In this document: one piece after another, positions 1-45,519 of the stretch
Numbering within the stretch: position 1 is the stretch's first letter
How the letters are laid out: every line of letters starts with the position of its first letter
Notes under the pieces: generated by a model
What the model was told of the DNA's origin: nothing
The model's database searches: none
What the model saw: the letters and a program-made list of their open reading frames with translations, nothing else
Translations under genes and position numbers: made by a program
Source: Blastococcus atacamensis
Lineage (GTDB): Bacteria > Actinomycetota > Actinomycetes > Mycobacteriales > Geodermatophilaceae
DNA length: 45,519 nt
Reading direction: 5' to 3'
NCBI RefSeq assembly: GCF_002938425.1
Contig: NZ_POQU01000020.1
Location: 1 to 45,519 of the forward strand

Positions 1-70
1 CAAAGCCCTGACACGGGGTATTACTTGGCACTGACTTTCGGCACGCTGTTGAGTTCTCAAGGAGCGGACG
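1..70 (-). promoter_or_regulatory. probable 16S rRNA operon leader (rrn gene itself lies off the left edge)
   Basis: Read on the minus strand, positions 60-41 give TTGAGAACTCAACAGCGTGC, which resembles the conserved TGAGAACTCAA leader segment just upstream of 16S rRNA genes in actinobacteria (part of the processing stem). No rRNA body is present, so the 16S gene would begin left of position 1 and be transcribed leftwards. Positions 71-211 hold no convincing gene and probably carry rrn promoter sequence, but I could not fix -35/-10 boxes with confidence. Recognition is from memory of leader sequences rather than an alignment. Confidence 0.5.
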
Positions 71-211
71 CGCAGAAACTCGACCCTTCCGGGCTCCGTC
101 CCTGGCTGGATGTCCAACTCTACGCCGCTTCCAGAGCTTCCCCGGTGGGGGGCTCCTCGGTGGCCCTTGCGGGCTTCCGTGGGGCGCAGAGAGAACAGTA
201 CACCGTCCTGA

Positions 212-257
212 GGGGGCTCTGCAGGGGGGGTCCCCTGGGCCCTCCTGCAGAGCCCCC
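212..257 (-). terminator. strong hairpin downstream of the alkB-like gene
   Basis: GGGGGCTCTGCAGG (212-225) is perfectly complementary to CCTGCAGAGCCCCC (244-257), and the stem can extend inwards by a G-U and three G-C pairs. It begins 19 bases after the stop codon of the minus-strand dioxygenase gene and lies between it and the rrn leader. There is no T-run, which is common for terminators of GC-rich actinobacteria. It would insulate the rrn promoter region from read-through. Confidence 0.6.
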
Positions 258-276
258 GCGGCGGCGAAAGGCCTGG

Positions 277-903
277 TCAGGCGACTCCGCGGGGGCGGAA
301 CTGCACGCTCACCCGGGGGCCGACCGGCTTGGCGGTCTTAGGGATGCAGTGCTCCCAGGTCCGCTGGCACGAGCCACCCATGACCACGAGGTCGCCATGT
401 CCCAGAGGGAAGCGCAGTGACTCCCCGCCCCCGACCGGGCGGAGGAGAAGCGGTCGGGGCGAGCCGAAGGACACGATCGCAACCATCGTGTCGGTCGAGC
501 GTCCGCGGCCGATGCGGTCGCCGTGCCAGGCGACGCTGTCGCGACCGTCCCGGTAGAGGCACATGCCCGCGGAGACGAAGTGCTCCCCGAGCTCGGGCCC
601 GTAGTGGCGGTTCAGTTCGTCGCGCGCCTCGGTGAGCAGAGCGTGCGGCAGCCGTTCCCCGCCGCCGTACCACCGCAGCAGACGCGGGACCGCGACCTCG
701 CGCTCGTACATCTGCCGGCGGTCCTCCCGCCAGCCGATGTCCCCGAGCAGGACGTCGAGCACCTCGTCGGATCCGGTCACCCACCCCGGGAGGTGGTCCA
801 CCCACGCCCTGCGGCCGAGCTCGTGCCGCACGACCGCGTCGAGCCGGCCGAGCGTCGCAGCATCGGCGAGGTCCCACATCGAGGGCTGGTGCGCCAGCGT
901 CAT
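277..903 (-). CDS. AlkB-like alpha-ketoglutarate-dependent dioxygenase
   Basis: A 208-residue protein of the 2OG-Fe(II) oxygenase superfamily, AlkB type. These enzymes oxidatively remove alkyl groups from nucleic-acid bases, using Fe(II), 2-oxoglutarate and oxygen. The HxD iron-binding motif is visible in WHGDRIG, the second histidine in WEHCIPK, and the C-terminal arginines that bind 2-oxoglutarate in RVSVQFRPR. The start chosen is ATG at 903 (MTLAHQPSMWDL). A longer reading to 954 would run through the palindrome at 925-944 and is unlikely. The gene ends just before a strong hairpin (212-257), and its promoter region holds a LexA-like palindrome, so damage-inducible expression is plausible. 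Family assignment is firm; substrate (DNA or RNA) is not determined. Confidence 0.88.
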   Translation of the reverse strand: MTLAHQPSMWDLADAATLGRLDAVVRHELGRRAWVDHLPGWVTGSDEVLDVLLGDIGWREDRRQMYEREVAVPRLLRWYGGGERLPHALLTEARDELNRHYGPELGEHFVSAGMCLYRDGRDSVAWHGDRIGRGRSTDTMVAIVSFGSPRPLLLRPVGGGESLRFPLGHGDLVVMGGSCQRTWEHCIPKTAKPVGPRVSVQFRPRGVA

Positions 904-924
904 GGGGAGGACGCTACCCGGACC

Positions 925-944
925 TTTCGCACATGTGTGCGAAA
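925..944. promoter_or_regulatory. 20-bp palindrome upstream of the alkB-like gene, possible SOS box variant
   Basis: TTTCGCACATGTGTGCGAAA has two perfect 9-base arms around a TG spacer and lies 22 bases upstream of the ATG at 903. Its core TCGCACA-TG-TGTGCGA differs from the actinobacterial LexA box (TCGAACANNTGTTCGA) by one symmetric change in each arm. Its position in the promoter of a DNA-repair gene makes a repressor operator likely. LexA itself is an inference. Confidence 0.55.
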
Positions 945-1014
945 AGCTGTGCATAACGTGCGGCCTTCACCCCGCGGCCCGACCCGAGCCCTCGAGGAGG
1001 CCGTCGTCATCCCC

Positions 1015-3249
1015 CTACGCGGTGAGCGCGAGGGCGAAGGGCAGCACCGAGGAGGCGCCGGCCCGACGCAGCTCCCGACCGGCCACCGTCATGGTCCAGC
1101 GGGAGTCGGCGAGGTCGTCGACCAGCAGCACCGGGCCCGTCACCTCGGCCAGGCGGTCGCGCAGTTCGGGCCCGACGACGATGCGGTCCCACACCGCGGC
1201 GAGCCGGAAGGCGCTGTTGCCCCCCGGCTGACCGGTCGGCCCACCGTGGGCGAGCGAGAGCTCCCCGAGGTAGGGCAGCCGTCCCATGCGGGACAGCCCC
1301 TGCGCCACACCGCTGACCAGCTGAGGACGTCGCCGGGACGGGATCGAGACCACGGCTGCCGGTCGCTCTGCCCAGTCCCACGCGGCGAGCACCCGTCCGC
1401 AGGCTCGCAGCAGTTCCTCGTCCGGCGGGACGTCGGAGACCGACCGGCGCACCGGCACCTCGAAGGCGGCGTCCGGGTCCTCCTCGATGCCGGGTGCCTC
1501 GAGGTCGAGCTCCACGACGCCGCCGATGCCGTCGTCGCCGAGGAGGGAGCGCAGGCGCTGACCCCAGCCGAGGTCCGTGAGCCGCGCGACCGCCCGGCCG
1601 GTGGCCAGCTGCTCGGACGGCGCGATCTTGCCCTTCACGTCCACGCCGAGGCGGTCGGCGCCGGTGGGCCACATCGCCCGGGGGGAGAGCTCCACCCCGG
1701 GCCGGTCGAGCGCGGCCGACGCCTTCTCCGCGGCGGCCTCGGGGACGTCGGTCGCGTACCAGGGGCCGGCGCAGACGTCGCACCGGCCGCAGGGCGCGGC
1801 GGTCGGGTCGTCCAGCGCGGACTGCAGGAAGGCCATGCGGCACTCGGCCTCGTCGACCGGCTTGGCGTAGCTGAGCATCGCCCGCTGCTCGGCCTCGCGG
1901 GTGCGGGTCACCCGGGCATAGCGGTCGGCGTCGTAGACCCACGGCCGGCCGGTGGAGCGCCATCCGCCCTGCACCCGCTCGACTGCGCCGTCGACGGCGA
2001 GAACCTTGAGCAGCAGCTCCAGGCGGGACCGGCGGACGTCGGCGACGGTTTCGAGGCGGGCCACCGACCACGCCTTCCCGTCGGCCATCGCCGTCAGCAC
2101 TGCTGCCGCGTGGTCCTCGCGCGGCATCGAGGAGGTGGCGAACCACTGCCAGATCGCGATGTCCTCGGGCCCGGGCAGGAGCAGGACGTCGGCGTGCTCG
2201 ACGGCGCGGCCGGCACGACCCACCTGCTGGTAGTAGCTGACCGGCGACGACGGCGCCCCCAGGTGGACGACGAAGCCCAGGTCGGGCTTGTCGAAGCCCA
2301 TGCCCAGGGCGGAGGTGGCGACCAGCGCCTTCACGCGGTTCTCCCGCAGCGCCTCCTCGGCGTCCTTGCGGTCGGCGTCGTCGAGGCGGCCGGTGTAGGC
2401 GCGCACCTCGTGTCCGGCGTCGCGCAGGAGGTTGGCCGTCTCCTCCGCGGCGGCCACGGTCAGCGTGTAGACGATGCCGCTGCCCGGCAGATCCCCGATG
2501 TACGAGGCCAGCCAGGCCAGTCGGGCCCGGTCCGACGGCAGCCGCAGCACGCCCAGCCGAAGGGAGTCGCGGGACAGCGGACCGCGGACCGTCGTCACCT
2601 CGACGCCGCCGGCCCCGAGCTGCTCGGCGACGTCGTCGACCACGCGCTCGTTGGCCGTCGCCGTCGTCGCCAGCACCGGGGTGCCTGCGGGCAGCGTGCC
2701 GAGCAGGTCGCGGATGCGGCGGTAGTCGGGGCGGAAGTCGTGCCCCCAGTCGGAGACGCAGTGCGCCTCGTCGACCACCACGAGCCCGCACCGGGCGACG
2801 AGCCCGGGCAGCTGCTCCTCCCGGAACCGGGGGTTGGTGAGCCGCTCCGGGGAGACCAGGAGGACGTCGACGTCGTCGGCGGCCAGGCGGGCGGCGATGT
2901 CATCCCACTCGGTCATGTTGGCGCTGGAGATCTCCACCGCCCGGATGCCGGCGCGAGCGGCCGCGGCCACCTGATCGCGCATCAGGGCGAGCAGCGGGCT
3001 GACCAGCAGCGTCGGGCCCGCGCCGCGGCGGCGCAGCAGAGCGGTGGAGACGAAGTAGACCGCCGACTTGCCCCAGCCGGTGCGCTGGACCACCAGGGCG
3101 CGGGCGGAGCGCTCGACCAGCGCCGCGACAGCGGCGTCCTGGCCCTCGCGGAAGACCGCGTCGGGACGGCCGGTGAGCTCGCGCAGGATCTCCAGGGCCT
3201 CGGCGGCGACGGAACCGGCGATCTCCGACGGCGGGGCAGCGGTGCTCAT
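1015..3249 (-). CDS. RecQ-family ATP-dependent DNA helicase with C-terminal phosphoribosyltransferase-like region
   Basis: 744 residues. The N-terminal two thirds is a superfamily 2 RecQ helicase: Walker A-like RTGWGKS near residues 56-62, DEAHCVSDWGHDFRPDY near 160-176 (DEAH box plus the RecQ aromatic-rich loop), TTATAN, and the arginine-finger motif QQVGRAGR. A zinc-binding type stretch (ECRMAFLQ...CGRCDVC) follows. The last ~120 residues differ from ordinary RecQ: they end in VLLVDDLADSRWTM, which looks like the PRPP-binding motif of ComF/PRTase-type domains. Start is ATG at 3249, from which the recognisable domain begins. The longer frame to 3420 is low-complexity and overlaps the divergent PHP gene. 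It likely unwinds DNA in recombination or repair; the role of the tail is unknown. Confidence 0.9.
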   Translation of the reverse strand: MSTAAPPSEIAGSVAAEALEILRELTGRPDAVFREGQDAAVAALVERSARALVVQRTGWGKSAVYFVSTALLRRRGAGPTLLVSPLLALMRDQVAAAARAGIRAVEISSANMTEWDDIAARLAADDVDVLLVSPERLTNPRFREEQLPGLVARCGLVVVDEAHCVSDWGHDFRPDYRRIRDLLGTLPAGTPVLATTATANERVVDDVAEQLGAGGVEVTTVRGPLSRDSLRLGVLRLPSDRARLAWLASYIGDLPGSGIVYTLTVAAAEETANLLRDAGHEVRAYTGRLDDADRKDAEEALRENRVKALVATSALGMGFDKPDLGFVVHLGAPSSPVSYYQQVGRAGRAVEHADVLLLPGPEDIAIWQWFATSSMPREDHAAAVLTAMADGKAWSVARLETVADVRRSRLELLLKVLAVDGAVERVQGGWRSTGRPWVYDADRYARVTRTREAEQRAMLSYAKPVDEAECRMAFLQSALDDPTAAPCGRCDVCAGPWYATDVPEAAAEKASAALDRPGVELSPRAMWPTGADRLGVDVKGKIAPSEQLATGRAVARLTDLGWGQRLRSLLGDDGIGGVVELDLEAPGIEEDPDAAFEVPVRRSVSDVPPDEELLRACGRVLAAWDWAERPAAVVSIPSRRRPQLVSGVAQGLSRMGRLPYLGELSLAHGGPTGQPGGNSAFRLAAVWDRIVVGPELRDRLAEVTGPVLLVDDLADSRWTMTVAGRELRRAGASSVLPFALALTA

Positions 3250-3329
3250 GGGGACGACAGTAAGCATCCCGGCCGACAGAACGGGTGCCCGCGCGCGAGG
3301 TGGGGACGGCGGTGGAGAATCCACAGGCG

Positions 3330-4163
3330 ATGGCATCCCAGGGGCAGCTTCCGGCCGACAACCACGTCCACACCCACTGGTCGTGGGACACGCCGGACTC
3401 GTCGACGATGCGCAGGGCATGCGAGCGGGCGATCGCGAAGGGCCTGCCGGCCATCGCCTTCACCGAGCACCTCGACTTCACCGTCTGGCAGGCCGAGGAC
3501 CGGGCGACCGAGGAGGGGCTGGTCGACCGCCACCCCGCCCACCAGCTGCCCATCGACGTCGAGGGCTACTTCGCCGAGCTCGCCGAGTGCCGCGACCGGT
3601 TCCCGGAGCTGCGCATCTGGTCGGGCATCGAGACCGGCGAGCCGCACCTGTTCGCCGCGAGCATCGCCCGCCACCTCGAGGACTCCCCGGTCGACCGCGT
3701 CCTCGGCTCGCTGCACTCCCTCTCCGACGACGGCCGGCTGGTCGGCGTGGGGAGGCTGCTGCACGACGGCGCCGACGCCACCATGCGCCGCTACCTCGGC
3801 GAGATGGTGGGGATGATCGAGAGCAGCGACGTCTTCCAGGTCCTGGCGCACGTGGACTTCCCCCGGCGGTACTGGCCCGGCGGTAGCGACCGGTACGTGG
3901 AGAAGGACTACGAGGAGGAGTACCGGGCGGTGTTCCGGGCCCTGGCCCGCAGCGGCCGGGCGCTGGAGATCAACACCAGCAGCCCGCTGGCGTCGGCCGA
4001 CCAGGTGCGCTGGTTCCACGAGGAGGGCGGCGAGGCCGTCAGCTTCGGCAGCGACGCCCACGCGCCCACCGCCGTCGGGCAGAAGTTCGACCTCGCCGTC
4101 GCCGTCGCCGAGGCGGCCGGCTTCCGCCCGGGACGCGACCGGTTCGACTTCTGGCGCCGCTGA
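3330..4163 (+). CDS. PHP-domain phosphoesterase (histidinol-phosphatase-like)
   Basis: 277 residues with the polymerase-and-histidinol-phosphatase metal-binding fold: DNHVHTHWSWD at residues 10-20 (H-x-H), AFTEHLDF, a GIETGEP segment, VLGSLHS, VLAHVDFPRR and the terminal GSDAHAP motif. The family hydrolyses phosphate esters with a trinuclear metal site. The sequence resembles HisJ-type histidinol-phosphatases, but no his genes are nearby, so the substrate is open. ATG 3330 is chosen because GGTGGAG lies 12 bases upstream. An alternative start at 3285 would add 15 residues of no family character. It is divergent from recQ by 80 bases and convergent with the BenE gene, 10 bases away. Confidence 0.82.
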   Translation: MASQGQLPADNHVHTHWSWDTPDSSTMRRACERAIAKGLPAIAFTEHLDFTVWQAEDRATEEGLVDRHPAHQLPIDVEGYFAELAECRDRFPELRIWSGIETGEPHLFAASIARHLEDSPVDRVLGSLHSLSDDGRLVGVGRLLHDGADATMRRYLGEMVGMIESSDVFQVLAHVDFPRRYWPGGSDRYVEKDYEEEYRAVFRALARSGRALEINTSSPLASADQVRWFHEEGGEAVSFGSDAHAPTAVGQKFDLAVAVAEAAGFRPGRDRFDFWRR

Positions 4164-4173
4164 GCCGCGTAGG

Positions 4174-5331
4174 TCAGGCGCGAGAGGGCCGGTACCAGGC
4201 CCAGAACGCCAGCCCGACGACCAGCGACCAGAACGCCGACCCGATTCCGCCCACGGCGACGCCGCTGATCGCCACCAGGAAGGTGGCGACGACGGGGATG
4301 CGGTCCTCCGGCCGCGCCAGCGCGCCGCTCAGCGACGACGCCAGCACCGGCCACAGCGCCAGCCCGGCCGCCGCGGCGACGAAGCCGGCGGGCGCGGTGG
4401 CGACCAGGGCGGCGACGGCGGCCGACACGAGCGCGATGCCGACGTAGGCAACGCCCGCGGTGCGCGCGGCGAGGTAGCGACGGGCCGGGTCGGCGTCGGC
4501 CTCGGGACCCGCCGCCAGCGCTGCGCTGATCGCGGCCAGGTTGATCGCGTGACCACCGAAGGGGGCGCCGAGCAGCGTTCCGGCGCCGGTGACCGCCATG
4601 GCCGCCCGCCACGGTGCGCGGTAGCCGTACGCCGCCAGCACCGCCATGCCCGGCACGTTCTGGGAGGCCATCGTCACCAGGAACAACGGCAACCCGAGCC
4701 CGATCACGGCGGCCGAGCCGAGGTCCGGGGTGGTCCACTCCAACGCGGGCAGCAGCGCGGCGGCCGGGACACCGCCCTCGCACGCGGACAGCCAGCCGAT
4801 GGTGCCGAGGGTCAGCGCGAAGGCGGCCGGTACCGCCCAGCGCGGGGAGAACCGCAGCAGCACCGCCCAGACGAGGACGACCGGCACCACCAGCCGGGGG
4901 ATCTCCAGCGCCGCCCGGACCGGCTCGAGGCACAGCGGAACGAGGACGCCGGCCAGCATGGCCTGCGCGAGCACCGGCGGGATGGCCGCGATGACGGTGC
5001 CCAGCCGGGGCCAGGCGGCGGCCAGCAGGACGAGGGCACCGACCAGGACGAAGGCCCCGACGGCCACCGGCCAGGACGGCGCGGACGCCGTCGCCAGCAG
5101 CGCCGCACCCGGCGTGGACCACGCCACGGTGATCGGCATCCGGGTCCGCTGCGCCAGCAGCACCGTGGCGAGCCCCATGGCGACCGACAGGACGACCAGG
5201 CCGGAGGCGGCCTGTGCCGGCGACGCCCCCACCGCGCGCAGGCCGATGAGCACCACCGCGAAGGAGCTGAGGAACCCGACGAGGGCGGTTACCAGGCCGG
5301 CGACGGTCGTCGACGACGGAGCGGCGGGCAC
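4174..5331 (-). CDS. benzoate/H+ symporter family transporter (BenE)
   Basis: 385-residue polytopic inner-membrane protein with about 11-12 hydrophobic segments. The pattern of the BenE family is visible: an N-terminal region (VGFLSSFAVVLIGLRAVGASPAQAASG), then RMPITVAWSTPGAALL, then SQNVPGMAVLAAYGY and a glycine-rich APFGGHAINLAAISAALAAG. Members import aromatic acids such as benzoate with protons. No benzoate catabolic genes are in the window, so the substrate is inferred from family only. The start is GTG at 5331, 42 bases from the divergent acetyltransferase ATG. Confidence 0.85.
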   Translation of the reverse strand: MPAAPSSTTVAGLVTALVGFLSSFAVVLIGLRAVGASPAQAASGLVVLSVAMGLATVLLAQRTRMPITVAWSTPGAALLATASAPSWPVAVGAFVLVGALVLLAAAWPRLGTVIAAIPPVLAQAMLAGVLVPLCLEPVRAALEIPRLVVPVVLVWAVLLRFSPRWAVPAAFALTLGTIGWLSACEGGVPAAALLPALEWTTPDLGSAAVIGLGLPLFLVTMASQNVPGMAVLAAYGYRAPWRAAMAVTGAGTLLGAPFGGHAINLAAISAALAAGPEADADPARRYLAARTAGVAYVGIALVSAAVAALVATAPAGFVAAAAGLALWPVLASSLSGALARPEDRIPVVATFLVAISGVAVGGIGSAFWSLVVGLAFWAWYRPSRA

Positions 5332-5373
5332 GGCGCGCGACGCTAGCGGAGCGCCCCTCTACCGTCGGTGATC

Positions 5374-5910
5374 ATGGGTGCCTCAGCTCCGGTCGTCCGG
5401 GACGCCACCGCGGACGACGCCGCCGTGTGCGCTGCGATCTACACGCCCTACGTCACCGACACGGCGATCACCTTCGAGCTCGAGCCGCCGTCCGAGGCGC
5501 AGATGGCCGGGCGCATCGCCGCCGCGCAGCGCGCGCACGCCTGGCTGGTCCTGGCGGACGAGGGCGTCGTCGTCGGCTACGCCTACGCCGGCCCGTACAA
5601 GGAGCGCGCTGCCTACCGGTGGTCCTGCGAGGTGAGCGTCTACCTGGACGGCGGGCGGCGTCGCCGCGGCGGCGACGGGCGGACGCTGTACGAGGCGCTC
5701 TTCGCCCGGCTGGCCGACCGCGGGTTCCGCACCGCGGTCGCCGGGATCACCCTGCCGAACGAGCCGAGCGTGGGCCTGCACACCGCGATGGGCTTCGAGC
5801 CGATCGGCACCTACCGGCGGATCGGCTTCAAGCAGGGCATGTGGCGCGACGTGCTGTGGACGCAGCGGGCGCTGGGGTCCTATGACGCGGACCCGGTCGA
5901 ACCGGTCTGA
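5374..5910 (+). CDS. GNAT acetyltransferase, phosphinothricin/methionine-sulfone acetyltransferase (PAT)-like
   Basis: 178 residues. The opening VRDATADDAAVCAAIYTPYV and the ITFELEPPS segment are hallmark features of the PAT/MddA branch of GNAT enzymes, which N-acetylate phosphinothricin, methionine sulfone or sulfoximine using acetyl-CoA. The acetyl-CoA pyrophosphate loop appears as GGRRRRGGDGRTLYEAL, with two extra glycine/arginine residues compared with the usual QxxGxGxxL pattern. The C-terminal GFEPIGTYRRIGFKQGMWRDV is also characteristic. ATG 5374 is preceded by GTG 5368 in the same frame; either could be used. It is divergent from the BenE gene. Confidence 0.85.
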   Translation: MGASAPVVRDATADDAAVCAAIYTPYVTDTAITFELEPPSEAQMAGRIAAAQRAHAWLVLADEGVVVGYAYAGPYKERAAYRWSCEVSVYLDGGRRRRGGDGRTLYEALFARLADRGFRTAVAGITLPNEPSVGLHTAMGFEPIGTYRRIGFKQGMWRDVLWTQRALGSYDADPVEPV

Positions 5911-5919
5911 GTCGCCCGA

Positions 5920-7638
5920 TCAGGCCATGCGGCCGCGCAGGGCGCCAACCCTGGGAAGCGGCGTCGTGAGGTCCGGCTCGTAGGCGTGCGCCCCGGGGAC
6001 CGGGGGCTTGCCGCGCCGGCGCTCGGCGGCACCGGGGACGACGAACCGGTAGGTCGCGTCCACGTCCCGGACGGCGAAGGTGTCCTCGTCGGGCCCGGCG
6101 TGGTGGAGGACGACGGTGTCGAACCGCTCCGCGACCCGGTGCAGGGACTCGGCGTCGGAGACGTCGATGACCGTTCCCCCCGCCGCGAAGGCGGTGACCG
6201 GCACGATCCGGTCGGCGTGCCGCAGCACGAAGTCGTCGGCGGGGTCGTTCCGGCCGGCCCGCCCGAGCCACGCTCCGACGCCGGCGACGAGCAGCGCCAC
6301 GGCCAGCACGACGACGGCGAGGGCGCGGGCCACGCCGATGGGGACGCCGACGCCGGCGAGCTCGAAGGTGCGCGCGACGGTCTCGCCGGTCTCCACCTCG
6401 GTCTCCGTCAGCGTCTTCAGCACGGTGTCGGCCTCGCCCGTCAGCCGCAGCGACGTCGGTTCGAGCGAGAACGCCAGGGTCTCCGGCGCCTTCGCCTCGA
6501 ACGCGATGCCCCGCACGGTGCCGGTGGTGGCCGTCGTGGGCGTGATCCGGAGGGTCGCGCCGCCGCCTGCCCCGCCGACCTCGGCGTAGTGCTTCGCGAG
6601 GACGGACGCGGCGAGGGCGGTGTCGACGGCGACGCTCGCCGTGGCCGTGCCGTCCTGCAGGCGGGCGACGGGCCCGCTGGTGAGATAGGCACCCCAACCG
6701 TCCGGTGCCTCGACCGAGACGTCCAGGCGCAGCGCACCCTGCAGGGCGCTCAGCTCCGGACCCGTGACGGTGCTCGCGTAGGAGACGGTCAGGCCGGTGG
6801 CGAGCTTGGTCCAGACGGTGTCACCGGTCTCGATGACGCCGGTCGGGTAGGTGGTGCCACGGGCGGCAGTGCCCCCGTAGGAGAACTGCCCCCGCTCGGT
6901 CACCGCGACGGTCTCGGCGGAGTCCTCGGTCGAGGGCACGAGGAGGAGAGCACCGGCACCGAGGGCGGCCACGAGCGCCACGGCTCCGGCGGCGAGCGCC
7001 ACCTGGCGGGCCTTCGCGCGCACGAGCATCGGAACGCCACCCGGCTCCAGCCGCGAGATCGAGGGCACCGGCATGCGCAGCGAGGGCACGGAGAAGGAGG
7101 GCAGCCGCAGCGACGGCAGCTGGAGGGACGGCAGCTGAAGCGACGGCGCGCGCCGGCGACGGGACCGGCGCACCCTGCGCTGCCTGTCCGCCTTGGCCGC
7201 CCCCAGGACCAGCACCGACGCCAGCCCGACGACCACGAGGGTCCCGGGCGAGGTGAGCGTGCCGAGCACGTGGCCACCGTTGGGGATCCGGAAGAACAGC
7301 GAGCCGAGCATCTCGTCCTGCGTCGGCCGGTCCTGGTCCAGGAAGTCGTTGTTGTCGCCCTGGGTGATGAATCCGTCGGCGTCCGCGGCGACGATGCGGT
7401 GCATGACGACCGTGTCGAGCGACTCGCTGCGGTAGGCGACGACGTCGCCCACCGAGTAGGTTCCGGCCTCGCTCAGGACGGCCAGGTCCCCGGCGGAGAA
7501 CTGCGGCTCCATGCTGATGCCGTAGGTGCTGAGGTACGTCGTCCCACCTCCCAGCGAGGCGGGCCAGAACAGCCACATGGTCGCGAGCACCAGCGCGACG
7601 GCGGCGCTGGTGCTCGCGACTCGTGATGCGGCTGTCAT
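5920..7638 (-). CDS. SipW-type signal peptidase I (S26) with DUF5305-like extracellular domain
   Basis: About 572 residues from ATG 7638 (a TTG at 7653 is also in frame). It begins with a membrane segment and the S26 nucleophile motif GISMEP (Ser near 42). The general base is histidine (VMHRIVAAD, His near 80) instead of lysine, as in archaeal/ER and SipW-type peptidases, and GDNND follows. A second membrane segment leads to an arginine-rich stretch and a linker of repeated [LFM]xxPS units (about 164-195). Two further membrane segments then flank an external domain of about 190 residues matching the DUF5305 arrangement. No clear Shine-Dalgarno precedes either start; a hairpin (7660-7690) ends 7 bases before the TTG. 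It presumably cleaves the exported protein encoded just upstream. Confidence 0.85.
   Translation of the reverse strand: MTAASRVASTSAAVALVLATMWLFWPASLGGGTTYLSTYGISMEPQFSAGDLAVLSEAGTYSVGDVVAYRSESLDTVVMHRIVAADADGFITQGDNNDFLDQDRPTQDEMLGSLFFRIPNGGHVLGTLTSPGTLVVVGLASVLVLGAAKADRQRRVRRSRRRRAPSLQLPSLQLPSLRLPSFSVPSLRMPVPSISRLEPGGVPMLVRAKARQVALAAGAVALVAALGAGALLLVPSTEDSAETVAVTERGQFSYGGTAARGTTYPTGVIETGDTVWTKLATGLTVSYASTVTGPELSALQGALRLDVSVEAPDGWGAYLTSGPVARLQDGTATASVAVDTALAASVLAKHYAEVGGAGGGATLRITPTTATTGTVRGIAFEAKAPETLAFSLEPTSLRLTGEADTVLKTLTETEVETGETVARTFELAGVGVPIGVARALAVVVLAVALLVAGVGAWLGRAGRNDPADDFVLRHADRIVPVTAFAAGGTVIDVSDAESLHRVAERFDTVVLHHAGPDEDTFAVRDVDATYRFVVPGAAERRRGKPPVPGAHAYEPDLTTPLPRVGALRGRMA
7080..7150 (-). 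repeat. short tandem repeat encoding proline-serine linker of the signal peptidase
   Basis: The coding strand repeats a roughly 15-base unit that translates to LQLPS, LQLPS, LRLPS, FSVPS and LRMPV, followed by a looser PS-rich end. It lies between the peptidase domain and the third membrane segment, so it probably forms an extended spacer on the cytoplasmic side. Such a repeat could change copy number by slippage. Confidence 0.65.
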
Positions 7639-7659
7639 GGAGGCACCGATCAAGGGTTA

Positions 7660-7690
7660 GGGCGAGGCGGCCACGGAGGCCGCCTCGCCC
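7660..7690 (-). terminator. perfect 13-bp hairpin between the SipW substrate gene and the peptidase gene
   Basis: GGGCGAGGCGGCC (7660-7672) pairs perfectly with GGCCGCCTCGCCC (7678-7690) around ACGGA. It sits 12 bases after the stop of the small exported-protein gene and before the signal peptidase start, on the same transcript. No T-run follows. It could act as a partial terminator, or as an mRNA-stabilising end that keeps the substrate more abundant than its protease. Confidence 0.65.
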
Positions 7691-7701
7691 AGCGGGACTG
7701 C

Positions 7702-8112
7702 TTAGTTCGAGGTGACCGTCAGGGAGGTCTTGTCGAACGAGGAGATGAGCGGCAGCGGCGTGGTCGTCAGGGTGCACGTGACGATGTGCGCCGCGCCGTC
7801 CGGCGCGTAGCTGCAGGTGTTGGCGCCGTCGGGGATGGGAGTCGTGCCGCTGTAGAGGGTCATCCGCGCGGACATCCCGGGCGACGCGACGGCCTGGCCG
7901 ACGGTGAAGGCCACGGTCTGCAGGCGGCCGCTGTCAGCGGTGGCCGGGGTGTAGGCGATGTTGCTGACCGAGACACCCGTCGCCGTCAGCTCGCCGTAAC
8001 CGGCGACGTTGTTGTCGACGGTGCTGAAGTTGTTGCCGGCGGTGAAGGCAGAGGTGGTGAGGCCGGCAGCGGCAACCGCGACTCCGGCGAGCAGAACGCG
8101 CGACTTGCGCAT
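7702..8112 (-). CDS. small exported protein with SipW-dependent-type signal sequence
   Basis: 136 residues with a basic start (MRKSR), a hydrophobic core (VLLAGVAVAAAGLTTSAF) and a mature part beginning around TAGNNFSTVDNN. It has the look of alternate, SipW-processed exported proteins (TasA/CalY-like secretion class), although the mature part is much shorter than TasA. The mature chain is Thr/Ser/Ala-rich and beta-prone, with two cysteines (CSYAPDGAAHIVTC) that could form one disulfide. It lies immediately upstream of, and on the same strand as, the SipW-type peptidase gene, which supports a protease-substrate pair. It may build a surface or matrix structure, but no function can be read directly. 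Confidence 0.72.
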   Translation of the reverse strand: MRKSRVLLAGVAVAAAGLTTSAFTAGNNFSTVDNNVAGYGELTATGVSVSNIAYTPATADSGRLQTVAFTVGQAVASPGMSARMTLYSGTTPIPDGANTCSYAPDGAAHIVTCTLTTTPLPLISSFDKTSLTVTSN

Positions 8113-8144
8113 TGCCTGTGTCCTGTTCTCTCAGCGGCCTGGCC

Positions 8145-8169
8145 CGCCCGGATGCTGGTCATCCGGGCG
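8145..8169 (-). promoter_or_regulatory. hairpin in the 5' region of the SipW-substrate gene; rest of 8113-8437 unassigned
   Basis: CGCCCGGATG (8145-8154) pairs with CATCCGGGCG (8160-8169) around a CTGGT loop, about 32 bases upstream of the ATG at 8112. It may modulate translation or mRNA stability. The remaining intergenic sequence 8113-8437 separates divergent genes. Around 8221-8275 it is markedly less GC-rich than its neighbours, consistent with promoters, but I see no confident -35/-10 pair and no recognisable riboswitch. Confidence 0.4.
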
Positions 8170-8437
8170 CATCGGCACTGGCCTGTCGTTCGACAACCAG
8201 GTCTTCGGCAACGCGCGGCCCATTCTTAACTCCATTCTCAGAAGAAACTCCTATCTCCGAGTCGACAATTGAAAGGCGGTGACCCGACACCATTCCGGTG
8301 AAGCACGAGCCACCTCTGGGACGGTCCGCGGCGTGCCTTCCGGGATCGCCGGAGGAGCGCCCTACGGTGTTCCGGAACCCCTCGCACGCGAACCCGCCGG
8401 ATGCGGTTCCCGAGGTGTCAGCAGGAGGTGGTGCGTC

Positions 8438-9679
8438 GTGCGCTCGTCGATGTCGCAGGGACCGGTCGCACCCGGGCAGCCCGCGGCCCCCCGGGCGTCC
8501 GCTCCCCGGCGCGGCGTCGAGCGCGACACGAGCATGGAGGCGGCCGCACAGCAGGCGGGCGTGCTCGCCCAGGCCTCCCGCGAGGTCTCCGACACCTCCC
8601 GCGAGGCCGCGGCGTCGCTCTCCGAGTTGCGCGCCGCGATCGGCGACATCTCGGCGAGCACCGTCCGGGCCTCGTCGGTCGCCGAGGAGGCGGTGCGCGA
8701 CGCGCAGGCCGTCGACGAGCGGATCACCGCCCTGCAGGCGGCCAGCGCGGCCATCACCGAGTTCGTCCGCATGATCACCGCGATCAGCCAGCAGAGCCGG
8801 TTCCTGGCGCTGAACGCCTCCGTCGAGGCGACGCGCGCCGGCGACCTCGGCCGTGGCTTCGCCGTCGTCGCCGACGAGGTCAAGGAGCTCGCGGGACGCA
8901 CCGCGCAGGCCGCGCAGGACATCGACCTGCAGATCAAGGCGGTGCAGAAGGAGACCGAGCAGGCCGTCGCGGTGATCCAGCGCATCACCGGCACCCTGGG
9001 AGCGATCGCCGAGGCGCAGGACTCCATCTCCGCCGCCGTCGAGCAGCAGCGGGCCGCGACCGAGCGCGTGGTCGAGAACGTGGACCGGGCGGCGAGCGGC
9101 TCGGCCCGCATCACCGATGCCGTCGCGCAGCTGGCCGAGAGCCAGCGGGTCGTCTACGTGCGGCGTGCGCTCACCGTCGCCGAGCAGCACCTGGCGGAGC
9201 TGGGCGGCGCCCGGCTCGGCACGAACCGCTCCACCCTCAGCGTGCGCGACCAGGTCAGCGGCGCCGCGCACACCACCCAGCTGGCCGACGTCCTCGTCGG
9301 CGACCTCCCGCTGGACCGCAGCGACGACCCCCGCCGTCCGGCCCTGCTGGTCGACGAGGTCGTCCGCCAGGTCGGCGGCAGCTGCACGCTGTTCCAGCGC
9401 CTCGACGACCAGGGCAGCATGGTCCGCGCGGCGACGACGGTGCTCAACCCCGCTGGCCGCCGCAACGTCGGCACCTACATCCCCCGCCTCGGCGCCGACG
9501 GCACCCCCAACCCGGTGCTGGCCGCCGTCCTGGCCGGCAAGGTCTACACCGGCGAGGCGACCGTCGCCGGCCGGCAGTACTTCACCGCCTACGCGGGCCT
9601 GCACGACGACGCCGGCGTGCTGATCGGCATGCTCTACGTCGGCCTGCCCCTGGATGCGATGCCCGGCTCCAGCAGCTGA
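8438..9679 (+). CDS. soluble methyl-accepting chemotaxis-like signalling protein with C-terminal Cache-like domain
   Basis: 413 residues from GTG 8438, which has AGGAGG 9 bases upstream (8423-8428). The N-terminal half is a coiled-coil MCP signalling region: MITAISQQSRFLALNASVEA, then the conserved tip GRGFAVVADEVKELAGRT. The second half (about 250-410) resembles a Cache-type sensor (VRQVGGSCTLFQRLDD, RNVGTYIP, GKVYTGEATVAGRQYFTAYA, GVLIGMLYVGLP). Usual receptors have the opposite order, with the sensor outside the membrane. Here I see no transmembrane segment, so sensing would be cytoplasmic. No che genes are nearby; output may be to the adjacent phosphatase or c-di-GMP systems. Family identity is firm; ligand and partner are unknown. 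Confidence 0.82.
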   Translation: MRSSMSQGPVAPGQPAAPRASAPRRGVERDTSMEAAAQQAGVLAQASREVSDTSREAAASLSELRAAIGDISASTVRASSVAEEAVRDAQAVDERITALQAASAAITEFVRMITAISQQSRFLALNASVEATRAGDLGRGFAVVADEVKELAGRTAQAAQDIDLQIKAVQKETEQAVAVIQRITGTLGAIAEAQDSISAAVEQQRAATERVVENVDRAASGSARITDAVAQLAESQRVVYVRRALTVAEQHLAELGGARLGTNRSTLSVRDQVSGAAHTTQLADVLVGDLPLDRSDDPRRPALLVDEVVRQVGGSCTLFQRLDDQGSMVRAATTVLNPAGRRNVGTYIPRLGADGTPNPVLAAVLAGKVYTGEATVAGRQYFTAYAGLHDDAGVLIGMLYVGLPLDAMPGSSS

Positions 9680-9780
9680 GGCCCCACCCGGGAGTGCGGG
9701 GAGGAGCCGGCGCCGTCGTCTAGGTTGAGGACCCGGGTTCCAACAGCAGCCGGGGCGCCGGACCGCACGAGGGGGACGTG

Positions 9781-10866
9781 GTGAACCGGTCAGGCCGGAT
9801 CGACGCGGTGCTGCCCGCCGTCGTCCTGGCGCTCGTCGTGCTGGGCGAGGTCGTCAGCGGGCGCGGCCAGGTCGTGCTCGGGCTCACCGTGATGGCCCCG
9901 CTGGTGGCCGCCACCTGGCTGAGCCGTCGCGCGACCGTCGCGTACGGATCGGCCGCCTTCGTCGTCGCGACGCTGCTGGGGCTCTACGAGCAGCAGTACA
10001 CCTCGGACACGGCCGTCGCCCAGACCGTCCGGATGATCGCCGTGGTACTCGCCGGCGTCATCGCCGTGGGCGCCTGCGACCTCCGACTGCGGCACGAGGC
10101 GCACGTCGCCCGGCTCAGCGCCGAGGCCGCCGCCACGCGCGCCGCGGTGCGCACCGGCGAGATGCTGCAGAGGGCGCTGCTCGGCTCGCCGCCCCAGGTG
10201 CCGGGCATGGAGACCGCGGCCCGCTACCTGCCCGGCGAGCAGGGTGCCCAGGTGGGCGGTGACTGGTACGACGCGTTCCCACTCGGCGACGGCCGGATCA
10301 TGCTCGTCATCGGCGACGTCGCCGGCCACGACGCACCGGCCGCCGCCACGATGGCGCAGACCCGGGGCATGGTCCGTGCGCTCGCGAGGTCGGGGCACAC
10401 CTCCCCCGCGGCGCTGCTGAGCACGCTGGACGACGTCCTGGGTGGGCTGGGCCTGGACACGCTGGTCACCGTGACGATCGCGACCCTCGACGTCCGTGGG
10501 GCCGGCGCGACGGCGCCCCTGTGCTGGTCCAACGCCGGGCACCTGCCGCCGGTCCTGGTGCGTGCCGACGGCACCGCGCGCCTGCTGGAGCGGACTCCGG
10601 AGCGGCTGCTGGGCGCCTCGCCGGAGGGCTCCCCCCGCAGCGAGCACGCGATCGAGCTGCACCGGGGGGACTCGGTGCTCTTCTACACCGACGGCCTGGT
10701 GGAGCGACGCGGCATGACGCTCGACGACGGGACCGCGTGGCTGGTGCGGGCGCTGTCCCGCATCGGGCAGGAGCCCCTGGACCGGGTCTGCGACGGACTG
10801 CTCGGCGCCCTGGGCACCCGCGGCGACGACGACATCGCCCTGCTGGCGGTGCGGCTGCCCCGCTGA
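9781..10866 (+). CDS. membrane-anchored SpoIIE/PP2C-type serine phosphatase
   Basis: 361 residues. The first ~100 carry about three to four hydrophobic segments (LPAVVLALVVLGEVV, VVLGLTVMAPLVAATWL, MIAVVLAGVIAVGACDL). A short helical linker leads to a SpoIIE phosphatase domain with the metal-binding motifs GGDWYDAFPLGDGR and VIGDVAGHDAPAA, then SNAGHLPPVLV, FYTDGLVERR and terminal DDDIALLAVRLP. Such phosphatases act on anti-sigma-factor antagonists in partner-switching pathways. GTG 9781 is preferred to GTG 9778 because of spacing from GAGGGGG at 9769-9775. It follows the MCP-like gene by 101 bases and is convergent with kptA, 3 bases away. Confidence 0.88.
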   Translation: MNRSGRIDAVLPAVVLALVVLGEVVSGRGQVVLGLTVMAPLVAATWLSRRATVAYGSAAFVVATLLGLYEQQYTSDTAVAQTVRMIAVVLAGVIAVGACDLRLRHEAHVARLSAEAAATRAAVRTGEMLQRALLGSPPQVPGMETAARYLPGEQGAQVGGDWYDAFPLGDGRIMLVIGDVAGHDAPAAATMAQTRGMVRALARSGHTSPAALLSTLDDVLGGLGLDTLVTVTIATLDVRGAGATAPLCWSNAGHLPPVLVRADGTARLLERTPERLLGASPEGSPRSEHAIELHRGDSVLFYTDGLVERRGMTLDDGTAWLVRALSRIGQEPLDRVCDGLLGALGTRGDDDIALLAVRLPR

Positions 10867-10869
10867 GCC

Positions 10870-11391
10870 TCAGTCGTCGAGAACCGTCAGGTACGACGGC
10901 GGAACGGCGTCGACCAGCCACACCCCGTTCGCCGACCGGGAGAAGACGGCGCCGTCGTCGGCCAGGCGGACGGCGTCGACCCGCAGCACCACCGGGCGGC
11001 CGCGGCGGGCGCCCACCGTCCGGGCGGTCGCGACGTCGGGGCTGAGGTGGACGGCGTGCCGCCGCTGCGGTCGGAGGCCCTCGGCGAGGATGGCCGGGAG
11101 GAACCGCTCGACCGTGCCGTGGAACAGCTGCGCGGGCGGACGCTCCGGGGCGTAGCCGAGCTCGACGGCGACGCTGTGGCCCTGGACGGCGCGGATCCGG
11201 TCGCCGGCGATCTCGAACCGGCGCTTGTCGTTGGTGGCCACGACCCGCTCGAGCTGCTCCCGGGTCAGCCGCAGCGCGGCGAGCAGCTGGTCGACGTCCA
11301 CCCATCCGGCCGGGTCGAGCACCAGCCCGACGGAGTCCGGCCGATGGCGGAGGACGAAGGACAGCCGCTTGCTGGTCCGGACGACGTCCAC
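10870..11391 (-). CDS. kptA: RNA 2'-phosphotransferase, Tpt1/KptA family
   Basis: 173 residues, the normal length for KptA. The opening RTSKRLSFVLRHRPDSVGLVLDPAGWVDVDQLL is characteristic, followed by NDKRRFEIAGDRIRAVQGHS, the NAD-binding part LFHGTVERFLPAILAEGL, and RRHAVHLSPD. The enzyme removes an internal RNA 2'-phosphate by transferring it to NAD+. In yeast it finishes tRNA splicing; the natural bacterial substrate is uncertain. It sits between two SpoIIE phosphatase genes, 19 bases upstream of the second, with which it could be co-transcribed. Confidence 0.92.
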   Translation of the reverse strand: MDVVRTSKRLSFVLRHRPDSVGLVLDPAGWVDVDQLLAALRLTREQLERVVATNDKRRFEIAGDRIRAVQGHSVAVELGYAPERPPAQLFHGTVERFLPAILAEGLRPQRRHAVHLSPDVATARTVGARRGRPVVLRVDAVRLADDGAVFSRSANGVWLVDAVPPSYLTVLDD

Positions 11392-11410
11392 GTGCCGGTG
11401 CCCCGCAGGA

Positions 11411-13261
11411 TCAGCCGCAGCGGAAGAGCACGAAGGCGACGTCGTCGTCGGGGGCGTCGCTCAGCAGCCGCTCGGTCAGCAGGGCGCCCAGCTGTGCGGG
11501 GCCCAGGTGGCGGCCCTCGACCAGCGCGTCGGCGGCTCGCCCGATCCCCTCGTCCAGGGCCTCGTCGCGCCGTTCGACCAGGCCGTCGGTGTAGAGCAGC
11601 AGGGTCGAGCCGGCCGACACCTCCACCTCCACCTCGGGGCGCTCGCACCCGTCGACGACGGCCAGCGGGAGGGCGCGGCCCTCCTCCAGGTGCCGGACCG
11701 TGCCGTCGGCCGCCACGAGGAGGGCAGGCAGATGACCGGCGCTGCTGTACCGCACGCTGCCGGTGGTGCCGTCGATGACCGCGCAGAACACGGTGCTCAC
11801 GGCAGCACCGGGAACCAGCGCCGCGAACCGGTCCAGGGCGGACAGGACGTGCGCCGGTGAACGGCTCTCCAGCAGCAGCGCCCGGCCGGCGCTGCGCAGC
11901 TGCCCCATCACCGCCGCGGCGGGCAGCCCACGGCCCACGACGTCGCCGACCACCACGCCGTAGCGGCCGTCGGGCAGGTCGACGACGTCGTACCAGTCGC
12001 CGCCCACCTCGAGAGTGCCGGTGGCCGGCCCGTAGTGGACCGCGAAACCCTCGGGCAGCACGGTCGGGCCGAGCACCGCTCGCTGCAGCGTGACGGCCAC
12101 GTCGCTGAAGAACTGGGCGCGTGCCCGCTCGGACTGCGCCCGCTCCTCCGCCCGCCGCCGCTCCGCCGCGACCGCCTGCGCGTCGGTGACGGTGGCGGCG
12201 ACCTGGCCGGCGGCCAGCGACATGAAGATGCGGTAGTCCTCGTCGAGGGCGAGGTGCGGGCTGGCCCCGAGCACCAGCGCCCCCACCGGCCGCTCCGCAC
12301 CGGCCGCCGTGAGCGGCAGGACGACCGCGGTGTCGACGTCCGTTCCTCCGATGGGGCCGGCGCCGGCGGTCGACAGGCCCGGCAACTGCGAGGCCAGCCC
12401 CGTGACGGTCCGGGTCTGCCCGGTCACCATCGCCTGGCGCACCTGCTCGGGGATGGGACCCGTCACGAGGTCACCCTGCGCGCTCAGACCCTGCGCGGCC
12501 ACGAGCCGCGGCTGCTCGCCGTCGTCCTCGGTCAGGTACACGATGCCGAAGGGGCAGTCGCTGCGGGCGTCGGCCAGGATCCCCAGGGCGGTGGACACCG
12601 CCTCCCTCGTGTTCCCGTGCGCGGCGCGCGGCAGGCTCCCCAGCCGCTGCAGGATGCCGAGCCGCCGGGCGGCGAGCACGCGGTGCGTGGTCTCCACGAC
12701 CGTGTCGAGCAGCCCGACGACGCGGCCGCCCGGCTCGACCACGGGGCTGAAGGAGAAGGAGAAGTAGGTCTCCTCCTCCCAGCCGTGGCGGGTCATGACC
12801 AGCAGCAGGTCCTCGGAGTAGGTGGCCCGCCCGGCCATCACCTCCTCGACCATGGGGTCCAGCGCGTCCCAGATGTCGGACCACACCTCACGGGCCGAGC
12901 GGCCCAGCGCGGCGGGATGACGGGCGCCGAGCATGGGGGCGTAGTCGTCGTTGTAGACCATGACGAGCTCCGGCCCCCACATGAGGAGGAACGGGAACCG
13001 CGAGTTGAGGGCGGTGCTGACGGCGGTCCGGAGCGTGGGCGACCAGTCGTCCTGCGGGCCGAGGGCGGTGGTCCCCCAGTCGTGCTCCAGGATCATCCGC
13101 TGGAGCTCGGTCCAGGGCGCGCCCGGGACGAGCTCTGCCAGATGCCTGTTCAGTGCCGCTCTCCCCACCGCCCGGCACGCCCTGGCCCGCCCATCCGGCG
13201 ACCGTGCACGCGTGCTCCGGCCGCATTGTTCCATCCCGCCACGCGCGAGTGCATTGGGCAC
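11411..13261 (-). CDS. PAS-GAF-SpoIIE/PP2C phosphatase
   Basis: Up to 616 residues. After a poorly conserved N-terminus comes a PAS-type domain (LGPQDDWSPTLRTAVSTALNSRFPFLLMWG..MVYNDDYAPMLG, about 65-190), then a GAF domain (about 200-365). A short coiled coil rich in Arg/Glu/Ala follows, then the phosphatase with GGDWYDVVDLPDGR, VVGDVVGRGLPAAAVM, YSSAGHLPALLV, LYTDGLVERR and DDDVAFVLF. The sensory domains probably tune dephosphorylation of an anti-anti-sigma factor. The start is uncertain: the ATG at 13261 is the furthest; ATG 13234 or GTG near 13168 would remove an arginine-rich stretch without family character. It lies just upstream of kptA on the same strand. Confidence 0.88.
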   Translation of the reverse strand: MPNALARGGMEQCGRSTRARSPDGRARACRAVGRAALNRHLAELVPGAPWTELQRMILEHDWGTTALGPQDDWSPTLRTAVSTALNSRFPFLLMWGPELVMVYNDDYAPMLGARHPAALGRSAREVWSDIWDALDPMVEEVMAGRATYSEDLLLVMTRHGWEEETYFSFSFSPVVEPGGRVVGLLDTVVETTHRVLAARRLGILQRLGSLPRAAHGNTREAVSTALGILADARSDCPFGIVYLTEDDGEQPRLVAAQGLSAQGDLVTGPIPEQVRQAMVTGQTRTVTGLASQLPGLSTAGAGPIGGTDVDTAVVLPLTAAGAERPVGALVLGASPHLALDEDYRIFMSLAAGQVAATVTDAQAVAAERRRAEERAQSERARAQFFSDVAVTLQRAVLGPTVLPEGFAVHYGPATGTLEVGGDWYDVVDLPDGRYGVVVGDVVGRGLPAAAVMGQLRSAGRALLLESRSPAHVLSALDRFAALVPGAAVSTVFCAVIDGTTGSVRYSSAGHLPALLVAADGTVRHLEEGRALPLAVVDGCERPEVEVEVSAGSTLLLYTDGLVERRDEALDEGIGRAADALVEGRHLGPAQLGALLTERLLSDAPDDDVAFVLFRCG

Positions 13262-13363
13262 GACCTATCCCGATCGGCTGAATCGCCTCGGCCCCGGCGA
13301 AAGCTGCACGGTCGCCCCCGTCGAGCGGCTGATGGCGGCGGGTGTGCAGATCCCGCCCGGCGA

Positions 13364-13966
13364 TCAGCGCGAGTAGTACTCCACGACCAGCTGCTCCTCG
13401 CAGACGACCGGCACCTCGTCGCGGTTCGGCGTCCGCTCGTAGCGGGCGAGGAGCTCGGCCAGCCGCACCTCGAGGTACTGCGGGGCCTCGGCGTGCGCGC
13501 CCGAGGCGGCGACGACGAACGGCTCCTTCGCGCGCGACTTCTCCGCGATCTGCACGAAGTCGCCGGGCCGCAGCCGGTAGGAGGGGCGGTCGACGCGCGT
13601 GCCGTTGACCAGCACGTGCTGGTGGGTGACGAACTGGCGGGCCTGGTAGATGGTCCGCGCGAAGCCGGCGCGCAGCACGGTGGCGTCCAGCCGCGACTCC
13701 AGGTCCTGGATCAGCGCCTCGCCGGTCTTGCCGCCGGCGCGCCTGGCCCGGTCGAACGCCGCCCGCAGCTGGGTCTCGGAGATGTCGTACTGCGCGCGCA
13801 GCCGCTGCTTCTCCTTGAGACGGGTGGAGTAGTCGCTGTCCTTGCGGCGCTTCCGGCCGTGCTCACCCGGCGGGTACGGACGGCGCTCAAAGTACTGGAC
13901 GCACTTCGGCGTGAGCGGGATGCCCAGCGCGCGACTGAGCCGGACCTTGGGGCGGGGCGTGTTCAC
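13364..13966 (-). CDS. rpsD: 30S ribosomal protein S4 (uS4), form lacking the four-cysteine site
   Basis: 200 residues from GTG 13966, which has GGAGG 7 bases upstream. The S4 sequence is unmistakable: ERRPYPPGEHGRKR, QYDISETQL, GKTGEALIQDLESRLDATVLRAGFARTIYQARQFVTHQHVLVNG (S4 RNA-binding domain) and EEQLVVEYYSR at the end. S4 binds 16S rRNA, nucleates 30S assembly and can be autoregulatory. Only two scattered cysteines are present, so it lacks the N-terminal four-cysteine metal site of Thermus-type S4. It is stand-alone and not in an rpsM-rpsK-rpoA cluster, as in Streptomyces. A DtxR/iron-box-like palindrome overlaps its promoter region (13979-13997), suggesting it may be an iron-responsive paralogue. 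Confidence 0.95.
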   Translation of the reverse strand: MNTPRPKVRLSRALGIPLTPKCVQYFERRPYPPGEHGRKRRKDSDYSTRLKEKQRLRAQYDISETQLRAAFDRARRAGGKTGEALIQDLESRLDATVLRAGFARTIYQARQFVTHQHVLVNGTRVDRPSYRLRPGDFVQIAEKSRAKEPFVVAASGAHAEAPQYLEVRLAELLARYERTPNRDEVPVVCEEQLVVEYYSR

Positions 13967-13978
13967 GGGTACCTCCGG

Positions 13979-13997
13979 TTTGGTTAGGCTCACCTTA
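13979..13997. promoter_or_regulatory. DtxR/IdeR-type iron box between rpsD and the DUF2470 gene
   Basis: TTTGGTTAGGCTCACCTTA matches the actinobacterial iron box TTAGGTTAGGCTCACCTAA at 17 of 19 positions. It lies 12 bases before the rpsD GTG and overlaps TATAAC/TTATAA sequence that could serve as -10 elements for the divergent genes. Binding of a DtxR-family repressor (IdeR/DmdR) here would be expected to repress one or both genes when iron is plentiful. Confidence 0.68.
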
Positions 13998-14027
13998 TAA
14001 CGCATCCCGAACTCCCCGAGGTGGTCC

Positions 14028-14783
14028 ATGACGGCCGGCCCGATCCACTCGTCCGCAGCCGTCGACCGGCAGCCGCCGGCCGCCGAGCGCGCCCGCACCG
14101 TCGCGCTGCGACCCGCGGCAGCACTGCACGTCGCCGACCTCGGCTCCTCCTCCGTGCTGGCCGCCACGACGACGGCCGACGGCGACGTGCTGCTCGTCGT
14201 CCCCACCTCCGACGGGGCCGTCGCGGCGCTCCGGGGCTCGCCGCTGGGCGACGTCCCGGCCCGGCTGACCGTCACCGACCGTGCGCCGCTGCCGGTGCGC
14301 CACCCGGTGCGCGCGCTCGTGAACCTCTCGGGCTGGCTGACGGCGGTGCCGGAGCAGGACATCGCCGGGCTGGTGCTCGACTTCGCCGAGACCACGCCCG
14401 CCGAGGCGCTGTTCGAGGTGGGGCTCAGCGCCGTTCTGGTGCGGATGGACCTGGCCGACGTCGAGCTGGAGGAGTCCGGAACGATCGTCGACGTCGACCC
14501 CGACGACTTCCGCGCGGCCGCGCCGGACCCCGTGAGCCGGGTCGAGACGGAGCTGATGGCCGCCCAGGAGGCGCCGCTGGGCCGGCTGCGCGCGCGGGTG
14601 CAGCGCTGGGCCGGACGCCGCGACGACGTCCGACTGCTGGGGCTGAACCGCTTCGGTGTGCGGTTCCGGGTGCAGAGTGAGCAGGGCTGCTACGACCTGG
14701 GGGTGCCCTTCGCCGCGCCGCTGGCCGGACCAGACGGGTTCGCCGGCGCCGTCGACGACCTGCTGACCTGCGGTCCCGCCTGA
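14028..14783 (+). CDS. DUF2470 domain protein, HugZ/HutZ-like heme-iron utilisation family
   Basis: 251 residues. The N-terminal ~130 residues resemble a split-barrel flavin/heme-binding fold (TVALRPAAALHVADLGSSSV, DVLLVVPTSDGAVAAL, VRALVNLSGWLTAVP). The C-terminal part (LLGLNRFGVRFRVQS, YDLGVPFAAPLAGPDGFAGAVDDLL) matches the DUF2470 pattern. Relatives include HugZ/HutZ proteins that bind or degrade heme for iron release. The catalytic C-terminal histidine of HugZ is not evident, so enzymatic activity is uncertain. ATG 14028 has GAGGTGG at 14018-14024. It shares an iron-box-like operator with divergent rpsD, consistent with induction under iron limitation. Confidence 0.7.
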   Translation: MTAGPIHSSAAVDRQPPAAERARTVALRPAAALHVADLGSSSVLAATTTADGDVLLVVPTSDGAVAALRGSPLGDVPARLTVTDRAPLPVRHPVRALVNLSGWLTAVPEQDIAGLVLDFAETTPAEALFEVGLSAVLVRMDLADVELEESGTIVDVDPDDFRAAAPDPVSRVETELMAAQEAPLGRLRARVQRWAGRRDDVRLLGLNRFGVRFRVQSEQGCYDLGVPFAAPLAGPDGFAGAVDDLLTCGPA

Positions 14784-14829
14784 GCGGTCCGCGGTGGACC
14801 GGAACCCGCCGCCGTGCCACGGTCCTGGC

Positions 14830-15240
14830 ATGACCACCTCCGACGGCGGCCGGCGAGGCCTGCAGATCACCATGGGCGCGCTCGCGGCCATCCCCCTGGC
14901 ATCCGGGCTCACCGGAGCACTGCTCGGCCCGGCGTCGCTGGACACGACCGGCCGCCCCGCACACCCGGACGTGGAGAGCGAGTACCGCTACACCCACGCC
15001 ATCTACGCCGCGGTGGCCCCGCTGATCTGGTCGGCCCTGCCCCGCGTGGAACGGGAGGGCACCCTCGTGCGCGTTGTCTCCGGCGCCCTCTTCCTCGGTG
15101 GGGCGGCCCGCCTCCTGGCGTGGCGGAAGGCCGGGCAGCCGCACCTCGCCCTCGTCGGTGGCGCGGCGCTCGAACTGCTCGGGACACCGCTGCTGGTGGC
15201 CTGGCAGCATCGGGTCGCCACCCGGGCGGGCAGCGCCTGA
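14830..15240 (+). CDS. DUF4345 family membrane protein
   Basis: 136 residues with about four hydrophobic segments: MGALAAIPLASGLTGALLG, the YTHAIYAAVAPLIWSAL region, LVRVVSGALFLGGAARLLAW and ALVGGAALELLGTPLLVAW. The spacing and the VESEYRY / FLGGAARLLAW signatures match small DUF4345 membrane proteins of unknown function. ATG 14830 is chosen as the first methionine close to the hydrophobic region; GTG-type starts upstream are possible. It follows the DUF2470 gene by 46 bases on the same strand, so they may be co-transcribed. Confidence 0.7.
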   Translation: MTTSDGGRRGLQITMGALAAIPLASGLTGALLGPASLDTTGRPAHPDVESEYRYTHAIYAAVAPLIWSALPRVEREGTLVRVVSGALFLGGAARLLAWRKAGQPHLALVGGAALELLGTPLLVAWQHRVATRAGSA

Positions 15241-15311
15241 CACCTGCTCCGGCCCGCCCGCCGCCTCTGGAACGATGCGCGCCAGCACCCGTGCAGCTCG
15301 AGGAGGCACCC

Positions 15312-16805
15312 ATGGCGTTCGGCTGGAAGCTGTACGGAGACGGGAAGACCCCACCCCTGGGGGAGGCCGTCGCGCCGGACGAACGGCTCTCCTGGCCGCG
15401 CACGGTGGGCATCGGCGCGCAGCACGTCGTCGCCATGTTCGGGGCGACGTTCGTCTTCCCGCTGCTCATGGGGCTGGACGCGAACCTGGCGATCATGATG
15501 AGCGGGATCGCGACGATCCTGTTCCTGCTGATCGTGCAGGGAAAGGTGCCCAGCTACCTGGGCAGCTCCGCCTCGTTCGTCGGCGGCGTCGTCGCCGTCC
15601 GCGCGGCCGGGGGGTCGGACGCCGAGGTGCTCGGCGCGCTCCTGGTGTCGGGCGTGGTGCTCGCGCTGGTCGGCCTGGGAATCCACCTGGTGGGGGTGCG
15701 GGTGGTCAACCGCGTCCTGCCGCCGGCGGTGACGGGCGCCGTCGTCATGCTCATCGGCTTCAACCTGGCACCGGTGGCCACGGCGACCTACTGGATGCAG
15801 GACCAGTGGGTGGCCCTGGCGACCATGTCCTTCGTCATCGTGGCCTCGCTGCTGCTGCGCGGGTTCCTCGGCCGGATCTCGATCCTGCTGGGCCTGGTCT
15901 TCGGCTACCTGCTCTCGATCCTCCTCGACCTGACCGCCGGGCCGATCACCTCGGTGCTGCCGGGCCAGAACCTGCGGGACGCCGCCGGCGCCCTGTGCGA
16001 GAAGGAGGGCCCGTACTGCCTGGCGACGGCGTTCCCGCACGACCGGGTCGGCTTCGACGCCGTCGGCGATGCGCCGTGGTTCGGCCTGCCGTCGTTCACC
16101 GGCCCGAGCTTCTCCGTCAACTTCGCGCTGCTGGTGCTGCCCGCGGTGATCGCGCTGGTCGCGGAGAACGCCGGGCACGTGAAGGCGGTGGCCGAGATGA
16201 CCCGGCGCGACCTCGACCCGATGATCGGCCGGGCGGTCCTCGCCGACGGCGTGACGACGGTGGTCGCCACCGCGGTCGGCGGCTCCCCCACCACCACGTA
16301 CGCGGAGAACATCGGCGTGATGGCGGCGACCCGGGTGTACTCGACGGCGGCGTACTACGTGGCGGCCGTGGTCGCGATCGTGCTGGGCCTGGTGCCGAAG
16401 TTCGGGGCGTTGATCAACGCCATCCCGGGCGGCGTCCTCGGCGGGATCACCGTCGTCCTCTACGGGATGATCGGTCTGCTCGGCGCGAAGATCTGGAAGG
16501 AGAACCGCGTCGACTTCGCCAACCCGATCAACCTGGTGCCGCTGGCCGCCGGCATCGTCATCGCGATCGGGAACTCGGGCAGCGACGCCCCGCTGCTGCG
16601 CTTCAGCGAGGACTTCTCCCTCGGCGGGATCGCGCTGGGGACGATCGTCGCGGTGGTCGGCTGGCACGTGGCCCGCGCGCTGGCGCCGGCGGAGATGAAG
16701 GCGTCACTGCTCCGCGAGGGACCGCACCCGGCCGCCGGCTCCACCTTCGGCTCCGTGCACGGCGAGGAGGCCATGGCCTCGTTCGGGGAGCGGGACCGTC
16801 CGTAG
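15312..16805 (+). CDS. NCS2 family uracil/xanthine permease
   Basis: 497-residue polytopic transporter from ATG 15312, with a textbook AGGAGG at 15301-15306. Features of the nucleobase-cation symporter-2 family: an N-terminal GIGAQHVVAMFGATFVFPLL (QH motif), the QGKVPSYLGSSASFVG segment, ALVAENAGHVKAVAEM (NAGH-like motif of UraA), and GGSPTTTYAENIGVMAATRVYS. These proteins import uracil or xanthine with protons. About 12-14 membrane segments can be traced. The long loop containing GALCEKEGPYCLA holds two cysteines. UraA-type uracil uptake is the best guess from the NAGH and TTYAENIG motifs. Confidence 0.92.
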   Translation: MAFGWKLYGDGKTPPLGEAVAPDERLSWPRTVGIGAQHVVAMFGATFVFPLLMGLDANLAIMMSGIATILFLLIVQGKVPSYLGSSASFVGGVVAVRAAGGSDAEVLGALLVSGVVLALVGLGIHLVGVRVVNRVLPPAVTGAVVMLIGFNLAPVATATYWMQDQWVALATMSFVIVASLLLRGFLGRISILLGLVFGYLLSILLDLTAGPITSVLPGQNLRDAAGALCEKEGPYCLATAFPHDRVGFDAVGDAPWFGLPSFTGPSFSVNFALLVLPAVIALVAENAGHVKAVAEMTRRDLDPMIGRAVLADGVTTVVATAVGGSPTTTYAENIGVMAATRVYSTAAYYVAAVVAIVLGLVPKFGALINAIPGGVLGGITVVLYGMIGLLGAKIWKENRVDFANPINLVPLAAGIVIAIGNSGSDAPLLRFSEDFSLGGIALGTIVAVVGWHVARALAPAEMKASLLREGPHPAAGSTFGSVHGEEAMASFGERDRP

Positions 16806-16814
16806 CCTCCACCC

Positions 16815-16976
16815 GTGGACGTCGAGGCCTTCTGGCCCCTGGTCGACGCCTCCCGCGCCGGGCTGGACCTGACGGACCCCGAGGCCGCCGTCGACGAGCA
16901 GCTCGACTCCCTGGCGCTGGCACTGACCGAGCTCTCGGACCGTCGTCTTCTCGCCTTCCAGGAGGCTCAGGAGCGG
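16815..16976 (+). pseudogene. truncated DUF4240-like gene fragment
   Basis: GTG 16815 begins MDVEAFWPLVDASRAG followed by DEQLDSLALALTELSDRRLLAFQEAQ, which matches the first ~50 residues of DUF4240 proteins. The rest of that domain, including the usual YTWDLWGAAYLINGGCSDDGF-like region, is missing. The reading frame turns into antisense of the redoxin gene and stops at 17126. This looks like a 5' remnant cut by a deletion or insertion junction near 16970. Confidence 0.6.
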
Positions 16977-17626
16977 TCCGGTGGCGGGTGCTCGGCGCGC
17001 CACTCGTCGAAGGCGGCGAGGAAGGACTCCGCCATCTCCTTCTCGGCGACCAGCTGCTCGCGGTCCCGGTCGTCCACCATCCGCTCGCTCAGCGCCATCA
17101 TGTTGAACCGGATGGCGCGGAAGTAGGGAATGAACGACGCCGGCGTGAACGCCCGCTTCGAGGGATGGGGCTCGACGCCCTCGGGCGCCCACTCGACGGC
17201 GGGCACCGGGTCGAGTGCGATGCCCTCGAGCGCGCCGAGCACCGGTTCGTCGTCCGTCCGGTCGGTGAAGTCCCGGGACAGCTCGCGGAAGACCTGGCGT
17301 CCGTCCGGGGCCACCGCGACGATGATCGGCCGGAAGATCGACGCGTCCTCGTCCCAGGCGCCGAGCGGCTTGGCGAGGCGTTCCCCGTCGGGGTCGCTGA
17401 CCCAGCGGAAGGGCAGGTGCCACGTCCGGTTCATCGCCAGCTGTACCTCCGGCGGGTCGACGGAGGCGAGCACGACCTCGGTGCCGGCGTCGGCGAGGCG
17501 GGACAGGGATCGGGCCAGGCGGACCGCCTGGGCGCAGCAGTACGGCTACCAGTCGCCCCGCAGCCCGACCAGCAGCAGGGCGGCGCGCTCGTCCGAGCGC
17601 AGGGCGAGGAGATCGGCGGCGTCCAT
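16967..17626 (-). CDS. redoxin-family (AhpC/TSA-like) protein with in-frame UAG at the catalytic position; probable UAG-encoded selenoprotein
   Basis: Reading from ATG 17626, the frame is MDAADLLALRSDERAALLLV, then GLRGDW, then TAG at 17548-17546 (codon 27), then PYCCAQAVRLARSLSRLADA and a thioredoxin-fold body ending at 16967; 219 residues if UAG is decoded. In redoxins the WCPYC motif carries the reactive cysteine, and UAG sits exactly in its place, giving U-P-Y-C. Coding character is equally good on both sides. A hairpin with a GGUC loop follows within 17 bases. UAG-selenocysteine has been reported in Geodermatophilus and Blastococcus. A Cys-to-UAG pseudogene would need two base changes. 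A shorter frame from 17473 would lack the active site. The next in-frame upstream codon triplet series contains TAG, so ATG 17626 is the natural start. Role inferred: thiol/selenol peroxidase or reductase. Confidence 0.78.
17515..17531 (-). promoter_or_regulatory. SECIS-like hairpin just after the in-frame UAG of the redoxin gene
   Basis: On the coding strand CCAGGCG-GUC-CGCCUGG forms a perfect 7-bp stem. The apical sequence can be read as GGUC closed by C-G pairs, similar to the GGUC loop of the E. coli fdhF SECIS. The conserved loop GU falls at bases 25-26 counted from the U of UAG; in fdhF it is at 23-24. Position, size and loop fit a bacterial SECIS that recruits SelB. No bulged U equivalent to fdhF U17 is obvious. 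Confidence 0.65.
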
Positions 17627-17703
17627 CCCCCGACCCTACGGACGATCCCCGCCGACCGCAGGCCGGGCTGCTGGAAAGCGGATCCGGCCGTAGCCTCCGG
17701 CGC

Positions 17704-18102
17704 GTGGAGACCGACGACGCGCCGTCGGAGTTCGTCGAGCAGATGTACCTCGCCGTCGTCGAGGAGTCGTGGCTGTGGGAGGTGCCGCTCGGGGTCACCG
17801 ACGGCCTCGGCGGCTACGAGCACGGCCCGTGGGCGCCGGCGGAATGCTCCCGCCAACTGCTCGCCTGGTTCGACGCCGGGCTCGTCGAGCTCTACGCCGA
17901 CCCGCCGGACGACGCCCCGCGCCCGCAGAACGTCCGCGAGTGGCGGGCCTGGAACGACGGCCGCTACCGCCTGCTGCCCGACCGCGACGTCGCGCGCGCC
18001 GTCCTGGCTGACCCCTCCCGGTGGGACGGGACCTCCGAGATCGGCTTCCTCCGGCTCTGCCCGAGCGACGCCGGCATGGGCCCCGATGCCGCCTGGATCT
18101 GA
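17704..18102 (+). CDS. small hypothetical protein upstream of GAF-EAL gene
   Basis: 132 residues from GTG 17704; acidic and tryptophan-rich, without signal peptide or membrane segment. I do not recognise the family. Visible features are LWEVPLGVTDGLGGYEHGPW, CSRQLLAWFDAGLVELYAD, and a C-terminal LLPDRDVARAVLADPSRWD. A similar PDRARALLAGPERW occurs in the damaged small gene at 23094-23425, which also precedes a GAF-EAL gene, so the two neighbours seem to have been duplicated together. It is divergent from the redoxin gene and 136 bases upstream of GAF-EAL copy 1. Confidence 0.6.
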   Translation: METDDAPSEFVEQMYLAVVEESWLWEVPLGVTDGLGGYEHGPWAPAECSRQLLAWFDAGLVELYADPPDDAPRPQNVREWRAWNDGRYRLLPDRDVARAVLADPSRWDGTSEIGFLRLCPSDAGMGPDAAWI

Positions 18103-18238
18103 ACCGGGACGACCCGCCGACGGATGACCGGCCCCCGTTCACCCGTCGGGGGCAGAATCGGAACTTGTTCGGCCGCGGGCTACAGCCATCGCCGGCCGGC
18201 GCCGATGCGTCTGCACGATGGTCCACGGGGGAGGGCGC

Positions 18239-19450
18239 GTGCACGAGTACGGCTCGGAGGCGGAGCGGCAGATCGCTGCGCTCCTCCAGACTGCCCGCCG
18301 CAAGCTCGGCCTCAGCGTCGCCTTCCTCAGCCGGATCGACGAGACCAGCCGCACGTTGCAGGTGGTGGACTCCGCCCTGCCGGGCATTCAGGCCGGCTAC
18401 ACCGGCCCGCGGGACAGCGGGTTCTGCCTGGCCGTGGTCGAGGGCCGCCTCCCCCACGTCATGCCCGACGCCCGCGACCACCCCGAGGCCGTGCGCCTGC
18501 ACCCCGCCGACCTGCCACAGATCCGCGCACACGTCAGCGTGCCGGTGGTGCTCAGCAACGGCGAGGTCTACGGCACCTTCTGCGCCTTCGGGCTGACCAC
18601 CGACCCCGAGGTCGCCGCCCGCGACGTACTGCTCGTGGAGATCCTCGCGGAGGCCGCGGCCCTCGTGGTCGAACCGCAGTTCCGCCTCGACCAGCAGCAC
18701 GCCGCCATCAGCGACCGGCTGGCACCGGTGCTGGCCGCCGGCGGTCCGGCCGTCGTCCTGCAGCCCATCGTCAGCCTGTGCACCGGTGGCCGCATCGGCG
18801 CCGAGGCGCTCAGCCGGTTCCCGGCCGGGTGGGACCGCGCTCCCGACGTCGTCTTCGACGAGGCGCACCGGATCGGCCAGGGCGACCGGCTCGAGCTGCT
18901 GGCGCTGTCCCGGGCGGCCGCCCTGCTGGACCGGGTCTCCGGCTACGTCTCGATGAACGTCTCGCCGCAGACCCTGCAGACGCCGGAGTGCGGTGAGCTG
19001 CTGGCGGCCCTCCCCCTGGAGCGGGTGCTGCTGGAGCTCTCCGAGCACGACCCGGTGCACGATTACGTCGCGCTCGCCGGCGTCCTGGCCCCGCTGCGCG
19101 AGCGGGGCATGCGGCTGGCCATCGACGACGTCGGTGCCGGCTTCTCGTCGCTGCGGCACATCGTCATGGCGGCCCCGGACGTGATCAAGCTCGACCGCAG
19201 CATCATCAGCGGCGTCGACTCCGATCCGGTCCTCGCCAAGCTGGCCCAGTCCCTGGTCGAGTTCGCGCACAGCTTCGGCGCCTGCGTCATCGCCGAAGGC
19301 GTCGAGACCCCGGATGAGTACGCGCTGCTCCGCAGCCTCGGGGTCGACGGCGGTCAGGGCTGGTTGTTCGGACCGCCTGCCCCCGCGACCGCGCTGGTCG
19401 ACCTGGGCGTCGTCCTCGCCACTCCCCCGCACGCCTCGCTGCCTGCCTGA
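18239..19450 (+). CDS. GAF-EAL cyclic-di-GMP phosphodiesterase (copy 1)
   Basis: 403 residues from GTG 18239, with a G-rich ribosome site (GGGGGAGGG) 5' of it; ATG 18218 is an in-frame alternative. An N-terminal GAF domain (about 10-150) starts QIAALLQTARRKLGLSVAFLSR. The EAL domain follows (about 165-400). The catalytic set looks intact: GAEALSRF, MNVSPQTL, LELSEHD, AIDDVGAGFSSLRHI, VIKLDRSII, AEGVET and GGQGWLFG. It would hydrolyse c-di-GMP to pGpG, with the GAF domain as input. A near-twin lies at 23602-24825, and two GGDEF proteins are in the same window, suggesting local c-di-GMP control. Confidence 0.9.
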   Translation: MHEYGSEAERQIAALLQTARRKLGLSVAFLSRIDETSRTLQVVDSALPGIQAGYTGPRDSGFCLAVVEGRLPHVMPDARDHPEAVRLHPADLPQIRAHVSVPVVLSNGEVYGTFCAFGLTTDPEVAARDVLLVEILAEAAALVVEPQFRLDQQHAAISDRLAPVLAAGGPAVVLQPIVSLCTGGRIGAEALSRFPAGWDRAPDVVFDEAHRIGQGDRLELLALSRAAALLDRVSGYVSMNVSPQTLQTPECGELLAALPLERVLLELSEHDPVHDYVALAGVLAPLRERGMRLAIDDVGAGFSSLRHIVMAAPDVIKLDRSIISGVDSDPVLAKLAQSLVEFAHSFGACVIAEGVETPDEYALLRSLGVDGGQGWLFGPPAPATALVDLGVVLATPPHASLPA

Positions 19451-19504
19451 GCCGGTGGCCGACCCGCCCGGCGGGACGACGGCGCGCACACCAGACTCGA
19501 TCCC

Positions 19505-20434
19505 ATGGCCTGGACCCCGGACGACATCCCCGACCTGACCGGCCGCGTCGCCGTCGTGACCGGCGGCAACGGTGGGCTGGGGCTGGTCTGCGTGCACGAG
19601 CTGGCCAGGGCGGGCGCGCACGTCGTCATGGCCGCCCGCGACCAGGACAAGGCGCGGGTCGCCGAGGAGCAGGTCCGGGCCCGCAACCCGCAGGCGTCCA
19701 CCGGGATCACCGCCCTCGATCTCGGCTCGCTGGCCTCGGTTGCGTCGGCGGCGGCGGCGATCCAGCAGGCACACCCGCGCGTCGACCTGCTGATCAACAA
19801 CGCCGGCGTGATGGCGATGCCCAGGCGGACGACCGAGGACGGGTTCGAGATGCAGTTCGGCATCGACCACCTGGGCCACTTCGCCCTCACCGCACAGCTG
19901 CTGCCCGCGCTGCTGCGCACGCCGGCGGCCCGCGTCGTCACCGTCACCAGCACCGCCCGCTTCGGCGGCGGCCCGGTGGACCCGGCCGATCCGCACCTCA
20001 CCCGCGGCTACGGTCCCTGGCGCGCCTACGCCCGCGCCAAGTGGGCCAACTACCACTTCGGGCTGGGCCTGCAGCGGCAGTTCGAGCGGGCCGGGCTGCG
20101 CGCGCAGAGCAACATCGCCCACCCGGGGCTGTCGAACACCGACCTGCAGTCGCGCACCGTCCGCGAGGGGGGCGCGGGCTGGCTGGGCGCCGGCTCCGAG
20201 GTGCTGGCCAAGCGCAGCGGCATGCCCGCGGCCCTCGGCGCCCGCCCGCAGCTGCGCGCCGCCACCGACCCGTCATCGCGGGGTGGGGAGCTCTACGCGC
20301 CCCGGTTCGCCTCCAACGGCGCCGCCGTCCGCCGTCCGGTCCTGCGCCGGTGGGACCTCGAGCGGCGGATCGCGGAGCTGTGGGCGCTCTCGGAGCGCGA
20401 GACCGGCGTCGTCCTGGACGTCGCCCGCACCTGA
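19505..20434 (+). CDS. short-chain dehydrogenase/reductase (SDR), NAD(P)-dependent
   Basis: 309 residues with a classical Rossmann fold: cofactor motif TGGNGGLG near residues 19-26, LINNAGVMAMP, the catalytic serine in VTVTSTARFGGG, and YARAKWAN as the Y-x-x-x-K pair. The length and the HPGLSNTDLQ segment resemble retinol-dehydrogenase/WWOX-like SDRs often called oxidoreductases in actinobacteria. Substrate cannot be read from the sequence. ATG 19505 is 54 bases after the GAF-EAL gene. The gene is convergent with the SRPBCC gene across a hairpin at 20467-20492. Confidence 0.87.
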   Translation: MAWTPDDIPDLTGRVAVVTGGNGGLGLVCVHELARAGAHVVMAARDQDKARVAEEQVRARNPQASTGITALDLGSLASVASAAAAIQQAHPRVDLLINNAGVMAMPRRTTEDGFEMQFGIDHLGHFALTAQLLPALLRTPAARVVTVTSTARFGGGPVDPADPHLTRGYGPWRAYARAKWANYHFGLGLQRQFERAGLRAQSNIAHPGLSNTDLQSRTVREGGAGWLGAGSEVLAKRSGMPAALGARPQLRAATDPSSRGGELYAPRFASNGAAVRRPVLRRWDLERRIAELWALSERETGVVLDVART

Positions 20435-20466
20435 CCCGGCCACTGCGCCAGGAATGACCTCATCCG

Positions 20467-20492
20467 GCGCCCGGAGGGGTGCTCCTGGGCGC
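20467..20492. terminator. bidirectional hairpin between convergent genes
   Basis: GCGCCC (20467-20472) pairs with GGGCGC (20487-20492); the inner GGAG/CTCC extends the stem with one bulged base. It sits in the 69-base gap between the SDR gene and the convergent SRPBCC gene, and can act in both directions. No T-run is present. Confidence 0.5.
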
Positions 20493-20503
20493 AACGGCCC
20501 GGG

Positions 20504-21061
20504 TCAGAGGCGGCCGGTCGCCTTGAGCTCGACCGCGGTCAGGACCTCCCAGCGGATCGCGGTGCTGCCGGGGCGGACCAGCCGCCAGTAGCGGTCGAAC
20601 CGCCGCCGGGTCTCCGCGTCGGTCGACATCACCCGGGTCTCCGAGCTCAGCTCCGTGCCGCCCCGCTGCGGGGTGAGCCGGAAGTCCATCGCCGCCTTGA
20701 CCCAGCCGCGCTGCGTGAACCGGCGGAACGCCGCGGCGTCCAGCTCCGGCCCGCTGTCGCCGCCGGAGAGCTTCCACGCCTCCAGCGCCCCGCCGAACAC
20801 CACCGCCGTCGGCTCCTCGGAGGCCAGCGGGGGCACCGGCAGCGCGTCGAGGAATGGCCGGTCGTGCAGCTCCCTGGCCCCGCGGCCCGAGAGCACCACC
20901 GGAAGGAAGCGCGCGGCCGACAGGGCCAGGGTCACCGGCAGCTCCGAGAGCCGCACGGCGTGCAGCGCCGCCCACACCGCGTCCGGCGGGGCGGCGATCC
21001 ACCGCGCCTGCCGGGTGACGTGCTCCGGCCGCGGCAGCACGGCGTCCAGGTCGGTGATCAC
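20504..21061 (-). CDS. SRPBCC (START-like) family protein
   Basis: 185 residues from GTG 21061. The start RQARWIAAPPDAVWAALHAVRLSELPVTLALSAARFLP and the later TELSSETRVMSTDAETRRRFDRYWRLVRPGSTAIRWEVL resemble SRPBCC-fold proteins that bind hydrophobic ligands in a helix-grip cavity (polyketide cyclase-like / DUF2867-like). No catalytic residues are evident. It lies 46 bases downstream of the divergent position of the serine hydrolase gene end, on the same strand, but there is no evidence of a shared function. Confidence 0.6.
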   Translation of the reverse strand: MITDLDAVLPRPEHVTRQARWIAAPPDAVWAALHAVRLSELPVTLALSAARFLPVVLSGRGARELHDRPFLDALPVPPLASEEPTAVVFGGALEAWKLSGGDSGPELDAAAFRRFTQRGWVKAAMDFRLTPQRGGTELSSETRVMSTDAETRRRFDRYWRLVRPGSTAIRWEVLTAVELKATGRL

Positions 21062-21107
21062 GGGACAGGCCTACCGCACGCCGTCGATCTCCGCCGACCG
21101 GCCGCGA

Positions 21108-22241
21108 TCACCCCAGGGCGTCGTAGACGGCCCGCACGTAGGCCTCGCTCCGCGACGACCCGATCAGCCCGTCGCCCATCCTGTTCATCATGTAGGTGAT
21201 CGTCAGCCGCCGGTCCAGGTCCATGACGGCGAGCGAGCCACCCCAGCCGCCCCAGAAGAAGGTGCGTCCGGCCGGCACGTACGGCACCGTCGGTGACCCC
21301 AGGCAGAAGCCCATGCCCCAGCGGAACGGCGCACCCAGCACCAGGTCCACGCCGTCGGACTGCTGCTCGAAGATCTTCTCCACCGTCGAGGGCGACAGCA
21401 GCCGGACCCCGCCGGCCTCACCACCGAGGGAGAGCGTCCGCAGCACCTTCATCACGCCGCGCGCGTTCGAGTGCCCGTTCAGCGCCCCGAGGTCCGCCGC
21501 CCGCCACTCCGGCGAGTTGGCCGCCTTGGCCGACGCCTTGGGCCCGGTGAAGGTCTTCACGCTCACCGACTCGGGGTCCAGCGTCCGCGGGTCGACGTCG
21601 GGCGGGGGCGGCGGCACCACGGGCGCGATCCGGGACACCTCCGACTCCCGGGCACCGATCTGGAAGTCAGCGCCCAGCGGACCGGCGATGGAGTCGGCCA
21701 CGAATCGCTTGAACGTCGTGTTGGTGATGCGCCGGATGACCTCGCCGACCAGGTGTCCCTGGTTGTTCGCGTGGTAGCCCGACGCCGTGCCCGGCTCCCA
21801 CCACGGCCGCTGCTGCGCCAGCCGCTCGGTGGCCGTGGGCCAGTCGTACATGTCGCGGATCGAAAACGGCTGCTCCCAGCCCGAGACGCCGGAGGTGTGC
21901 GCGAGCAGGTGCCGTACCTGGACGTGCTTCTTGCCCTTGACGCAGAACTCCGGCCAGTAGTCACCCACGGGCGCGGAGAGGTCCAGCTCGCCCCGCTCGA
22001 CCAGCATCAGCGCGGCCAGCGCCAGCACGCACTTCGTCGTCGACCAGACGTTGACGATCGTGTGCTCCGACCACGGCTCGGTGCGTGCCTGGTCCCGGTA
22101 GCCGCCCCACAGGTCCACGACGGTCTCGCCGTCCAGGTCGACGGCGACCGATGCGCCGAGCTCCTCGCCGTGCAGCTGCTGCGCGAGCGCCTCGCGCACC
22201 CCGGCGAACCGCTCGTCGCACCGTCCGTGGACCTCCGCCAT
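21108..22241 (-). CDS. serine hydrolase, class C beta-lactamase / esterase (EstB-like) family
   Basis: 377 residues from ATG 22241, preceded by GGGGAGG. The S-x-x-K nucleophile motif is STTK (residues 67-70, in VNVWSTTKCVLALA). It is followed by the HLLAHTSGVSGW segment, the Y-x-N type YHANNQGHLVGEVI, and WGGWGGSLAVMDL near the C-terminus in place of the KTG motif. These enzymes include EstB esterases, lipolytic hydrolases and penicillin-binding-like proteins; resistance activity should not be assumed. There is no signal peptide, so it is probably cytoplasmic. It is divergent from the NAD(P)-binding protein gene. Confidence 0.88.
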   Translation of the reverse strand: MAEVHGRCDERFAGVREALAQQLHGEELGASVAVDLDGETVVDLWGGYRDQARTEPWSEHTIVNVWSTTKCVLALAALMLVERGELDLSAPVGDYWPEFCVKGKKHVQVRHLLAHTSGVSGWEQPFSIRDMYDWPTATERLAQQRPWWEPGTASGYHANNQGHLVGEVIRRITNTTFKRFVADSIAGPLGADFQIGARESEVSRIAPVVPPPPPDVDPRTLDPESVSVKTFTGPKASAKAANSPEWRAADLGALNGHSNARGVMKVLRTLSLGGEAGGVRLLSPSTVEKIFEQQSDGVDLVLGAPFRWGMGFCLGSPTVPYVPAGRTFFWGGWGGSLAVMDLDRRLTITYMMNRMGDGLIGSSRSEAYVRAVYDALG

Positions 22242-22320
22242 CGAGCCCTCCCCGCCGCCGACGACCCGTCGTCGCCTTCCGAGCATGAGATCACGGCCAC
22301 ACCGGCGCTGCCCGGACGGT

Positions 22321-22348
22321 GCAAGTGGTGGAATGCTCAACCACTTGC
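22321..22348. promoter_or_regulatory. 9-bp inverted repeat upstream of the NAD(P)-binding protein gene
   Basis: GCAAGTGGT (22321-22329) and ACCACTTGC (22340-22348) are perfect inverted copies separated by 10 bases, in the divergent gap between the serine hydrolase and the NmrA-like gene, about 50 bases before ATG 22398. Size and symmetry fit a dimeric repressor operator. TetR, MarR and HxlR types are all possible; no regulator gene is adjacent. Confidence 0.5.
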
Positions 22349-22397
22349 CGTGGTTTCTCCGGGCCGAGACAGGTCCACGAGTTCGGAGGAACCAGAC

Positions 22398-23039
22398 ATG
22401 GCACGGATCGGCGTGTTCGGCGGAACGGGGTACACCGGAGGCCATCTGGTCGCCGAGGCGGCGCGGCGCGGCCACGAGGTCACGTCCTACAGCCGCTCGC
22501 TGCCCGAGCAGCAGGTCGAGGGCGTCCGGTACGTCCAGGGCTCGCTGCTCGACGAGGGGAACCGGCGCGCGGCGCTCGAGGCCGCCGACGTCGTCGTGGT
22601 CGCCGTCGCCCCGCGCGGTGACATGGCCGGCTCCGTCCGCGACGGCATCAGGGCCCTCGCCGCCGACGCCGAGCAGGCCGGCGTGCGCATCGGCGTGGTC
22701 GGTGGCGCCGGGTCGCTGCACGTCGCCGAGGGTGGCCCCCGGCTCTTCGACACCCCCGACTTCCCGGCCGAGTACCGCCCGGAGAGCCTCGAGATGGCCG
22801 CCGCACTCGACGACCTGCGCGAGACCACGACGCTGGACTGGTTCTACGTCTGCCCGCCCGCCGCGTACGGCGGATTCGCGCCGGGCGAGGCGCTCGGCAC
22901 CTACCGGACCGGCGACGACCTGCTGCTCACCGACGACCAGGGCAACTCGTTCATCGGCGGAGCGGACTTCGCCCTCGCGCTGGTCGACGAGATCGAGCGG
23001 CCGGCGCACCGCCGGGCGCGCTTCACCGTCGCGTACTGA
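22398..23039 (+). CDS. NAD(P)-binding protein, atypical SDR (NmrA / YwnB-like flavin-reductase family)
   Basis: 213 residues from ATG 22398, with GGAGGA at 22385-22390. The dinucleotide-binding motif GVFGGTGYTGGHL is at the N-terminus. DVVVVAVAP, RIGVVGGAGSLHV and DWFYVCPPAAYG follow, a pattern typical of small NAD(H)-binding 'NADH-flavin reductase' SDRs. There is no catalytic tyrosine-lysine pair. These proteins reduce quinones or flavins, or act as redox-sensing partners of regulators. An inverted repeat upstream suggests regulated expression. Confidence 0.82.
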   Translation: MARIGVFGGTGYTGGHLVAEAARRGHEVTSYSRSLPEQQVEGVRYVQGSLLDEGNRRAALEAADVVVVAVAPRGDMAGSVRDGIRALAADAEQAGVRIGVVGGAGSLHVAEGGPRLFDTPDFPAEYRPESLEMAAALDDLRETTTLDWFYVCPPAAYGGFAPGEALGTYRTGDDLLLTDDQGNSFIGGADFALALVDEIERPAHRRARFTVAY

Positions 23040-23093
23040 GGCCGGCGCCTCGGGCAGGATGGCCCGCCACGAGGTGCCGACGGTGTTCGACCG

Positions 23094-23425
23094 TTGAAGC
23101 GACGCGGGCGCGAGGACGAGCCGGCGATCCCGGGGATGGTGGCCTCCGGGCGAGGACGACGGCGCGCGGAGCAGCTCGCCGGACCGGACCCGGCGGTGCG
23201 GGCGAGGATGCACCCCGCGGTGCTGGACGACGCCTGCTCTTCGACATCCCCGACGGCGGCTTCGTCGACGACGGCACCCCCTGGAGCCGACTGCCCCTGA
23301 TCCCGCCCGACCGGGCCCGCGCCCTGCTCGCCGGTCCCGAGCGCTGGACCGATGAGACGGCGGACGGGGTGGTCCCGGTCCCGACCGCGCGGGGCCGCGA
23401 CCTCCCGATCGACCGCTGGCCCTGA
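23094..23425 (+). pseudogene. frameshifted small gene, related to the hypothetical protein at 17704
   Basis: A first frame (from TTG 23094) reads to ...AVRARMHPAVLDDA. About 23234 it is continued in another frame as LLFDIPDGGFVDDGTPWSRL, then PLIPPDRARALLAGPERW, and ends DLPIDRWP at TGA 23423-23425. A one-base loss near 23234 would join them. The PDRARALLAGPERW segment resembles PDRDVARAVLADPSRW of the small protein at 17704-18102. Both precede a GAF-EAL gene. The 5' end is uncertain. The remainder of 23040-23601 shows no other gene. Confidence 0.45.
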
Positions 23426-23601
23426 GCCGGGGCGACGACTCCGCAACGACTCCCCTTCGCCGACCGGGTGGTGCGGCTGGGCGACGCCTGGTCGTCGACC
23501 ACGGCTGCTGACCGGAACGGGCGACCCGGGCGGGTGACACCGCTCCAGCACCGGCGGGGACCGGCCGATGGGAGGGAATCGTCCCGGCAGAGGGAACGCA
23601 C

Positions 23602-24825
23602 GTGGGCAGGGATCGCTCGGCGGCCGAGCAGCGGTCGCGGATCTGCTGCACACGGCCCGCACGTCGCTGCGGCTCAGCGTCGCCTTCCTGAGCCGGCTCG
23701 ACGGCACGACGCAGCACCTCGAGGTCGTCGACACCTCGGTGCCGTTCCTCTTCCAGGAGGGCTACCGGCAGCGCCAGGAGGTCACCCTCTGCCAGGCGAT
23801 CCTGGACAAGAAGATCCCGCAGGTCATCCCCGACCTGAAGGACTTCCCGGAGGCCATGGAGCTTCCGGCCGCACGCTTGCCCCGCCTGCGCAGCTATGTG
23901 TCGGTTCCGGTGACCCTGAGCGACGGCTCCCTGTACGGCACCTTCTGCGCCGCCGGGCTCACCACCGACAAGAACCTCACCCAGCGCGACAAGGCCCTCA
24001 TGGACGTGCTGGCCTCGGCGGCCGCCGTGATCATCGAGCCGGAGGTCCGCTCGCAGGAACGGCGACGAGATCTCCACGCGCCTGGACCCGCTGATCGCGG
24101 CGGGCGATCCCACCGTCGTCCTCCAGCCGATCGTCGCCATCGGCACCGGCCACCGCGTGGGCGCCGAGGCGCTGAGCCGTTTTCCCGGGGACTGGGGGAT
24201 GCCGCCCGACGTCTGCTTCGCCGAGGCGCACAGCATCGGTTCCGGCCACCGGCTGGAGGTGCTCGCCCTGGAGCGCGCCGCGACCCTGCTGGGCCGGGTC
24301 GAGGGTTACGTCTCGATGAACGTCTCTCCCGCCACGCTGCTCACCTCCGAGTGCGGCGAGCTGCTCGGCCGGCTGCCGCTCGACCGGATCCTTCTGGAGC
24401 TCTCCGAGCACGACCCGGTCGAGGACTACGCAGCGCTGACCGCCGTGCTGGCGCCGCTGCGCGCCGCCGGGCTGCGGCTGGCCATCGACGACGTCGGCGC
24501 GGGGTTCTCCTCGCTGCGGCACATCGTCGTCACCGCCCCCGACGTCATCAAGGTCGACCGCAGCATCGTGGCCGGCCTTGACGCCGACCCCGTGCTCAGC
24601 AAGCTGGTCGCCTCCCTCGTCGAGTTCGCGCACGGCTGCGAGGTGCAGGTCGTCGCCGAGGGTGTCGAGACCGCCGCGGAGCACGCGGTGCTGCGCGACC
24701 TGGGCGTGGACCACGGACAGGGCTGGCTCTACGGCCGGCCCGGCCCGCCCGAGGCCCTCGGCACGACGGCGGTCCTGTCCGTCCCGGTCCCCCGCCGCGA
24801 GCTCGCCGTCCCCGCGAAGGTCTGA
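23602..24825 (+). pseudogene. GAF-EAL phosphodiesterase copy 2, interrupted by two frameshifts
   Basis: Alignment by eye with copy 1 (18239) shows a homologous GAF-EAL protein split over frames. GTG 23602 (GAGGGA upstream) reads VGRDRSAAEQ. After a missing base near 23626, the GAF domain runs in a second frame (AVADLLHTARTSLRLSVAFL to EPEVRSQE). Near 24050-24063 a gain of one base, or loss of two, returns to the first frame for the EAL domain (GAEALSRF, MNVSPATL, LELSEHD, AIDDVGAGFSSLRHI, VIKVDRS, AEGVET, HGQGWLYG). All EAL catalytic residues are kept. It is either a recent pseudogene or a gene with two sequencing errors. An ATG at 23568 would give an intact GAF frame but still not reach the EAL domain. 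Confidence 0.7.
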
Positions 24826-24832
24826 CCGGTCG

Positions 24833-25741
24833 TCAGGACGGCCGCGGCTGCCGACGGCGCTGGTGGCTCTTGGCGCCGTACATCGCCCGGTCGGCGCGCG
24901 CGATGACCTCGTCGGCCGCGTCGCCCGGCGAACCGACGCCCAAGCCCACGCTGACGCCGACGACGAGCGGTCCCTCCGGCCCGTCGTAGGGCCGGGCCAG
25001 GTGCGCGACGACGCCCTCCGACAGGCGCCGGAGGCACTCCTCGTCGCGGTGCTGGCACAGGATCACGAACTCGTCGCCGCCGAGCCGGGCCACGAGGTGG
25101 TCGGGCCCGGCGACCTCCGACAGGCGGGCCGCGGCCTCGGCCAGCACCCGGTCACCCATGCCGTGCCCGTACTCGTCGTTGACCGACTTGAACCGGTCCA
25201 GGTCGCAGAACAGCAGGCCGACGCCGTCCCCCCCACTCCCGAGGCGCGCGTTCAGGGCGTCGAACAGCGCCCCCCGGCTGGCGACGCCGGTGAGCAGATC
25301 GGTGCGCGTCTGCTTGTGGAGCCTGGCCTCGCGGGCCCGGTCGTCGGTCACGTCCAGGCCCACGCTCGCGACCGCGAACGGGACGCCGTCCTCGTCGCGG
25401 AGCACCGTGTTGCGCATCGTCACGCGCCGCCGCTCGCCGGCACCGGTGAGCCAGTCGCCCTCCTGGGGATGGGCCCGGCCGCTCTCGACGGCCAGGCGCA
25501 CCGCCTGCTCGGCGAGCGCGACGTCCTCGGGAGCCACCCAGACGTCCCAGAAGGGCCGGCCGAGCAGCGCCTCGGCACTCTGCCCCGTGAACCGCTGCAG
25601 GGCCGGGTTGGTGAGCAGGATCCGGCCGTCGGCGTCCACGATGCACAACAGTGCCTCGACCGCCTCCACGAACACGTGCGCCAGGTGCACCTGCGCGGCC
25701 TCGGCGACGGTGGGCGGGCCGGCGCCTTCCTGCGCAGACAT
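24833..25741 (-). CDS. PAS-GGDEF diguanylate cyclase
   Basis: 302 residues, no membrane segment. A PAS domain (about 20-135: EALLCIVDADGRILLTNPALQRFTG) is followed by a GGDEF domain with DLLTGVASR, LFCDLDRFKSVNDEYGH and the active-site ARLGGDEFV (GGDEF at 221-225), ending in the usual ADRAMYGAKSH. It should make c-di-GMP from GTP. The RxxD product-inhibition site upstream of GGDEF is absent. It is convergent with GAF-EAL copy 2, 7 bases away, so synthesis and breakdown genes lie side by side. Confidence 0.9.
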   Translation of the reverse strand: MSAQEGAGPPTVAEAAQVHLAHVFVEAVEALLCIVDADGRILLTNPALQRFTGQSAEALLGRPFWDVWVAPEDVALAEQAVRLAVESGRAHPQEGDWLTGAGERRRVTMRNTVLRDEDGVPFAVASVGLDVTDDRAREARLHKQTRTDLLTGVASRGALFDALNARLGSGGDGVGLLFCDLDRFKSVNDEYGHGMGDRVLAEAAARLSEVAGPDHLVARLGGDEFVILCQHRDEECLRRLSEGVVAHLARPYDGPEGPLVVGVSVGLGVGSPGDAADEVIARADRAMYGAKSHQRRRQPRPS

Positions 25742-25857
25742 CGGGGCGGCTCCTCGTCCTCGGGCGTTCGGTCGGATGGGGATCGGGGGGCGCGAACATA
25801 CGTCGGAAACCCCCTGCTGCGGGGACAGGAGCGACCGGCGGCTCCGGACGCCGGCGG

Positions 25858-25893
25858 GCCGGCGGGCCGGCGGTTCACCGCCGACCCGCCGGC
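25858..25893 (-). terminator. long GC hairpin downstream of the Old Yellow Enzyme gene
   Basis: The arms 25858-25873 and 25878-25893 pair at 15 of 16 positions around a TTCA loop (one C-A mismatch). The hairpin starts 7 bases after the stop of the minus-strand gene ending at 25901. The rest of 25742-25857, including a GCCGGCGG repeat, is promoter space for the convergently placed PAS-GGDEF gene and shows no ORF of interest. Confidence 0.65.
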
Positions 25894-25900
25894 GCGGCGG

Positions 25901-26983
25901 TCACTGCTGCACGGCGCCGAGGAGGGGGTAGTCGGTGTAGCCCTCGGGCCCCGACGCGTAGAAGGTGCTCGCGTCGGGCTGGTTCTCCGGGTGTTCGCCC
26001 TGCCACCGCGCCACCAGGTCGGGGTTGGCGATGAGCGCGCGACCGACCGCCACGGCCTCGGCATGGGCGTCGTCGATCAGCCGCACCGCCTCCTCGCGGG
26101 TGGTGACCGTCCCGAAGCCGCTGTTGGCGATCAGTGGTCCGCCGAAGCGACGGCGCAGCTCCTGCACCAGATCGCCGGTTGGTTCCACGTGCAACACGCT
26201 GAGGTAGGCCAGGCCGAGGGGGCGCAGCTGGTCGACGAGCGCGCCGTAAGTCGCCAGCACGTCGGCGCGGTCGGTCTCCAGCGCGCCCTGGATGTTGTGC
26301 TCGGGGGAGATGCGCAGGCCGACCCTGCCGGCGCCGACCCGCTCGGCCACCGCCGTCACCACCTCGACCACGAAGCGGGCGCGGTTCTCAGGGCTGCCGC
26401 CGTAGACGTCCTCGCGCTGGTTGGACGCCGGCGAGAGGAACTCGTGCAGCAGGTAGCCGTTGGCGGCGTGCAGCTCCACACCGTCCAGCCCGGCAGCCAC
26501 AGCACGCTCGGACGCGGCGACGAAGTCCTCGAGCGTGGTCCGGGCCTCCTCTGTCGTCAGCGCGTGCGGCACCGGGAAGGGCAGCTTGCGACCGCCACCC
26601 ACATGCACCTCGCCGTCGACGGCGACCGCGCTCGGCGCGACCACGCGGGTGCCGGTCAGCTCGGGGTGGGACACCCGGCCGCCGTGCATCACCTGCATCA
26701 CGATCCGCCCGCCACGCTCGTGCACGGCGTCGGCCACCCGCTTCCAGCCGACGGCCTGCTCCTCGGTCACGATGCCCGGCTGCCCGGCGAAGGCGCGGGA
26801 CTCCTCGTTCGGGAAGGTCCCCTCGGTGATGATCAGGCCCGTTCCCGCCCGCTGCTCGTAGTGCTCGACGACGATGTCGCGTGGAATGCCGGCCCGACCC
26901 GAACGCATGCGGGTGAGGGGCGCCATGACGATGCGGTTGGCCAGCTGCAGGTCGCCGAGGTGCACGGGGGAGAACAGATCCAT
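25901..26983 (-). CDS. Old Yellow Enzyme family alkene reductase (NADH:flavin oxidoreductase)
   Basis: 360 residues from ATG 26983. The FMN-dependent TIM-barrel family is clear: MDLFSPVHLGDLQLANRIVM, APLTRMRSG, the substrate/FMN-binding LHAANGYLLHEFLSP, SNQREDVYGGSPENRARF, and C-terminal ANPDLVARWQ. Members such as NemA and xenobiotic reductases reduce alpha,beta-unsaturated carbonyls and nitro compounds with NAD(P)H. A longer reading frame runs upstream to 27442, but that part is antisense to the ABC gene. A strong hairpin follows the stop codon. Confidence 0.92.
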   Translation of the reverse strand: MDLFSPVHLGDLQLANRIVMAPLTRMRSGRAGIPRDIVVEHYEQRAGTGLIITEGTFPNEESRAFAGQPGIVTEEQAVGWKRVADAVHERGGRIVMQVMHGGRVSHPELTGTRVVAPSAVAVDGEVHVGGGRKLPFPVPHALTTEEARTTLEDFVAASERAVAAGLDGVELHAANGYLLHEFLSPASNQREDVYGGSPENRARFVVEVVTAVAERVGAGRVGLRISPEHNIQGALETDRADVLATYGALVDQLRPLGLAYLSVLHVEPTGDLVQELRRRFGGPLIANSGFGTVTTREEAVRLIDDAHAEAVAVGRALIANPDLVARWQGEHPENQPDASTFYASGPEGYTDYPLLGAVQQ

Positions 26984-27104
26984 ATCCGGGCAACCAGGCC
27001 GGCAGCCGGATGGATTCCGCGTTGAGGCGCCCGTCACGGCCGGAACGGCCCCGCTGCAGGGTCCCGCGCGAGCTCGCGAGCGGCGGGGGCACCGGGTTCC
27101 TTCT

Positions 27105-28946
27105 TCAGACGAGCTCGGCCGCCCGTTCGGCCGCCCCGACCAGCCGGGCGTAGCGCCCGCCCCGGGCGAGCAGCTCCTCGTGCGTGCCCCGCTCCACGAC
27201 CTGCCCCGTGTCGAGGACGGCGATCGAGTCGGCGTCGCGGACCGTGGAGAGCCGGTGCGCGACGGTGATCGTCGTCCGGCCGCGGGCCGCCTCGTCCAGC
27301 GCCGCCTGCACCGCACGCTCGGTCTCGTTGTCCAGGGCGCTGGTCGCCTCGTCGAGCACCAGGATCCGCGGGTCGCGCAGCAGCGTGCGGGCGATGGCCA
27401 GCCGCTGCTTCTCGCCACCGGAGAACCGGTGGCCGCGGGCACCGACCACGGTGTCGTAACCCAGCGGGAGCGCGGTGATCAGGTCGTGCACCTGCGCACG
27501 CCGGGCGGCGTCGGCCATCTCGGCGTCGGTCGCCCCGGGCCTGGCGTGCTGCAGGTTCTCCCGGATCGTCCCGTGCAGCAGGTAGGTCTCCTGCGACACG
27601 ACGCCGACGACGCGGGCCAGGTCGGCCAGCGTCAGGTCCCGGACGTCGACGCCGTCGATGCTCACCCGGCCCTCCGTCGGGTCGTTCAGCCGGGCGACCA
27701 GCGAGGCGAGCGTGCTCTTGCCCGAGCCGGTCTCGCCGACCAGGGCCAGCGTGCTGCCGGCGGGCACGGTGAGGTCGATTCCGGTCAGGGCCGCCCGGAC
27801 GCCGTCGGGGTAGGTGAAGCCCACGCCCTCGAACCGGACCTCGCCCCGCACGGCCGCCGGGTCCATCCGGACCGGGGAGACCGGGTCGTCGATCTCGACC
27901 GCCAGGTCGAGGTACTCGAAGACCCGGCTGAACAGGGCCATGGAGGCGGTCAGCGAGACACCGATGTCCAGCAGCTGCATCAGCGGCCGGAAGAGCGCGC
28001 CCTGCAGCGTGGTGAAGGCGACCAGGGTGCCGATCGTCATCCCACCCGAGGTCGCCGGCAGGCCTGCGGCCAGGTAGATCAGCGCGGGGATGCCGGCGAA
28101 GACGATGCTCATCGTCGCCATCCGCCAGCGGCCGGCGAGCTGGGAGCGGACCTCGAGGGCGACCAGATCCTCCGACGTGCCGGCGAAGCGGTGGGACTGG
28201 GCCGGCCCGGCACCCAGGGTCTTGCCCAGCAGGACGCCGCTGACCGAGAGCCCCTCCTCGACCTGGGAGTGCAGGTCGGCCAGCGACCGCTGACGCTGCG
28301 CGGTGATCGTGCGGCGCATCCGGGCGACCCGGCGGGTGAGCACGACCGCCGGCGGCAGGACGATCAGCGAGAGCAGCGACAACCGCCAGCTCAGCGCGGC
28401 CATGGCGACGACGGTGCCGATCACCGTGGTGGCGTTCGAGGCGAAGGACGTCGCGGTCGAGGTGACCACCGACTGCATGCCGCCGATGTCGTTGCTCAGC
28501 CGGGACTGCACCTCCCCTCCCCGGGTGCGGGTGAAGAAACCCAGGGACTGGCGCTGCAGATGGGTGAAGACCGCCGTCCGCAAGCCGTGCATGACCCGCT
28601 GGCCGACGGTGGTGGACAGCCACGTCTGCACGACGCCGAAGATGGCCGTCGCCACGGTGACGGCGAGCATGCCGCCGACCGCCCGGAGCAGCAGCGGCAC
28701 GTCCTGCCGGGGGATCGCCTCGTCGAGGACGAGGCGGATCAGGAAGGGAGTGGCCAGCGCGACCGTGGAGGACGCCACGATCAGGGCGACGACCACCCCG
28801 AGCTGCCACCGGTAGGGCCGGAACAGCGCGGCCACGCGGCTCCACCGCACCGGCGAGCGCTCCAGCTGGGCTGCGTCGGCCGGGTTGGTCCGGCGGCCGG
28901 ACCGACCGCCACCGCCGCTCATCGCCAGGGGATCGATGCCGACCAC
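27105..28946 (-). CDS. ABC transporter, fused permease and ATPase (exporter type)
   Basis: 613 residues: a six-helix type-1 exporter membrane domain (about 35-330), then an ATPase domain with Walker A LVGETGSGKSTLASLV, Q-loop VVSQETYLLHGTIRENL, signature FSGGEKQRLAIARTLL, Walker B ILVLDEATSALD and H-loop TVAHRLSTV. It would work as a homodimer or heterodimer exporting lipids, peptides or drugs. The start is ambiguous: GTG 28946 overlaps its own AGGAGG, while ATG 28922 (MSGGGGRSG) is the next option. It is divergent from a MarR regulator, with two palindromic operators in the gap, so repression by MarR and induction by the exported compound are likely. Confidence 0.93.
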   Translation of the reverse strand: MVGIDPLAMSGGGGRSGRRTNPADAAQLERSPVRWSRVAALFRPYRWQLGVVVALIVASSTVALATPFLIRLVLDEAIPRQDVPLLLRAVGGMLAVTVATAIFGVVQTWLSTTVGQRVMHGLRTAVFTHLQRQSLGFFTRTRGGEVQSRLSNDIGGMQSVVTSTATSFASNATTVIGTVVAMAALSWRLSLLSLIVLPPAVVLTRRVARMRRTITAQRQRSLADLHSQVEEGLSVSGVLLGKTLGAGPAQSHRFAGTSEDLVALEVRSQLAGRWRMATMSIVFAGIPALIYLAAGLPATSGGMTIGTLVAFTTLQGALFRPLMQLLDIGVSLTASMALFSRVFEYLDLAVEIDDPVSPVRMDPAAVRGEVRFEGVGFTYPDGVRAALTGIDLTVPAGSTLALVGETGSGKSTLASLVARLNDPTEGRVSIDGVDVRDLTLADLARVVGVVSQETYLLHGTIRENLQHARPGATDAEMADAARRAQVHDLITALPLGYDTVVGARGHRFSGGEKQRLAIARTLLRDPRILVLDEATSALDNETERAVQAALDEAARGRTTITVAHRLSTVRDADSIAVLDTGQVVERGTHEELLARGGRYARLVGAAERAAELV

Positions 28947-28962
28947 CTCCTCGGTCCATTGC

Positions 28963-28991
28963 TGAGGTTACCTCACCGTGTGGTAACCACA
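28963..28991. promoter_or_regulatory. twin 13-bp palindromes, probable MarR operators
   Basis: TGAGGTTACCTCA (28963-28975) and TGTGGTAACCACA (28979-28991) are each perfect palindromes about a central base and closely alike. Their centres are 16 bases apart. Together they also form GGTTACC-N9-GGTAACC. They lie in the 67-base gap between the divergent exporter and MarR genes, so one regulator dimer or a pair could control both directions. Confidence 0.7.
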
Positions 28992-29013
28992 GCTTCCCCG
29001 CTACCATTCCTGG

Positions 29014-29430
29014 GTGCACACCGACGGGACGACGGACCTGGGGGACCTCCTCATGCGCGTCGCCCGCGTCCAGCGTCGGCGCTTCCGCGAGCTGCTCGAG
29101 CCCTGGGACCTCTCCCCGTCCCACGCCCGCGCGCTCGCGGTCATCTGTGCCGGCGACGACGTCCGGCTCTCCGATCTCGCCGAACGGCTGCGCATCGCGC
29201 CGCGATCGGCCACCGAGGTGGCCGACGCCCTGCAGGAGCGCGGACTGATCGAGCGCATGCCCGACCCGGGCGACCGCCGGGCGGTCCTCCTGCGGGCAAC
29301 CCCCGAGGGACGGCGGATCCGCGCGGAGATCTCCGCCGCCCGGACCGCGGACTCCGCCGAGCTGTACGGCCGGCTGCCCGCCGGGGACCGCGAGACGCTG
29401 GCCCGCATCCTGCGCACGCTCGCCGACTGA
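29014..29430 (+). CDS. MarR family transcriptional regulator
   Basis: 138 residues from GTG 29014. A winged helix-turn-helix is seen in LEPWDLSPSHARALAVICAGDDVRLSDLAERLRIAPRSATEVADALQERGLIER, followed by the wing MPDPGDRRAVLLRATPEG, a hallmark of the family. It is divergent from an ABC exporter, with palindromic operators between. This is the classic layout for autoregulation plus repression of an efflux gene relieved by a small-molecule ligand. The ligand is unknown. Confidence 0.92.
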   Translation: MHTDGTTDLGDLLMRVARVQRRRFRELLEPWDLSPSHARALAVICAGDDVRLSDLAERLRIAPRSATEVADALQERGLIERMPDPGDRRAVLLRATPEGRRIRAEISAARTADSAELYGRLPAGDRETLARILRTLAD

Positions 29431-29462
29431 CACCGTCCCCGGCCGGCGCTAGCGTGCCCGTC

Positions 29463-30560
29463 GTGCGTCCGGTCAGCCGACGTCAGGTGCTGGGGTCCCG
29501 TGTGCGCGCCCAGCAGCTGGACCGCCGGGCCGGCACCGTCGCCGACACCGCCGTCCTCGACCAGGGCGTGCAGGACACCGGCACCGACGGGGCACGGTGG
29601 GCGCTGGCCCTGCGCGGCGTGGACCCTGCGACCGTGGGCCGGGACGAGCTCGCGCTGGCCTGGACCCTGCGCGGAGCGCCGCACCTCTACCGCCGCGCCG
29701 ACCTGCCCGCCGTCGCCGCCGCGACCGCCCCGTTCTCCGAGGCCGACGCCGGCAAGCGGATCTACGACGCCGCCAAGCCGCTGCGGGCCGCCGGGATATC
29801 CGTCGTCGACGCGTTGGACCGAATCGCCGACCGGATGCGCGAGATCGTCTCCGCCCCGACCGTCAAGGGCGAGGTCTCGGCCCGGCTCACCGCGGTGCTG
29901 GAGCCGCCCTACCTGCGCGACTGCGTGCCCTGCGGGGCCGTCCACCCGTGGGAGATGCCGTTCCGGCTGGCTGCGCTCCGGGCGGGTCTGGAGCTGGAGG
30001 AGGGCACCTCCCCGCCGGTGCTGCGGCCGGTCGACGGGCTCGTGCCCGCGGGTGCGGCGCCCCGCCGGTTCGACGTCGTTCACGGCTCCCTGCAGCTGCT
30101 CGGACCGGCGACGCCGCAGCACGTGGCCGGTCTCCTCGACGCCCCGGTCGCGGACGTGAAGGCGCGCTGGCCGCACGACGCGGTGGAGGTCGACGTCGAG
30201 GGGGAGCGGCGGTGGCTGCTGGCCGAGGACGCCGACCGGCTCGACGACGACGTCCCCGAGGGAGTGCGGCTGCTCGGCCCCTACGACCTGTTCCTCCAGG
30301 GGCGGGACCGGGCGCTCGTGGTGCCCGACGCGGCGCGGGCGAAGGACCTGTGGCGGACGCTCGGGCGGCCTGGTGCGGTGCTGGCCGACAGCGAGCTCGC
30401 AGGCACCTGGCGGGCGCGCAAGGCCGGCCGGCAGCTCACGGTGACCGTGCAGGCGTGGCAGCCGCTGCCTCCCGGCCTGCGCGAGCGGATCGGCGAGCAG
30501 GCCGAAAGGCTGGCCGCCTTCCGAGGACTGTCGCTGCGGGCCCTCGAGCTCGTCGACTGA
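29463..30560 (+). CDS. winged-helix DNA-binding / AlkZ-like DNA glycosylase family protein
   Basis: 365 residues from GTG 29463. The chain matches the HTH_42 / AlkZ-like group: the N-terminal VLDQGVQDTGTDGARWALALRG, the ELALAWTLRGAPHLYRRADL segment (relatives have a catalytic Q-x-Q/D-type motif in this region), LLGPATPQHVAGLLDAPVADVKARW and VRLLGPYDLFLQGRDR near the C-terminus. Related proteins (AlkX, AlkZ, YcaQ) excise alkylated bases or unhook crosslinks, but some are uncharacterised. Catalytic competence is not certain. It follows MarR by 32 bases on the same strand. Confidence 0.78.
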   Translation: MRPVSRRQVLGSRVRAQQLDRRAGTVADTAVLDQGVQDTGTDGARWALALRGVDPATVGRDELALAWTLRGAPHLYRRADLPAVAAATAPFSEADAGKRIYDAAKPLRAAGISVVDALDRIADRMREIVSAPTVKGEVSARLTAVLEPPYLRDCVPCGAVHPWEMPFRLAALRAGLELEEGTSPPVLRPVDGLVPAGAAPRRFDVVHGSLQLLGPATPQHVAGLLDAPVADVKARWPHDAVEVDVEGERRWLLAEDADRLDDDVPEGVRLLGPYDLFLQGRDRALVVPDAARAKDLWRTLGRPGAVLADSELAGTWRARKAGRQLTVTVQAWQPLPPGLRERIGEQAERLAAFRGLSLRALELVD

Positions 30561-30605
30561 GCGCGCCAGGCCCCTACCCGCGGGTCGTTCTGCCACAGTC
30601 GGCCC

Positions 30606-30968
30606 ATGACCGGCACCAGGGACGACGAGACCGCGCGGTCGGTCCGCGTCCCGCTGGCGCGCTCCCTCCTCGTCGCGCTGCTCCTCGCCACGTTCGGCAG
30701 CTCCGGCGCGGGCTTCGGCGTCATGACCGACTGCACGAACACGTTCAGCTGCACCTCGACCGACTGCTCGCCGTGCGCCGCCGCCACCAGCTGGCTGACC
30801 GGCGGCTGGATCGCCCAGGGCGTGCTGCTGGGAGCCGGCGTCGTCCTCGCGGTCCTGGCCGCCCGGCGGGTCCGAATGCCCGTGGTGCGCCGGGCCGCGC
30901 TGGTGCTGGGGCCGCTCGCGGCGGTGGTCTTCGTCGCCACCACCACCGTGGCCACGACCAGCTTCTAG
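30606..30968 (+). CDS. small membrane protein with cysteine-rich external loop
   Basis: 120 residues from ATG 30606. Three hydrophobic segments (LARSLLVALLLATFG, WIAQGVLLGAGVVLAVLAA, AALVLGPLAAVVFVATTTVA) flank a short loop, GVMTDCTNTFSCTSTDCSPC, holding four cysteines in 15 residues. The loop is probably external and may form disulfides or bind metal. I do not recognise the family. Confidence 0.6.
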   Translation: MTGTRDDETARSVRVPLARSLLVALLLATFGSSGAGFGVMTDCTNTFSCTSTDCSPCAAATSWLTGGWIAQGVLLGAGVVLAVLAARRVRMPVVRRAALVLGPLAAVVFVATTTVATTSF

Positions 30969-30978
30969 GCTTGCGCCC

Positions 30979-31104
30979 GTGACCGAACCCGCGCACCGCG
31001 CCGAGGAGCCGAACCTTCAGCCCGGGCAGCACGACGAGGGCGGCGAGGGAGGAATGGCCACCCGCGAGGTGGCCGCGCACGTGCGGGACGACCGGGAGGA
31101 CTGA
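30979..31104 (+). CDS. tiny acidic hypothetical protein (41 aa)
   Basis: A short frame from GTG 30979 to TGA 31102-31104 encodes a highly charged peptide (RAEEPNLQPGQHDEGGEGG, then ATREVAAHVRDDRED). It follows the small membrane protein by 10 bases and ends 4 bases before the convergent DUF1992 gene, so it fills an otherwise empty gap. No family is recognised and it could be spurious. Confidence 0.35.
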   Translation: MTEPAHRAEEPNLQPGQHDEGGEGGMATREVAAHVRDDRED

Positions 31105-31108
31105 GGCC

Positions 31109-31612
31109 TCAGCGGCCGCGGCGGCGTCGGAACCGGGCGGCGAGCCAGGCGGCGCGCCCGGGCCGCACCTCCGTTTCCGCCGGGGCTGGGGCGGGCGGCT
31201 CGACCGGACGCGCGAGGTGCCAGCCGGCGACGAGCGCCTCGACGTCGGCGAGCCCCGGCACCGGTGACCACCGGCTCTCCTGGGGCTGCCGCCAGAACGC
31301 CTCGACCCGTGCGTTGTAGTCCTCGGCCACCGCCCGCACCTCCGCCTCGGCGGCGAGCCGGGCCACCCGCTCGGGCAGCTCGTCCCGCTCCCGGCGCAGC
31401 GCCAGACCCGGCGGCAGCATCGCGGCGGTGTCCACACCCTCGCGACGGGCCTTGGCGACCGCCCAGTCGTAGGCGTTCCCGGACAGGGCCTCGCGCGACA
31501 ACGGCCGACCGGCTCCCGGCAGGTTCTCGAAATCGCCGCGCGCCTGCCCACGGGCGATCTGGTTGTCCACCCAGGTCTCGAACGAGACCCCCGGCGGCTT
31601 CCGCTCGGTCAT
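31109..31612 (-). CDS. DUF1992 (DnaJ homologue subfamily C member 28-like) protein
   Basis: 167 residues from ATG 31612. The sequence GVSFETWVDNQIARGQARGDFENLPGAGRPL is diagnostic of the DUF1992/DnaJC28 conserved domain, followed by a helical region (LRRERDELPERVARLAAEAEVRAV) and a basic C-terminus. No J-domain is present. The function of bacterial members is unknown. The longer frame to 31648 adds a tail not typical of the family. Confidence 0.85.
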   Translation of the reverse strand: MTERKPPGVSFETWVDNQIARGQARGDFENLPGAGRPLSREALSGNAYDWAVAKARREGVDTAAMLPPGLALRRERDELPERVARLAAEAEVRAVAEDYNARVEAFWRQPQESRWSPVPGLADVEALVAGWHLARPVEPPAPAPAETEVRPGRAAWLAARFRRRRGR

Positions 31613-31646
31613 CGCACTCCACGGTACGAGTGACCGGCGACTCAGC

Positions 31647-31668
31647 ACTCTCCTCTTACGTGAGAGTC
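31647..31668. promoter_or_regulatory. inverted repeat upstream of sulP-merR, possible MerR operator
   Basis: ACTCTC (31647-31652) and GAGAGT (31662-31667) are inverted, and the inner CTCTTACGTGAGAG is a near-perfect palindrome around ACGT. It lies in the 138-base gap between DUF1992 and sulP. Similar CTCACGT-rich sites are bound by MerR-family regulators in actinobacteria, and the downstream operon ends with a merR gene, which suggests autoregulation. Confidence 0.4.
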
Positions 31669-31750
31669 AGGTCTGGGGCAGACTGGATGCAGCCCGCGTT
31701 CCCGTGACTGCTGCCGGGGCCGCCACCAACCCTCGTCCGGAAACGGGAGC

Positions 31751-33229
31751 ATGTCCGTCCTGCCTGCACTCCGCCCCACCCGCCCGACCTGGCTGAAGCC
31801 GAGCGTCGCCCGCACGGAGGTGCTGGCCGGCCTCGTGGTCGCCCTCGCGCTGATCCCGGAGGCGATCAGCTTCTCCATCCTCGCCGGGGTCGACCCGCAG
31901 GTGGGCCTGTTCTCCTCCTTCGTCATGGCCGTGGTCATCGCCTTCACCGGCGGCCGCCCGGCGATGATCACCGCCGCGACGGGCGCGATCGCCCTCGTCG
32001 TCGCCCCGTTGGCCCTGGAGTACGGCGTCCAGTACCTGTTCGCCGCCGTCATCCTCGGCGGCATCTTCCAGGTGCTGCTGGGGCTGTTGGGGTTCGCCCG
32101 GCTCATGCGCTTCATCCCGCGCAGCGTCATGGTCGGCTTCGTCAACGCCCTGGCGATCCTCATCTTCACCGCCCAGCTGCCGCAGCTGACCGACGTCCCG
32201 TGGCTGGTCTACCCGCTGGTCGCCGCCGGACTGGCGATCATCTTCCTGCTGCCCCGACTCACCTCGGCGATCCCGGCGCCGCTGGTCGCGATCATCGTGC
32301 TCACGGCCCTCGTGGTGGCCGTCGGCTGGGATCTGCCCGACGTGGGCGGCGAGGGCGAACTGCCCGACAGCCTTCCGTTCTTCCTGCTGCCCGACGTGCC
32401 GTTCACCGCCGGAACCCTGGGCATCATCGCCCCCTACGCCCTCGGCGTCGCCTTCGTCGGGCTCATGGAGTCGCTGATGACGGCCAAGCTCGTCGACGAC
32501 ATCACCGACACCCAGTCGGACAAGACCCGCGAGTCCTGGGGCCAGGGCGTGGCCAACATGGCGTCGGGCTTCTTCGGCGGCATGGGCGGTTGCGCCATGA
32601 TCGGCCAGACGATGATCAACGTGAAGGCCTCCGGTGCCCGGACCCGCCTCTCCACGTTCCTGTCCGGCGTCTTCCTGCTGATCCTCGTGGTGGCCCTCGG
32701 CGACATCGTCAGCGTCATCCCGATGGCCGCGCTGGTCGCCGTCATGATCTTCGTGTCGATCGCCACCTTCGACTGGCACAGCCTGCAGACCATCCACAAG
32801 ATGCCGAAGAGCGAGACCACCGTGATGCTCTCGACGGTCGTGGTCACCCTGGTCACGCACAACCTGGCGATCGGCGTCGGCGTCGGGGTGCTCGTCGCGT
32901 GCGTCCTGTTCGCCCAGCGCATCGCGCACCTGGTCGACGTGGAACGCGTCGTCGAGGCCGACGGGACCGCCCGCTACTCCGTGACCGGTGCGCTGTTCTT
33001 CGCGTCGAGCAACGACCTCTACACCCAGTTCGAGTACGCCGAGGACCCGCGGGACGTCGTCATCGACCTGTCGAACGCCCAGGTCTGGGACGCCTCGACC
33101 GTGGCCACGCTGGACGCCATCACGCACAAGTACTCGACCCGGGGCAAGACGGCGACGATCGTCGGGCTCGACGACCACTCCTTCGACCGGTTCGAGCGGC
33201 ACACCGGTCAGCTGGGCGCGGCGCACTGA
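31751..33229 (+). CDS. SulP family inorganic anion transporter with STAS domain
   Basis: 492 residues from ATG 31751 (GGGAG upstream). The SulP core has about 10-12 membrane segments beginning [32 protein letters not shown], with [20 protein letters not shown] and [23 protein letters not shown]-terminal STAS-like domain (about 390-490) contains [22 protein letters not shown]. SulP proteins carry sulfate, bicarbonate or similar anions across the inner membrane. The stop codon overlaps the ATG of the merR gene, so translation is coupled. Confidence 0.93.
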
Positions 33230-33609
33230 TGGCCGCCCGCACCGGTCTGCTGCAGATCGGACAGGTCGCCGAGCGGACCGGGCTGAGCCTGCGGACCATC
33301 CGTTTCTACGAGGAGCACGGGCTGGTCCGCCCCACCTCGCGCAGCGACGGCGGGTTCCGGCTGTACAGCGACGACGACGTCGCCCGGCTGGAGGTCATCA
33401 AGCGGATGAAGCCGCTCGGCTTCACGCTGGAGGAGATGCAGGAGCTGCTCACCCTGCTCTCCGGCCTGGCCGAGCGGCCCGGCGACGCCGCGCTGGCGGA
33501 CCGGCTCCGCATGTTCCACGAGGCGACCACCGCCCGCGTGCACGCCCTGCGCGAGCAGCTGTCGATCGCGGAGGGGTTCGCCGCCGACCTGGCCGTGCGG
33601 CTCGGCTGA
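33229..33609 (+). CDS. MerR family transcriptional regulator
   Basis: 126 residues starting at ATG 33229, which overlaps the sulP stop (TGATG). The MerR DNA-binding region is LLQIGQVAERTGLSLRTIRFYEEHGLVRPTSRSDGGFRLYSDDDVARLEVIKRMKPLGFTLEEM. A dimerisation coiled coil follows (ALREQLSIAEGF). No cysteine ligands for metal sensing are present. The overlap with sulP argues that it regulates anion transport, and the palindrome at 31647-31668 is a candidate binding site. Confidence 0.92.
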   Translation: MAARTGLLQIGQVAERTGLSLRTIRFYEEHGLVRPTSRSDGGFRLYSDDDVARLEVIKRMKPLGFTLEEMQELLTLLSGLAERPGDAALADRLRMFHEATTARVHALREQLSIAEGFAADLAVRLG

Positions 33610-33696
33610 GGCCGGCCGTCGCGACCCACGCCCCGAACGGGTGTGACCTGCCGTGACCGGGGTGCACGCGGGCCGTCGGGACGACAGGCTGTCGGG

Positions 33697-34710
33697 GTGC
33701 CCCTGTCCGCCCCCGGCCTGCCCGGGCTGCCGCCCGAACTGAGCGGGCCCGTGGCGGTGCAGCTCGCGAAACCGGTCCGCGACATCCCCCCGCCGGCGGC
33801 GCTGGCCGGCGGATGCCGGTACGAGCCCAAGTGGGACGGCTACCGCCTGGTCATCGTGCGCGACCGAAGCTCCACCCGGCTGTGGTCGAAGCAGGGCCGG
33901 GACCTCACCGACCGCTTTCCGGACGTCGCCGCCGCGGCGCTGGCCCAGATCCCGGCCGGGTCGGTGATCGACGGCGAGGTCGTCATCTGGAACGGCGAGC
34001 GCCTCGACTTCGGCCTGCTGCAGCGCCGCATGATCACCGCGGCGGGCCGGATCGCCGCCCAGGTGAGCGTGGCCCCGGCCTCCTACGTCGCGTTCGACCT
34101 CCTCGCCGCCGGCGGCGAGGACCTGCGTCGGCGCACGTTCACCCGCCGCCGCGCCGGGCTGGAGGACCTGGCCGATCGCTGGGCACCGCCGCTGCAGATC
34201 TCGCCCCTCACCGCCGACCGCGCCGAGGCCGAGCAGTGGTTCGCCGACTTCCGGCCCGCCGGCATCGAGGGGCTGGTCGTCAAGGGTGCTGCCACCCGCT
34301 ACGCCCCGGGCCGACGGGACTGGCTCAAGGTGAAGAGCTGGGAGACCACCGAGGTCCTGGCCGGCGGGGTCATCGGGCCGATCGGCCGGCCCAGTCAGCT
34401 CGTGGCCGGCCGCTACCGCGACGGCGAGCTCGTCGTCGTCGGCCGGACCAGCCCGCTGTCCCCCCAGCAGTCCGCCGAACTGTCCGGCGTCCTGCGGCCC
34501 GCGGGCGACGACCATCCCTGGCCCGACCGCATCGGAACCGGCCGCTTCGGCGGCGGCCGGCTGTCGGTGCCGCTCACCCGGGTGGAGCCGACCAGCGTCG
34601 TCGAGGTGTCCGCCGACGCGGCCCTCCAGGCCGGGGTGTTCCGGCACCCGCTGCGCTTCGTCCGGGTGCGCCCGGACCTGCAGGCCTCCGACCTGCCCGT
34701 CCTCCCCTGA
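33697..34710 (+). CDS. ATP-dependent DNA ligase (LigC-like)
   Basis: 337 residues from GTG 33697; a further in-frame GTG exists at 33643. The adenylation nucleophile motif is EPKWDGYR (Lys 45). Motif III-like SVIDGEVVIW, motif IIIa YVAFDLLAAGG, motif IV GIEGLVVKG and motif V DWLKVKSW follow, with a short oligonucleotide-binding tail. Length and lack of polymerase or nuclease domains point to LigC-type ligases, which act in repair or backup end-joining in actinobacteria. The neighbouring genes are unrelated. Confidence 0.9.
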   Translation: MPLSAPGLPGLPPELSGPVAVQLAKPVRDIPPPAALAGGCRYEPKWDGYRLVIVRDRSSTRLWSKQGRDLTDRFPDVAAAALAQIPAGSVIDGEVVIWNGERLDFGLLQRRMITAAGRIAAQVSVAPASYVAFDLLAAGGEDLRRRTFTRRRAGLEDLADRWAPPLQISPLTADRAEAEQWFADFRPAGIEGLVVKGAATRYAPGRRDWLKVKSWETTEVLAGGVIGPIGRPSQLVAGRYRDGELVVVGRTSPLSPQQSAELSGVLRPAGDDHPWPDRIGTGRFGGGRLSVPLTRVEPTSVVEVSADAALQAGVFRHPLRFVRVRPDLQASDLPVLP

Positions 34711-34774
34711 GCGATCCCTCCATCCGAGGGAGAAACCGGTCAAGAGCTCCCGCGCCCGTGTCGATGGGGGGTAC

Positions 34775-36616
34775 GTGACCGGTTCACCCGCCCCGACCGC
34801 CCGTGCCGCCTGGCTGCACGCGGCACTCGCCGTGCTCGCGGTGGGCGCGATCGTCACCGTCGTCCCGATGGGCCCCGGGCGGCCGGCGGCAGAGGTCGTC
34901 CTCTTCCTCCTGGGCATCCTCGCCGTCCGGACCGCGGTGGTCGTCCACGGGACCCCGCTGCGCACCGCCTGGCTCGGACTGGGTCTGGGCCTGGGCTTCT
35001 TCACGCTGAGCTGCCTCGCGGAGGTGCTCGAGCTCGCCGGCATCGCGCCCGAGGTGTCGGGCACCGTCGAATCCGCGCTGGACATCGCCGCCTACGCCGC
35101 GGTGGTGGCCGGCGCACTCGGCGTGGTCCGACGGGACCGTCGCCGGCGGGACCGCGAGTCCTGGACCGACACCGCGACGCTGCTGCTGGCCGCGGCCCTG
35201 GCCCTGGTCGCCGTGCGGGCCGGACAGGCCGACCCGATGTCGGCGGACCTGGTGGAGATGGGCTTCGGCACGCCGGTGATCACCGTCGTGCTCCTGATCG
35301 TCTGCGTGCCGCTGGCCATGTCCCGGGGCGCCCGGTCGGCCAGCACGATGGCGCTGCTGGCCGCGGGTGTCCTCACCGTCGCCGGGTACGGCGGCCGCCT
35401 GCTGGCCGACACCCCCCTGCGAGAGTCCGCTCTCCTCGATCCGCTCCCGCTGCTCGCCATCGCCGCACTCGTCCTCGCCGGCCGGCATCCAGCGGCCGCC
35501 TCCATGGGCCGGCGGCCCGAGTCCGACCAGGACGCCGCCTCCTCCCGCGTCCTGGGCCTCGGTGCGGCCCTGCTGATCAGCCCCGCCCTGCTCCTCCTCT
35601 GGGGCGTGCGCGACGGCGGCGCCGGCTACCTCGTCGGCGCCGGGAGCGCCCTGCTCACCGGCATGGCGCTGTGGCGGCTGGTCGCCCTGAACCGGGAACG
35701 CGAGCGCGTCCGTGCCGAGCTCGACGAGAGCCAGACGCGCCTGGAGCTGCTGCTGGCCAACTCCGCCGACGTCATCGGGATCGTCGACGCCGACGGCATC
35801 ATCACCTACATGAGCCCGGCGGTGGAGTCGCTGCTCGGCCGGCCCGCGTCCGACTACGTGGGCCGCACCGCCATCCAGCTCGCCGACCCGCGCGACCAGG
35901 CCCGGCTCCGCGCCGTCGTCGCCTCCGCCGGTGACGCCGCCAGCGGTGGGGTCGCCGACACCGACATCCGCGTCCAGCACAGCTCGGGCGGTACGCGGTG
36001 GGTGGAGATGCGGATCAGCGGGCGGGTGGACGCCGTCGGCATCGCGGGCTGGGTCGTCAACTTCCGCGAGGTCACCGACCGCAAGCTGTTCGAGGACGAA
36101 CTCCGCCGTCAGGCCCGCACCGATCCGCTGACCGGGCTGCTCAACCGCACCGCTTTCAACGAGCAGCTCGCCGCGGCGACCAACGAGGTCGACCCCGCCG
36201 CACCCCCCGCGGTGCTGTTCGTCGACGTCGACGACTTCAAGAACATCAACGACACGCTGGGCCACGCGGCCGGGGACGAGCTGCTGCTCGTCGTCGCGTC
36301 CCGCCTGTCGGCCCAGGTCCGCGGCGGCGACGTCGTCGCCCGCCTGGGCGGCGACGAGTTCGCCCTGCTGCTCACCGGTGCCGACGGCGAGCGGCTGCGC
36401 GACGTCGCCGACCGGCTGCTGACCGCGATGCGCGCCCCGCTGGAGATCGCCGGGCGGGCGGTCACCGTCACGGCGAGCATCGGCGGCGCGCTGGCCGAGC
36501 CCGGGTGCTCCGCCGAGCGGCTGCTGCACCGGGCCGACACGGCCATGTACACGGCGAAGCGCGCCGGTAAGGACAGCCGCGCCCTGCTCGACGCCTCGGA
36601 GGCCGTGCTCGCCTGA
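34775..36616 (+). CDS. membrane-bound PAS-GGDEF diguanylate cyclase
   Basis: 613 residues from GTG 34775. The first ~310 residues form about eight to nine hydrophobic segments. A short helical linker then leads to a PAS domain (LLLANSADVIGIVDADGIITYMSPAVESLLG, about 320-440) and a GGDEF domain (DPLTGLLNRTAFNEQL, LFVDVDDFKNINDTLGHAAGDELL, ARLGGDEFALLL, HRADTAMYTAKRAGKD). An RxxD inhibitory site is present just before the active site (RGGDVVARLGGDEF), unlike the cyclase at 24833. The integral membrane part probably senses a signal in the membrane or outside. Confidence 0.92.
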   Translation: MTGSPAPTARAAWLHAALAVLAVGAIVTVVPMGPGRPAAEVVLFLLGILAVRTAVVVHGTPLRTAWLGLGLGLGFFTLSCLAEVLELAGIAPEVSGTVESALDIAAYAAVVAGALGVVRRDRRRRDRESWTDTATLLLAAALALVAVRAGQADPMSADLVEMGFGTPVITVVLLIVCVPLAMSRGARSASTMALLAAGVLTVAGYGGRLLADTPLRESALLDPLPLLAIAALVLAGRHPAAASMGRRPESDQDAASSRVLGLGAALLISPALLLLWGVRDGGAGYLVGAGSALLTGMALWRLVALNRERERVRAELDESQTRLELLLANSADVIGIVDADGIITYMSPAVESLLGRPASDYVGRTAIQLADPRDQARLRAVVASAGDAASGGVADTDIRVQHSSGGTRWVEMRISGRVDAVGIAGWVVNFREVTDRKLFEDELRRQARTDPLTGLLNRTAFNEQLAAATNEVDPAAPPAVLFVDVDDFKNINDTLGHAAGDELLLVVASRLSAQVRGGDVVARLGGDEFALLLTGADGERLRDVADRLLTAMRAPLEIAGRAVTVTASIGGALAEPGCSAERLLHRADTAMYTAKRAGKDSRALLDASEAVLA

Positions 36617-36634
36617 CGGCGCCGCCCTCGCGTC

Positions 36635-37627
36635 TCAGCGCAGGCGGGCGCTCAACCGGACGGTCACACCGCGCGGCTGCGGCAGCACGTCGACGTGATC
36701 CCACAGCTTGCGAGCCAGCCACAGCCCCATGCCACCGCGCGCGAGGTCCTCGCCGTGGGCGGGGCAGAAGCCGGCGAACGGGTCGTCGAAGCCGCGACCG
36801 CTGTCGGTGATGGCGCAGACCAGCCGGTCGGCGTCGACCCACAGCCGCGCCGAGACCGGGCGCGCACCGTGCCGGAACGCGTTGGAGGCCACCTCGCTGG
36901 CCGCGAAGTGCAGGTCCTCGGCCTGGTCGGGGTCGGCGACCCGGGCGTTGATCACCGTCCGCAGCTCGGCCCGGAGATCGGCCAGCGACGGCGCATCGAC
37001 GATCGTGACCGCCGGCCGGTCGTCCTCCATCGGCTCACGGGGCAGCGGGAGCAGGCGCGCGTACTCCCGCTGGTCGGCGAACGTCTCGCTGCGCACCAGC
37101 TCGCCCCGGCTGAGCAGTTCCGGATGGGTGGCGCCGACCCCCGCGATGACCTCGGCGGGCAGCACGCGGGCATCGAACAAGCACATCACCGACATCGGGT
37201 CCCCGGCGAGCAGCCCGTTCGCGGCAGCCTCGTAACGCAGTCCGTCCCGCCAGTCCCGGGGCTCCGCGCCGAAGTGGACCTGCCCGGTGAGCCGCAGCCG
37301 GCCGGATCGGCCGGCCGCCGCCCGCCGCACCCACTCCCGGGTGGCGGTGAGCGCGTCAGGTATGCGTGCGTCGACCAGGGAGATGCGGGCGTCGCTCTCG
37401 ACGTCGGAGGCGTGTTCCCCGAGCGCGGCGGTGATCAGCGCGACCGTCTCCGCCGGACAGCTGAGGAGCACCGTGTCCCCCGCCCGGAGCCCGTCTTCCA
37501 GATAGGGCACGACGCCGGCGAGGATCTCCTCGTCGGAGGAGGCCACCAGGCCGACGTGCTCGTGGCCCCGCGCGCCGGGCGCGCAATGCGAGGCGGGGGG
37601 TGCACCCGCGTCCGCCGCCTCAGCCAT
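36635..37627 (-). CDS. MEDS-domain ATPase (anti-sigma/histidine-kinase-like regulator)
   Basis: 330 residues. The N-terminal ~190 residues match the MEDS sensor (HVGLVASSDEEILAGVVPYLEDGLRAGDTVLLSC, DPMSVMCLFDARVLP). The C-terminal ~125 form a GHKL ATPase of the RsbW type: HFAASEVASNAFRHGA (N box), CAITDSGRGFDDPF (G1) and GGMGLWLARKLWD (G2). No phospho-accepting histidine domain is present. Proteins like this act as anti-sigma kinases or switch proteins in stress pathways. The SpoIIE phosphatases elsewhere in the window would be natural counterparts, but a direct link is inference. It is convergent with the GGDEF gene. Confidence 0.87.
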   Translation of the reverse strand: MAEAADAGAPPASHCAPGARGHEHVGLVASSDEEILAGVVPYLEDGLRAGDTVLLSCPAETVALITAALGEHASDVESDARISLVDARIPDALTATREWVRRAAAGRSGRLRLTGQVHFGAEPRDWRDGLRYEAAANGLLAGDPMSVMCLFDARVLPAEVIAGVGATHPELLSRGELVRSETFADQREYARLLPLPREPMEDDRPAVTIVDAPSLADLRAELRTVINARVADPDQAEDLHFAASEVASNAFRHGARPVSARLWVDADRLVCAITDSGRGFDDPFAGFCPAHGEDLARGGMGLWLARKLWDHVDVLPQPRGVTVRLSARLR

Positions 37628-37673
37628 GCCGCCCTCTGCTTTCGCGGGCCAGAGCGTTCCCGGCCGGTTGGTT

Positions 37674-37693
37674 GAACATTGTGGGACATGTTC
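37674..37693. promoter_or_regulatory. GAACAT-N8-ATGTTC inverted repeat in a divergent promoter region
   Basis: GAACAT (37674-37679) and ATGTTC (37688-37693) are perfect inverted copies with an 8-base spacer, in the 124-base gap between the MEDS-ATPase gene and the phosphoribosyltransferase gene. The geometry fits a dimeric regulator; the regulator is not identified. Confidence 0.35.
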
Positions 37694-37751
37694 GCGACGG
37701 TGTCGCCACCGGCCCCGCGAACGACCGCCGCGGCCCGGGCTCCCGCGCCCG

Positions 37752-38242
37752 ATGTTTCACGTGCACCATCCCGATGCGGACCACGACCGCGAGGTGCTGA
37801 CGTACGAGGCTCTCGGAGCGGCCGCCCGCGCACCGGCCTCCCAGGCGGTCGACGACGGGTTCGTTCCCGACCTGGTGCTGTGCATTGCCCGGAGCGGCCT
37901 GTTCCTCGGCGGAGCTCTGGGCTACGCGCTGGACGTGAAGAACCTCTTCGTGATGAGCATCGAGTTCCACACCGGCGTGGACCAGCGGCTGGACCTGCCG
38001 GTGGTGCTCCCATCCACCCTGGACGTCGTCGCCCTGACCGGCGCGGAGGTCCTCGTCGCCGACGACGTCGCCGACACCGGCAAGACGCTGGAGCTGGTCC
38101 GGAACTTCTGCGCCGACTACGTGGCCGAGGTGCGGCACGGCGGTGGTCCACGAGAAGCCGGGCTCGCTGGTGCGGTGCGACTACGTGTGGCGCGGGACCG
38201 ACCGGTGGATCGACTTCCCCTGGTCGGCCGAGCCGCCGATCC
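37752..38242 (+). pseudogene. phosphoribosyltransferase, frameshifted near its 3' end
   Basis: From ATG 37752 the frame encodes a type-I PRTase-like protein (DLVLCIARSGLFLGGALGY, NLFVMSIEFHTG and the PRPP loop EVLVADDVADTGKTLELV). Near 38137 the frame VAEVR breaks, and the expected continuation, VVHEKPGSLVRCDYVWRGTD then RWIDFPWSAEPPI, is in the +1 frame; one extra G would explain this. No stop follows in that frame until well past the hairpin at 38288-38319, so the true end is also disturbed. Relatives are hypoxanthine/xanthine-guanine-type PRTases. It may be a pseudogene or carry a sequencing error. Confidence 0.7.
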
Positions 38243-38287
38243 CGCGGCGAGCGGTCGCCCCGGGGCCTTGGCGCCCCCCGAACAGAC

Positions 38288-38319
38288 CGACGGCGGCAGG
38301 ATCACTCCTGCCGCCGTCG
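38288..38319. terminator. perfect 14-bp hairpin between convergent genes
   Basis: CGACGGCGGCAGGA (38288-38301) pairs perfectly with TCCTGCCGCCGTCG (38306-38319) around TCAC. It lies between the phosphoribosyltransferase gene and the convergent methyltransferase gene, and can terminate both directions. C-rich rather than T-rich sequence follows. The rest of 38243-38480 has no gene; CCGGAATTCCGG at 38468-38479 is a smaller palindrome next to the methyltransferase stop. Confidence 0.7.
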
Positions 38320-38480
38320 TCCCCCCAGGTCGCCCCGGCGCCGCGTCTTGCGCCGGGCCCCGCGACCAAGTTCGCGGTACCGGGGTTCCCCGTGCCGTCG
38401 ACCCCTTCATCGACATGTGGACGGAGGAACTACAGCAGAATCACCCGAACGTTGAACCTTCCTCGTTCCGGAATTCCGGT

Positions 38481-39599
38481 TCAGCGTCGCGTGGAGACGG
38501 TGACCGTGAACTTCGGCGTCTGCTCCGCCAGCCGGGTGGGCCCCACGACGCGGGCGAGCGCCGGCTTGTAGCGGAGCGCGCTGTTGTAGACCGTCCACAG
38601 CTGACCGCCCGGCCGGAGCACCCGGGCCGCGGCGGCGAACAGCCGATCGGCGGCGGTGGTCACGACGGAGGCGCCGACGTGGAACGGGGGATTGAGGACG
38701 ACGAGGTCCACGCTCGCGTCGGGCAGCGAGCCGGCGCGGTCGTCCCGGACGACGCTGATGCGCTCGGTCAGGTCGTTGGCCTCGGCGGTCGCCTGCGTCG
38801 AGGCGACGGCGGCGGCCGACTGGTCGGCCGCGATCACCTCGAGGCCGGGCCGGCTCCGGGCCAGCGCGGCCGCGAGGACGCCGGTTCCGCAGCCCAGGTC
38901 AAGCGCCGTGCCCGAGTCGGGCATGCGGTCCAGGCAGCCCAGCAGGGCCCGGGTGCCGATGTCGACCTTGGTGCCGGCGAAGGCGGCGCCGTGCGCGCAG
39001 ACCGTGAGCCCCAGGTCGGCGTGCTCCTGCCGGCGGGGGAAGGACGGCACGCCGGGCCGGGGCCCCCGGGCGACGAGCACCCGCGACTTCTGCCGCGCGA
39101 GGGTGGCCGACACGTCGTCGAACGAGGCGCGCAGGACGTCGTTCATCGCGTGCGTCATGTGCTTGACCCGCCCGCCGACCAGCAGGGTGACGTCGGGTGC
39201 GGCCACGGCGGCGACGGACTCGGCGATCTCCCGCAGGGCCTCCAGCGCCTTGGGCGCCTGCACGAGCACCACCCGGGCCCCGGTGGCCACCTCGGCCAGC
39301 GGCAGCGAGCGGTAGCGCCCGGTCAGGCCGGCGCGCTCAGCGTTCGCGGCCAGCGCGAGCTCCCCCACCAGCAGGTCCTGGGACACTCGGACGTCGCCGG
39401 CCCCGTGCAGCGCGACGGCACCCAGGGTGAGCGCGCCGTAGGCGTCATCGACGACCGCGACCTCGCCCGGCCCGGCGAGGGCGAGGGCCGCCGCAGCCTC
39501 GTCCAGCAGCAACCGGTCGGTCGCGTCGACGGCGACGAGGTCCGGCGCCTCGATGTCGGGCTCGCGGCGGAGCAGGTCGAAAAGAGGGGGGCCGGACAT
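38481..39599 (-). CDS. RsmC/RlmG-like rRNA guanine-N2 methyltransferase
   Basis: 372 residues with the two-domain plan of this family. An N-terminal degenerate methyltransferase-like half (about 1-190) is followed by a catalytic half with the SAM motif TALDLGCGTGVLAAALA, EVIAADQS, and the NPPFH motif (VVLNPPFHVGASV) typical of N2-guanine methyltransferases. ATG 39599 starts MSGPPLFDLLRREPD. It probably methylates 16S or 23S rRNA; which one cannot be decided here. Confidence 0.85.
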   Translation of the reverse strand: MSGPPLFDLLRREPDIEAPDLVAVDATDRLLLDEAAAALALAGPGEVAVVDDAYGALTLGAVALHGAGDVRVSQDLLVGELALAANAERAGLTGRYRSLPLAEVATGARVVLVQAPKALEALREIAESVAAVAAPDVTLLVGGRVKHMTHAMNDVLRASFDDVSATLARQKSRVLVARGPRPGVPSFPRRQEHADLGLTVCAHGAAFAGTKVDIGTRALLGCLDRMPDSGTALDLGCGTGVLAAALARSRPGLEVIAADQSAAAVASTQATAEANDLTERISVVRDDRAGSLPDASVDLVVLNPPFHVGASVVTTAADRLFAAAARVLRPGGQLWTVYNSALRYKPALARVVGPTRLAEQTPKFTVTVSTRR

Positions 39600-39647
39600 G
39601 CCCCCACTCTGCCCGATGCCGCTCGGCAGCCGGCGTGGCCCGGATGG

Positions 39648-40310
39648 TTACTCGCTGCTGTCGACGCCCAGGCCGACCGGGCAGGAGACGCCGGTCGAGT
39701 GCACCGGGCAGTAGCCGTTCGGCACCTTGTAGAGGTACTGCTGGTGGTAGTCCTCGGCGTAGAAGAAGTCGCCCAGCGGCTCGATCTCCGTGGTGATCTC
39801 GCCGTAGCCGGCAGCCGAGAGCCGCTGCTGGTAGGCGTCCCGGGTGGCCCGCGCGGCCTTCTCCTGCTCGGGCGAGGCGTAGTAGATCGCCGAGCGGTAC
39901 TGCGTGCCGATGTCGTTGCCCTGGCGCATCCCCTGCGTCGGGTCGTGGTCCTCCCAGAAGACCTTGAGCAGCTGCTCGTAGCTGATCACCGACGGGTCGA
40001 AGACCACGAGCACGACCTCGGTGTGCCCGGTGCGCGCCGAGCAGACCTCGTCGTAGGTCGGGTTCGGGGTGTACCCACCGGCGTAACCCGCGGCGGTCGA
40101 GTAGATGCCCGGGGTCTCCCAGAAGACCTTCTCCACGCCCCAGAAGCAGCCGGCGCCGAAGACCGCGGTCTGCATGCCGTCGGGGAACGGCGGCTGGATG
40201 CGGTTGCCGTTCACCGCGTGCACCTCGGGCACGTGCGGCAGCGCGGCAGGACGACCGGGCAGCGCGTCCTCGGGGGCGACCGGCTGGATCTTGGACCGGG
40301 AGAAGAACAT
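39648..40310 (-). CDS. msrA: peptide-methionine (S)-S-oxide reductase
   Basis: 220 residues from ATG 40310. The catalytic GAGCFWG motif is at residues 52-58 (Cys 55). [29 protein letters not shown] and [12 protein letters not shown] follow, and the C-terminal [14 protein letters not shown] supplies resolving cysteines. The N-terminal ~45 residues match the longer actinobacterial/E. coli form. It repairs oxidised methionine in proteins using thioredoxin. Longer frames upstream to 41927 are antisense to the oxidoreductase gene. Confidence 0.96.
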
Positions 40311-40379
40311 GCCGCGAGCGTATGACGGGCCCGCAACCCGGTGCGGCGCGATGCACCTGGTCGGGCGCATGATCGCGGC

Positions 40380-41402
40380 GTGACCGTGCACACGCGTGAA
40401 GGGCAGCTGGCCGCCCGCCCCGTCGGCGAACCCACCCCCGAGGACTTCCGGCTGGTCGAGCTCGACCGGCCCGATCCGACCGAGGGGCAGGTCGTCGTCC
40501 GCATGCTGGTCATGTCCGTCGACCCGTACATGCGGGGCCGGATGAACGCCGGGAAGTCCTACGCCGCGGCTTGGGAGATCGGCGAGACGATGAAGGGTGG
40601 CGCGGTCGGCCGGGTGGTCGAGTCCCGCTCCCCCGACGTCCCCGAGGGCTCCCTGGTCCTGGCCGACGCCGCGTGGCGCGACGTCGCCGTCCTCGATGCC
40701 CGGCAGGTGCGGGTGCTGCCCGACCTGCCGGGCATCCCGCCGAGCTACCACCTGGGCGTCCTGGGGATGCCGGGGCTGACCGCCTGGGCCGGCCTCTTCC
40801 GGCTCGCCGACTTCCGCGAGGGCGACGCCGTCCTCGTGTCCGGCGCCGCCGGCGCGGTGGGGAGCCTGGTCGGGCAGTTCGCCCGGCTCAGCGGCGCCTC
40901 GGCGGTCATCGGCAGCGCCGGGACACCGGACAAGGTCCGCTGGGTGACCGAGGAGCTCGGGTTCACCGCGGCCTTCGACTACCACGACGGCCCGGTGGCC
41001 GAACTGCTGCGTCAGGCGGCGCCCGACGGCATCGACGTCTTCTTCGACAACGTCGGCGGGGAGCACCTTGAGGCCGCCATCGGCGCGTTCCGCGAGCACG
41101 GGCGGGGGGCGCTGTGCGGGGCGATCTCCGGCTACAACGCCACCGAGCCCGCTCCGGGACCGCGCAACATGTTCATGATGGTGACCAAGAAGCTGAGCCT
41201 GCGGGGCTTCATCGTCGGCGACCACGCCGACCTGCAGCCGGCCTTCGCCGAGGCCGTCTCCGGATGGCTGCGCGACGGCCGGCTCGTGGTCCGCGAGACC
41301 GTGCGCGAGGGGCTCGACAGCGCCGTCGACACGTTCCTCGACCTGCTCCGTGGCGGCAACACCGGGAAGATGATCGTCCGCCTCGCCGACGACCCGGCAT
41401 GA
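40380..41402 (+). CDS. NADP-dependent MDR oxidoreductase (curcumin/alkenal reductase-like)
   Basis: 340 residues from GTG 40380. Zinc-independent medium-chain reductase features: [13 protein letters not shown] near the start, [12 protein letters not shown], the NADP-binding [35 protein letters not shown], and RGFIVGDH near the end. Relatives (leukotriene B4 dehydrogenase-like, YncB/CurA) reduce conjugated double bonds in alkenals or curcumin-like compounds with NADPH. It is divergent from msrA, with 69 bases between starts; both may serve electrophile and oxidant defence. Confidence 0.92.
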
Positions 41403-41442
41403 CCGAAGATTCCGTGACGGCCGGTCGGGGAAGGTGCGGCGC

Positions 41443-41652
41443 ATGTGGCTCTTCCTGACCAGCCGGCTGCGCACGTGGCTGCTGCTCACCGTCGTCGTCC
41501 CGTTGGCCACCGGTCTGCTGCGCCGGCTGGGCCTGGCACTGCAGCGCCGTCGCGGCCCGTCGGCGGCGAGCAACGCCCTGCTCAAGGCCGGCGACCTCGG
41601 CGACCGGGCACGGGCCACGCTGCGCGGCGGCCGCCGCGGACGCCGGCGATGA
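41443..41652 (+). CDS. small basic membrane-associated hypothetical protein
   Basis: 69 residues from ATG 41443 (GTG 41434 is an in-frame option). One hydrophobic helix ([21 protein letters not shown]) is followed by a very basic tail ending GGRRGRRR. Its stop overlaps the ATG of the alpha/beta hydrolase gene (ATGA), so translation is coupled. I do not recognise a family. Confidence 0.62.
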
Positions 41653-42335
41653 CCGGCCCGGTCCTCGACACCCGTCCGGCGCCGGGGACCGCCCGCGCCG
41701 TCGCGCTGTTCTGCCACGGCGGGACCGTCGCCAGCGTGGAGCCGCCCAAGGAACGGGCGCTCTCGCTGGTGCGGATGCGCGCGATCGAGCAGTTCGTCGC
41801 CGCGGCGGGCGCGGACACGGGGCTCACCACGCACCTGCTCCGGTACCGCGTGGCCGGCTGGAACGGCGCCGCCGCGGACGCCTACGCCGACGTCCGCTGG
41901 GCGCTCGACACCATCCGCGCCGAGCACCCCGACCTACCGGTGGTGCTGGTCGGCCACTCCATGGGTGGCCGCGCGGTGCTGCGGGCCGCCGGGCACGACG
42001 GCGTGACGGCGGTGTGCGCGCTGGCGCCCTGGACGCCGCCGGGCGAACCGGTGGAGCACCTGCGCGGCCGGTCGGTGACGATCCTGCACGGGCGCGGCGA
42101 CCGATGGGTGCCGGCGAGCCTGTCCGAGGAGTTCGCCGGCCGGGCCGTGGCCGCCGGCGCCCACGTCGCCCGGTTCACCGTCGCCGGCGGGCACAGCATG
42201 CTGCGCCACGCGCACCGCTGGCACAGCTTCGTCCGCGACGTCGTCCTGGCCGGAGCCGGGCTCGCGCCGGTCCCGGCCGACGTCGCCCGCGCGCTGGACC
42301 GCCCCGCCGCCGAACGGGTCGACGTCCCGCTCTGA
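41649..42335 (+). CDS. alpha/beta hydrolase
   Basis: 228 residues from ATG 41649, overlapping the preceding small gene by 4 bases. The hydrolase fold shows [11 protein letters not shown] (oxyanion region), the nucleophile elbow [16 protein letters not shown] (Ser in GHSMGG), an acid candidate in [10 protein letters not shown], and the catalytic histidine in VAGGHSML. The substrate is unknown (esterase or lipase type). It ends 2 bases before the convergent acetyltransferase gene. Confidence 0.88.
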
Positions 42336-42337
42336 GC

Positions 42338-42886
42338 TCAGCCGAGCGCGGGTGCGGGGTCGTCGGACAGCCGGGACCACAGCAGCTCGTCGTGCTTGAC
42401 GCCGTCGCCGTAGCGGAACGAGCGGCGCAGGCGGCCCTCCAAGGTGAAGCCCGCCTTCTCCGCCACCCGACCAGAGGTGGCGTTCTCCACCGCGTGGCAC
42501 AGCCCGATCCGGTCCACGGCGAGCGTTCCGAACACCCAGCGGCACGCGGCGTCCACCGCCCGGGGCGCCACTCCGCGTCCCCGGGCCGGGGCCGCGGTCC
42601 AGTAGCCGACCTGGGCGTCGCCCTGCCGCAGGTCGATGGAGTGCACGGTCACCGAGCCCAGAAGCTCGCCCGTCGCGGCGTCCACCACCGCCCAGGACGC
42701 CCGGTTCTCCTCGGTGCGCAGCCGGTCCACCAGAGCGACGGCGTCCTCCCGGGTGTCGAGAGCGCCGCCCCCGGCCCACAGCCGGGAAGCCGGGTCCCTG
42801 CCCTGACCGGCGAGGACGGCGTCGACGTCCTCATCCCGCCAGGGCCGCAGGAGCAGCGGTCCGAGGTCCAGGGGCGGGATCCGCAC
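42338..42886 (-). CDS. GNAT family acetyltransferase (RimJ/RimL-like)
   Basis: 182 residues from GTG 42886. Motifs of the RimJ/RimL subgroup: LLLRPWRDEDVDAVLA near the start, GSVTVHSIDLRQGDAQVGYWTAAPARGRGVAPRAV (acetyl-CoA loop), RIGLCHAVENATSGRVAEKAGFTLEGRLR near the end. These enzymes acetylate amino groups of protein N-termini or small molecules. It is 23 bases downstream of the SDR gene on the same strand and may share its transcript. Confidence 0.9.
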   Translation of the reverse strand: MRIPPLDLGPLLLRPWRDEDVDAVLAGQGRDPASRLWAGGGALDTREDAVALVDRLRTEENRASWAVVDAATGELLGSVTVHSIDLRQGDAQVGYWTAAPARGRGVAPRAVDAACRWVFGTLAVDRIGLCHAVENATSGRVAEKAGFTLEGRLRRSFRYGDGVKHDELLWSRLSDDPAPALG

Positions 42887-42909
42887 CCCGCGATCCTGCC
42901 CTCCGCGGG

Positions 42910-43716
42910 TCAGCTCTCCGCCGACCCGGGCGCGGTCATCGGCTTGTGGCTCTTCCCGGCGATCGCGTCGGGCAGGACGGCCGAGAGCTTGCCCATGAGC
43001 TTGCTGGTCACCGAGCCCGCGAACACCGACGCCTCGCCCTTCATCAGGCCCTCGAAGCCCTGCCGGGCGACCTGGGCCGGGTCGTCCTTGGAGTCGCTGG
43101 CGCCCAGCTTCGTGTCGGTCGCGTCGGCACGGTCGAAGAACTCCGTGTCGGTCGGCCCCGGGAGCAGCGCCGTGACGGTGACCCCGGTGTCGCTGAGCTC
43201 CTCGCGGATGCCGAGCGCGAGGAACTGCACGAACGCCTTCGACGCGCTGTAGACCGCCTGGAAGGGCTCCGGCGCCTGCGAGGCGACCGAGGAGGTGAAC
43301 AGGATCCGCCCCTCGTCGCGGGCCACCATGTCCTGCACCACCCGCTTGGCGAGGTGCACGGTGGAGGCGCAGTTCAGCTCCACGATGCCCAGCTCCGCCT
43401 CCAGGTCGGTCTCGGAGAAGCGCCCGGCCACGCCGACTCCCGCGTTGAGCGCGGCTGCGGCCAGCGGTCGGCCGGATCCGCGTACCGCCGCGACGACCCT
43501 CTCCACCTCCGCCCGCTGCGTGAGGTCGGCCCGGACGTCGGAGACGGCGGCGCCGCGCTGCTGGAGCTGGAGCTTCGCCGCGTCCAGCTCGTCGTCCTCG
43601 GCCACGACGATGAGGTCGAAGCCGTTGTCGGCGAACTGCTTGGCGAGCTCCAGCCCGATGCCGCTGGAGGCACCGGTGACGAGGGCGAGGGGACGGGGCG
43701 GTGCTGCTTCGGTCAC
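42910..43716 (-). CDS. short-chain dehydrogenase/reductase (SDR)
   Basis: 268 residues from GTG 43716, with GGAGG upstream. The Rossmann motif is ALVTGASSGIG, then AALNAGVGVAG, the catalytic serine in LFTSSVASQAP and YSASKAFVQFLA as the Y-x-x-x-K pair, followed by PGPTDTEFFDRA. The pattern resembles general acyl-CoA/ketone SDRs of actinobacteria, with an extended C-terminus. Substrate is not predictable. It is divergent from the Nramp gene, across a DtxR-type box. Confidence 0.9.
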   Translation of the reverse strand: MTEAAPPRPLALVTGASSGIGLELAKQFADNGFDLIVVAEDDELDAAKLQLQQRGAAVSDVRADLTQRAEVERVVAAVRGSGRPLAAAALNAGVGVAGRFSETDLEAELGIVELNCASTVHLAKRVVQDMVARDEGRILFTSSVASQAPEPFQAVYSASKAFVQFLALGIREELSDTGVTVTALLPGPTDTEFFDRADATDTKLGASDSKDDPAQVARQGFEGLMKGEASVFAGSVTSKLMGKLSAVLPDAIAGKSHKPMTAPGSAES

Positions 43717-43782
43717 GGGACCTCCAGAGTCGGGGCGGACGGACCGTCCCTTCCCGGTTCCCCTGCCATGCACGCCTGGCCG

Positions 43783-43801
43783 TGAGGTCAGGCTGACCTT
43801 G
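43783..43801. promoter_or_regulatory. DtxR/MntR-type palindrome upstream of the Nramp transporter gene
   Basis: TGAGGTCAGGCTGACCTTG contains the palindrome AGGTCAGGCTGACCT (43785-43799), matching the DtxR-family core AGGTWAGSCTWACCT except at the two W positions. It lies 90 bases upstream of the transporter GTG at 43892 and 67 bases upstream of the divergent SDR start. Control by IdeR (iron) or an MntR-like repressor (manganese) is likely. Confidence 0.65.
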
Positions 43802-43891
43802 GCCCACGGGGGCCACGGGTCGGCCCCGGTGTGACACCCCCCGCGGGCAGGACAGGAGCGACCACCTCCCGCTCCACCCTGCGAGGCTGCC

Positions 43892-45184
43892 GTGTACCTG
43901 TCGAAGACCGAGGCCGCCGTCCTGCCGACGACGCTCGTCGCCGCCCCGCGGCCCCCCGCTCCCCCGGCGGCCAAGCGGCGGATCTGGCCGATGCTCGGCC
44001 CGGCGTTCGTGGCGGCGGTCGCCTACGTCGACCCCGGCAACTTCGCCACGAACTTCTCGGGTGGGGCGGCCTTCGGCTACACGCTGCTGTGGGTCATCGT
44101 CGCGGCGAACCTCATGGCGATGCTGATCCAGACCCTGACGGCGAAGCTCGGGCTGGCCACCGGCCGCGACCTCGCCACGCTCTGCCGGGAGCGCCTTCCC
44201 CGCCGGCTGACGTGGGTGCTGTGGCTCCAGGCCGAGGCGGTCGCCATCGCCACCGACCTGGCCGAGATCGTCGGCGGCGCCGTCGCGCTCCACCTGCTGT
44301 TCGGCGTCCCGCTCCCCGTCGGCGGGCTGATCACCGCCGTCGTCGCGTTCGCGCTCCTGGCCGCGCAGTCCCGCGGCCACCGCCCGTTCGAGCGGGTCAT
44401 CACCGGCCTGCTGCTCGTCGTCGGACTCGGCTTCGGCTACACGCTCGTCGGCGCCGGGGTGGACCTGGGCGGGGTGGCCGGGGGCATGGTGCCCAGCTTC
44501 GAGGGCCAGGAGAGCATCGTCCTGGCCACCGGCATCCTCGGCGCCACGGTCATGCCGCACGTCATCTACGTGCACTCCGCCCTCACGCCGGGTCGTTACG
44601 GCGACGTCGTCACCGCTGGGCGGACCCAGGGCGGACGGCGGCGGCTGCTGCGGGCCCAGCGGCTCGACGTCGTGCTGGCCATGGGCCTGGCGGGTCTGGT
44701 CAACGCCGCGATGCTCATCATCGCCGCGCAGCTGTTCACCGGCGGCGGCCAGGCCGACACCCTGGAGGGCGTGCACACCGGCCTGGGCGACCAGCTGGGC
44801 TCGGGTGCCGCGATCGCCTTCGCGCTGGCGCTGCTCGCCTCGGGCTTCGCGTCCTCGTCGGTGGGCACGCACGCGGGCCAGGTGGTCATGGCCGGATTCC
44901 TGCGCCGGCACATCCCGGTCCTGGCCCGGCGGCTCGTCACGCTGACCCCGGCGCTGGCCGTCCTGGTGTTCGGCGGGGACCCGACCACCGCGCTCGTGTG
45001 GTCGCAGGTGGTGCTCTCCTTCGGCATCCCGTTCGCGCTGGTCCCGCTGCTGTGGCTCACCAGCCGCCGCGACCTCATGGGCGGCTGGGTGAACCGGCGG
45101 GGAACCACCCTGGCGGGCTGCGGTGTCGCGGCTCTGATCATCGGGCTCAACGCCCACCTGATCCTGGGCCTCGCCCTCGGCTGA
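43892..45184 (+). CDS. mntH: Nramp family divalent metal (Mn2+/Fe2+) transporter
   Basis: 430 residues from GTG 43892, with 11 membrane segments. The metal-binding DPGN motif is in VAYVDPGNFATNFSGGAAFGY, and the second half-site in MPHVIYVHSAL (usual MPH motif). These are the conserved residues of proton-coupled Mn2+/Fe2+ import. The upstream DtxR-family box supports metal-regulated expression. ThiD follows on the opposite strand. Whether manganese or iron is the main substrate is not decided. Confidence 0.93.
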   Translation: MYLSKTEAAVLPTTLVAAPRPPAPPAAKRRIWPMLGPAFVAAVAYVDPGNFATNFSGGAAFGYTLLWVIVAANLMAMLIQTLTAKLGLATGRDLATLCRERLPRRLTWVLWLQAEAVAIATDLAEIVGGAVALHLLFGVPLPVGGLITAVVAFALLAAQSRGHRPFERVITGLLLVVGLGFGYTLVGAGVDLGGVAGGMVPSFEGQESIVLATGILGATVMPHVIYVHSALTPGRYGDVVTAGRTQGGRRRLLRAQRLDVVLAMGLAGLVNAAMLIIAAQLFTGGGQADTLEGVHTGLGDQLGSGAAIAFALALLASGFASSSVGTHAGQVVMAGFLRRHIPVLARRLVTLTPALAVLVFGGDPTTALVWSQVVLSFGIPFALVPLLWLTSRRDLMGGWVNRRGTTLAGCGVAALIIGLNAHLILGLALG

Positions 45185-45194
45185 CCGCGTCGGC

Positions 45195-45458
45195 TCAGAC
45201 GTCCCAGGTGCCGGCGAAGTGGTGCACCGGCCCGTGCCCGGAGCCGATCGCCAGCACTTCGCCGCCGGCCAGTGCCGCCTGCAGGTAGTCGCGGGCGGCC
45301 TCCACCACGGGCATCCAGTCCGGAACGTCGGCCGTTCCTGCCACGACACCCGCCCGGCGCCGGGCCAGCAGTGCCGCGATCGCGGCGGAGAGGGTGCAGC
45401 CGGTGCCGTGCGTGGCCGACGTCGCGATCCTGGGCCGGACGGTCCGGACCAGACCCTG
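45195..45458 (-). CDS. thiD: hydroxymethylpyrimidine/phosphomethylpyrimidine kinase, 3' part only
   Basis: The last ~87 residues of ThiD: VRPRIATSATHGTGCTLSAA, which carries the HGTGC anion-hole motif, then EAARDYLQAALA and a tail GPVHHFAGTWDV. The enzyme phosphorylates HMP and HMP-P in thiamine synthesis. The homologous sequence stops near 45458; the frame stays open to the window edge, but 45459-45519 does not look like ThiD. The 5' part is lost, most likely because the contig ends here. Confidence 0.85.
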   Translation of the reverse strand, partial: QGLVRTVRPRIATSATHGTGCTLSAAIAALLARRRAGVVAGTADVPDWMPVVEAARDYLQAALAGGEVLAIGSGHGPVHHFAGTWDV

Positions 45459-45519
45459 GCGCTTCCGAAGACAAGGGTAGGGCAGAGCTCGGGGGGTCCC
45501 GGTAACATAATATACAAAA

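Follow-up and report, generated by a model that had tools for sequence, protein, structure and literature searches.

This locus raises the question of whether a UAG codon that interrupts a redoxin frame of the soil actinobacterium Blastococcus atacamensis, at the position of a catalytic cysteine, is a stop or a codon for selenocysteine (Sec). The window, meaning the whole stretch of 45,519 nucleotides that was analysed, is one contig of a genome of 3.89 Mb (163 contigs, 99.99 % complete). The argument refers to the following features.

16967..17626, minus strand: putative UAG-Sec redoxin gene of 219 codons, with its ATG at 17626-17624 and its terminator TGA at 16969-16967
17546..17548, minus strand: in-frame UAG, codon 27, the putative Sec codon, which corresponds in alignments to the first Cys of WCPYC
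17537..17539, minus strand: Cys30, the likely resolving partner Cys of the U-P-Y-C pair, unchanged in all 18 sequences chosen
16967-17473, minus strand: truncated ORF with a GTG start, as expected from ordinary gene calling, with no Pfam match alone
17515..17531, minus strand: candidate bacterial SECIS hairpin, CCAGGCG-GUC-CGCCUGG when folded, with GGUC at 17522-17525
17633..17638, minus strand: TAGGGT, a possible -10 box (TANNNT), 7 to 12 nt 5' of the redoxin ATG

With the TAG taken as a residue, the frame running from 17626 to 16967 reads MDAADLLALRSDERAALLLVGLRGDW-U-PYCCAQ... over 219 aa and contains no other stop, the immediate codon context being GLRGDW-TAG-PYCCAQ. The preliminary description had placed the frame and the UAG at these positions, correctly; the strand, which it left unstated, is minus. 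Its claim that ordinary calling would truncate the gene also holds, the conventional ORF being that of 16967-17473 with its GTG start. The read-through frame matches the Pfam families AhpC-TSA (1.8e-11) and Redoxin (1.1e-6), and its score against PF00578, 44.5 bits, exceeds the curated cut-off of 26. The truncated ORF alone matched no Pfam family at E 0.01, and a search of the redoxin protein against NCBIfam returned no model at its cut-off. Matches to the flanking genes were found only in the closest relatives, except for an EAL-type gene that is present in a few others, so that no operon partner was found for the redoxin. The closeness of the possible -10 box to the ATG is a hint that the redoxin transcript might be leaderless. 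A TANNNT hexamer lies at most 22 nt 5' of the start in 25 of 30 redoxin orthologues.

In the window's genus, an orthologue was found in 13 of 23 genomes at E < 1e-100, a fourteenth having a weak distant match only; the 10 genomes that lack the redoxin nevertheless have a tRNA-Sec. Across the family Geodermatophilaceae it occurs in 30 of 112 genomes, the window's own included, and codon 27 is TAG in every one of these 30 orthologues. A scan of named genomes, largely the same as those of the family set, similarly yielded 19 close loci, all with TAG; Blastococcus saxobsidens DSM 44509 (L110) has the orthologue as well. When 397 genomes sampled from the order were searched, one further orthologue was found beyond the family, 54 % identical, in the genome G133, where the Sec codon is TGA and the terminator TAG. 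Four weak matches in other members of the order (28 to 34 %, E 6e-10 to 6e-9, no internal stop) were rejected as orthologues. In a class-wide sample of 394 genomes searched at E 1e-15, the matches were confined to two genomes of the window's genus, and the plasmid collection gave no redoxin match. More distant homologues carry a cysteine, the first of WCPYC, at the Sec codon position: it was found in 61 of 61 sequences, those that were left from the best 80 of 97, although one of the patterns used to fetch them contains that very Cys, so that this count is no unbiased measure of Cys dominance.

The candidate hairpin occupies nt 15 to 31 past the UAG, with GGUC at +21 to +24, and its stem is predicted to leave a loop of three bases. 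It is invariant in all 28 intact orthologues except for one C/U change that keeps the pairing, and the same hairpin is present in the UGA orthologue of G133. Within codons +1 to +11, the 11 invariant residues had a mean codon diversity of 0.077, versus 0.243 for 85 others (p 0.004 by permutation; 28 of the 30 orthologues covered). Other tests of the hairpin were negative. Its folding energy showed no excess over dinucleotide shuffles, with z -0.37, 0.32 (window redoxin) and 0.10 (UGA orthologue); no Rfam family matched the 191 bases that surround the site, the window being the only sequence searched; codon identity to the UGA orthologue was not raised in the hairpin region (6/9 versus 67/100 elsewhere); and no compensatory pair was found among the 28 intact orthologues. 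A hairpin that displays GGUC also follows the Sec UAG of a second gene of the genome, fdhA, which is described below.

The terminators of the 28 intact orthologues divide into 14 TAG and 14 TGA. Half of these mRNAs thus use UAG both at codon 27, as Sec, and as terminator, which speaks against reassignment across the genome and in favour of a signal close to the Sec UAG. Few ORFs of the window end in UAG (1 of 27 after crude filtering), as would be the case if UAG had been reassigned to Sec throughout the family, with no need for a SECIS; this is nevertheless very improbable in the face of the 14 orthologues with both uses and of the hairpin found after the Sec UAG in both redoxin and fdhA. The terminator usage argues instead for a UAG that is recoded locally. 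An equally small likelihood attaches to the idea that UAG mainly terminates and that the downstream part is a separate product made from the internal GTG at 17473. The open ORF of 16967-17473 would allow it, but codons 28 to 51, which lie between the UAG and this GTG, are conserved at the protein level, and no domain can be recognised in the truncated product.

Apart from the TAG, the frame is intact in 28 of the 30 orthologues, and the decay with random stops that might be expected of a dying gene was not seen in the relatives. From codon 40 on, dN/dS has a median of 0.33 and ranges from 0.125 to 0.580 over the 378 pairs of the 28 intact genes, values that indicate purifying selection on this part of the predicted protein. 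The two remaining orthologues, L065 and L066, belong to different genera (g9 and g2) and carry an identical deletion of 1 nt, in a CCC run some 14 nt past the UAG, the remaining frame being preserved; compared with the intact genes, they have median dN/dS values of 0.33 and 0.27. A pseudogene or a sequencing error, i.e. a nonsense mutation or a miscalled TGC or TGT, might be suspected from this nearby frameshift in 2 of 30 orthologues and from the absence of the gene in 10 of the 23 genomes of the genus. However, the identical TAG recurs in all 30 orthologues, which come from separate assemblies, the frame beyond it is open in all but two and selectively constrained, and the codon is TGA in a genome with a UCA tRNA-Sec, all of which makes decay or error extremely unlikely. 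Since the same codon is found in all 30 and the median dN/dS is 0.33, the TAG cannot be put down to chance.

The genome possesses a machinery that could decode it. The selA, selB and selD genes and a tRNA-Sec, for which the preliminary description had proposed a search, are all present, close together on one other contig. SelA matches TIGR00474 with 425 bits and SelD matches TIGR00476 with 388 bits, while SelB scores 269.6 bits against a cut-off of 242.25 and comprises the GTPase, the SelB beta-barrel and the winged helix SelB-wing_3. The tRNA-Sec beside selA is full-length (RF01852, 65.8 bits), and its anticodon, CUA, pairs with UAG. ARAGORN calls this tRNA (L001:2893-2988) a tRNA-Pyl, a trap for automatic annotation. 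That label is what would favour a reading of the UAG by an ordinary suppressor tRNA or as a pyrrolysine codon, which is hardly credible for a full-length tRNA-Sec located beside selA, selB and selD, in a genome whose UAGs sit at a catalytic Cys position and at the Sec site of a formate dehydrogenase. The locus is thus one in which ordinary gene calling truncates the gene and a common tRNA finder mislabels its tRNA.

That formate dehydrogenase provides a second UAG-Sec gene. A search of the genome with the Fdh-alpha model gave eight matches, none over the cut-off, and one of these frames has an internal stop, a TAG in the context NQARI-TAG-HSATVPGLG. When read through, the protein scores 1872.6 bits against NF041513, over the cut-off of 1400. 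Its Sec UAG is followed by a hairpin with GGUC at +19 to +22. A fragment of fdhA matches 100 of the 112 family genomes, and the internal stop is TAG in all 98 whose match spans the Sec residue, the matches in G033 and G079 being partial and falling short of it; the Sec site itself was inspected in 30 of the family loci. Among these 30, the hairpin GGUGCCC-GGUCU-GGGUGCC shows a compensatory change from G.U to U-A in two, L227 and L237, and a G-C pair instead in L239. In all 30 of these fdhA loci (L214-L243), ATA stands directly before the Sec UAG, compared with 26 of the 961 other Ile codons of these frames, the loci being related and not independent; this rare codon may be part of the fdhA recoding context. 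In the UGA-type fdhA of G133, ATT precedes the Sec codon. The formate dehydrogenase of G079 is represented by two partial matches only, one of which contains two TGA stops, and is perhaps decaying.

Codon and anticodon agree wherever the redoxin was found. A CUA tRNA-Sec is present in all 23 genomes of the genus and in all 17 other family genomes that bear the redoxin. In G133, in turn, the tRNA-Sec has the anticodon UCA and the fdhA Sec site is TGA, in line with the TGA of its redoxin. Aligned with its relatives, the redoxin codon is therefore TAG in 30 of 30 family genes and TGA in the single orthologue found together with a UCA tRNA-Sec. Of the 24 genomes in the family of G133, 10 have a completeness of 90 % or more with no more than 5 % contamination; the redoxin was found in G133 alone. 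In a tree, the UGA orthologue lies on a long branch; it is not firmly placed and not separated from the UAG clade.

Both anticodons occur in the Geodermatophilaceae. A pattern search for tRNA-Sec in the 112 family genomes found a match in 108, with CUA in 101 and UCA in 7; the four without a match are all incomplete. The seven UCA genomes (G066, G068, G069, G070, G072, G073 and G074) belong to genera g5 to g7, all members of which are among the 12 genomes without an fdhA match. ARAGORN confirms UCA in six of the seven; in G074 the stretch ends with the contig and gives no tRNA call. The pattern occurs twice in each of G072 and G074, both times with UCA and on different contigs. In G072, 116 bases separate the second copy from the end of its contig and ARAGORN makes no call there; in G074, one copy ends with its contig. 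The duplicates are probably assembly fragments. As CUA and UCA are both found inside one GTDB family, a switch would have occurred there, presumably from UGA to UAG. It may be imagined that the Sec codon tracks the tRNA-Sec of its host as a unit, that the switch took place in the family, and that the gene of G133 was perhaps moved in, its codon reverting, but this composite scenario is tentative and, taken whole, rather doubtful. With both tRNA-Sec states in one family, two marker genes and a genome of the UGA type outside it, the sequence of events can be put to a direct test, and so can the question of whether the hairpin is needed.

The predicted structure is compatible with a reactive residue at codon 27. 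The AlphaFold2 model of the redoxin, built with an 18-sequence alignment, has a pLDDT of 94.4 and a pTM of 0.89. Foldseek comparisons with the PDB gave peroxiredoxins such as AhpE and AhpC as best matches (E about 1e-6, query TM-score about 0.5), and nearly all of the best 50 are named peroxiredoxin, AhpC or AhpE. Residue 27 is situated just before or at the start of a helix formed by residues 28-39, and the model thus has a thioredoxin-type fold with the reactive residue at a helix N-terminus. Both residue 27 and residue 30 are invariant in the 18 chosen sequences. The peroxiredoxin motif PxxxTxx(C/U), as given in the available text of PMC13188914, is absent, residues 20 and 24 being V and G; the protein is therefore classed as peroxiredoxin-like with a UxxC site rather than as a canonical Prx. 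Its mature form is probably a peroxidase or an oxidoreductase of the thiol/selenol type, which would reduce a peroxide or a disulfide.

Altogether, the sel machinery, the CUA tRNA-Sec, the TAG and TGA codons of the relatives and the second UAG-Sec gene support the reading of the preliminary description. We hold with high confidence that the gene encodes a peroxiredoxin-like selenoprotein of the AhpC/TSA superfamily with a U-x-x-C active site, and B. atacamensis very probably reads its active-site UAG as selenocysteine, as judged from genomic data. The following course of events may be proposed. SelB carrying Sec-tRNA(CUA) would bind the GGUC loop of the redoxin hairpin and deliver Sec at the UAG against the competing release factor 1; UAGs that lack a hairpin of this kind would still terminate. 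In the finished protein, Sec27 would attack the substrate and Cys30 would resolve.

The proposed signal can be compared with the SECIS of E. coli fdhF, a stem-loop found soon after the stop, with GGUC in its apical loop. The fdhA of B. atacamensis resembles it, with its GGUC at +19 to +22, whereas the GGUC of the redoxin is at +21 to +24 and its loop has three bases. Mukai and colleagues are said to have described in 2016 UAG-Sec formate dehydrogenases and UGSC-motif selenoproteins in Geodermatophilus and Blastococcus. That set shares with the present genome the codon and the kind of tRNA-Sec, and its TAG formate dehydrogenase is present here, but its members belong to other protein families than the redoxin. 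There are few natural cases in which a genetically encoded amino acid has come to use another codon, and UAG-Sec is among them.

A table in the available text of PMC13188914 lists Prx-like thiol:disulfide oxidoreductase selenoproteins, which have PF00578 and UxxC in common with the redoxin; in contrast, their Sec is described there as encoded by UGA, and the putative Sec codon of the redoxin is UAG. Closer still, the accessible part of PMC5330540 records a CUA tRNA-Sec in three Geodermatophilaceae genomes, with FDH and UGSC-motif selenoproteins as reported earlier, and, in 2017, a Sec-TAG selenoprotein of the AhpC type, together with a bSECIS, in Blastococcus saxobsidens DD2. As far as that text goes, the DD2 gene shares with the redoxin the bacterial family, the AhpC type, the UAG at the Sec site and the CUA tRNA-Sec, its downstream bSECIS having a candidate counterpart in the redoxin hairpin, and is very likely the same gene. 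The redoxin is thus not a first discovery, UAG-Sec in the Geodermatophilaceae and the DD2 AhpC gene being already in print, and the preliminary description overrated its novelty because this AhpC-type UAG-Sec gene had been reported (PMC5330540). For the breadth of the distribution, the matched codon and anticodon states and the seven UCA genomes of the family, no report was found in the literature searched, which left out most subscription journals. Within the same bounds, the present comparison, in which a codon change is followed across a whole bacterial family, is wider than any found in print: the DD2 report, in its accessible part, describes the AhpC gene in one genome, and here it is traced across 112 genomes of the family.
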